A stretch of 33,415 nt of DNA from Candidatus Saccharimonadota bacterium (GTDB lineage Bacteria > Patescibacteriota > Saccharimonadia > Saccharimonadales > Saccharimonadaceae), in assembly GCA_017509895.1 (NCBI GenBank), contig JAFWOH010000018.1:1-33415 (forward strand), read 5' to 3'. Made by a program: the position numbers and the translations under genes. Below, piece by piece: positions 1 through 33,415 of the stretch. Position 1 is the stretch's first letter. Every line of letters begins with the position of its first letter. The notes below the pieces were generated by a model. It was given only the letters and a program-made list of their open reading frames with translations. It searched no databases and had not been told where the DNA came from.

Positions 1-30
1 AAAAAAGTTCCACTTTTTTGAAAAAAGCTC

Positions 31-59
31 TTGCATTTTAAATCATAAACATATATAAT
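31..59 (+). promoter_or_regulatory. Promoter for rpoBC
   Basis: TTGCAT at 31-36 and TATAAT at 54-59 are separated by exactly 17 bases, so transcription should begin near 66. The same 17-base spacing is found in most other promoters of this window. It leaves a leader of about 280 nt before rpoB. A weaker second promoter-like pair, TTGCAA at 194-199 and TATAAA at 215-220 preceded by TG, lies inside the leader with a 15-base spacer. Confidence 0.7.
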
Positions 60-65
60 AAATAC

Positions 66-345
66 AGTTCTTATTAAAGCTTTAAAACTGCGAAACAAAG
101 CCTAGGAACAATCAATAATTAGAGTTGAGAGTTTATATGCTTAACAAGCCGCCAATGATCATGGCGGTTTGTTGATTCTAGGCAAAATTACCCTTGCAAA
201 ATTTGCCAAAATGATATAAACTATTTAACAAGAAGTAGTGTGTCCTATTTTTAAGAATGCAGAAACTTAGCGAATTTCTGTGTGAGATAGTGGCAGTATT
301 CTTCGGCGCTAAGAATATCAAATGCACTAATAAAAGAGGTATAAA
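66..345 (+). promoter_or_regulatory. Structured rpoB leader RNA, no gene
   Basis: This stretch has no convincing coding sequence but several strong pairings. GCCTAG (100-105) plus AATCAA (110-115) can pair with TTGATT (172-177) plus CTAGGC (178-183), leaving a four-base bulge. Inside, 145-153 pairs with 163-171 around an AATGATCAT loop. Further down, CAGAAA (260-265) pairs with TTTCTG (275-280), while CTTAGCG (266-272) could instead pair with CGCTAAG (307-313). A hairpin at 296-318 lies just upstream of the rpoB ribosome binding site. No T-run follows the hairpins, so a simple terminator is unlikely. A role in attenuation or autoregulation is inference. Confidence 0.5.
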
Positions 346-3300
346 GTGAGCAATACGCATAAAAGCGAACCACGCGTCTTCTTTACTGAAGGCGATCAAG
401 CTCTCCCGATTCCTGATTTGATTGCCCATCAAAAGGATTCTTGGGAGGACTTTGTCAAAAACGGCCTTAGAGAAGTCTTTTCGGAATTAAACCCGATTGA
501 CGACTATACCGGCCAGAAACTATCATTGAGGTTTAAGGACTATGAATTCCGGGCCCCAAGCCAAAACGAACACGACGCAAAAATAAACTTAATGACCTAT
601 GAGGCTCCGCTTCATGTTAAGGTCGAGCTAGAAAATAAGGTCAAGGGTACCAAGAAAGAGCAAGACATCTTCTTTGGTGATTATCCTTGGATGACCGACC
701 GCGCTACCTTTATTATTAATGGTACAGAGCGCGTTGTCGTGTCTCAGCTTATTCGTTCTGCCGGCGTTTTCTTTACCGCCGATAATATCAACGGTAAAAA
801 TTATTATGGCGCAAAGGTTATCCCCGGTCGTGGCGCTTGGCTAGAATTTGAAACTGCGATAAACGGCGCAATTTATGTCAAGATTGACCGTCGCCGCAAG
901 ATTCCGGTGACGACCCTTCTCCGCGCCCTCGGCATCTCAAAGAAGAATGAAATTCTTGATAAGTTTAAAGATGTCGATACCGGTGAGATTAAGTATATCG
1001 AAGCGACTTTAGATAAAGACACCACCTCCGGCCAGTCTGAGGCTTTAATTGAGGTCTATCGCAAGCTCCGCCCGGGCGATCTCGCTACGGTCGAGAATGC
1101 GAAGTCCATGATTGAGCGCACTTTCCATGATTATAAGCGCTATGATTATTCTGCCGTCGGTCGCTTTAAAATCAATCAGCGATTAGGTTTTGACACCCCG
1201 AATGACAATGAGCATCGCACTCTCCAGATGGAAGATTTAATCGCCATCATTAGCGAGATTATCCGCCTGAACAATACTCAAGAGCCAAAAGACGATATCG
1301 ACTCTCTGTCTAATCGCCGCATTAAGCTCGTAGGGGAGCTCGTTCAGCGCCAGTTCCGCCTCGGTATGCTTAGATTACAGCGCAATATCCTAGACCGGAT
1401 GTCGATGGCCAATGTCGAGGATGTCACTCCATCTCAGCTCATCAATGCCCGCCCGGTGGTTGCCGCAGTTAAAGAATTCTTTGCCTCGTCACAGCTTTCA
1501 CAGCTCATGGATGAGACTAACCCATTCTCTGAGCTTGCGCATAAGCGCCGTCTGTCCTCTATGGGTCCCGGCGGTCTCACGAGGGAGCGTGCCGGCTTTG
1601 ATGTCCGCGATGCCCACCCGACTCACTATGGCCGTATCTGTACGGTTGAAACCCCAGAAGGCGCGAATGTCGGTCTCGTACTTAACATGGCTACATACGC
1701 TCAGATTAATCAATACGGCTTTATTGAGGCTCCTTACCGCGTCGTTAAGAATGGTAAGGTTACCAACGAGGTAGTCTATGTCGACGCCGCCACTGAGGAA
1801 GACATGGTCATCGCCGATACCTCCGCTAAACTTGATAAAAACGGTAAATTCGTCGAAGCTCGTGTTTCCGCTCGTGTCCATGGCCATCCGACCCAAGTTG
1901 AATCTAGTAAAGTTACTCATATTGATGCCGCTCATAAAGAGATTCTAGGTGTCTCGGCCAGCCTCATTCCGTTTGTCGAGAAAAACCGCGTCGACCGCTC
2001 GCTCATGGCTTGCGCCATGCAGAAACAGGCCGTACCTCTACTCCGGCAGGACAATCCAATTGTCGGTACCGGCATCGAGGGCGAAGTCGCCAAAAACACT
2101 TCTCAGCTCATCACCGCTAAAGAGGATGGTGAAGTCATCAAGGCTGACGGTGTTTCGGTTATCATCCGCTATAAAAATGCCGGCGACATCGAATATCCGC
2201 TTATCCACTTTGAAAAGACCAATGACGACCGTTGTTATAATCAGCGTTGTATCGTCGCTCGTGGTCAAAAGGTCAAGAAGGGCGATACCTTGATTGAAGG
2301 CGCCTCGATTAACAATTCTGAGCTTGCCCTTGGCCGCGATTTACTCGTTGCCTTCATGCCATGGCGTGGCTATAACATGGATGACGCCATCGTCATCTCC
2401 TCTCGCCTCGTTCAGGACGATGTTTTGACCTCTATTAATATTAAAGATTATGATGTTGAAGTCCGCGAGACCAAGCTCGGTCCGGAGCAGGTCACTCGCG
2501 ACATTCCGAATGTCTCTGAACATTCCTTGAGACACCTCGGCGATGACGGTATCGTCGCCGTCGGCTCAGAGGTCGTCCCGGGCGACATCCTCGTCGGCAA
2601 GATTACTCCAAAGGGCGAGACCGATTTGTCTTCAGAGGAGCGCTTGCTTCGCGCCATCTTTGGTGAAAAGGCCAAGGATGTCCGCGACACTTCCGTCCGC
2701 ATGAACGGCGCTTCCACCGGCAAGGTCGTTGGCGTGCGCGTTTACACCCGCGAAAAGGGCCATGAGCTGAAAGCTGGTGTGATTATGCAGATTAAAATCT
2801 TTGTTGCCGAGATGAGAAAAATCGGCGTCGGCGATAAGCTCTCCGGCCGTCATGGTAACAAGGGCGTGGTCTCCCGCGTTCTTCCGGTTGAAGATATGCC
2901 GTTCATGGAGGATGGCACCCCGATTGACATCATTCTTTCTCCGATGGGTGTGCCGAGCCGTATGAATCTCGGTCAGCTCTTTGAGATTCACCTTGGTATG
3001 GCCGCCAAGAAACTTGGCTATAAAGTCGCCACCCCGTCCTTTAACGGTGTTCCCGATGAAATCATCAGCAAAGAACTCGAGAAAGCCGGATTTTCTAGCG
3101 ACGGTCGCGTCCAGCTTTACGACGGTATGACCGGCGAGCCTTTCGAGGAGCGCACTTCCGTCGGTGTGATGCATATTCTAAAACTTCATCACATGGTTGA
3201 CGATAAAATCCACGCCCGTTCCACCGGCCCATATACTATGGTTACTCAGCAGCCACTCGGTGGTAAAGCCCAAAACGGTGGTCAGCGCTTCGGAGAGATG

Positions 3301-3795
3301 GAGGTCTGGGCACTAGAGGCTTATGGTGCCGCCACTACTCTTCAGGAGATGTTGACTATTAAGTCTGACGATGTTTATGGTCGTGCCAAGGCTTATGAAG
3401 CCATCATTAAAAAGACCCCGATTGAAGGTCCAAAACTCCCAGAGGGCTTCAATGTCCTTGTTAAGGAACTTCAGGGTCTAGGATTAAAGGTAGATTTGTT
3501 AGACCATGGCGATAGTACTGATGCATCGGATGTCATCGAGGAAACTTCGCGCGAGATTGAAAAGTCTCAGGATGATAAATTGATTTATGATCGTATTGAA
3601 GCCGAAAAGCGGGCCGAGCTTGAGGCTATGACGACTAATGAAGCCGCTGAAATGTTGGGGGATGATGCGGATGATATGAATATAACTGACGAAGAAAATG
3701 GAGATTCAGAAAATCTGGCTCCGGAAGAAGATTCTTTCGAAGACGAGTTTGATGAAGACGACGGCACCATTGACTTCGGGGAAGAAGAGGAGTAA
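346..3795 (+). CDS. rpoB: RNA polymerase subunit beta
   Basis: The beta subunit of DNA-directed RNA polymerase, which with beta-prime forms the catalytic cleft. The 1149 residues cover the usual beta regions. The rifampicin-pocket segment at residues 382-406 (SQLSQLMDETNP onwards, then GPGGLTRERAGF) and the C-terminal KLSGRHGNKG and GGKAQNGGQRFGEMEVWALEA segments are clear. The start is GTG at 346 with AGAGGT just upstream. The last 50 or so residues are strikingly acidic (runs of Asp and Glu), an extension beyond the usual clamp end. Within the rifampicin pocket, L387, T391 and M406 stand where E. coli has F514, N518 and L533. rpoC follows 3 bases downstream in the same transcript. Confidence 0.99.
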   Translation: MSNTHKSEPRVFFTEGDQALPIPDLIAHQKDSWEDFVKNGLREVFSELNPIDDYTGQKLSLRFKDYEFRAPSQNEHDAKINLMTYEAPLHVKVELENKVKGTKKEQDIFFGDYPWMTDRATFIINGTERVVVSQLIRSAGVFFTADNINGKNYYGAKVIPGRGAWLEFETAINGAIYVKIDRRRKIPVTTLLRALGISKKNEILDKFKDVDTGEIKYIEATLDKDTTSGQSEALIEVYRKLRPGDLATVENAKSMIERTFHDYKRYDYSAVGRFKINQRLGFDTPNDNEHRTLQMEDLIAIISEIIRLNNTQEPKDDIDSLSNRRIKLVGELVQRQFRLGMLRLQRNILDRMSMANVEDVTPSQLINARPVVAAVKEFFASSQLSQLMDETNPFSELAHKRRLSSMGPGGLTRERAGFDVRDAHPTHYGRICTVETPEGANVGLVLNMATYAQINQYGFIEAPYRVVKNGKVTNEVVYVDAATEEDMVIADTSAKLDKNGKFVEARVSARVHGHPTQVESSKVTHIDAAHKEILGVSASLIPFVEKNRVDRSLMACAMQKQAVPLLRQDNPIVGTGIEGEVAKNTSQLITAKEDGEVIKADGVSVIIRYKNAGDIEYPLIHFEKTNDDRCYNQRCIVARGQKVKKGDTLIEGASINNSELALGRDLLVAFMPWRGYNMDDAIVISSRLVQDDVLTSINIKDYDVEVRETKLGPEQVTRDIPNVSEHSLRHLGDDGIVAVGSEVVPGDILVGKITPKGETDLSSEERLLRAIFGEKAKDVRDTSVRMNGASTGKVVGVRVYTREKGHELKAGVIMQIKIFVAEMRKIGVGDKLSGRHGNKGVVSRVLPVEDMPFMEDGTPIDIILSPMGVPSRMNLGQLFEIHLGMAAKKLGYKVATPSFNGVPDEIISKELEKAGFSSDGRVQLYDGMTGEPFEERTSVGVMHILKLHHMVDDKIHARSTGPYTMVTQQPLGGKAQNGGQRFGEMEVWALEAYGAATTLQEMLTIKSDDVYGRAKAYEAIIKKTPIEGPKLPEGFNVLVKELQGLGLKVDLLDHGDSTDASDVIEETSREIEKSQDDKLIYDRIEAEKRAELEAMTTNEAAEMLGDDADDMNITDEENGDSENLAPEEDSFEDEFDEDDGTIDFGEEEE

Positions 3796-3798
3796 ATT

Positions 3799-6700
3799 AT
3801 GGCTTGGATGGACAATTTTATCTCTGCTTCCGATTTCGACTCTATTAGACTTAGTGTCGCATCGGCAGAAGACATATTAAACTGGAGCTACGGCGAAGTC
3901 ACAAAGCCGGAAACCATCAACTACCGCACCCAGAAACCTGAGCGTGACGGTCTATTCTGCGAGCGTATTTTTGGCCCGACTAAAGATTTAAACCCGCATG
4001 ATTCAAAACTAAAAGGCGCCCGCTTCCGCGAGGCAGCCGTAGACAAAGAGGGAAATCTCGTTACCCGCTCTATCGTTCGTCGCGAGCGCATGGGTCATAT
4101 CACCCTTGCCGCCCCAGTCGCGCACATCTGGTTTATGCGCGGGACTCCTTCTCCGATTTCCTTGCTGCTTGGCCTTACGGTTAAGAACATCGAAAAAGTC
4201 GTCTACTTTGCTTCCTATCTCATCATTGAAAGTCATGATGATGAAATCGCTAAGGTCGTTTCCGACCTTGATGCCCAGACCGAGGCTTCTCGTCAGGCTA
4301 TTAAGATTCGCTATGAAAAAGCGAACAAAGAAAAAGATGCCAATCATGAAGCTCTCGCCGAAGAAGAGGCTAAAGAATTAGATGAGCTAAATAGCGACTA
4401 TGATAAAAGAAAAGGCATCTTAAGCAGCCTGAAAAAGGGTGCTGTCATCTCTGAAATCGACTATCGCAATCTCCCTGATGATTACGACGAATTAATCGAG
4501 GTCGAGATGGGTGCCACCGCTCTCAAGACTATGCTTGACCAAATTGATGTCGACGAGCTTATTGATAGTATTAAAGAAGAATTAGCCGAGGCTCGTGGCC
4601 AGCGCGAGAAAAAATTGTCCAAGCGCCTCAAGGTCATCGAGGGTATGCAAGCTGCCGGCATCAAGCCGTCTGATCTTGTCCTTACGGTCATCCCGGTCAT
4701 TCCTCCGGATCTCCGCCCGATGATTAGCCTCCCCGGCGGTCGTTTCGCGACCTCCGATCTTAACGACCTCTATCGTCGCGTAATTAATCGTAATAATCGT
4801 CTCAAGAAACTAATGGATCTTAACGCTCCAGAGGTCATCTGTAGAAACGAAAAGCGTATGCTTCAGGAGGCAGTTGACGCCTTAATTGATAATTCCGCCG
4901 CCCATGGCAATCGCACCGCGAATAGCACTAACGGCAGAAGAAAACTCAAATCTCTCTCGGACCTTCTAAAAGGTAAGCAGGGTCGCTTCCGCCAGAACCT
5001 TCTCGGTAAGCGTGTTGACTATTCTGGCCGCTCCGTCATTGTCGTCGGCCCAGAATTAAAGCTCAATGAATGTGGCTTGCCAAAACAGATGGCTCTAGAG
5101 CTCTTTAAACCTTTTGTCATCTCTTGGCTCATGGCTGGTGAGCACGCGGCCAACATCCGCTCCGCTACCCGCATGATTGAGGCTGGCGAAAATATCGTCT
5201 GGGATGCTCTTGATGATGTCATTCAGGGCAAATATGTCCTCCTAAACCGCGCTCCGTCGCTCCACCGTCTCTCTATTCAGGCCTTCCAGCCAAAGTTGAT
5301 TGATGGCAAGGCGATTCAGCTTCATCCACTCGTCGCTACCGGCTTTAACGCCGACTACGACGGCGACCAGATGGCGGTTCACCTTCCGCTCTCTGATGAT
5401 GCTCAAAAAGAGGCCCGCGAGCTCATGTCCGCCACTAAAAACCTCTTAAAGCCCGCTGATGGCGCCCCGGTTCTCTCCATTTATCAGGATGTCGTGCTCG
5501 GTATTTATTATCTCACTTACAATAAGCCCGGCACAGAGCAAGACACCGTAAAGCCTTTCTCTAGCGTCTATGAGGCCGAAATGGCCTACGATCAGGGTCT
5601 TATCCACCTCCAGACTCCGATTCGCGTCTTTGCGAAAAAGGAAATCAGAGAGACTACCCTCGGTCGCGTTATCTTTAATGAAATCTTGCCGGATGATTAT
5701 CCCTTTGATAATTCCGTCCAGACTTCAAAACAGCTCAAGAAAGTCATGGCCAATATCTATGACATGTATGGTGCTAAAGAGACCGTCCGCATTGCCGATG
5801 CCGTAAAGGACCTCGCCTTCGAATATGAAACCATCGCGAGTGTCTCCACCGCTAAAGATGATTACCCGACTTACCCAGAGATTCAGGAATTCATCGCCAA
5901 GGGTGATGCCGAGACCGCTCGGATTCAGGATCAATACGAAGAGGGTCTTCTCACCGAGGAGGAGCGTCATCGTCTCACCGTCTCCAATTGGCGCGACATC
6001 GATGATGAAATCTCTAAATTCCTTCAGGATAAATTGGCTGATATGGATACCGATATCGCCGTCATGGTCAACTCCGGCGCTCGTGGTTCCATCTCTAACA
6101 TTAAGCTCGCTTCCGCCGAAATTGGTATCATGGTCGATATTAACAACAACGAAATCGAACTCCCGGTCAAGAGCTCTTATAAAGAGGGTCTAAACACCCT
6201 TGAGTCCTTCATCGCTACTCGAGGCGCCCGCCAGGGTCAGGTTTCTACCGCTCTCCGTACTGCGGACTCCGGTTATCTCACCCGCCGTCTCGTTGATGTC
6301 GCTCAAGATGTCTTCACTACTGATGAAGAGTCCGATGATCCCGGCTTCACCGTCTATAAGAAGGAAGTCGAGGATGCCGGCGTCGAGTTTTCCGCATGGA
6401 TTTCTGGTCGCTACGCCGCCGAGGCCGTCCCGGGCTATGTTGATAAAGACGAAGTCATCACCAAGGAAATGGCCGATGCCATCTCCGCCGATGATAAAGT
6501 TGAATATGTCAAGATTTATTCCATCCTTACCACCAAATCGCTTGATGGTATCCCACAAAAGGCCTATGGTATCGATATGTCTACTCGTGAGCTCGTCGCT
6601 CCGTTCCAGCCGGTCGGTGTAATCGCCGCTCAGTCGCTTGGCGAGCCGGGTACTCAGCTCACCCTCGATACTAAACACGGCTCCGGTGTCGCCGGTTCTG

Positions 6701-7653
6701 GTGCTATCGCCCGCGGTCTTCCGCGTGTCGAGGAGCTTCTCGAGGCCCGTACCCCGAAGGGTCAGGCTTTCGTCGCTCCTGTTGCCGGTATAGTCAAAAC
6801 TTGGGAAGACGGGAATCATTACATCGTCGAAATCACCCCTGATAGTGGCGATCTTGAGCGCCTCGAATTAGATGGTAGGAAACCAAGGGTTAAAGATGGC
6901 CAAAATGTCAAAACTGGCGATGTCTTAACCAATAAGCCTAGAGGTAAAGAACCTCTTGTCGCTACCAAGGATGGCAATGTTCAGCTCGTAGAAGACGCCA
7001 TCATTCTCGTCTCCGCAGCCAGCGGTCCAGCCCGCATTGAAATCCCGGGCGAGGCTGAGCTTCTCGTTAAGAATGACGACCGTCTAGAGCGTGGCGACCG
7101 CCTCACCACCGGTTCCTTAAATCTTCAGGATCTCTTGAAGTACAAGGGTCGCGAGGCCACCGCCCGCTACATCATGAACGATGTTCTCTCGGTCTATGCC
7201 GCTCAGGGTCATGAGATTTCCGCAAAACACCTCGAAATTATCGTCCGCCAGATGTTCTCTCGCGTGATGATTGATAATCCAGGTGATTCCACCTTTGTCG
7301 CTGGCGACATCGTCTCCGAGGCCGCCGTCGCTCGTGAAAACCGCGAGCTAGAGCTCGAGGGTAAAGAGCCGGTTGAATACACCAATCTCCTCCTTGGTAT
7401 CACCAAGGTCTCGATTTGGTCAGATTCCTTCCTCTCCGCTGCCTCCTTCCAAGACACCACGCGCGTGCTTATCAATTCCGCCATCTCCGGCCGTATTGAC
7501 CACCTCCATGGTCTTAAGGAAAATGTCATCATCGGTCGCAAGATTCCGGTCGGTACCGGCAAGATTGCCCTCCCTGATGATGAGCCAGAAGAGCTACCAA
7601 CGCTAGATGAAGATTTACCGCTCGAGCCTTCTGAGGAAGATCTCATCTCCTAA
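3799..7653 (+). CDS. rpoC: RNA polymerase subunit beta-prime, zinc-ligand cysteines missing
   Basis: The catalytic beta-prime subunit, 1284 residues. The Mg-binding motif reads NADYDGD (N517 to D523), with Tyr where E. coli has Phe. The bridge/trigger region (SGARGS, GEPGTQLT) and C-terminal clamp are present. The odd part is zinc. In the N-terminal zinc ribbon, between GLFCERIFGP (51-60) and RRERMGHI, none of the four ligand cysteines remains. At the second site, aligned to E. coli C814, C888, C895 and C898, this protein has S845, T912, P919 and A922. The flanking sequence aligns well on both sides, so these are substitutions and not an alignment gap. Co-transcribed with rpoB and closed by the terminator at 7670-7695. 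Confidence 0.99.
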   Translation: MAWMDNFISASDFDSIRLSVASAEDILNWSYGEVTKPETINYRTQKPERDGLFCERIFGPTKDLNPHDSKLKGARFREAAVDKEGNLVTRSIVRRERMGHITLAAPVAHIWFMRGTPSPISLLLGLTVKNIEKVVYFASYLIIESHDDEIAKVVSDLDAQTEASRQAIKIRYEKANKEKDANHEALAEEEAKELDELNSDYDKRKGILSSLKKGAVISEIDYRNLPDDYDELIEVEMGATALKTMLDQIDVDELIDSIKEELAEARGQREKKLSKRLKVIEGMQAAGIKPSDLVLTVIPVIPPDLRPMISLPGGRFATSDLNDLYRRVINRNNRLKKLMDLNAPEVICRNEKRMLQEAVDALIDNSAAHGNRTANSTNGRRKLKSLSDLLKGKQGRFRQNLLGKRVDYSGRSVIVVGPELKLNECGLPKQMALELFKPFVISWLMAGEHAANIRSATRMIEAGENIVWDALDDVIQGKYVLLNRAPSLHRLSIQAFQPKLIDGKAIQLHPLVATGFNADYDGDQMAVHLPLSDDAQKEARELMSATKNLLKPADGAPVLSIYQDVVLGIYYLTYNKPGTEQDTVKPFSSVYEAEMAYDQGLIHLQTPIRVFAKKEIRETTLGRVIFNEILPDDYPFDNSVQTSKQLKKVMANIYDMYGAKETVRIADAVKDLAFEYETIASVSTAKDDYPTYPEIQEFIAKGDAETARIQDQYEEGLLTEEERHRLTVSNWRDIDDEISKFLQDKLADMDTDIAVMVNSGARGSISNIKLASAEIGIMVDINNNEIELPVKSSYKEGLNTLESFIATRGARQGQVSTALRTADSGYLTRRLVDVAQDVFTTDEESDDPGFTVYKKEVEDAGVEFSAWISGRYAAEAVPGYVDKDEVITKEMADAISADDKVEYVKIYSILTTKSLDGIPQKAYGIDMSTRELVAPFQPVGVIAAQSLGEPGTQLTLDTKHGSGVAGSGAIARGLPRVEELLEARTPKGQAFVAPVAGIVKTWEDGNHYIVEITPDSGDLERLELDGRKPRVKDGQNVKTGDVLTNKPRGKEPLVATKDGNVQLVEDAIILVSAASGPARIEIPGEAELLVKNDDRLERGDRLTTGSLNLQDLLKYKGREATARYIMNDVLSVYAAQGHEISAKHLEIIVRQMFSRVMIDNPGDSTFVAGDIVSEAAVARENRELELEGKEPVEYTNLLLGITKVSIWSDSFLSAASFQDTTRVLINSAISGRIDHLHGLKENVIIGRKIPVGTGKIALPDDEPEELPTLDEDLPLEPSEEDLIS

Positions 7654-7669
7654 CACAAACATAAAAATC

Positions 7670-7695
7670 GCGCCCCCTTTTGGGGGCGCTTTTTT
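7670..7695. terminator. Bidirectional intrinsic terminator after rpoC
   Basis: GCGCCCCC (7670-7677), a TTTT loop and GGGGGCGC (7682-7689) form a perfect 8-bp stem, followed by six Ts (7690-7695). Read from the other strand, the stem is followed by ATTTTT, so it can also stop the minus-strand gene whose stop codon (7694-7696) overlaps the T-run. Confidence 0.9.
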
Positions 7696-9355
7696 AGTCG
7701 AGCCAAACTGTGGCTCCATGTGCTAGCAATATCTCTTTGTAGGCCTCGCGGTCTAGGCGGTCGAGTTTTAAGGCTAAGATGTTCGGGTTTACCCCAAGGT
7801 CTAAAAACATTCTTAAATTCTCCTCGCTTCCAACGACCCTAAAACGGACATTGTCCACGATGAAATTCGCATCCACCCCGACCTTCAGGAGTAGTGCAAG
7901 ATGACGCTCAATCTGCCAAGAATTAAAATTCTTTGCTAACGCCTCAAAATCAAGTTCTGCCCCAAACTCGAATAGTTCTTCGAGTTGGCTCTCGATCTCA
8001 GAATCACTCAGCTTCTTTATTAAACGCTGAATTTTTATTGGAAATCCATATTTTTCTAAGACTTCCAGATTCCGCACAATCGCCCGCGGAGAGAACCTCT
8101 TATAGAGCAGATATTTTTCGCGCCGAGTCAAGCACTCGTCTTTCGCGATTTGCGTCAGATAGACATCCAGATGTAAATGGCTCTCTATCTTTTTCAGCAA
8201 TGATCGTACACTCATCCCGACATCTAAAAGTTCCGTAAAATATCTCGCCACGATGTGTTCATCAGCCTGCTGGACAATCCGCCTCAAGGCTTCTCCTCGA
8301 ACCATAATCCGGTCAAGATTTGGCAAAATCCAAACCGGCGTTAAAATCCGATGCGCCACTTTATTGATATCCAGACCATACGCTATTAAAAGATCCAGAT
8401 TATCGCTGATGTGCGGCTCGCTCATCTCCTGTGCCATTAAAAACGGGTCTGCTCCAAATATCAACAGAGCCTCTAAATCACAACTTGTACTAAGATTGCC
8501 ATTTAACCGCCTCAAATAATAATTTGGATCTAAGAGTAGTCCCTTTGTATTGAACCACTCAAAACCGAGCAACACTTCTTGCGGACCTAAGACTTTTAAC
8601 AGCTCCTCTGGCGTTGCCCCTGCTTCGTAGAATAAATCTAAATGATGCACAATCCGCTCCGCCCCTAGGGTCTCAAAAATCATCTGCAGATTATCGGTCG
8701 CCCAGAGCACCTGCTCTAAATACCTTTCGAGTATTCCCGGAGATGCTTTTTGAATCACTTCATAAATCTGCGCCTCCTCTAAGTACTCTTTCTCGGACTC
8801 TAAAAGATGTCCGGTTTTGTCTTTCCGAACAGATTCCATTAGCCACCGTAAATTCGGCAAAATCTCCGCAGGGGTACACTTCTGAAGTGCCGATTTCAGC
8901 ACTTCTCTTGATACTCCGAATATACGCAGCCACTTCAGGTTTTCCAGCTCAGACAGCCGTACTCTTGAAACCAGCTCGTCGGCCGAAGCTCCCGCCTCTA
9001 ATAAGGCACTCAAATTTGCCTCTACTGCCTCATCGCTCATATAGCTAGCCACCTCTGTCGGATTCGCTCCGAAGGATATCAGCTCCATTCCCATCCCCGC
9101 GATTATCTCGCTAGGCAAGTTCTGCATCGCCGTCTCTATCGGCAAACCTTCTTTCAGTTTCTTGGTTACCAATTCTCTTGTTTCCATCCGGTTGGTCTCC
9201 CTTCCCTTTATATGGTTTAGAATTATTCCTGCGTCCAGCAAACACTCCACCTCCTTCTTGTTAAAATACTCTAAAGATATTAGCTCCTCTTTTATTCTAT
9301 CACGCCTCTGTAAAAAAGCAAGAAAAAGGCGCCGCGGTATATTCCACAGCGCCAT
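7694..9355 (-). CDS. Hypothetical alpha-solenoid protein with about 16 unfamiliar 27-residue repeats
   Basis: Family not recognised. The 553 residues break into about 16 units of 26-28 residues with two predicted helices each. The loose consensus is S..I..NL..LL..GA.....L...L; examples are AVEANLSALLEAGASADEL, ERIVHHLDLFYEAGATPEEL and EIESQLEELFEFGAELDFEA. The GA turn after the first helix recalls ankyrin or mTERF-type solenoids, but the unit is shorter than an ankyrin repeat and lacks its TPLH signature. There is no signal peptide, membrane segment or catalytic motif, so a cytoplasmic binding scaffold is the best guess. The start is uncertain: ATG at 9355 has no clear ribosome site, whereas ATG at 9187 follows GGAAGGGAGA and gives 497 residues; the extra N-terminal part still resembles a repeat. 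It lies 12 bases after the 86-residue gene. Confidence 0.75.
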   Translation of the reverse strand: MALWNIPRRLFLAFLQRRDRIKEELISLEYFNKKEVECLLDAGIILNHIKGRETNRMETRELVTKKLKEGLPIETAMQNLPSEIIAGMGMELISFGANPTEVASYMSDEAVEANLSALLEAGASADELVSRVRLSELENLKWLRIFGVSREVLKSALQKCTPAEILPNLRWLMESVRKDKTGHLLESEKEYLEEAQIYEVIQKASPGILERYLEQVLWATDNLQMIFETLGAERIVHHLDLFYEAGATPEELLKVLGPQEVLLGFEWFNTKGLLLDPNYYLRRLNGNLSTSCDLEALLIFGADPFLMAQEMSEPHISDNLDLLIAYGLDINKVAHRILTPVWILPNLDRIMVRGEALRRIVQQADEHIVARYFTELLDVGMSVRSLLKKIESHLHLDVYLTQIAKDECLTRREKYLLYKRFSPRAIVRNLEVLEKYGFPIKIQRLIKKLSDSEIESQLEELFEFGAELDFEALAKNFNSWQIERHLALLLKVGVDANFIVDNVRFRVVGSEENLRMFLDLGVNPNILALKLDRLDREAYKEILLAHGATVWLD

Positions 9356-9367
9356 GAAGGGGGTATC

Positions 9368-9628
9368 TCAAACATTGAAGAATATTTGCTGCATTAAATC
9401 CTGCCTTCCCAAATAGGCCTGATTATTCCCCTGTAAAATGTAATTAATTCCGTCAACCGTTTTTGCCACCAAATTATCCTCTAACGAGAATATATCAACA
9501 ACTTCAGGTGTAATCACTTCTCCAGAAGTAGTCGGCAACACACGCCCATGCTCAGTTTTAACATAAAGTTTTCCTCTTAACCGAGACGGGTCAACCAACG
9601 GTTCCCAATTAATTAACATCTTTTGCAT
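9368..9628 (-). CDS. Small hypothetical protein (86 aa)
   Basis: I do not recognise this protein. It is soluble-looking and mixed alpha/beta in composition, with no signal peptide, transmembrane segment, cysteine or obvious motif. It begins at an ATG preceded by GGGAGAG at suitable distance, and the promoter at 9703-9731 lies upstream with a leader of about 68 nt holding a GCCTAG/CTAGGC hairpin (9659-9680). It ends with TGA 12 bases before the solenoid-protein ORF, so the two are probably one operon. A joint function is inference from position only. Confidence 0.65.
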   Translation of the reverse strand: MQKMLINWEPLVDPSRLRGKLYVKTEHGRVLPTTSGEVITPEVVDIFSLEDNLVAKTVDGINYILQGNNQAYLGRQDLMQQIFFNV

Positions 9629-9702
9629 ATTATCAACTCTCCCTTCTAAAAGAACCTTGCCTAGAACCCTTCTACTAGGCTTCTAAATATTGCAACTACC
9701 CT

Positions 9703-9731
9703 AGTATAACACAGAATATTATAAAAATCAA
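9703..9731 (-). promoter_or_regulatory. Minus-strand promoter for the 86-aa/solenoid operon
   Basis: Read on the minus strand: TTGATT (9731-9726), a 17-base spacer and TATACT (9708-9703), with TGT just before the -10. It is divergent to the rplC promoter, with about 40 bases between the two -35 elements. Together with 9773-9878 it accounts for most of the 308-base gap between 9629 and 9936, in which I see no gene. Confidence 0.6.
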
Positions 9732-9772
9732 GCATTTTATTTCCGAAAATCTTCTTTTTTACATTTTACCCC

Positions 9773-9801
9773 TTGCGCCAAAAATTACCCTGTGATATAA
9801 T
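9773..9801 (+). promoter_or_regulatory. Promoter for the rplC (S10-type) operon
   Basis: TTGCGC (9773-9778), a 17-base spacer and TATAAT (9796-9801), with the extended TGA immediately before the -10. Transcription should start near 9808, giving a leader of about 130 nt before rplC. Confidence 0.75.
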
Positions 9802-9808
9802 AATGACA

Positions 9809-9878
9809 CGTATTCTATTTTTGTAGAATATGACACTAGACGCAAGGGTAAGTCTACGGAAACTGCCCATAAGTCTAG
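9809..9878 (+). promoter_or_regulatory. Structured rplC leader with alternative pairings
   Basis: A 9-bp hairpin (9809-9832, loop TTTTTG) sits at the predicted 5' end of the mRNA. Next, CTAGAC (9836-9841) can pair with GTCTAG (9873-9878), enclosing GGGTA (9846-9850) paired with TGCCC (9864-9868). The sequence AAGTCTA occurs twice (9850-9856 and 9871-9877), so TAGAC could pair with either copy, giving two mutually exclusive folds. Ribosomal operons are commonly autoregulated through such leaders. Which protein, if any, binds here is unknown. Confidence 0.45.
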
Positions 9879-9936
9879 GGTTATTAATGCAAAATAGAAG
9901 AAAGAGTGTAATAATAATTTAAGGGAAAGGAATAAG

Positions 9937-10554
9937 ATGCAAGTCATCATCGGCACCAAAATTGGTATGACCCAGATCATCGGCGAAGATGGTATCGTGA
10001 CCCCTGTTACGATTCTTCAAGCCGGCCCGGCTACTGTGACTCAGATTAAAACCGTTGAGAAAGACGGTTATAACGCAGTACAGCTTGGTTACGGTCAGGG
10101 TAAGAATCTGAGCAAGTCGGTTTCCGGCCACGTTAAAAAGGCGGGAGAAAATCTTAAGCCCAAAACTCTAAGAGAGTTTCGGCTAGAGAAAGAACCAGAA
10201 GTTAAATTAGGCGAAGTCCTCACCGTCGAGCAGTTTAATCTCGGCGATAAGGTCACCATCGTCGGCACCTCTAAGGGTAAAGGCTTTGCCGGTACCGTCA
10301 AGAGATATAACTTCAACGAATCGCGCAACACCCACGGTTTCAAGGGTAACATTCGCCGCGTCGGTTCAATCGGTTCAATGTATCCGCAAAAAGTCTGGAA
10401 GGGCAAGCGTATGCCGGGCCGCATGGGCCACGACCAAGTTACCGTTAAAAACCTCGTCGTCGCCTATATCGATAAAGAAAATAATCTCTTAGGCCTAAAG
10501 GGCGCTGTCCCAGGTCCGAACAAGGGGATTATCACTGTGGAGGGAAAGGAGTAA
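9937..10554 (+). CDS. rplC: 50S ribosomal protein L3
   Basis: Large-subunit protein uL3, an early assembly protein whose loop reaches the peptidyl-transferase centre. The 205 residues begin MQVIIGTKIGMTQI and contain the typical GTSKGKGFAGTVKR and GSIGSMYPQKVWKGKRMPGRMG stretches, the latter containing the site that is methylated in E. coli. GGGAAAGG precedes the ATG. It is the first gene of the cluster here: rpsJ (S10), which usually precedes it, is not in the 308 bases upstream. rplD follows after one base. Confidence 0.98.
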   Translation: MQVIIGTKIGMTQIIGEDGIVTPVTILQAGPATVTQIKTVEKDGYNAVQLGYGQGKNLSKSVSGHVKKAGENLKPKTLREFRLEKEPEVKLGEVLTVEQFNLGDKVTIVGTSKGKGFAGTVKRYNFNESRNTHGFKGNIRRVGSIGSMYPQKVWKGKRMPGRMGHDQVTVKNLVVAYIDKENNLLGLKGAVPGPNKGIITVEGKE

Positions 10555-10555
10555 T

Positions 10556-11158
10556 ATGGCAACGTTAGAAAAAGAAATCTTCGCCCTCGAAGTATCAAAT
10601 CATGAGCTAGTCAAGCTCGCTTACGACGCTTATCTTGCAAACTCTCGGAGTTCTCACGCTAAAACTCTGAAGCGTGGCGAGGTCAGTGGCGGCGGCAAAA
10701 AACCTTGGAAGCAAAAGGGTACTGGCCGAGCTCGTTTCGGTTCAACTCGAAACCCAATCTGGCGCCATGGTGGTGTCGCTGGTGGCCGAACTGGCAACGA
10801 AAACTTTACTAAAAAACTATCTAAAGAAAGCAAAAAACTGGCTGTTCGCCAGGCACTCTCTCTTAAAAATGCCGAGAAGGCCGTTATTGTCCTCTCTGGC
10901 AATGAAAAATTTACCGGCAAGACTAAGGATGCTGTAAAAGTCCTAAAGGATTTGAAGCTCGAGGATAAAAATGTCCTTGTCGTCTGTAAAGAAAAGACCC
11001 CAGAGCTTCTTCGCTCCATGAATAACTTGCCAAATGTCAAGCTCGTCCGCGCGACTTATCTCAATGTCTTTGACATTATGAACGCTGACGCTATCGTCTT
11101 CGGTAACGAAGCGCTAAAGGAGACCGAAAATTGGCTTCTTGGAAAGGAGACTAAATAA
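10556..11158 (+). CDS. rplD: 50S ribosomal protein L4
   Basis: Large-subunit protein uL4, with a globular domain on the ribosome surface and an extended loop in the exit tunnel. At 200 residues it is the usual length. The loop is recognisable around residues 35-80 (KTLKRGEVSGGGKKPWKQKG, then GTGRARFGSTRNPIWRHGG). In E. coli L4 represses its own operon, so it is a candidate ligand for the leader upstream of rplC, though nothing in the sequence proves that. The stop overlaps the rplW start (TAATG). Confidence 0.98.
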   Translation: MATLEKEIFALEVSNHELVKLAYDAYLANSRSSHAKTLKRGEVSGGGKKPWKQKGTGRARFGSTRNPIWRHGGVAGGRTGNENFTKKLSKESKKLAVRQALSLKNAEKAVIVLSGNEKFTGKTKDAVKVLKDLKLEDKNVLVVCKEKTPELLRSMNNLPNVKLVRATYLNVFDIMNADAIVFGNEALKETENWLLGKETK

Positions 11159-11703
11159 TGGCTGATACTAAAACTACCGTCAAAAAAGTCGAAGAGGCTA
11201 AAGTGATTGAAAAGACTACCATCTTTAAAATCGCTCCTCGCGCTACTGAAAAGTCTTATGCCGAGAGTCAGAAGAGAACTTATGTTTTCTCCGTCCCACT
11301 TTTTGCCTCGAAACAACAGGTAAAAGAGGCCGTCGAAGGCGAGTTTAAGGTCACCGTCACCGGAGTCCGCGTCTTAACAAGGAAGGGCAAGAAGACTCGC
11401 TATTCCAAGGGTAAACATCAATACCCCGGCACGACTTTCCGCCGCGATCATAAGTTCGCTTATGTAACCGTCAAGGAAGGCGATAAGATTCCGGTATTCG
11501 ACGACGCAAACGAAGCAGTTGACAAAGAACGTAATTCTTCGTCTACTGCGAGAGCAGCGGCGTCTGGCGCGCGAAGCGCGACAGAAGAGGAAGAGACCAA
11601 AGAAGACAAGAAAGCCGATAAAAAGGCTGACAAAGAAGATAAGAAGGCTGAAAAGAAAGCCGAAAAAGCGGCTAAAAAGGCCGAAAAGAAAGGAGATAAG
11701 TAA
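11158..11703 (+). CDS. rplW: 50S ribosomal protein L23 with long charged tail
   Basis: uL23 lies at the tunnel exit and docks the signal recognition particle and trigger factor. The conserved fold spans about residues 20-118 (APRATEKSYAESQKRTYVF, then GKKTRYSKGKHQYPGTTFRR). The protein is 181 residues, against roughly 100 in most bacteria. The excess is a short N-terminal arm and a C-terminal tail of about 60 residues rich in Lys, Glu, Asp and Ala. The first part of the tail (nt 11545-11585) is encoded by two adjacent DNA hairpins with codon choice unlike the neighbours (GCG, CGA, AGC). TAATG overlap with rplB. Confidence 0.96.
   Translation: MADTKTTVKKVEEAKVIEKTTIFKIAPRATEKSYAESQKRTYVFSVPLFASKQQVKEAVEGEFKVTVTGVRVLTRKGKKTRYSKGKHQYPGTTFRRDHKFAYVTVKEGDKIPVFDDANEAVDKERNSSSTARAAASGARSATEEEETKEDKKADKKADKEDKKAEKKAEKAAKKAEKKGDK
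11545..11585. repeat. Hairpin pair inside the L23 tail coding region
   Basis: CTGC-GAGA-GCAG (11546-11557) is followed at once by TCTGGCGCGC (11563-11572), GAA, and GCGCGACAGA (11576-11585), a 10-position stem with a single G.A mismatch. Both lie within the reading frame. The position in a poorly conserved tail suggests tolerated insertion of palindromic sequence, which is inference. Confidence 0.5.
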
Positions 11704-12539
11704 TGACAGTTAAAGCTTATCGCCCTATGACCCCTGCCCAGCGTGGCAAGACCACTCAGGATTTCGATCAGATTACCACTAAAAAGCCGATGAAATCCCT
11801 CCTTGCCTCAAAAAAGCAGCAGGCCGGCAAAAATAATCAGGGCAAAATTACCGTCCGCCATCGTGGTGGCGGCGTGAAGCGCCACTATCGGCTCCTCACC
11901 CATAACTTACCAAAGGGCTTGACCCTCGAAGTTATGGAGATTGAGTACGATCCAAATCGTTCCGCCCGCATCGCGCGCGTTAAAGACCAGAATGATGTCT
12001 ATTACTATGTAGTTGCCGATAGCAATATGAAAAAAGGTTTGAAATTCATGACTGGCGATGAAGCCGTCGTCGAGACCTCAAACCGTATGCCAATCGAGAA
12101 CATCCCGGTCGGTACCTTTATCTATGCGATAGAGCTCACCCCCGGTCGCGGTGCCCAGATGGTCCGCGCCGCCGGCACTTCCGCCCAGCTAATGGCAAAA
12201 GAGAATGGCTACGCCACCTTAAAGATGCCATCTGGCGAGATGCGCCGTGTCCTACTCTCTTGTGAGGCTAGTATCGGCACCGTCGGTAATGAACAGCATC
12301 AGAATGTTAAAATCGGTTCCGCTGGCCGGACTCGCCGTAAAGGCATCCGCCCGACTGTCCGTGGTGTCGTGATGAACGCCACCGACCACCCTCATGGTGG
12401 TGGTGACGGCGGTCGCCATGGCTCCGGTAAAGCTCCGCGCTCCCCATGGGGCCAGCTTACCCTCGGATACCGCACCCGTCATAATAAGCAAACTAATAAA
12501 TACATCGTGCGCAGTCGCCACGAAGGAAAGAGGAAATAG
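11703..12539 (+). CDS. rplB: 50S ribosomal protein L2
   Basis: uL2 binds 23S rRNA near the peptidyl-transferase centre and is needed for subunit association. At 278 residues it has full normal length. The N-terminal MTVKAYRPMTPAQRGKTT, the central GRGAQMVRAAGTSAQLMAKE and the C-terminal NATDHPHGGGDGGRHG loop, with the conserved histidine, are all present. The start codon overlaps the rplW stop, and rpsS begins 3 bases after its own stop. Confidence 0.99.
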   Translation: MTVKAYRPMTPAQRGKTTQDFDQITTKKPMKSLLASKKQQAGKNNQGKITVRHRGGGVKRHYRLLTHNLPKGLTLEVMEIEYDPNRSARIARVKDQNDVYYYVVADSNMKKGLKFMTGDEAVVETSNRMPIENIPVGTFIYAIELTPGRGAQMVRAAGTSAQLMAKENGYATLKMPSGEMRRVLLSCEASIGTVGNEQHQNVKIGSAGRTRRKGIRPTVRGVVMNATDHPHGGGDGGRHGSGKAPRSPWGQLTLGYRTRHNKQTNKYIVRSRHEGKRK

Positions 12540-12542
12540 TAT

Positions 12543-12836
12543 ATGTCACGAAGTCTGAAAAAAGGGCCTTTTGTCGACTATAAGCTCGAGAAAAAGATTA
12601 AAGCCCTCTCCTCCGAAGATCGCACCGTCGTCAAAACTTGGGCGCGCTGCTCCACTATCTCTCCAGAGATGGTCGGTCGCACCATCGCCGTCCATAACGG
12701 CAAGGTTCATGTTCCGGTCTTCATTAGTGAGAATATGGTCGGTCATAAACTCGGCGAGTTTGCCCCGACCCGTAAATTTAAGCGTCATGGCGGCAAGAAG
12801 GCCGCTGAGGCTGCCGCCGCGAAAGGAGATAACTAA
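12543..12836 (+). CDS. rpsS: 30S ribosomal protein S19
   Basis: uS19 sits in the head of the small subunit beside S13 and helps place tRNA. The 97 residues open with [19 protein letters not shown] and include the family stretches [23 protein letters not shown] and [17 protein letters not shown], followed by a short Ala/Lys tail. The stop overlaps the rplV start by one base, with GAAAGGAGAT upstream acting as the rplV ribosome site. Confidence 0.98.
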
Positions 12837-13213
12837 TGGAAAAGACTCATTTCGCACACGCCTATATTAAAGGCGTTGACAGCCAGCCCAGAAAGACTAG
12901 CGTTGTCGCCAGCCTCGCTCGCGATCGTTATGTTCAGGATGCGCTTGTCATCTTAGAAAATACCCCACGCCGCGCCGCTCGGGCGGTCAAAAAGGCGATT
13001 GAGTCCGCCAATGCAAATCTCTTGCAGACCGGCATCTCTATCGATCCAAAGACCATCCGCATCTCTCGCATCTCTGTTACCGCCGGTACTCGGATGCGTC
13101 GCTATGTCCCGGCTTCCCGCGGTCGCGCCCTCCCCTATGAGAAGGTATCTAGTAACATCTTCGTCGAGGTTGCTGGAGAAGAAAAAGTAAAGAAAGATAA
13201 GGAGAAAAAGTAA
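12836..13213 (+). CDS. rplV: 50S ribosomal protein L22
   Basis: uL22 lines the nascent-peptide tunnel with its beta-hairpin. The 125 residues carry the conserved core (VVASLARDRYVQDALVILEN, then tunnel-loop residues around RISRISVTAGTRMRRYVPASRGRA). A lysine-rich C-terminal end is added. One-base overlaps join it to rpsS and rpsC. Confidence 0.97.
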   Translation: MEKTHFAHAYIKGVDSQPRKTSVVASLARDRYVQDALVILENTPRRAARAVKKAIESANANLLQTGISIDPKTIRISRISVTAGTRMRRYVPASRGRALPYEKVSSNIFVEVAGEEKVKKDKEKK

Positions 13214-13839
13214 TGGGACAGAAAGTAAACCCCGTCTCCTACCGTCTCCAAGTCAGTAAAGACTGGTCTTCCAAATGGTTTGTAAAGAAGCCTGATTTTA
13301 AGACTTGCCTCGTAGAAGACGCCAAGATTCGCGAAACGATTGAAAAGCGTTTCGAAAGCCGCCCGACGATTGCTAAAATCAATATCGAGCGCTCATCAAA
13401 CCTCATTACCGTCACCATCTTGACCGCCAAGGCCGGAGCGGTGATTGGTAAACAAGGTGCCGGCATCAACGAGCTAAAAAAGGACTTAGAGAAATTCACT
13501 TCTCTCCCGGTTCGTTTAAATGTCGAAGAAGTTAAAAAGCCGGAGCTTTCCGCTAAATTGGTTGCCGAAAACATCGGCTTCCAGCTTGGCAAGCGTATGA
13601 ATTTCCGCCGCGCCGTAAAGATGGCCTGCCAGTCTACTATGACTGCCGGTGCTAAAGGCGTAAGGATAGAGGTTTCCGGCCGTCTCAATGGCGCTGAAAT
13701 GTCTCGCCGCGAAAAGTTCATCGAGGGCTCCGTTCCTCTACACACTCTCCGCGCCGACATCGATTTCTACTGTCATCACGCACCCACTACCGCCGGTATC
13801 GTCGGTGTAAAGGTCTGGATTTATAAGGGGGAGAAATAA
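13213..13839 (+). CDS. rpsC: 30S ribosomal protein S3
   Basis: uS3 forms part of the mRNA entry pore and helicase site of the small subunit. The 208 residues have MGQKVNPVSYRL at the start, a KH domain with the GAVIGKQGAGI loop (about residues 76-86) and the C-terminal domain with RGAEMSRREKF-like sequence (GAEMSRREKFIEGSVPLHT). It ends 2 bases before rplP and overlaps rplV by one base. Confidence 0.98.
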   Translation: MGQKVNPVSYRLQVSKDWSSKWFVKKPDFKTCLVEDAKIRETIEKRFESRPTIAKINIERSSNLITVTILTAKAGAVIGKQGAGINELKKDLEKFTSLPVRLNVEEVKKPELSAKLVAENIGFQLGKRMNFRRAVKMACQSTMTAGAKGVRIEVSGRLNGAEMSRREKFIEGSVPLHTLRADIDFYCHHAPTTAGIVGVKVWIYKGEK

Positions 13840-13841
13840 TT

Positions 13842-14261
13842 ATGGCAATTTTACTTCCAAAGAAAACCGCCCACCGCAAGGTCCGCATTGGTAAAAACAA
13901 TGGCATCGCTACGCGTTGCAACTATGTCGCCTTCGGTGATTGGGGCCTTATGTCCCTCGATAACGAGCGTGTCAATTCTAAGCAGATTGAGGCCGCCCGT
14001 CAGGCGATTACCCGTTATATTAAGCGTGGTGGAAAAATCTGGATTCGGATTTTCCCTCACACCCCTGTTACTAAGAAACCGCTCGATGTGAAGATGGGCG
14101 GAGGTAAGGGCGAACCACAGTTCTTCGTCGCCAAGGTCAAGGCTGGGACAGTCATGTTCGAGCTCGCCGATGTGACCGAAGAGCAGGCCAAGGAGGCCCT
14201 TCGCCTTGCCTCACACAAGCTTCCCGTCCGTTGCAAAATAATTAAGAAGGAGGAGTTCTAA
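13842..14261 (+). CDS. rplP: 50S ribosomal protein L16
   Basis: uL16 contacts A-site tRNA and completes the functional core of the large subunit. The 139 residues match the family through RGGKIWIRIFPHTPVTKKPL and MGGGKGEPQFFVAKVKAG. In most bacteria rpmC (L29) follows, but here the stop overlaps the rpsQ start (TAATG), so there is no room for it. Confidence 0.98.
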   Translation: MAILLPKKTAHRKVRIGKNNGIATRCNYVAFGDWGLMSLDNERVNSKQIEAARQAITRYIKRGGKIWIRIFPHTPVTKKPLDVKMGGGKGEPQFFVAKVKAGTVMFELADVTEEQAKEALRLASHKLPVRCKIIKKEEF

Positions 14262-14650
14262 TGGCTCAGAAGATTATTGGGGTCGTTTCCTCGGACAAGC
14301 GCGACAAGACCATCACCGTTACCGTCGCCAGCCGTGAGACTCACCCTCTCTATCGCAAGCAGTACACGAAGACTCGTAAATATACTGCCCATGATGAGAA
14401 AAATGAAGCTGCCGCCGGCGACCGCGTCGAAATCGAAGCCTGCCGCCCATACAGCAAAACCGTATCTTATAACCTCGTCCGCATCATTGAAAAGGGCAAG
14501 GGTAAGATTGAACTAAAAGAAGAGGAAGTCATTCCTGAGAAGGAGGCTAAGATGACCGAACAACGAAGCGAAGATGCCGAAACACAGAGTGTTTCGCCAT
14601 CGAGCGAGGCAGTTCGGACAGACTCTGACTCCGAAGGAGGCAAAGTATGA
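14261..14650 (+). CDS. rpsQ: 30S ribosomal protein S17 with extra tail
   Basis: uS17 is an early-binding small-subunit OB-fold protein. The core occupies residues 1 to about 80 ([51 protein letters not shown]). The protein is 129 residues instead of the usual 80-90 because of a hydrophilic Glu/Ser-rich tail. The last 32 codons begin with an in-frame ATG at 14551 that has a perfect AAGGAGG in front, although no separate product is expected. That segment contains a palindromic element and unusual codons (CGA, CGG, TCG). It ends in an ATGA overlap with rplN. Confidence 0.96.
14555..14616. repeat. Palindromic element inside the S17 tail
   Basis: CGAAACAC-AGA-GTGTTTCG is a perfect 8-bp hairpin, extended by GATG/CATC across a C-C mismatch. 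CCGAAC (near 14557) and GTTCGG (near 14612) bound the whole element as an outer stem. The segment is flanked by near-identical ribosome-site copies, AAGGAGGCTAAGATG (14539-14553) and AAGGAGGCAAAGTATG (14634-14649), as if sequence had been inserted or duplicated between rpsQ and rplN. Confidence 0.5.
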
Positions 14651-15015
14651 TTCAGCAAGAAACTAGACTAAAGGTTGCCGACAACAGCGGCGCCAAGGAG
14701 CTTGGTGTCATCCGCGTACTCGGCGGAACCCGCGCTCGCTACGCTCGTGTTGGCGACATCGTCACCGCCAGCGTCAAAGATGCCTCCCCGACCGGTAGCG
14801 TCAAGAAAAAAGCTGTCGTCCGCGCCGTTATCGTCCGCACTCGCGGCCAGATTCGCCGCCCAGATGGCTCAACCATCCGTTTCGATGATAACGCTGCCGT
14901 CCTCGTCAATGATGACAAGACCCCACGCGGCACGCGTGTCTTTGGCCCCGTCCCGAGAGAGCTTAGGGACCTCGGCTTTAGCAAGATTATCAGCTTAGCT
15001 CCGGAGGTACTCTAA
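14647..15015 (+). CDS. rplN: 50S ribosomal protein L14
   Basis: uL14 lies at the subunit interface and contacts L19. The 122 residues are of normal length and begin [18 protein letters not shown], with the signature region [18 protein letters not shown] and the end [20 protein letters not shown]. The ATG overlaps the rpsQ stop as ATGA, with GAAGGAGG just upstream. Confidence 0.99.
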
Positions 15016-15016
15016 T

Positions 15017-15244
15017 ATGGCACAGCATTTAAAGACAGGCGACACCGTTAAAATCATCGCCGGAGACAACAAGGGTAAAACCGCAAAAATCGTCAAGATG
15101 GACCGCGAAAATCATAAAGCTATGCTAGAGGGTATCGGCGTGATTGAGCGCCACATCGGCAAAACTGCCTACAATCCTCAGGGCGGCAAGAAAAGCGTCC
15201 ATGTTGGCATCGACCTCTCGAATTTAAAGAAGGAGAGTAAATAA
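15017..15244 (+). CDS. rplX: 50S ribosomal protein L24, short form
   Basis: uL24 initiates large-subunit assembly and borders the tunnel exit. The KOW motif is clear (TGDTVKIIAGDNKGKTAKIV). With 75 residues it is shorter than the roughly 100 usual in bacteria; the C-terminal extension after the KOW core is reduced. It begins 1 base after the rplN stop and ends 2 bases before rplE. Confidence 0.95.
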   Translation: MAQHLKTGDTVKIIAGDNKGKTAKIVKMDRENHKAMLEGIGVIERHIGKTAYNPQGGKKSVHVGIDLSNLKKESK

Positions 15245-15246
15245 TT

Positions 15247-15825
15247 ATGGCAGAAACTAAATACACCCCTAGATTAAAAGAAGAATACAACAAGACCATC
15301 AAGAAGAATCTTCAAAAAGAGCTAAAACTTGAGAATATCAATCAGGTTCCAGAGCTCGAGAAGGTCATTGTCTCCTCTGGCGTCGGCAAAAAGCGCGACG
15401 ACAAGCGCTTCACCGAGACCGTAGATTTGACCTTAACGAAGATTACCGGCCAAAAGACCACTTCTCGTCTTGCCAAAAAGTCCATCGCGACTTTCAAGAT
15501 TAGAAAAGGTATGGGCGCCCCCATCGGCTATCTCGTGACACTTCGGAATGACAAGATGTACGAGTTTGTCGATCGCTTGATCAATATCGCCCTTCCTCAC
15601 GTCCGCGACTTTCATGGTGTTTCGAGAAATTCGTTCGACAAACAGGGAAATTACAGCCTTGGGCTAAAGGAACAGACCGTCTTCCCAGAGATTACCTTTG
15701 AGGATGCCGGCGTTCTCCATGGCCTAGAAGTTACATTTATTATTAAAAATGGTTCAAAAGAAGGGAGCTTAGAATTGCTTAAAGCCTTTGGTATGCCGTT
15801 TGAAAAAGGAAAGGAGGAAAAGTAA
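15247..15825 (+). CDS. rplE: 50S ribosomal protein L5
   Basis: uL5 binds 5S rRNA in the central protuberance. The 192 residues contain the family blocks [38 protein letters not shown], and [20 protein letters not shown] near the C-terminus. GAAAGGAGG at its end serves as ribosome site for rpsN one base downstream. Confidence 0.98.
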
Positions 15826-15826
15826 T

Positions 15827-16096
15827 ATGGCTAAAACCTCAGCTGTCCTCCGTGACGAAAAGCGGCAAAAAATGTATGAAAAATATAAAGCGAAGCGTGC
15901 CGCTCTAAAGGCCGCTGGCGATCTCGAGGGGCTCCAAAAGCTCCCGCGCAACAGTAGCCCGACGCGTCTAAAAAATCGCGACCTCCTCGATGGTCGCCCG
16001 CGCGGATACATGCGCCGCTTCGGATTGTCTCGTATTAACTTCCGTGAAAAAGCCAGTAAGGGCGAAATTCCCGGTGTAACAAAGAGTAGCTGGTAA
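15827..16096 (+). CDS. rpsN: 30S ribosomal protein S14, zinc-free type
   Basis: uS14 is part of the small-subunit head. The start is ATG at 15827, right behind AAAGGAGGAAAAGTAAT, and gives [13 protein letters not shown] and 89 residues; an upstream in-frame start (15788) would lie inside rplE and has no support. The C-terminal [18 protein letters not shown] block is diagnostic. No CxxC pairs are present, so this is the zinc-independent, E. coli-like form, although shorter than the 101-residue E. coli protein. rpsH follows after 15 bases. Confidence 0.97.
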
Positions 16097-16111
16097 GGAG
16101 AAAGGAGAAAT

Positions 16112-16513
16112 ATGTCATTACAATCTACAGACCAAATCGCCGACCTCTTAACCCGCATTCGTAATGCGATGATGGTAGGCAAAACCGAAATCTGGGTCCC
16201 GACTTCCCGGCTCAAAGTCGCCGTAGTCGACGGTCTCAAAAAATCGGGCTATCTAAAAGATTACAACCTAGAAAAGGCCACCCCTCGTGATATTCTACAT
16301 GTCACTATCTGCGAAAAGGGTAAAAACCCGACTATCACCGAGATTGAGAAGGTATCTCGTCCCGGCCGCCGCATCTATGCCGGCGTAGACGAAATCCCGA
16401 CAGTCAAATCCGGCCGCGGTATCGTCCTCCTCTCGACTTCGAAGGGGATTATGACCGGCCAAGAGGCTAAAAAGGCCCGCTTGGGCGGAGAGCTTTTAGT
16501 TCGTGTTTATTAA
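16112..16513 (+). CDS. rpsH: 30S ribosomal protein S8
   Basis: uS8 binds the central domain of 16S rRNA and in E. coli represses the spc operon. The 133 residues have DQIADLLTRIRNAMMVGK at the start and the conserved end GIVLLSTSKGIMTGQEAK. The final codons and stop form the left arm of a 15-bp inverted repeat (16493-16526). It is the last ribosomal gene before the interruption of the cluster. Confidence 0.98.
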   Translation: MSLQSTDQIADLLTRIRNAMMVGKTEIWVPTSRLKVAVVDGLKKSGYLKDYNLEKATPRDILHVTICEKGKNPTITEIEKVSRPGRRIYAGVDEIPTVKSGRGIVLLSTSKGIMTGQEAKKARLGGELLVRVY

Positions 16514-16684
16514 CACGAACTAAAAGATCACCGGTCTTTCTCGCAGAGAAAGGCCGAGCGAAATCCTTGTAAAGGTGTACTAAGAACCTAACAATTATAA
16601 ACCAAAATCAAGCCGAGCTTTGCCCGGCTTGATTTTAGTAATCAGTTTCTCTCGTTGGGGCTCTCTTTCTAAAAGAGAGCCCCA
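16493..16684 (+). terminator. Four successive hairpins after rpsH
   Basis: Hairpin 1: 16493-16507 with 16512-16526, 15 perfect bp, including the rpsH stop. Hairpin 2: 16532-16542 with 16546-16556, 11 bp with one G.T. Hairpin 3: 16604-16615 with 16625-16636, 12 perfect bp, ending in TTTT and the most terminator-like. Hairpin 4: 16656-16668 with 16672-16684, 13 perfect bp and no T-run. This is the left part of the 345-base gap at 16514-16858, where I see no gene. Confidence 0.65.
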
Positions 16685-16699
16685 CTAAGGTAGCGGGCG

Positions 16700-16783
16700 G
16701 CGAGTAGCGTTTGCGGAATACTATTCTAGGTTTTTTGATTACATTGTGTCTAGCGAGTAGCGTTCGCGGAATGCTATTCTGGA
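16700..16783. repeat. Two direct copies of a 31-bp palindromic repeat
   Basis: Copies at 16700-16730 and 16753-16783 share GCGAGTAGCGTT, then GCGGAAT and CTATTCT, with a few substitutions and a period of 53 bases. The second copy folds perfectly as TAGCGTTC-GCG-GAATGCTA with one wobble pair; the first has a mismatch. They resemble short interspersed palindromes more than CRISPR repeats. They lie just upstream of the BY-kinase promoter. Confidence 0.6.
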
Positions 16784-16822
16784 TTTCTAAAAGGCATTAG
16801 AATCATTTTTGTTTCGTTACAG

Positions 16823-16851
16823 TTGACTTTATATAGCGTTTGTGCTATAAT
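16823..16851 (+). promoter_or_regulatory. Promoter giving a leaderless BY-kinase mRNA
   Basis: TTGACT (16823-16828), 17 bases and TATAAT (16846-16851), with TGC before the -10. The ATG of the next gene is at 16859, 7 bases after the -10, so transcription should start at or within a base of the start codon. No ribosome binding site precedes the ATG. Confidence 0.8.
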
Positions 16852-16858
16852 AGAAGTC

Positions 16859-18268
16859 ATGGAAGATACCAATATCAAAGAGTTTTTAACCTATTTAAAG
16901 AAATATATTCCGGTTTTCTTTTTAGTGACCATCATCGCTTTAGCCGGTACTTTTCTCTATGACAAAAAGATAAAAACCCCTGTTTATTCTTCGACTGCAA
17001 AGGTAGTGCTCGTCCAACAAAATGAAAACGCCACTACATCAACTTCTGCAGCATTAAATGATTATACTGTAAACCAAAAGCTTACTAGTACTTATACTGA
17101 GATTGCAAAATCTGAGCTGGTTTTAAATCAGGCCATCGAAAGCCTAAATTTAAATACTACTGCCAAAGATTTAAGCAAAAACCTTACCGTCACCCCTGTC
17201 GAGGGCACGACCATTTTGACTATTTCAGTTAAAAACGAAAACGCAGAACAGGCTTCGAGAATCGCTAATAAGATTGCCGAGGTCTTTACGAAGGAAATTA
17301 CCGAGATTTATAAGCTCGACAATGTCTCCCTGCTTGACGAGGCCAAGGTTAATAGCGCCCCGGTTAACAATACTTTAACTCGTGATTTAATCATCGCCGG
17401 CTTTCTTGCCGTCTTTGGTGTTGCCGCGCTTGCCTTCTTGATTTTCTGCCTTGATGATACGGTCAAGCATGGTCAAGATATTGAAAATACCCTTGGTATC
17501 CCTGTAGCTGGTAAGATTATTGATGGCCAGACCAAAAAGCGTAAAAAATCTTCTAAACGCAATGTTTCAAAGATTATCTCGGATGAGCTTGTTGTCGAGG
17601 ATCAGCCAAAATCCGTTGTCTCAGAGAGTATTAAAAATCTCCGTACCAATCTTCAATTTACCTCTGTCGATAACGACCTTAAGACTATTCTCGTCACTTC
17701 TTCAAACGCTTCCGAGGGCAAATCTTATATTGCCTCAAACCTCGCTATTTCCTTTGTTCAGGCGGACAAGCGCGTCTTGATTATCGACTGTGATTTAAGG
17801 AAGGGCCGCGTCCATAAGATTTTTGGTTTGCCTAATACCTATGGTCTCTCAAACCTCTTAGCGGACGATTTGAATAATACCTATCGCTATATCCAAAAGA
17901 CCAATATCAAGGGTCTTGATGTCCTCACTCGCGGTACTTACCCGCCCAATCCTTCTGAGCTACTTTCTTCAAAGAAGAATGCTGCCTTGATTGACCGCTT
18001 AAAGTCTCAATATGACATTATCATCTTTGACGGTACTCCGTCTAATGGCCTTGCCGATTCTATCGTCATGTCCACCCTTGCCGACCAAGTCCTTATCGTC
18101 GCGCATGATTCCGTAACCAAGACTCAGGCTCTCGCCGAGACTAAGGCTTCGCTTGACAAGGTCAATGCAAAAATTGCCGGCGTAGTCTTAAACCGCGTCA
18201 GCCGCAAGGGTAACGGCCATTATTACTATTATTACTACGGAGATAAGAAGCATGATAGATCTTCATAA
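16859..18268 (+). CDS. Fused Wzz-type chain-length regulator and BY-kinase
   Basis: A polysaccharide co-polymerase fused to a bacterial tyrosine kinase, as in Wzc/CapAB-type systems that control capsule or exopolysaccharide chain length. The 469 residues show a transmembrane helix near the N-terminus (PVFFLVTIIALAGTFLYD), an extracellular Wzz domain, and a second helix (LIIAGFLAVFGVAALAFLIF). A cytoplasmic P-loop kinase follows, with Walker A SSNASEGKS (about 280-288), Walker A-prime VLIIDCDLRKG (about 305-315) and Walker B IIIFDGTPS (about 386-394). The C-terminus carries six consecutive tyrosines, the expected autophosphorylation cluster. The true start is ATG 16859: a longer frame from 16823 begins in the -35 box. 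It overlaps the phosphatase gene by 17 bases. Confidence 0.92.
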   Translation: MEDTNIKEFLTYLKKYIPVFFLVTIIALAGTFLYDKKIKTPVYSSTAKVVLVQQNENATTSTSAALNDYTVNQKLTSTYTEIAKSELVLNQAIESLNLNTTAKDLSKNLTVTPVEGTTILTISVKNENAEQASRIANKIAEVFTKEITEIYKLDNVSLLDEAKVNSAPVNNTLTRDLIIAGFLAVFGVAALAFLIFCLDDTVKHGQDIENTLGIPVAGKIIDGQTKKRKKSSKRNVSKIISDELVVEDQPKSVVSESIKNLRTNLQFTSVDNDLKTILVTSSNASEGKSYIASNLAISFVQADKRVLIIDCDLRKGRVHKIFGLPNTYGLSNLLADDLNNTYRYIQKTNIKGLDVLTRGTYPPNPSELLSSKKNAALIDRLKSQYDIIIFDGTPSNGLADSIVMSTLADQVLIVAHDSVTKTQALAETKASLDKVNAKIAGVVLNRVSRKGNGHYYYYYYGDKKHDRSS

Positions 18269-18944
18269 CCATTGCCTCCCCGGCGTCGATGATGGCTCTA
18301 GGACTTTTGAAGAGAGCCTAGAAATCATCCGTGGCCTAAAGGAGCAGGGCATTACTGAGATTTATCTTACTCCTCACTATATCAATGGCACCGCACAAGA
18401 TTCACCCCGATTTGAAAACACGAATCGCTATAATTTCCTCCGCGCCAGCGCTCGCCACGAGCATCTGGGAATTACCTTTCATCTTGGTAACGAAATTTAT
18501 ATCGACCGTGATATCGAGAAACTAATTCGCTTTGGCAAGGTAAAGCCTCTTGGTGAGACCAAATATCTCCTTATCGAGCTTCCCATGTCTGGTAATTATC
18601 CAGATTATGAAGGTATTTTTCTCCAGCTCATCAGAGATGGTTATAAGGTCATTCTTGCCCATCCAGAGCGTTACATCTCTTTTCAAAAAGATTATAATCG
18701 CATTTTAGAGCTAAATTCTCTTGGAGTTCTCTTTCAATGCAATCTCGGCAGTCTCGTTGATCAATATGGCAAAGAGGCCAGAAAAACCATACTTAAAATG
18801 ATAAAAGATAATCTTATCTTTGGTTTTGGTACAGATATTCATCGCGTCCGAGATTTTAGCGAGATAAAAAAAGCCATCGCCATTTTAGAAAAACATTATG
18901 GCGATGACCTAGAGAGAGTTTTAAACCCTAATCTTCTTTCTTAG
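18252..18944 (+). CDS. PHP-family phosphotyrosine phosphatase (CpsB/YwqE-like)
   Basis: A metal-dependent phosphatase that removes phosphate from the tyrosine cluster of the partner BY-kinase. The 230 residues have all PHP-family metal motifs: HNH at 5-7 with HCLPGVDDG, TPHY at 40-43, GNEIY at 79-83, AHPERY at 136-141 and GTDIH at 193-197. The ATG lies inside the kinase gene, 17 bases before its stop, so translation is likely coupled. Its 3' end overlaps the oppositely oriented membrane-protein gene by 17 bases, and no terminator is visible between them. Confidence 0.92.
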   Translation: MIDLHNHCLPGVDDGSRTFEESLEIIRGLKEQGITEIYLTPHYINGTAQDSPRFENTNRYNFLRASARHEHLGITFHLGNEIYIDRDIEKLIRFGKVKPLGETKYLLIELPMSGNYPDYEGIFLQLIRDGYKVILAHPERYISFQKDYNRILELNSLGVLFQCNLGSLVDQYGKEARKTILKMIKDNLIFGFGTDIHRVRDFSEIKKAIAILEKHYGDDLERVLNPNLLS

Positions 18945-19440
18945 AATCTTCATCTCCCTTTTTGGTGGTGACGGTCTTCTTAACCTCTAGACGAGCATTT
19001 TTTTCACCGTTACAGACCTTGTTTCTAAGGTCGGTTGTATTGGTCCAAATCCCGACGAGTAGCATGATAAATTCATAGAATACTCTCACCACTAGGTTCC
19101 CAAAGACGAGTACCGCGAGGCCGAGTAGTGGTGCATAATTGACATTCTGGAACATCATCCAGAATGCTGTAATCGTCAAAGAAACTGTCGAGAGGATGTA
19201 GAAGAACTTAATCAAATCGTCGATAATAATCGCCCGAAAGTTCAAATATTCATGAAGCTTCCGCATAAAGCCACTTTCCGGCTTATCTTTTACCCTTACG
19301 ATTAGGAAGAAGGCCAGAATCGCCACCATCAGCGAGACCGCCAAGATGATTACCGCTGTAGTATCGCTCATTGGCATTATGTTATTTGCATTTGTCGCCA
19401 CATCATATGGGTCGGTTGAATAAACATAATTATAATTCAT
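18928..19440 (-). CDS. DUF4282-like membrane protein
   Basis: A 170-residue membrane protein with three likely helices at about 27-50, 75-98 and 104-131, then a charged Lys/Glu/Asp tail. Residues 68-142, with the segment NLVVRVFYEFIMLLVGI followed by NTTDLRN, resemble the DUF4282 family, whose function is unknown. It starts at ATG 19440 behind AAAGGAG and has its own promoter at 19465-19493. It overlaps the phosphatase tail to tail. The family assignment is from memory of the pattern and not a search. Confidence 0.75.
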   Translation of the reverse strand: MNYNYVYSTDPYDVATNANNIMPMSDTTAVIILAVSLMVAILAFFLIVRVKDKPESGFMRKLHEYLNFRAIIIDDLIKFFYILSTVSLTITAFWMMFQNVNYAPLLGLAVLVFGNLVVRVFYEFIMLLVGIWTNTTDLRNKVCNGEKNARLEVKKTVTTKKGDEDSKKED

Positions 19441-19464
19441 TTTAACTCCTTTTTAATTATTTTC

Positions 19465-19493
19465 ATTTTAGAACAACAACCCGTTTATGTCAA
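19465..19493 (-). promoter_or_regulatory. Promoter for the DUF4282-like gene
   Basis: Minus strand: consensus TTGACA (19493-19488), 17-base spacer, TAAAAT (19470-19465), followed by AAAGGAG and the start codon. It is divergent to the rplF promoter about 26 bases away. Confidence 0.75.
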
Positions 19494-19519
19494 TAATCAA
19501 TTTTTATTAAAAATCACCC

Positions 19520-19548
19520 TTGTAAAAGTTCAGATTTTATGCTAAAAT
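19520..19548 (+). promoter_or_regulatory. Promoter for rplF-rplR-rpsE-rplO
   Basis: TTGTAA (19520-19525), 17 bases, TAAAAT (19543-19548) with TGC immediately upstream. It restarts transcription of the ribosomal cluster after the inserted genes, with a leader of roughly 25 nt that carries GGGAAAG before the rplF ATG. Confidence 0.75.
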
Positions 19549-19578
19549 AACAAAGATAATATTAACAAAGGGAAAGAT

Positions 19579-20115
19579 ATGAGTCGTATCGGAAAACTAC
19601 CTGTAGACATCCCTTCAGGTGTGACAATTACGGTCGGCGACGAGGAGATTACCGTTGCTGGCCCGAAAGGCACCCTCAAGGTCCCTGTTCAGGAAAACAC
19701 CTCAACCAAGGTTGAGGACAACAAGATTATCGTAACCAGAAAGGATGACGAGCCAAAGTCAAAGGCTTGGCATGGTCTCCAGCGCGCGCTTTTAAACAAC
19801 GCCGTCAAAGGGGTTACGCAGGGTTTTGAAAAGAAACTCGAGATTAACGGTGTCGGTTTCCGCCTCAGCGGTGGCCCGAAAGAGATTGAAATGGCCCTTG
19901 GCTTTTCTCACCCCGTTAAATACACCGCGCCAGATGGCGTAGAATTAAAAACCAATAAAATGGAAATCACTGTCTCCGGCATCGACAAGCAGCTTGTTGG
20001 CCAGGTTGCCGCCGAGATTCGGAGTCTCAAGAAGCCAGAACCATATAAGGGTAAAGGCATCAAATATGTTGATGAATATATCGTAAGAAAGGCCGGAAAG
20101 GCAGGTAAGAAATAA
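19579..20115 (+). CDS. rplF: 50S ribosomal protein L6
   Basis: uL6 lies at the base of the L7/L12 stalk near the factor-binding site. The 178 residues begin MSRIGKLPVDIPSGVTITV and keep the C-terminal RNA-binding block (RSLKKPEPYKGKGIKYVDE). It is the first gene of the resumed spc-type cluster and overlaps rplR by one base. Confidence 0.98.
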   Translation: MSRIGKLPVDIPSGVTITVGDEEITVAGPKGTLKVPVQENTSTKVEDNKIIVTRKDDEPKSKAWHGLQRALLNNAVKGVTQGFEKKLEINGVGFRLSGGPKEIEMALGFSHPVKYTAPDGVELKTNKMEITVSGIDKQLVGQVAAEIRSLKKPEPYKGKGIKYVDEYIVRKAGKAGKK

Positions 20116-20444
20116 TGGAAGCTATCTATCGTAAAAATCGTACCCGCGCCAAGATTCATGGCACAGCGAAGCGCCCGCGCCTCTCTGTTCATATCAGCAA
20201 TATGCATATTACTGCACAGATTATTGACGACGATGAAAAGAAGACGCTCGCCTATGCCACTACCGTTGGCAGCAAATTAACTGGAACAATGACCGAAAAG
20301 GCCGCAAAAATCGGTACGGAAATTGGTAAAAAGGCCAAGACCGCAAAGATTAAAACCGTCGTTTTCGATCGTGGTTCAAAAGCTTATGCTGGCCGGATGT
20401 CTGCCCTCGCTGACGCCGCCCGCAAGGAAGGATTGGAGTTTTAA
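20115..20444 (+). CDS. rplR: 50S ribosomal protein L18
   Basis: uL18 binds 5S rRNA with L5. The 109 residues include RTRAKIHGTAKRPRLSVHIS and the end VVFDRGSKAYAGRMSALADA, followed by RKEGLEF, which is the usual family terminus. It is joined to rplF by a TAATG overlap and lies 2 bases before rpsE. Confidence 0.98.
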   Translation: MEAIYRKNRTRAKIHGTAKRPRLSVHISNMHITAQIIDDDEKKTLAYATTVGSKLTGTMTEKAAKIGTEIGKKAKTAKIKTVVFDRGSKAYAGRMSALADAARKEGLEF

Positions 20445-20446
20445 TT

Positions 20447-21103
20447 ATGCCTGAGAATACTAAAAAAGCCCCAAAGGTTATCAATAAATCTGGTACCTTA
20501 AAGATGACCGACGAAGTCGCCGAGAAAAAGCAAGCTCGCGACATCGGTGGTCGCCCCATGGAGCGTGGTGGCCGTCGCCGCCGCGATCGTGGTCGCAGAG
20601 ATGACGCTCCAAAGGAGTTTGACGAAGTAACTATCAATATTGATCGCGTCTCGCGCACCGTCGCTGGCGGTCGCCGCATGCGCTTCAAGGCTCTCGTCGT
20701 CATCGGCAATCATAAGAATAAAGTCGGTATTGGCGTCGCCAAGGGTAATGATGTTACCTCCGCCGTTCAGAAGGCCACTTCAAAGGCCCGCAAGAATCTC
20801 ATCACCTTTAATATGGACAAAGAGACTATCTGCCACGAGGTCGAGACCAAGGTCACCGGCGCAGACGTCCTGATGAAGCCCGCCGCTCCCGGTACCGGTA
20901 TTATCGCCGGCGGTGTCGTCCGCTCAATTATCGGTCTGACCGGCGTCAAGAACCTTATTTCTAAGAGCCTTGGCTCCACTAATAAGGTAAACATCGCCTA
21001 TGCCGTCATTGAAGGCTTAAAGCAGCAAACCCCTAGAGCCGAGTGGGAGACTACCAAGGCAAAAGGTACCGCTAAAAAGTCTGCGAAAAAGGAGACTAAA
21101 TAA
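20447..21103 (+). CDS. rpsE: 30S ribosomal protein S5 with basic N-terminal extension
   Basis: uS5 acts in decoding accuracy and at the mRNA entry site. At 218 residues it is longer than the E. coli protein (167) because of about 55 extra N-terminal residues rich in Arg and Lys (GGRRRRDRGRRDD). The conserved double-stranded RNA-binding fold follows (GGRRMRFKALVVIGNHKNKV), and the C-terminal domain begins at GTGIIAGGVVRSIIGLTGV. rplO starts at the stop (TAATG), leaving no space for rpmD (L30). Confidence 0.98.
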   Translation: MPENTKKAPKVINKSGTLKMTDEVAEKKQARDIGGRPMERGGRRRRDRGRRDDAPKEFDEVTINIDRVSRTVAGGRRMRFKALVVIGNHKNKVGIGVAKGNDVTSAVQKATSKARKNLITFNMDKETICHEVETKVTGADVLMKPAAPGTGIIAGGVVRSIIGLTGVKNLISKSLGSTNKVNIAYAVIEGLKQQTPRAEWETTKAKGTAKKSAKKETK

Positions 21104-21582
21104 TGAAGTACAATGATTTACAAGTAAACAAGAATACTCGCCCCTCTAGAAAGGGTCGTGGCATCTCCGCCGGACAGGGTAAGACCGCCGGTCGTGGCAC
21201 GAAGGGCCAAAAGGCCCGCACCGGTCACAGTAAGATGCCAGCCGGCTTCATGGGCGGTCAGCGTGCTATTATGCAGGCCGTACCAAAGCTCAAAGGTTTC
21301 AAATCTTTGCACGAAAAGGCCGAGGTTGTCTATACCGATCGTCTCAATGATTTGAAAGGCGATGTCGATAACTTTACCCTCTACGAGGCCTCTCTCATCA
21401 AGAGCCCGTATCATAAGGTTAAAGTCATCACTCGCGGCGAATTAACCGCCAAAGTCAATCTTAAGACTCAATTTGCCTCAAAAACCGCAATTGAAGCCAT
21501 TAAGAAAGCTGGTGGCAAATTCGAAAAAGTAGCAGTGCCTTCCCGCACTACTCGCGAAGACAGCCGCAAAGGCAGTAAATAA
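21103..21582 (+). CDS. rplO: 50S ribosomal protein L15
   Basis: uL15 is a late assembly protein of the large subunit. The 159 residues have the Gly/Arg/Lys-rich start (RKGRGISAGQGKTAGRGTKG), the QRAIMQAVPKLKGFKS stretch and the C-terminal alpha/beta part ending near AIEAIKKAGGKFEKVAVP. It ends the rplF transcription unit at the terminator 21587-21616. Confidence 0.97.
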   Translation: MKYNDLQVNKNTRPSRKGRGISAGQGKTAGRGTKGQKARTGHSKMPAGFMGGQRAIMQAVPKLKGFKSLHEKAEVVYTDRLNDLKGDVDNFTLYEASLIKSPYHKVKVITRGELTAKVNLKTQFASKTAIEAIKKAGGKFEKVAVPSRTTREDSRKGSK

Positions 21583-21586
21583 TTAT

Positions 21587-21616
21587 AAAAAATAGCCTTG
21601 AAAGAGGCTATTTTTT
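21587..21616 (+). terminator. rplO terminator containing the secY -35 box
   Basis: AAAAAATAGCCT (21587-21598) pairs perfectly with AGGCTATTTTTT (21605-21616), a 12-bp stem with six terminal Us. The loop is TGAAAG. The -35 hexamer of the secY promoter, TTGAAA (21598-21603), occupies the loop and the top base pair. Confidence 0.85.
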
Positions 21617-21626
21617 GTGCTAGAAT
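21598..21626 (+). promoter_or_regulatory. secY promoter interlocked with the rplO terminator
   Basis: TTGAAA (21598-21603), exactly 17 bases, TAGAAT (21621-21626) with TGC just before it. The spacer is the right arm and U-tract of the upstream terminator. The leader is about 18 nt and carries GAAGG before the secY ATG. Confidence 0.75.
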
Positions 21627-21650
21627 AGAGTAAGTTTACGAAGGTTAATT

Positions 21651-23063
21651 ATGCATTTTAAGACTATACTGAAATCGTTCAAGAATAAAACTATGCTTAG
21701 GCGCATTTTAATCGTCCTTGGTATTTTGGTGGCGTATAGGCTATTAGCCCATATTCCCGTCCCCCTTGGCGATGCTTCTACCTTTAAGCAAGCTGTTGAT
21801 AACCTTCTGACGAAATCTGATTTCGGCAATTTCCTAAATCTTGTTTCCGGTGGTGGCCTGACTAATTTCGCGATTATCCTTGTCGGTCTTTCTCCATATA
21901 TTACTTCCTCTATTGTTGTGCAATTGGTTACAAAGGCCGTTCCGCGTCTTGAGGAGCTTTCGGAGGATGGCGAATCTGGCCGTAGAAAGATTAATCAATG
22001 GACCCGTATCTTGACTGTACCACTCGCGATTATCCAGTCTATCGCCTATATCTTTATCCTTTATCAGACTACCATTGCTAGTAATTCCGCCACCGCGACT
22101 ACTTTATCCGGCCATGAATGGTTCCTCGCTGTTACGGCGATGACCGCCGGCTCACTTATCTTGATGTGGCTTGGCGAACTTATTACAGAGCAGGGGATTG
22201 GTAACGGCATCAGTACAATCATCTTCTGTTCAATTATTGCTCAGCTCCCGGCGACAGTCGCCAGTCTCGGCTCCGCCCTCTTTGACGGCTCTACCATGAA
22301 TCTCTTTGGCTGGCTGGAGCTCCCGGTTAATCCGACTGTCTTCTGGATATTAATAGGCTTTGTTATAGCGCTGGTTATTGTGATTTACTTCCTTGTGAAA
22401 TTAAACGAGGCTCAGCGTATTATTACGATTAACTATGCCAAGCGTGTGCATGGCAATAGCGCCTATGGCGGTATTAAGAGTATTCTGCCTTTGAAGCTCA
22501 TCACCGCTGGCGTCATCCCGGTCATCTTCGCGACCAGCTTCCTTGCCCTTCCGGCCCTCCTTGGCCAATTAATTCAGGCCATAAACCCCGGTAATGAATT
22601 TGGCATCGGCCTCGTTAATACCTTTACGGCCCCCTCCGCCAATAACTTCGCCACCCAGTATCCGGATGGCATCACCGCCCAATGGTTCCTATACCCGGCG
22701 ATGTACTTTATTCTCGTTATCTTATTTACCTATTTTTACACATCCATTGTTTTCAACACCAAAGAGATTGCTGATAACCTTCAGAAGCAGGGCGGCTTTA
22801 TTGAAGGCGTTCGCCCCGGCATGACTACTGCCAAATATCTGAGCAAGGTCATGAACCGTCTCAATCTCTTTGGTGCTCTCTCCCTTGGCTTAATCGCCAT
22901 GCTCCCGTTCATTACTGATTACATCTTCATTGTTACCATGGGCGCCCCGATTGGTCTCTCTATTTCTGGTACCGGGCTCCTCATTATCGTTACTGTCGCT
23001 CTCGAAAATCTCCGTAGCATTGACTCTCGCGCACTCATGATCACTTACGACGAATATAAATGA
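21651..23063 (+). CDS. secY: Protein translocase subunit SecY
   Basis: The channel subunit of the general secretion translocon in the cytoplasmic membrane. The 470 residues carry the ten-helix SecY pattern, with the plug/helix-2 region GGLTNFAIILVGLSPYITSS, GELITEQGIGNGIS in the middle, and the cytoplasmic loop with KLNEAQRIITINYAKR. The stop TGA (23061-23063) forms the TG of an extended -10 for the sortase gene. It would export the sortase substrates, the wall hydrolase and the large surface protein encoded in this window. Confidence 0.98.
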   Translation: MHFKTILKSFKNKTMLRRILIVLGILVAYRLLAHIPVPLGDASTFKQAVDNLLTKSDFGNFLNLVSGGGLTNFAIILVGLSPYITSSIVVQLVTKAVPRLEELSEDGESGRRKINQWTRILTVPLAIIQSIAYIFILYQTTIASNSATATTLSGHEWFLAVTAMTAGSLILMWLGELITEQGIGNGISTIIFCSIIAQLPATVASLGSALFDGSTMNLFGWLELPVNPTVFWILIGFVIALVIVIYFLVKLNEAQRIITINYAKRVHGNSAYGGIKSILPLKLITAGVIPVIFATSFLALPALLGQLIQAINPGNEFGIGLVNTFTAPSANNFATQYPDGITAQWFLYPAMYFILVILFTYFYTSIVFNTKEIADNLQKQGGFIEGVRPGMTTAKYLSKVMNRLNLFGALSLGLIAMLPFITDYIFIVTMGAPIGLSISGTGLLIIVTVALENLRSIDSRALMITYDEYK

Positions 23064-23069
23064 TAAAAT
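23061..23069 (+). promoter_or_regulatory. Extended -10 of the sortase gene overlapping the secY stop
   Basis: TGATAAAAT at 23061-23069 combines the secY stop codon TGA with TAAAAT. The sortase ATG is at 23076, 6 bases after the -10, predicting a leaderless transcript. At the usual distance the -35 (TCACTT at 23041) is poor, so the extended -10 would have to carry recognition. Confidence 0.5.
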
Positions 23070-23075
23070 AATAGG

Positions 23076-23840
23076 ATGGGCAACATGTTTAAAAAAAGGC
23101 TAGATGGTGTAAACGAAAAACCGGGGTTTAGGAGTCCCGAGTCTGACAAACTCCTGATGAAAAAGTCTAAAATCCGGGTTCTCATCCCTAGAATCATCTT
23201 AGGTCTCGCCGCCGTCTTTCTCGTCGTTTTCTTCCTTCGTGTTTGGATTTGGGAAAGCAATTATTATAAAGAAAAAGAGGGTAGCACCCGCGCCGTCGCC
23301 GAGACAGTTCAGGTCCCGACCGAGCAGAATGTCGACGAGACCGAGGTTTCTGACGCCGAGCGTAGCGATTATACCGTCGCCGCCGATGCCCCCCGCTTTC
23401 TCACTATCGAAAAACTCGGTATTTACAATGCTCGCATCTTACCGATGGGTGTCACCGCCGATGGCGCTATGGATGTTCCGAATAATATCTTTGATGTTGG
23501 CTGGTACACCGGCTCTTCTAAACCCGGCGAGGGCGGTACGATGGTCATCGATGGCCATAATGGTGGCCCGAATATTCATGGCGTCTTTAAAGAGCTTCCG
23601 AATCTAACTAAGGGCGACAAAATCAAAGTCGAGCGCGGAGACGGCCGTATCTTCAACTACGAAGTCGTCGAAAACGTCGAAATTCCACTCGCAAACGCTA
23701 ATGCCTACATGGAAACCGCCTTCACCACTCCCGAAGAAGGCAAAGAATCTGTCACTCTCATCTCCTGCACCGGCGAATGGTCTCAGGTCCAATACACCTA
23801 CCTCTCCCGCCAATTTACTCGTGCAATTTTGCAAAAATAG
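23076..23840 (+). CDS. Sortase
   Basis: A membrane-anchored cysteine transpeptidase that attaches surface proteins. The 254 residues have a positively charged N-terminus, one transmembrane helix at about 35-58, a linker rich in Glu, Val and Thr, and a sortase beta-barrel from about residue 104. The catalytic His is in MVIDGHNGG (H161), Cys in TLISCTGEW (C231), and the expected Arg is R245 or R249 in SRQFTRA. The class is not certain, but the short C-terminus and single N-terminal helix recall class E/F enzymes. It takes the place where adk and map usually lie between secY and infA. No LPxTG protein is complete in the window, so the substrate is unknown. Confidence 0.88.
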   Translation: MGNMFKKRLDGVNEKPGFRSPESDKLLMKKSKIRVLIPRIILGLAAVFLVVFFLRVWIWESNYYKEKEGSTRAVAETVQVPTEQNVDETEVSDAERSDYTVAADAPRFLTIEKLGIYNARILPMGVTADGAMDVPNNIFDVGWYTGSSKPGEGGTMVIDGHNGGPNIHGVFKELPNLTKGDKIKVERGDGRIFNYEVVENVEIPLANANAYMETAFTTPEEGKESVTLISCTGEWSQVQYTYLSRQFTRAILQK

Positions 23841-23842
23841 CC

Positions 23843-23871
23843 TTGTAAACCTAGCAAAAATTTGATATAAT
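23843..23871 (+). promoter_or_regulatory. Promoter for infA
   Basis: TTGTAA (23843-23848), 17 bases, TATAAT (23866-23871) with TGA before the -10. The ATG of infA is at 23885, 13 bases downstream, so the leader would be only about 6-7 nt and too short for a normal ribosome binding site. Confidence 0.8.
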
Positions 23872-23884
23872 AGAGTGGTAATTT

Positions 23885-24106
23885 ATGGCTAGTCAAAAAG
23901 AAGTAATTAAACTTACAGGTAAAGTTGTTGAGGCTTTGCCAAATACTCAGTTTCGAGTAGAGCTTGAGAACGGCCATATTATTATTGCGCACATGAGCGG
24001 AAAGATGCGCCAGCATTACATTCGCTTGGTGCCGGGAGATAAGGTGGATGTGGAGTTGACCCCTTATGATCTCTCAAAGGGCCGGATTAGTTTCCGCCGT
24101 AAATAA
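23885..24106 (+). CDS. infA: Translation initiation factor IF-1
   Basis: IF-1 occupies the ribosomal A site during initiation. The 73 residues match the single OB-fold: [20 protein letters not shown], then [19 protein letters not shown] and [20 protein letters not shown]. It has its own promoter and an almost absent leader. The rpmJ-rpsM group follows after a 172-base structured gap. Confidence 0.98.
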
Positions 24107-24278
24107 CTCCAAATAATATTAATCACTCGCTTGAATGATTAAAATGTTGCCCGGAAAATGCAATTCCAAGGAAGAGTAGTCTTGAGAATTTACCATCTTC
24201 TCGAGAACAGTCTTCTTTAGACGAAGGCGCATAAAAAATCAGCGGAAGCGAGCCTAAGAAAGGAGAAAAATAGCACTT
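24107..24278 (+). promoter_or_regulatory. Structured leader before rpmJ-rpsM-rpsK-rpsD-rpoA
   Basis: TTAATCA (24119-24125) pairs with TGATTAA (24136-24142). CTTGAGAA (24181-24188) pairs with TTCTCGAG (24198-24205). CTTC/GAAG (24212-24226) competes with GTCT/AGAC (24210-24222). A -10-like TAAAAT lies at 24139-24144 without a good -35. In E. coli the alpha operon leader is bound by S4, and this gap occupies the equivalent place; any such function here is inference. AAGGAG near 24260 precedes the L36 start at unusually long distance. Confidence 0.4.
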
Positions 24279-24395
24279 ATGAAAGTACGTGCAAGTGTCA
24301 AAAAGATCTCCCCGGATGATATCATAGTCCGCCGGAAAGGCGTTCTACGCGTCATCAACAAGAAGAAACCTAAGAATAAGCAAAGGCAGGGTTAA
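24279..24395 (+). CDS. rpmJ: 50S ribosomal protein L36, cysteine-free form
   Basis: bL36 is a tiny protein of the large subunit that normally holds one zinc through three Cys and one His. This 38-residue copy starts [14 protein letters not shown] and ends KNKQRQG, the canonical beginning and end, yet has no cysteine at all and Asn in place of the histidine in the usual NPKHKQRQG end. It sits at its standard place, 2 bases before rpsM. Confidence 0.95.
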
Positions 24396-24397
24396 GC

Positions 24398-24784
24398 ATG
24401 GCAAGAATTGCAAGTATCGTTATCCCTTCCGAAAAGCAGGTCTGGATTGCTCTGACCTATGTTTACGGAATCGGACGAACCACTAGTAGAGCCATCCTTG
24501 CGGAGGCTAAAATAGAGCCTACCACTCGGGTGAAAGATCTCACCGAGGCTGACGAACAAAAAATCAACGACATCGTATCTAAAAAATATCGTGTCGAAGG
24601 TGATTTGAGGCGCCTCGTTACCAATAATATTAAGCGCATTAAGGATATCAATTCTTATAAAGGTATCCGCCACAAGGCTGGTCTTCCAGTCAACGGCCAA
24701 AGGACCCGTACGAATGCACGGACTCGCAAGGGTAAGGCGATCGCGGTCGGTGGAGCGCAACCAAAGGCAGCAAGTAAGACTTAA
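24398..24784 (+). CDS. rpsM: 30S ribosomal protein S13
   Basis: uS13 contacts P-site tRNA and bridges to the large subunit. The 128 residues include the helix-two-turn-helix with [19 protein letters not shown] and the C-terminal [20 protein letters not shown] segment. The start follows rpmJ after 2 bases, and rpsK begins 8 bases after the stop with AAGGAG between. Confidence 0.98.
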
Positions 24785-24792
24785 GGAGTATT

Positions 24793-25242
24793 ATGGCTGA
24801 AGAAGAAATCAAGAAAACTGCAGAAGTCGCTGAACCGGCTGAAAAAGCAGCAGAAGTCAAAGGTACTAAAAAAGCAAAAAAGGGTAAGCGCGTTGTCCAA
24901 TCCGGACAGGTGCATATTAAAGCTACCTTTAATAATACTATCGTTAGCATTTCCGATAAGAAGGGCGAGGTCCTGACCGCTTCTTCCGCTGGAGCCAATG
25001 GCTTTAGAGGGAGTAAGAAGGGTACGGCATACGCCGCCGGTATCGCCGCCGAAAAGGCCGCTGGTATCGCTAAAAAGGAACACGGGCTCAGCTCCGTTGA
25101 TGTTTATGTCAAGGGTATCGGCCTTGGTCGCGACAGCGCCATTCGTGCTATTTCTGGCGCCGGTATTCGCATTGATAGTATTACCGATCAGACTCCAATC
25201 GCCCATGGCGGTTGCCGTCCTAAAGGAGAAAGGAAACCATAA
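24793..25242 (+). CDS. rpsK: 30S ribosomal protein S11
   Basis: uS11 lies on the platform near the E site and the anti-Shine-Dalgarno end of 16S rRNA. The core begins around residue 35 (SGQVHIKATFNNTIVSISDK) and ends with the conserved DQTPIAHGGCRPKGERK region. About 25-30 N-terminal residues, rich in Ala, Glu and Lys, are additional to the usual 129. One-base overlap with rpsD. Confidence 0.98.
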   Translation: MAEEEIKKTAEVAEPAEKAAEVKGTKKAKKGKRVVQSGQVHIKATFNNTIVSISDKKGEVLTASSAGANGFRGSKKGTAYAAGIAAEKAAGIAKKEHGLSSVDVYVKGIGLGRDSAIRAISGAGIRIDSITDQTPIAHGGCRPKGERKP

Positions 25243-25859
25243 TGGCAAGAGATAGATCTCCAATTGCAAAACAATCTCGTCGCGAAAGCTATGCTCTCGC
25301 TCCGAAGGTTCATAAGATTATGGCGAAAAAGACTGGTATTCCCGGTCAGCACGCCGATATGAGAGTCCGCGGTGGCAGCCTCTATCTAACGCAGCTCCGC
25401 GAGAAACAGAAAGTCCGTCGGACCTATGGTCTTCTCGAAAAACAGTTTGCAAAACTGATGAAAGAGGCCACTCGTGCCGAAGGTCTTGCTGGTGAAAACC
25501 TCCTCGAGTATCTCGAGCGCCGCGCTGATAATGTCGTTTACCGCGCCGGCTTCGCATTGACTCGTCGTCAGGCTCGTCAGCTCGTCTCTCATGGCCACTT
25601 CCTATTAAACGGTAAGCGGGTTGATATTCCTTCCATTCGTCTGAAGCCCGGTGATGTTTTAGAAGTTCGCCCAAAGTCGATGAAATCTGAGTATTTCAAG
25701 AATTTAGCAAATGTCGTCGGTGCCGCTGGTGTTCAGCCACTTAGCTGGCTCAAGGCCGATGCCAAAAAAATGAAAATTGAAATTACCGGTCTGCCAAAGC
25801 GCGAAGAAGCTGAGGCTGGAATTAATGAACAATTAATCGTTGAGTATTACTCACGCTAA
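25242..25859 (+). CDS. rpsD: 30S ribosomal protein S4, zinc-free form
   Basis: uS4 nucleates small-subunit assembly and in E. coli represses the alpha operon. The 205 residues begin MARDRSPIAKQSRRESYAL and include YLTQLREKQKVRRTYGLLEK and an S4-type RNA-binding domain (ARQLVSHGHFLLNGKRVDIP). The cysteine knuckle found in zinc-binding S4 variants is absent. rpoA follows after 15 bases with AAGGAAGG upstream of its ATG. Confidence 0.98.
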   Translation: MARDRSPIAKQSRRESYALAPKVHKIMAKKTGIPGQHADMRVRGGSLYLTQLREKQKVRRTYGLLEKQFAKLMKEATRAEGLAGENLLEYLERRADNVVYRAGFALTRRQARQLVSHGHFLLNGKRVDIPSIRLKPGDVLEVRPKSMKSEYFKNLANVVGAAGVQPLSWLKADAKKMKIEITGLPKREEAEAGINEQLIVEYYSR

Positions 25860-25874
25860 AAGGAAGGAAACTAC

Positions 25875-26828
25875 ATGACAACAAAAGTAATTCATGAGGC
25901 AAAATTAGAAAAAGTAAATCAATTGGGTGAGAACAGTGCCGAGTTTGTCATCCGCCCGCTTTATTACGGGTATGGCAATACGCTTGGTAATTCTCTCCGT
26001 CGGGTTTTGCTTTCTTCTATTAAAGGTGCCGCCATCACTTCCTTCAGTATCGAGGGTTCCACTCATGAGTTTACCGCTATTCCCGGCATCCGGGAAGATG
26101 TAGTAGACATCATGTTAAACCTTAAGAATGTCCGCATCAAGTCTCATTCCGATACCCCGGTCGAGCTCATCCTCGAGATGAAGGGCAAAGACCAGAGTAG
26201 TGAAAAGGATGGGGAAAAGCGTGTCGTCGCCGGCGATATTAAAACCACCGCCGACATCGAGATTGCCAATCCCAATCAGACTATCTGCCACATCGACGAT
26301 CCGAATTACACCTTAAAGATGCATCTCATCGTCGAGACCGGTCGCGGATATCTCAGTATTGAAAAGTCGAGCGCAGATCGCGTCCATTCCGATATGATTG
26401 CTCTAGACGCTGTATTCACTCCGGTTCTCCGGGTTCGTTACAAAGTCGAGAACACTCGTGTTGGTCAGGACACCAATCTCCAGCAGTTGACCTTAGTCGT
26501 CGATACCGACGGCACAATTACCCCAGAAGGGGCTTTTGAAGAGGCCGCTGCCATCCTCGTCAATCAATACTCTGCTCTCGCCGGCAATACCACCGTAGAC
26601 ACCGCTCCGGCTCCGGGTTCTAGCGAAACCGAAGACGAACCGGGTCTCATGATGCCTATCGAGGAGCTCGCGCTCTCTGCGCGCACCAATAACGCTTTAT
26701 TAAACAACGGTATCAAAACCGTCCGTGACCTCGTCATGCTTTCAGATTCCGATTTGAAAGAGTTGAAGGGCTTCGGTACTAAGGCGTTAGATGAAGTCAA
26801 AGAAAAGTTAACGGAGTTAAACATCTAA
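25875..26828 (+). CDS. rpoA: RNA polymerase subunit alpha
   Basis: Alpha assembles the polymerase as a dimer and contacts promoters and activators through its C-terminal domain. The 317 residues comprise the N-terminal dimerisation domain (PLYYGYGNTLGNSLRRVLLS, about 28-47), a linker near 235-255 rich in Ser, Glu and Pro, and an alpha-CTD with helix-hairpin-helix (IEELALSARTNNALLNNGI, then LKELKGFGTKALDEVKEKL). It is in the standard alpha-operon order and lies 1 base before rplQ. Confidence 0.98.
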   Translation: MTTKVIHEAKLEKVNQLGENSAEFVIRPLYYGYGNTLGNSLRRVLLSSIKGAAITSFSIEGSTHEFTAIPGIREDVVDIMLNLKNVRIKSHSDTPVELILEMKGKDQSSEKDGEKRVVAGDIKTTADIEIANPNQTICHIDDPNYTLKMHLIVETGRGYLSIEKSSADRVHSDMIALDAVFTPVLRVRYKVENTRVGQDTNLQQLTLVVDTDGTITPEGAFEEAAAILVNQYSALAGNTTVDTAPAPGSSETEDEPGLMMPIEELALSARTNNALLNNGIKTVRDLVMLSDSDLKELKGFGTKALDEVKEKLTELNI

Positions 26829-26829
26829 A

Positions 26830-27240
26830 ATGCATCGTCATGGATATCAAGGCCGTAAATTCGGCCGCAAAACCGATCAGAGACGGGCGCTCACGCGTGG
26901 GCTGATGTGCTCCCTGATTAAATACCAAGAGGTTACCACCACTCTCGCTCGCGCCAAAGAAATTCGTCGCGAGACCGAGAAATTGATTACTATCGCGAAG
27001 AAGGGCGGACTGAGTAACCGCCGGCTTGTCATCTCTCGTCTAAACGACATCGAGACGGCAAACTTGCTCATGGATGTCATCGCCCCCCAGATTACTCGTG
27101 ATTCCGGCTATCTAAAGATTGAGCACGCCGAGAATCGCAAGGGCGACAACGCCGAGATGGGCACCATCTCTTTCGTCGATAGTATTAATCTAGAAAAAGA
27201 GGTTCCTAAAAAGAAAACAGAGAAAAAGGAGGATAAATAA
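26830..27240 (+). CDS. rplQ: 50S ribosomal protein L17
   Basis: bL17 lies near the tunnel exit. The 136 residues start MHRHGYQGRKFGRKTDQRRA and include MCSLIKYQEVTTTLARAKEI, diagnostic of the family, followed by a Lys/Glu-rich tail. The stop overlaps the rplM start (TAATG). Confidence 0.97.
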   Translation: MHRHGYQGRKFGRKTDQRRALTRGLMCSLIKYQEVTTTLARAKEIRRETEKLITIAKKGGLSNRRLVISRLNDIETANLLMDVIAPQITRDSGYLKIEHAENRKGDNAEMGTISFVDSINLEKEVPKKKTEKKEDK

Positions 27241-27665
27241 TGAAGACTTATTCTCAAAAATCTGCTGAAATCTCCCGCGAATGGTGGCTAGTTGACGCGT
27301 CCACCTTGCCCCTTGGCAAGCTCGCCGTCGTCATCGCCGATAAATTAATGGGGAAGAGCAAGGTTACTTACACTCCTCATATTGATAATGGTGATTATGT
27401 CGTCGTCATTAATGCCAAGGACTTAAAAGTCACCGGCAACAAGCTGACCGACAAAAAATACTATCGCCACAGCGGTTTCCCAGGCGGTCTAAAAGAGCTC
27501 TCCCTCGAGGAAGTCATCGAGAAAGAGCCTTCACGCGCGATTAAAGAAGCCGTAAAAGGTATGCTCCCGAAGAACAAGCTAGCAAGCGAGCGCCTCGCTC
27601 GTCTCCGCGTGTTCGACGGCCCAGAACATACTCATACAGCTCAGAATCCAAAGGAGATTAAATAA
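27240..27665 (+). CDS. rplM: 50S ribosomal protein L13
   Basis: uL13 is an early large-subunit assembly protein. The 141 residues contain VDASTLPLGKLAVVIADKLM, the DNGDYVVVINAKDLKVTGNK block and the KGMLPKNKLASERLARLRVF segment. It pairs as usual with rpsI, which starts on its stop codon. Placement directly behind the alpha operon is common in many bacteria. Confidence 0.98.
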   Translation: MKTYSQKSAEISREWWLVDASTLPLGKLAVVIADKLMGKSKVTYTPHIDNGDYVVVINAKDLKVTGNKLTDKKYYRHSGFPGGLKELSLEEVIEKEPSRAIKEAVKGMLPKNKLASERLARLRVFDGPEHTHTAQNPKEIK

Positions 27666-28069
27666 TGGCAGAAGTAAAAGGCAAATACACCTATGGGCTC
27701 GGCCGTCGCAAAGCCGCGACCGCTCGCGCTCGCCTCTATAAAGGCAAAGGTGAAATCACAATTAACGATAAACCGGCCCTTGAATACTTGTCAAATGACA
27801 AGTCCAAGCTCGCCGAGATTACCGATCCTCTTGCTCTCGCTGGCAAGCAGAAAGATTACGATATTACCATCCGCGTCTCTGGCGGCGGTCTCGCCGGTCA
27901 GGTCGATGCGATCAAGCTCGCAATCTCTAAGGCTCTCGTCGCCGAGGCGGCAGACCTTCGCCCAGTCTTAAAGAAGGCCGGGCTCGTCAAGCGCGATCCC
28001 CGCGAGAAAGAGCGCAAGAAATACGGACTTCGCTCCGCCCGCAAGAAGGAACAGTTCTCCAAGCGTTAA
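27665..28069 (+). CDS. rpsI: 30S ribosomal protein S9
   Basis: uS9 reaches the P-site tRNA anticodon with its C-terminal tail. The 134 residues include the YGLGRRKAATARARLYKGKG start, VSGGGLAGQVDAIKLAISKA in the middle and the family end, here RDPREKERKKYGLRSARKKE followed by QFSKR (SKR terminus). It is the last ribosomal gene of the cluster, closed by the terminator at 28075. Confidence 0.98.
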   Translation: MAEVKGKYTYGLGRRKAATARARLYKGKGEITINDKPALEYLSNDKSKLAEITDPLALAGKQKDYDITIRVSGGGLAGQVDAIKLAISKALVAEAADLRPVLKKAGLVKRDPREKERKKYGLRSARKKEQFSKR

Positions 28070-28074
28070 TCAAG

Positions 28075-28102
28075 AAAAAGACCGCGATTCGCGGTCTTTT
28101 TT
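28075..28102. terminator. Bidirectional terminator after rpsI
   Basis: AAAAAGACCGCG (28075-28086), loop ATT, CGCGGTCTTTTT (28090-28101): a 12-bp perfect stem with a U-tract on both strands. It can end rpsI from the left and the wall-hydrolase gene (stop at 28111) from the right. Confidence 0.92.
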
Positions 28103-28110
28103 GTTTTTAC

Positions 28111-28803
28111 TTACATAAGGGAGAGCCTCTCCCCAGAGAGCTCTTTCCGAAAGAAATTTTGCTCTCCGTTGCCGTTAAAGTAATAATACCCCTCCGGCAA
28201 GTCCCTCGGCCCGTCCACAGTCCAAGATGTTAGCACTTCATTTGCTAGCGCCAACTCCTCTTCGGTGTACGAGCCGCTCGAGACAAATGCCGAACTTTCG
28301 GCAACTCCTCGAATAGTACCTCCCCAATCTTCTACACGATTAAGGATACACCATCCCACAGCCCGCTTTTGAACTGCATTAAGCCCCTTTGCCTCGGCAT
28401 GCATTACCTTTGCAATCGCCTTAGCATCTGCCTCGCTGTATGACGAATCTCCTATCGTCAAGGTCACCTCTGGTGTAACAGGCTCTACCGTTGGTACAGG
28501 CTCCGGCACGGCTGATTCGCCGATTGTCAGAGTTACCTCTGGGGTAATCGGCTCCGTCGGTATAGCCTCCGGCACAACCGGCTCGTTAATCACGATATGC
28601 GGCGCCTCTTCCGTCGGTTTCGGGATTGAGTTCTCCATCACCTCCGGAACGACGACTTCCGTAGCCTCCCTTTCCACGGAAGTCGTCTGTGGCTGAGGGC
28701 CGTACAGATTTATCAACTCCCCCACAGTCATATTGGGGTCAAGCTGGCCCAGAGAAACTAAAATTGATAGCGTTACAGCTATCGCCGTTAGAATGTCTTT
28801 CAT
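28111..28803 (-). CDS. Secreted SleB-like cell-wall hydrolase
   Basis: A likely peptidoglycan hydrolase of the SleB/hydrolase_2 family. The 230 residues have an N-terminal hydrophobic segment (1 to about 18) that may serve as signal or anchor, a long Pro/Glu/Val-rich spacer, and a C-terminal catalytic domain from about residue 121. The domain has VMHAEAKGLNAVQKRAVGWC with the presumed catalytic Glu137, ILNRV, and GYYYFNGNG near the end. The spacer repeats TPEVTLTIG(E/D)S twice (about 87-97 and 110-120). The start has an excellent GAGGAGGG site, and the promoter at 28874-28902 lies upstream. Confidence 0.82.
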   Translation of the reverse strand: MKDILTAIAVTLSILVSLGQLDPNMTVGELINLYGPQPQTTSVEREATEVVVPEVMENSIPKPTEEAPHIVINEPVVPEAIPTEPITPEVTLTIGESAVPEPVPTVEPVTPEVTLTIGDSSYSEADAKAIAKVMHAEAKGLNAVQKRAVGWCILNRVEDWGGTIRGVAESSAFVSSGSYTEEELALANEVLTSWTVDGPRDLPEGYYYFNGNGEQNFFRKELSGERLSLM

Positions 28804-28873
28804 ATAATACCCTCCTCTTTAAATGAACTATACTGAGAGTCTAAAAGGCTCCCAATTTATTCGTATCCGTAGT

Positions 28874-28902
28874 ATTATATCACAAACTATTCAAAAAGTC
28901 AA
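28874..28902 (-). promoter_or_regulatory. Wall-hydrolase promoter overlapping the trxB stop
   Basis: Minus strand: TTGACT (28902-28897), 17-base spacer, TATAAT (28879-28874). The trxB stop TGA (28882-28880) is immediately adjacent, so stop plus -10 reads TGATATAAT, an extended -10. The -35 lies within trxB coding sequence. Confidence 0.8.
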
Positions 28903-29821
28903 TAGCCTTGCTCGCCGCATTCGCCCCGTCCGCCGTCGCCGTCACAATCTGTTTTAGCCCCGAGGTCCGAACATCCCCCGCCACGAATACCCCCGGATGC
29001 GAAGTCTTACAGTCTTCAGTAGCGATAATATATCCTCTCTCGTCTCTGTCCACCAGCCCAGAGAAAATCTCTGAGTTTGGTTCGCTCCCAATCGCCACGA
29101 ATAACCCCGCCGCCTTTATCTCCCGAACGTTCTCATCAGAAACCACTTTGCCCGTCTCGCCGTCCGTCTCTTTTAGCCACACCCCGAGAAACCTCATCTT
29201 CTCCGCAAAAACCAACAGTCCGCCTATCGCCGCCGGCGTAATAATTTCTACATTCGAGAGCCCCGAAACACGCTCAAGTAGTGCCTTGTCTCCCCGAAAT
29301 TCATTCCGCCGATGTATCAAATAGACTTTCTTACAAATCCCCGCGAGGTATTCCGCATCATAAAGCGCCGTATTCCCACCCCCCTCGACGACCACCGTCT
29401 TATCTTTATAAAACGCCCCGTCGCAAGTCGCACAATACGAAACCCCCCGCCCCTCCAACTCTTTCTCATATTCTAGCCCCAAGGTTCTATATTTCGTCCC
29501 AGTCGCAATAATCAGGCTCTTCGCCTCATACTCGTCATCTTCCGTCGTGACTTTAAAACTTTCGCCGGCTCTCTCTGTTTTAATCACGTTTTCAAACTCA
29601 ATTTCCGCCCCTAAAGAAGTCGCTTGCATATAAAGCGCTTTCGCAAAATCCGGCCCCGAGACTCCCGGCATCCCCGGATAATTATCGATTTTCATAGTCT
29701 TGATAATCTGTCCGCCATAGGTAGTCCCCTCTAAAACTAGGACTTTTTTCTCAGCTCTTCGCGCATAAATCGCCGCCGTTAGTCCCGCTGGCCCCGCCCC
29801 GATGATAATCATGTCATACAT
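28880..29821 (-). CDS. trxB: Thioredoxin reductase
   Basis: An FAD enzyme that passes electrons from NADPH to thioredoxin. The 313 residues have the FAD-binding GAGPAG (8-13), the redox-active CATC (130-133), a second nucleotide-binding GGGNTA, the NADPH-type HRRNEFR, and FVAGDVRT near the C-terminus, all in the order of low-molecular-weight reductases. Start ATG 29821 follows GGAAAGGA. trxA lies upstream on the same strand, separated by a 139-base inverted-repeat element. Confidence 0.96.
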   Translation of the reverse strand: MYDMIIIGAGPAGLTAAIYARRAEKKVLVLEGTTYGGQIIKTMKIDNYPGMPGVSGPDFAKALYMQATSLGAEIEFENVIKTERAGESFKVTTEDDEYEAKSLIIATGTKYRTLGLEYEKELEGRGVSYCATCDGAFYKDKTVVVEGGGNTALYDAEYLAGICKKVYLIHRRNEFRGDKALLERVSGLSNVEIITPAAIGGLLVFAEKMRFLGVWLKETDGETGKVVSDENVREIKAAGLFVAIGSEPNSEIFSGLVDRDERGYIIATEDCKTSHPGVFVAGDVRTSGLKQIVTATADGANAASKAIDFLNSL

Positions 29822-29844
29822 ATTATGTCCTTTCCAAAATGTTA

Positions 29845-29969
29845 TTAAAATAGCCTAGATTGGTATTTTCTCCGAGCGAAGTGCGATTATATATCGTTCG
29901 CCCCTTGGGACGCGTGAGCGCCATAGGCGCGAAGCGAGCTCGGAAAAATGCCGAGATAGGCTATTTTAA
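29845..29969. repeat. Large imperfect inverted repeat between trxA and trxB
   Basis: The left arm 29845-29877 and right arm 29938-29969 are near-complementary. They share TTAAAATAGCCTA and its complement exactly, then GGTATTTT against AAAATGCC, where the difference keeps a wobble pair, then CCGAGC/GCTCGG. The enclosed 60 bases contain GCGCC-ATA-GGCGC and further GC-rich pairings. The right arm includes the last codons and stop of trxA. There is no gene inside. As RNA it would form a long stem, possibly a terminator or processing element. Confidence 0.65.
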
Positions 29970-30251
29970 CAGCATCTTTAGTATTTTCTTCTTAGAAACT
30001 AAACCAACCATTCTATCTTTCTCTAAGCCATTTTCAAACACTACCAAACAGGGAATTGAGGACACTTCATATTCCGAAGCTAAATCTGAATATTCATCCA
30101 CGTCTACTGAAACAATCTTTGCTCCCTCCGGGAGTTCGAGAGAAGCCTCCTCCAAAATTGGCTTCAAGGCTTGACATGGCCCGCACCACTCCGCATAAAA
30201 ATCTACTAAAACCCGCCCCTTAAAATCTAAAACATCTTTCTTAAAATCCAT
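29961..30251 (-). CDS. trxA: Thioredoxin
   Basis: A small dithiol oxidoreductase and the substrate of the adjacent reductase. The 96 residues carry the active site WCGPC (22-26), the cis-proline in SIPCLVVF (P67) and the thioredoxin fold throughout. It is slightly shorter than the roughly 105 usual. The stop is TAG, inside the inverted-repeat arm. A -10 6 bases before the ATG predicts a leaderless mRNA. Confidence 0.95.
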   Translation of the reverse strand: MDFKKDVLDFKGRVLVDFYAEWCGPCQALKPILEEASLELPEGAKIVSVDVDEYSDLASEYEVSSIPCLVVFENGLEKDRMVGLVSKKKILKMLLK

Positions 30252-30257
30252 ACCATA

Positions 30258-30288
30258 ATTATAACATAAAAACCCTCGAGTGTGCCAA
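30258..30288 (-). promoter_or_regulatory. trxA promoter, leaderless
   Basis: Minus strand: extended -10 TGTTATAAT with TATAAT at 30263-30258. The best -35, TTGGCA (30288-30283), has a 19-base spacer, which is less than ideal. The ATG at 30251 is 6 bases after the -10. It lies in the 43 bases between the stop of the surface-protein gene and trxA. Confidence 0.6.
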
Positions 30289-30294
30289 ATAGTT

Positions 30295-33200
30295 TTACTG
30301 CTTGGCTATGCAGCGTACAGCGAGTCCGCGATATTTATCGAAGATATACTGAGGGACGATATACGACGAATCGAAACGCAATTGATAACCAATATGAATA
30401 CTCCTTATAGAGGATGACCAGTAATACCCGTAGGAACCAATGTTGCTCGCACTAGTATTCGTACCATTCCAGTAGCCTGCGTAAGAGAAACCGGCATAGT
30501 CGTTTCCGTTTGCAGCTACTCCGGTATGAAGACCAGTATGTGCTATGCTGCTAGCATTATTAATGTAATAATCAGGTAGCGTAGCTGTTCCTTGCCAACC
30601 GCTAGTGCTATATTGACGAGCAAGATAAGTAAAATCATTATCTGAACCAATTGAAGATATTTGTTGAGGAGTAGTGTTTGGCGTCTTCGGCAATCTCCAA
30701 CCTTTTGGACAAATGTCGCGATAAGAGAAGCCAGAGGTTACATTGTCATTGTAAATGGAAAAACCCAGCGTAGCAGTGTAGAAGTTATAGTAACCAGTGT
30801 CCGAATCGTTAACGATACTATCATCTTTATTTCTAAATTGAGTTTTGGCATGTTGATCGACAGCATAATTGAAGTTTGCAGTATCTGTGGCCGTTAAAGT
30901 GCTAGAGCTATCAATTGTAGATGAGCCTTGCTTACCAGCCGGCGGGAGATAATAGGTAGTGCCGTTATTAATATTGGTGTCGGCCGAAGTGAGAGTCTTC
31001 GCCCCGTCCGAGCCAATGGTCAGATTCTGCATCATCCAGACCTTCCCATCCGGCAGTTTCTTGACCGTATATTCTTTCCCGTCTCTCGTATCTATTAGAG
31101 TCGTAGAGTCGCCCACGCTACTAAGCTTACTAGAAGTAAAATCTTGCATAGTCCACGGGTCCGCAATGCAGCGAACTGCGAAGCCGAATCTCTTTTCGTA
31201 GAAGTCTCGTTTGAGACCGTTCGACGAATTCATGCGCAAGATATATGAGGTAGTCGAACCGTTCTGAGTAGTGGACCAATAGTACCCGTTGGGGCCGGCG
31301 TTATAGAAACTATTGATATAGTTCCCACTAAGCACGAAGGACCAAGGGGAGGAGGTAATGTTACTAATAGTAGTAGAGGCATTGGCACCTTTAACTATGG
31401 CAGCAAGACCAGCGGTTTGGCCTTCCCATGAGCCGCTATTGCTGTATTCATCACTTGTCGGCAATCTCCAATTCTTCGGACAAGCCAGCATAGCGGCACC
31501 CCAAGTGTAGTAGCCCCTGCCAGCGTAATCTCCAGTACCATCTATGCGATATTGGCGATTCGAGTAAACATTATTCCCAGAACCCGGTGTGCCATGAGTG
31601 ACAGCAGTAGTCGTTGTTGGGACGGTAATATACTCGCCAGAACCAGTCGGGATAGAGAAAGCTGAATCGGCAGGCGAGAGATTCATTGTGCCTTGTGCAG
31701 TAATTGAAGAGCTCGCTCCAGAAACAGAGTTCACCGCCCCGAGATTAAGGTCTTTCGTCATAATACATTTACCAGCAATGTTGGCTACGGTGCTAGTACC
31801 ATAATATTTGGCATCAGTCGGGATACGATAAACAGAATAGACTTGTCCATCCCTAGTATCCCGAAGCTTTGCCGTAGCACCAGAGGCGAGGCTAGCACAG
31901 TTAAAGCTCTGCATATCCCCATCCGTCTGCTCTTCCCAGACAGCATAAAGGGTGATGGTGGAGCCGGAGGTAGGAGAGCCGGCGGCGGAGATGAGGGTTT
32001 GGACATCTATGGACGAATTAGCAGCATAAGTAGCCGTCGTGGCATTCTGGTCTAGGCTCCAGCCGAGGAAGTTGTAGCCGTCTTTTGCTAATGTCCCCTG
32101 ATTTGCCGTTGTAACCTCACCGGTTTCATAAATACTATCACTCTCCTTGCTCGCCGCCCCGGTGCCACCATTGGCATTGTAACTCACCGTATAATTATTC
32201 TGCGCGATACAGCGAACGGCAAACCCGCGGTGCTTGCCGTTGTTGCCCTGCGGGTTGACGCGGCCACTCGAGTTCAGGTCCAAGCCGTAGCTGCTGTAGG
32301 TAATGCTGACGGTAGAAGACCACCAGCCGCCGATCGAGCCGACGAAGTACAACTGAGAACTGTCGTAGAGCCCGGAGTAGAGGAATGAGGCTTGACTCAG
32401 GAACCTATCTCTTGCAGTAGCATCAAGACGGTTTGTACCGGTACCGCCCATGGCAATATCGAGGGCTGCAAATTCGCCACTTGCTCCGCCTGTTGGCAGC
32501 CTCCAGCCTTTCGGACAAATGTCTTTTTGGATATAGCCGGAGGCACATCCAGAGCTAATGTCGTCATTATAGTATGAACAACCAAGGGTGGCGCCATAGA
32601 AGTTATAATAGCCAGTACTTTGTCCTAAAGTGCCCGTACTAGATTGATCACCAGACGAACCTTGTGCGCGGTACTGGACTTGGGCCTGGTTATCATTACT
32701 GCCATCGAATGTTGGCGAACCAGTATAGGTGGCGCTGTTGAAATTGCCACGAGTTCCAGCTTGTGGAAGATAATAAGTACCATCATCACTAAGTGTTCCG
32801 TCATCATTGTTTGGAATATTAGTAAGTTCAGAGGTGAGAGCGTAGCCTTTATCATAACCAAGGATGAGGTTGTCGGTCATCCAACACTTTTTATCTGCAA
32901 GTTTCTTGACATTATAGATAGTACCATCTCTTAAATCTTTAAGCTTTACTGTATCGCCAGAGTTTAAGGAAGAACATCCTGTCCATGTCTGCATATCACC
33001 ATCTGCGGTAACTTCCCAAATAGCATAAAGAGTCTTAGTAGTATTAAAGCCTGATATGTCAGTAACGGATTCTTCATTTTCGTAATCTACATCTTCTGCT
33101 GTGCCTACTCCGTCTACGGCGGTGCCGGTCTTGCCGGTTGATTCGGTGCTCCAACCGAGGAAGGTATAGCCTTCTCTTTCAAAGGTGTTTTCACTTAGAG

Positions 33201-33415
33201 TAGTAGCTTGTCCTACATTAATAGTCTGGTTATCCATTTCTCCTGTACCACCATTAGCATTATAGACGATAGTATAGGTAGAACAACTAGGATTAGACAG
33301 GACAGTATATAGGACATCTCCAGAATAAGTACCGGGAGCAATAGCAGTAGTGACTTTAGCACCATAGTAGATAGGTACAGTGCTACTTGTTTCTACATCA
33401 GCTTTAGTAGTAAGG
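30295..33415 (-). CDS. Large surface protein with FISUMP and InlB-type repeats (N-terminus off window)
   Basis: The frame is open to the right edge, so the start is outside; 1039 C-terminal residues are visible. Going towards the C-terminus: an InlB/Flg_new-type repeat (YTIVYNANGGTG to TKTLYAIW, near 33280-33015), a FISUMP-like domain (about 33000-32205), a second InlB-type repeat (NYTVSYNANGGTG to TLYAVW, about 32200-31935), a second FISUMP-like domain (about 31925-31155) and a third (about 31150-30298). Each FISUMP unit has the marks DGxxYxVxxL, a Trp- or Cys-containing MTDNL-type turn, CPKxWRLPT or similar, WWSST/YWSTT/YWSSS and GxAVRCIA. No LPxTG or membrane anchor follows the last domain. 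Such proteins are taken to be cell-surface adhesins, but the function here is unknown. Confidence 0.88.
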   Translation of the reverse strand, partial: LTTKADVETSSTVPIYYGAKVTTAIAPGTYSGDVLYTVLSNPSCSTYTIVYNANGGTGEMDNQTINVGQATTLSENTFEREGYTFLGWSTESTGKTGTAVDGVGTAEDVDYENEESVTDISGFNTTKTLYAIWEVTADGDMQTWTGCSSLNSGDTVKLKDLRDGTIYNVKKLADKKCWMTDNLILGYDKGYALTSELTNIPNNDDGTLSDDGTYYLPQAGTRGNFNSATYTGSPTFDGSNDNQAQVQYRAQGSSGDQSSTGTLGQSTGYYNFYGATLGCSYYNDDISSGCASGYIQKDICPKGWRLPTGGASGEFAALDIAMGGTGTNRLDATARDRFLSQASFLYSGLYDSSQLYFVGSIGGWWSSTVSITYSSYGLDLNSSGRVNPQGNNGKHRGFAVRCIAQNNYTVSYNANGGTGAASKESDSIYETGEVTTANQGTLAKDGYNFLGWSLDQNATTATYAANSSIDVQTLISAAGSPTSGSTITLYAVWEEQTDGDMQSFNCASLASGATAKLRDTRDGQVYSVYRIPTDAKYYGTSTVANIAGKCIMTKDLNLGAVNSVSGASSSITAQGTMNLSPADSAFSIPTGSGEYITVPTTTTAVTHGTPGSGNNVYSNRQYRIDGTGDYAGRGYYTWGAAMLACPKNWRLPTSDEYSNSGSWEGQTAGLAAIVKGANASTTISNITSSPWSFVLSGNYINSFYNAGPNGYYWSTTQNGSTTSYILRMNSSNGLKRDFYEKRFGFAVRCIADPWTMQDFTSSKLSSVGDSTTLIDTRDGKEYTVKKLPDGKVWMMQNLTIGSDGAKTLTSADTNINNGTTYYLPPAGKQGSSTIDSSSTLTATDTANFNYAVDQHAKTQFRNKDDSIVNDSDTGYYNFYTATLGFSIYNDNVTSGFSYRDICPKGWRLPKTPNTTPQQISSIGSDNDFTYLARQYSTSGWQGTATLPDYYINNASSIAHTGLHTGVAANGNDYAGFSYAGYWNGTNTSASNIGSYGYYWSSSIRSIHIGYQLRFDSSYIVPQYIFDKYRGLAVRCIAKQ

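Follow-up and report, generated by a model that had tools for sequence, protein, structure and literature searches.

The gene adjoining rpoC in the 33,415-nucleotide stretch of Saccharibacteria DNA analysed here (the window) is predicted to encode an acidic, soluble, cytosolic alpha-solenoid of approximately 16 short ankyrin-like units, most likely a protein-binding scaffold, a reading held with somewhat better than even confidence. The protein, designated P0001, belongs to a family that plausibly represents a so far unnamed variant of the ankyrin-like alpha-solenoids, for which a binding role is plausible. Saccharibacteria live on other bacteria and their interaction proteins are little known; the family offers fast-evolving candidate binding proteins.

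The open frame of P0001 extends over 553 codons (7694-9355, minus strand) and contains tandem units. Comparison of the protein with itself peaked when the two copies were shifted by 26 residues (z 4.1). Eleven units together scored 131 bits against a position-specific profile built from three other proteins, the sequence of P0001 not being included, whereas the best of 200 shuffles reached 16 bits; most other genes of the window scored 0 bits with this profile. A hidden Markov model made from the units of other proteins matched P0001 with E = 6.9e-10. The repeats of P0001 are not due to chance, and the tandem array that the initial annotation had described in this frame is borne out. Its figure of about 16 units also holds, the total being approximately 16-17 when degenerate units lying between the 11 scored ones are counted by eye, but its unit length of 27 residues is a mean: the unit measures 26 residues, or 28 where two residues are inserted past the GA turn. 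Hydrophobic and GA positions are fixed and positions 2, 6, 13, 20, 24 and 26 are variable, a pattern that suits a scaffold of stacked units whose surface can be adjusted. P0001 has a pI of 5.1 and a net charge of -21 (relatives' arrays, pI 4.3-5.3) and possesses no membrane-like stretch, with a hydrophobicity maximum of 1.13; these properties argue against both nucleic-acid binding and a membrane protein. The array and the sites surrounding it are as follows.

7670..7689, both strands: bidirectional terminator shared with rpoC, GCGCCCCC-TTTT-GGGGGCGC, with T-runs on either strand
7694..9112, minus strand: tandem 26-28-residue units, 11 scoring against the independent profile with several degenerate ones between; solenoid in the AF2 model
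7694..9241, minus strand: P0001 gene with the start corrected to TTG 9241 (515 aa); ribosome-binding block and TTG conserved in the related genome G240
9242..9355, minus strand: 5' part of the mechanically called ORF, candidate leader; ATG 9355 lies in a hairpin and the aligned site in G240 has none
9249..9256, minus strand: Shine-Dalgarno sequence AAGGAGGT, 7 nt upstream of TTG 9241
9294..9302, minus strand: extended -10-like site TGATAGAAT of the P0001 gene, a resemblance to the consensus only; TGnTAGAAT conserved in G240
9316-9321, minus strand: weak -35-like TTGCTT, 16 nt upstream of the -10-like site
9328..9353, minus strand: intrinsic-terminator-like hairpin of 10 pairs, 8 of them GC, followed by TTTTTC, directly past the gene for the 86-residue protein
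9368..9628, minus strand: P0002, an 86-residue protein without known family; homologue upstream of the repeat gene of G240

Translation of P0001 probably starts at TTG 9241, giving 515 amino acids. The ATG at 9355, taken initially as the start, falls within the terminator hairpin, and G240, the closest relative with a full-length gene, lacks an ATG at the corresponding position. Alignment of the G240 repeat protein to P0001 begins at residue 50 of the 553-residue frame, and residues 1-55 of that frame were modelled with low confidence by AF2. A ribosome-binding block, AAGAAGGAGGTGGAGTG, precedes the TTG both in the window (9241) and in G240 (aligned TTG), and in a further related genome, G296, AAGGAGGTG lies upstream of its TTG. 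The next-best start is the in-frame ATG at 9187, which would give 497 amino acids. Positions 9242..9355 are probably an untranslated leader, not protein.

The RNA fold of the hairpin at 9328..9353 gave a z of -3.5, and none of 200 shuffles was equally good. Its counterpart in G240 (3042-3016) likewise stands directly after the upstream gene, and TGnTAGAAT occurs between hairpin and start in both genomes. Since a terminator and a -10-like site precede TTG 9241 and both are conserved in G240, the P0001 gene probably has its own promoter. The P0002 gene has a promoter-like site of its own at 9731-9703. Co-transcription of P0001 and P0002, which the initial annotation had thought probable, is doubtful and not supported, because the terminator and the -10-like site separate the two genes and P0002 has a separate promoter-like site; some read-through may occur. 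The bidirectional terminator proposed to be common to the P0001 gene and rpoC is present.

P0002 had been called an orphan. It belongs to no known family, but it is not an orphan in the strict sense, as a homologue of approximately 150-165 residues is encoded directly upstream of the repeat gene in G240 (BLAST 9e-6; 0 of 2000 shuffles). A two-row profile of P0002 gave confident matches in 2 of 170 genus genomes, those being the window genome and G240. As far as its sequence and position go, P0002 appears to be a rare partner or fellow traveller of the repeat gene.

The gap between rpoC and rplC, which spans 7654-9936 in the window, measures approximately 200-400 bases in many genomes of the genus; in others it is filled by unrelated genes over 1-10 kb. 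Among the genus genomes searched, the repeat family was found in this gap only in the window genome, G240 and G296, which by rpoC are mutually the closest of the genomes searched; the G296 protein is 141 amino acids long. No member was present in the gap of the next relatives, G239 and G236. Conservation beside rpoC, as suggested previously, thus extends to the three closest genomes found and fails beyond them. Because the content of the gap varies, and the repeat gene is there in the three closest genomes and absent in G239 and G236, the gap reads as a variable cargo site, with no functional tie of the repeat gene to rpoC. The P0001 family diverges fast: P0001 and the G240 repeat protein are 36% identical, and the tail of rpoC, rplC and rplD are 86-89% identical between the same genomes.

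Other cargo was observed in the same gap. In G240 the repeat cassette is flanked by two genes of 178 and 186 amino acids without known identity (L046 886-1422 and 3834-4394). Elsewhere in the genus (L093-L110) the gap genes include a lipoprotein-like gene, a secreted-looking pair and lectin-like pieces. Identical 127-residue lectin-like frames (YPLSYVYSG...FWSTT) occur in the gap of two genomes, G216 (L098 685-1062) and G220 (L110 350-730), and are possibly remnants of a diversified gene.

Searches of P0001 against Pfam and NCBIfam returned no family at the curated cut-off, in agreement with the initial view of the repeat as unfamiliar, and no family in Pfam, NCBIfam or PHROG describes it. Weak Pfam matches to P0001 (CMD, 0.0089, and others) were below cut-off and were attributed to chance; low E-values that turned up here and there in the regular arrays of relatives fell on unrelated families and were regarded as repeat artefacts. 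HEAT, ARM, TPR, PPR, PUF and Sel1 models of Pfam gave no match to P0001 at E up to 10. PADLOC defence models yielded nothing of note (best E 0.51) and Rfam no match in the window. The mTERF proteins resemble P0001 in having a glycine turn and more than two short helices in each unit, but an mTERF identity was not supported: a search of the genome with PF02536 was empty at E up to 10, and P0001 is acidic. The structure matches listed include no mTERF chain, which taken alone carries no weight. TIGR02167 bears the name of a bacterial surface 26-residue repeat (PMC2996958). The PARCEL, DUF285 (PF03382) and TIGR02167 repeats are similar to that of P0001 in unit length; lipoproteins and surface proteins are the described carriers of DUF285. 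P0001 and its relatives had no HMM match to DUF285 or TIGR02167 in Pfam and NCBIfam.

The AF2 model of P0001 is a solenoid with a mean pLDDT of 78.7. Three short helices of six, six and approximately seven residues are predicted per unit, with a pLDDT of approximately 95 in regular units of a relative, and no strands were seen between units in the models of P0001 or the relative. Structure comparison gave best Z-scores of 8.0 for P0001 and 7.0 for the relative, a general alpha-solenoid similarity. Ankyrin entries scored Z 4.8-5.9, alike to PPR, HEAT and designed-repeat entries; these are weak matches, and PUF as well as PPR was among the weak matches. The top Foldseek match for P0001, a designed repeat (E 6.7e-6), superposed with an rmsd of 33.6 and was discarded as unusable.

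Profile searches point to ankyrins. Ankyrins made up 22 of 27 matches of the repeat profile (A4) in the PDB (best 3.9e-9) and nearly all of those of an alignment led by P0001 (A2; best 1.6e-15). Reversed and column-permuted control profiles found no ankyrin in the PDB, with best E-values of 0.035, 0.62 and 0.82, so that the similarity exceeds that of compositional controls. When hhalign was run against tandems of consensus sequences, P-values were 0.043 for ankyrin (a designed consensus, at low probability), 0.98 for TPR and 0.79 for PPR; the reversed control against ankyrin gave 0.92. In the structure alignments, identity was 18-22% to ankyrins, DARPins and the ankyrin-containing RNase L and 16% or less to others, except 9o9s_B (20%), a fusion construct that also ranks among the ankyrin matches by sequence. 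The P0001 unit and ankyrins (PF00023, PF12796, PF13637 and DARPins) have in common the LL..GAD(I/V)N segment with the helix after it and an alpha-solenoid architecture.

The unit differs from ankyrins in several respects, which lend some weight to an independent 26-residue alpha-solenoid, without ankyrin descent, whose LL..GAD turn happens to resemble that of ankyrins; such a protein would still be a protein-binding scaffold. Ankyrin repeats comprise 30-34 residues (2024 alpha-solenoid review, PMC11514114), whereas the P0001 unit has 26-28, lies beyond that range and lacks the TPLH motif in its consensus. Its three short helices leave no hairpin, and in sequence alignments approximately seven residues per unit are inserted on the ankyrin side, at the hairpin and TPLH. 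No ankyrin Pfam model matched P0001 at E up to 10, and relatives stayed below cut-off; a search of 99 genus genomes for classical ankyrins (PF12796) found none, and the structural matches are generic. An independent origin is nevertheless judged rather unlikely, since the ankyrin profile similarity is directional, vanishing in the reversed and permuted controls, and since structure-alignment identity is higher to ankyrins than to other folds. The earlier verdict that the repeat does not fit ankyrin is accordingly right as to the short unit and the missing TPLH, but is contradicted by the family profiles, which match ankyrins where the controls do not. The unit is probably an ankyrin-like repeat without the hairpin, by descent; the approximately seven gap residues per unit and the low hhalign probability against the ankyrin consensus leave room for convergence. 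If true, a hairpin-less ankyrin-like unit of 26 residues would be shorter than the range of PMC11514114 and a possible design scaffold.

Position beside rpoC and the ribosomal cluster, together with PUF and PPR among the weak structural matches, might suggest a nucleic-acid-binding solenoid of the mTERF, PPR, PUF or TALE type, acting perhaps on the neighbouring rpoC or ribosomal-protein transcripts. This is very improbable given the acidity of P0001 and of the relatives' arrays, the lack of an mTERF match in the genome, and a position common to only three close genomes. That restricted position would also suit an accessory gene in decay, the degenerate remainder of an array once regular, now drifting and of little function, as would units far more degenerate in P0001 than in its relatives, the low identity between close genomes and the reduction of the G296 protein to 141 amino acids. 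However, the frame of the window gene is intact across 515 codons, its GC and GC3 contents are ordinary for the window, and the ribosome-binding site, terminator and -10-like site have been kept between the window and G240 despite the divergence of the coding sequence; decay is considered improbable.

The preferred reading, a protein-binding scaffold of ankyrin-like units, draws on the wider family. The repeat profile matched 25 of 170 genus genomes; in a phylum-wide sample of 380 genomes it matched 3, two in the genus of the window and one outside it. Most relatives carry a long N-terminal domain, termed 'WCIA' (Gly-Thr-x-Trp-Cys-Ile/Val-Ala motif), followed by up to approximately 26 very regular units. 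These proteins (L066-L092) have the same unit as P0001 and occur in the same organisms, but possess an N-terminal domain of approximately 460 residues that P0001 is without, and most of their arrays are much more regular. The WCIA domain is missing in the 515-residue P0001 and in its counterparts of G240 and G296. When 84,980 species genomes were scanned for the WCIA family, by short conserved patterns that distant members may escape, Saccharibacteria or unclassified records alone were found; where given, the sources were chiefly ruminant or other animal gut. No close relatives of P0001 were found by pattern scan of genome and viral contigs, P0001 had no match in phages, and the family and repeat profiles had none in viral contigs. 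A match on an Enterococcus faecalis plasmid (26.5%, 3e-4) ran antisense to a long gene for a surface protein of 25-residue repeats; it was ascribed to chance. Among the genomes searched, only those of Saccharibacteria contained the repeat family, which is unnamed so far. The earlier suggestion of a lineage-specific binding scaffold fits the predicted alpha-solenoid, its acidity, the lack of a long hydrophobic stretch, the restricted distribution and the fast evolution.

Three WCIA proteins have a lectin-like domain at the C-terminal end in place of the repeats, a reading made by sequence motif, as no Pfam model matches. In Candidatus Nanosyncoccus alces (L083 3995-7813) one such protein lies beside a reverse transcriptase gene (6653-7813, minus strand; RVT_1, 1e-12). 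A 196-nt variable repeat (6022-6217), which constitutes the C-terminus of the WCIA protein, differs from its template (6497-6692) at 17 positions, 15 of them at template adenines. This bias marks the locus as a diversity-generating retroelement. The WCIA N-terminal domain thus bears one or the other of two changeable modules, a repeat array or a lectin-like domain, and their exchange behind a shared N-terminal domain opens the idea of binding to test. A modular recognition system of Saccharibacteria can tentatively be envisaged, in which one N-terminal domain is joined to a hairpin-less ankyrin-like array or to a lectin-like domain changed by the retroelement, P0001 being a free-standing array; in such a system the array would change as units are gained, lost or homogenised.

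For P0001 itself we infer protein binding from the changeable modules of the sister proteins and from the fold class. Its place in the cytosol and the kind of partner are inferred as well. In each predicted unit, two helices would form one broken outer helix and the third the inner helix, the ankyrin hairpin having been lost. The stack of units would grip a partner protein through its exposed variable positions; the host bacterium or a phage, for example, could supply that protein. As P0001 belongs to a fast-changing accessory gene set of Saccharibacteria, the partner probably differs between species.

Two further observations concern the WCIA proteins. Pfam holds no family for the WCIA domain, of which residues 266-405 of L071 weakly resemble GNAT/MYST acetyltransferases in structure (Z 4.8-5.7). 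Close to a WCIA protein that ends in a lectin-like domain, a KwaB-like gene of the Kiwa defence type (L090 7248-8219, minus strand) matched PF16162 above cut-off.
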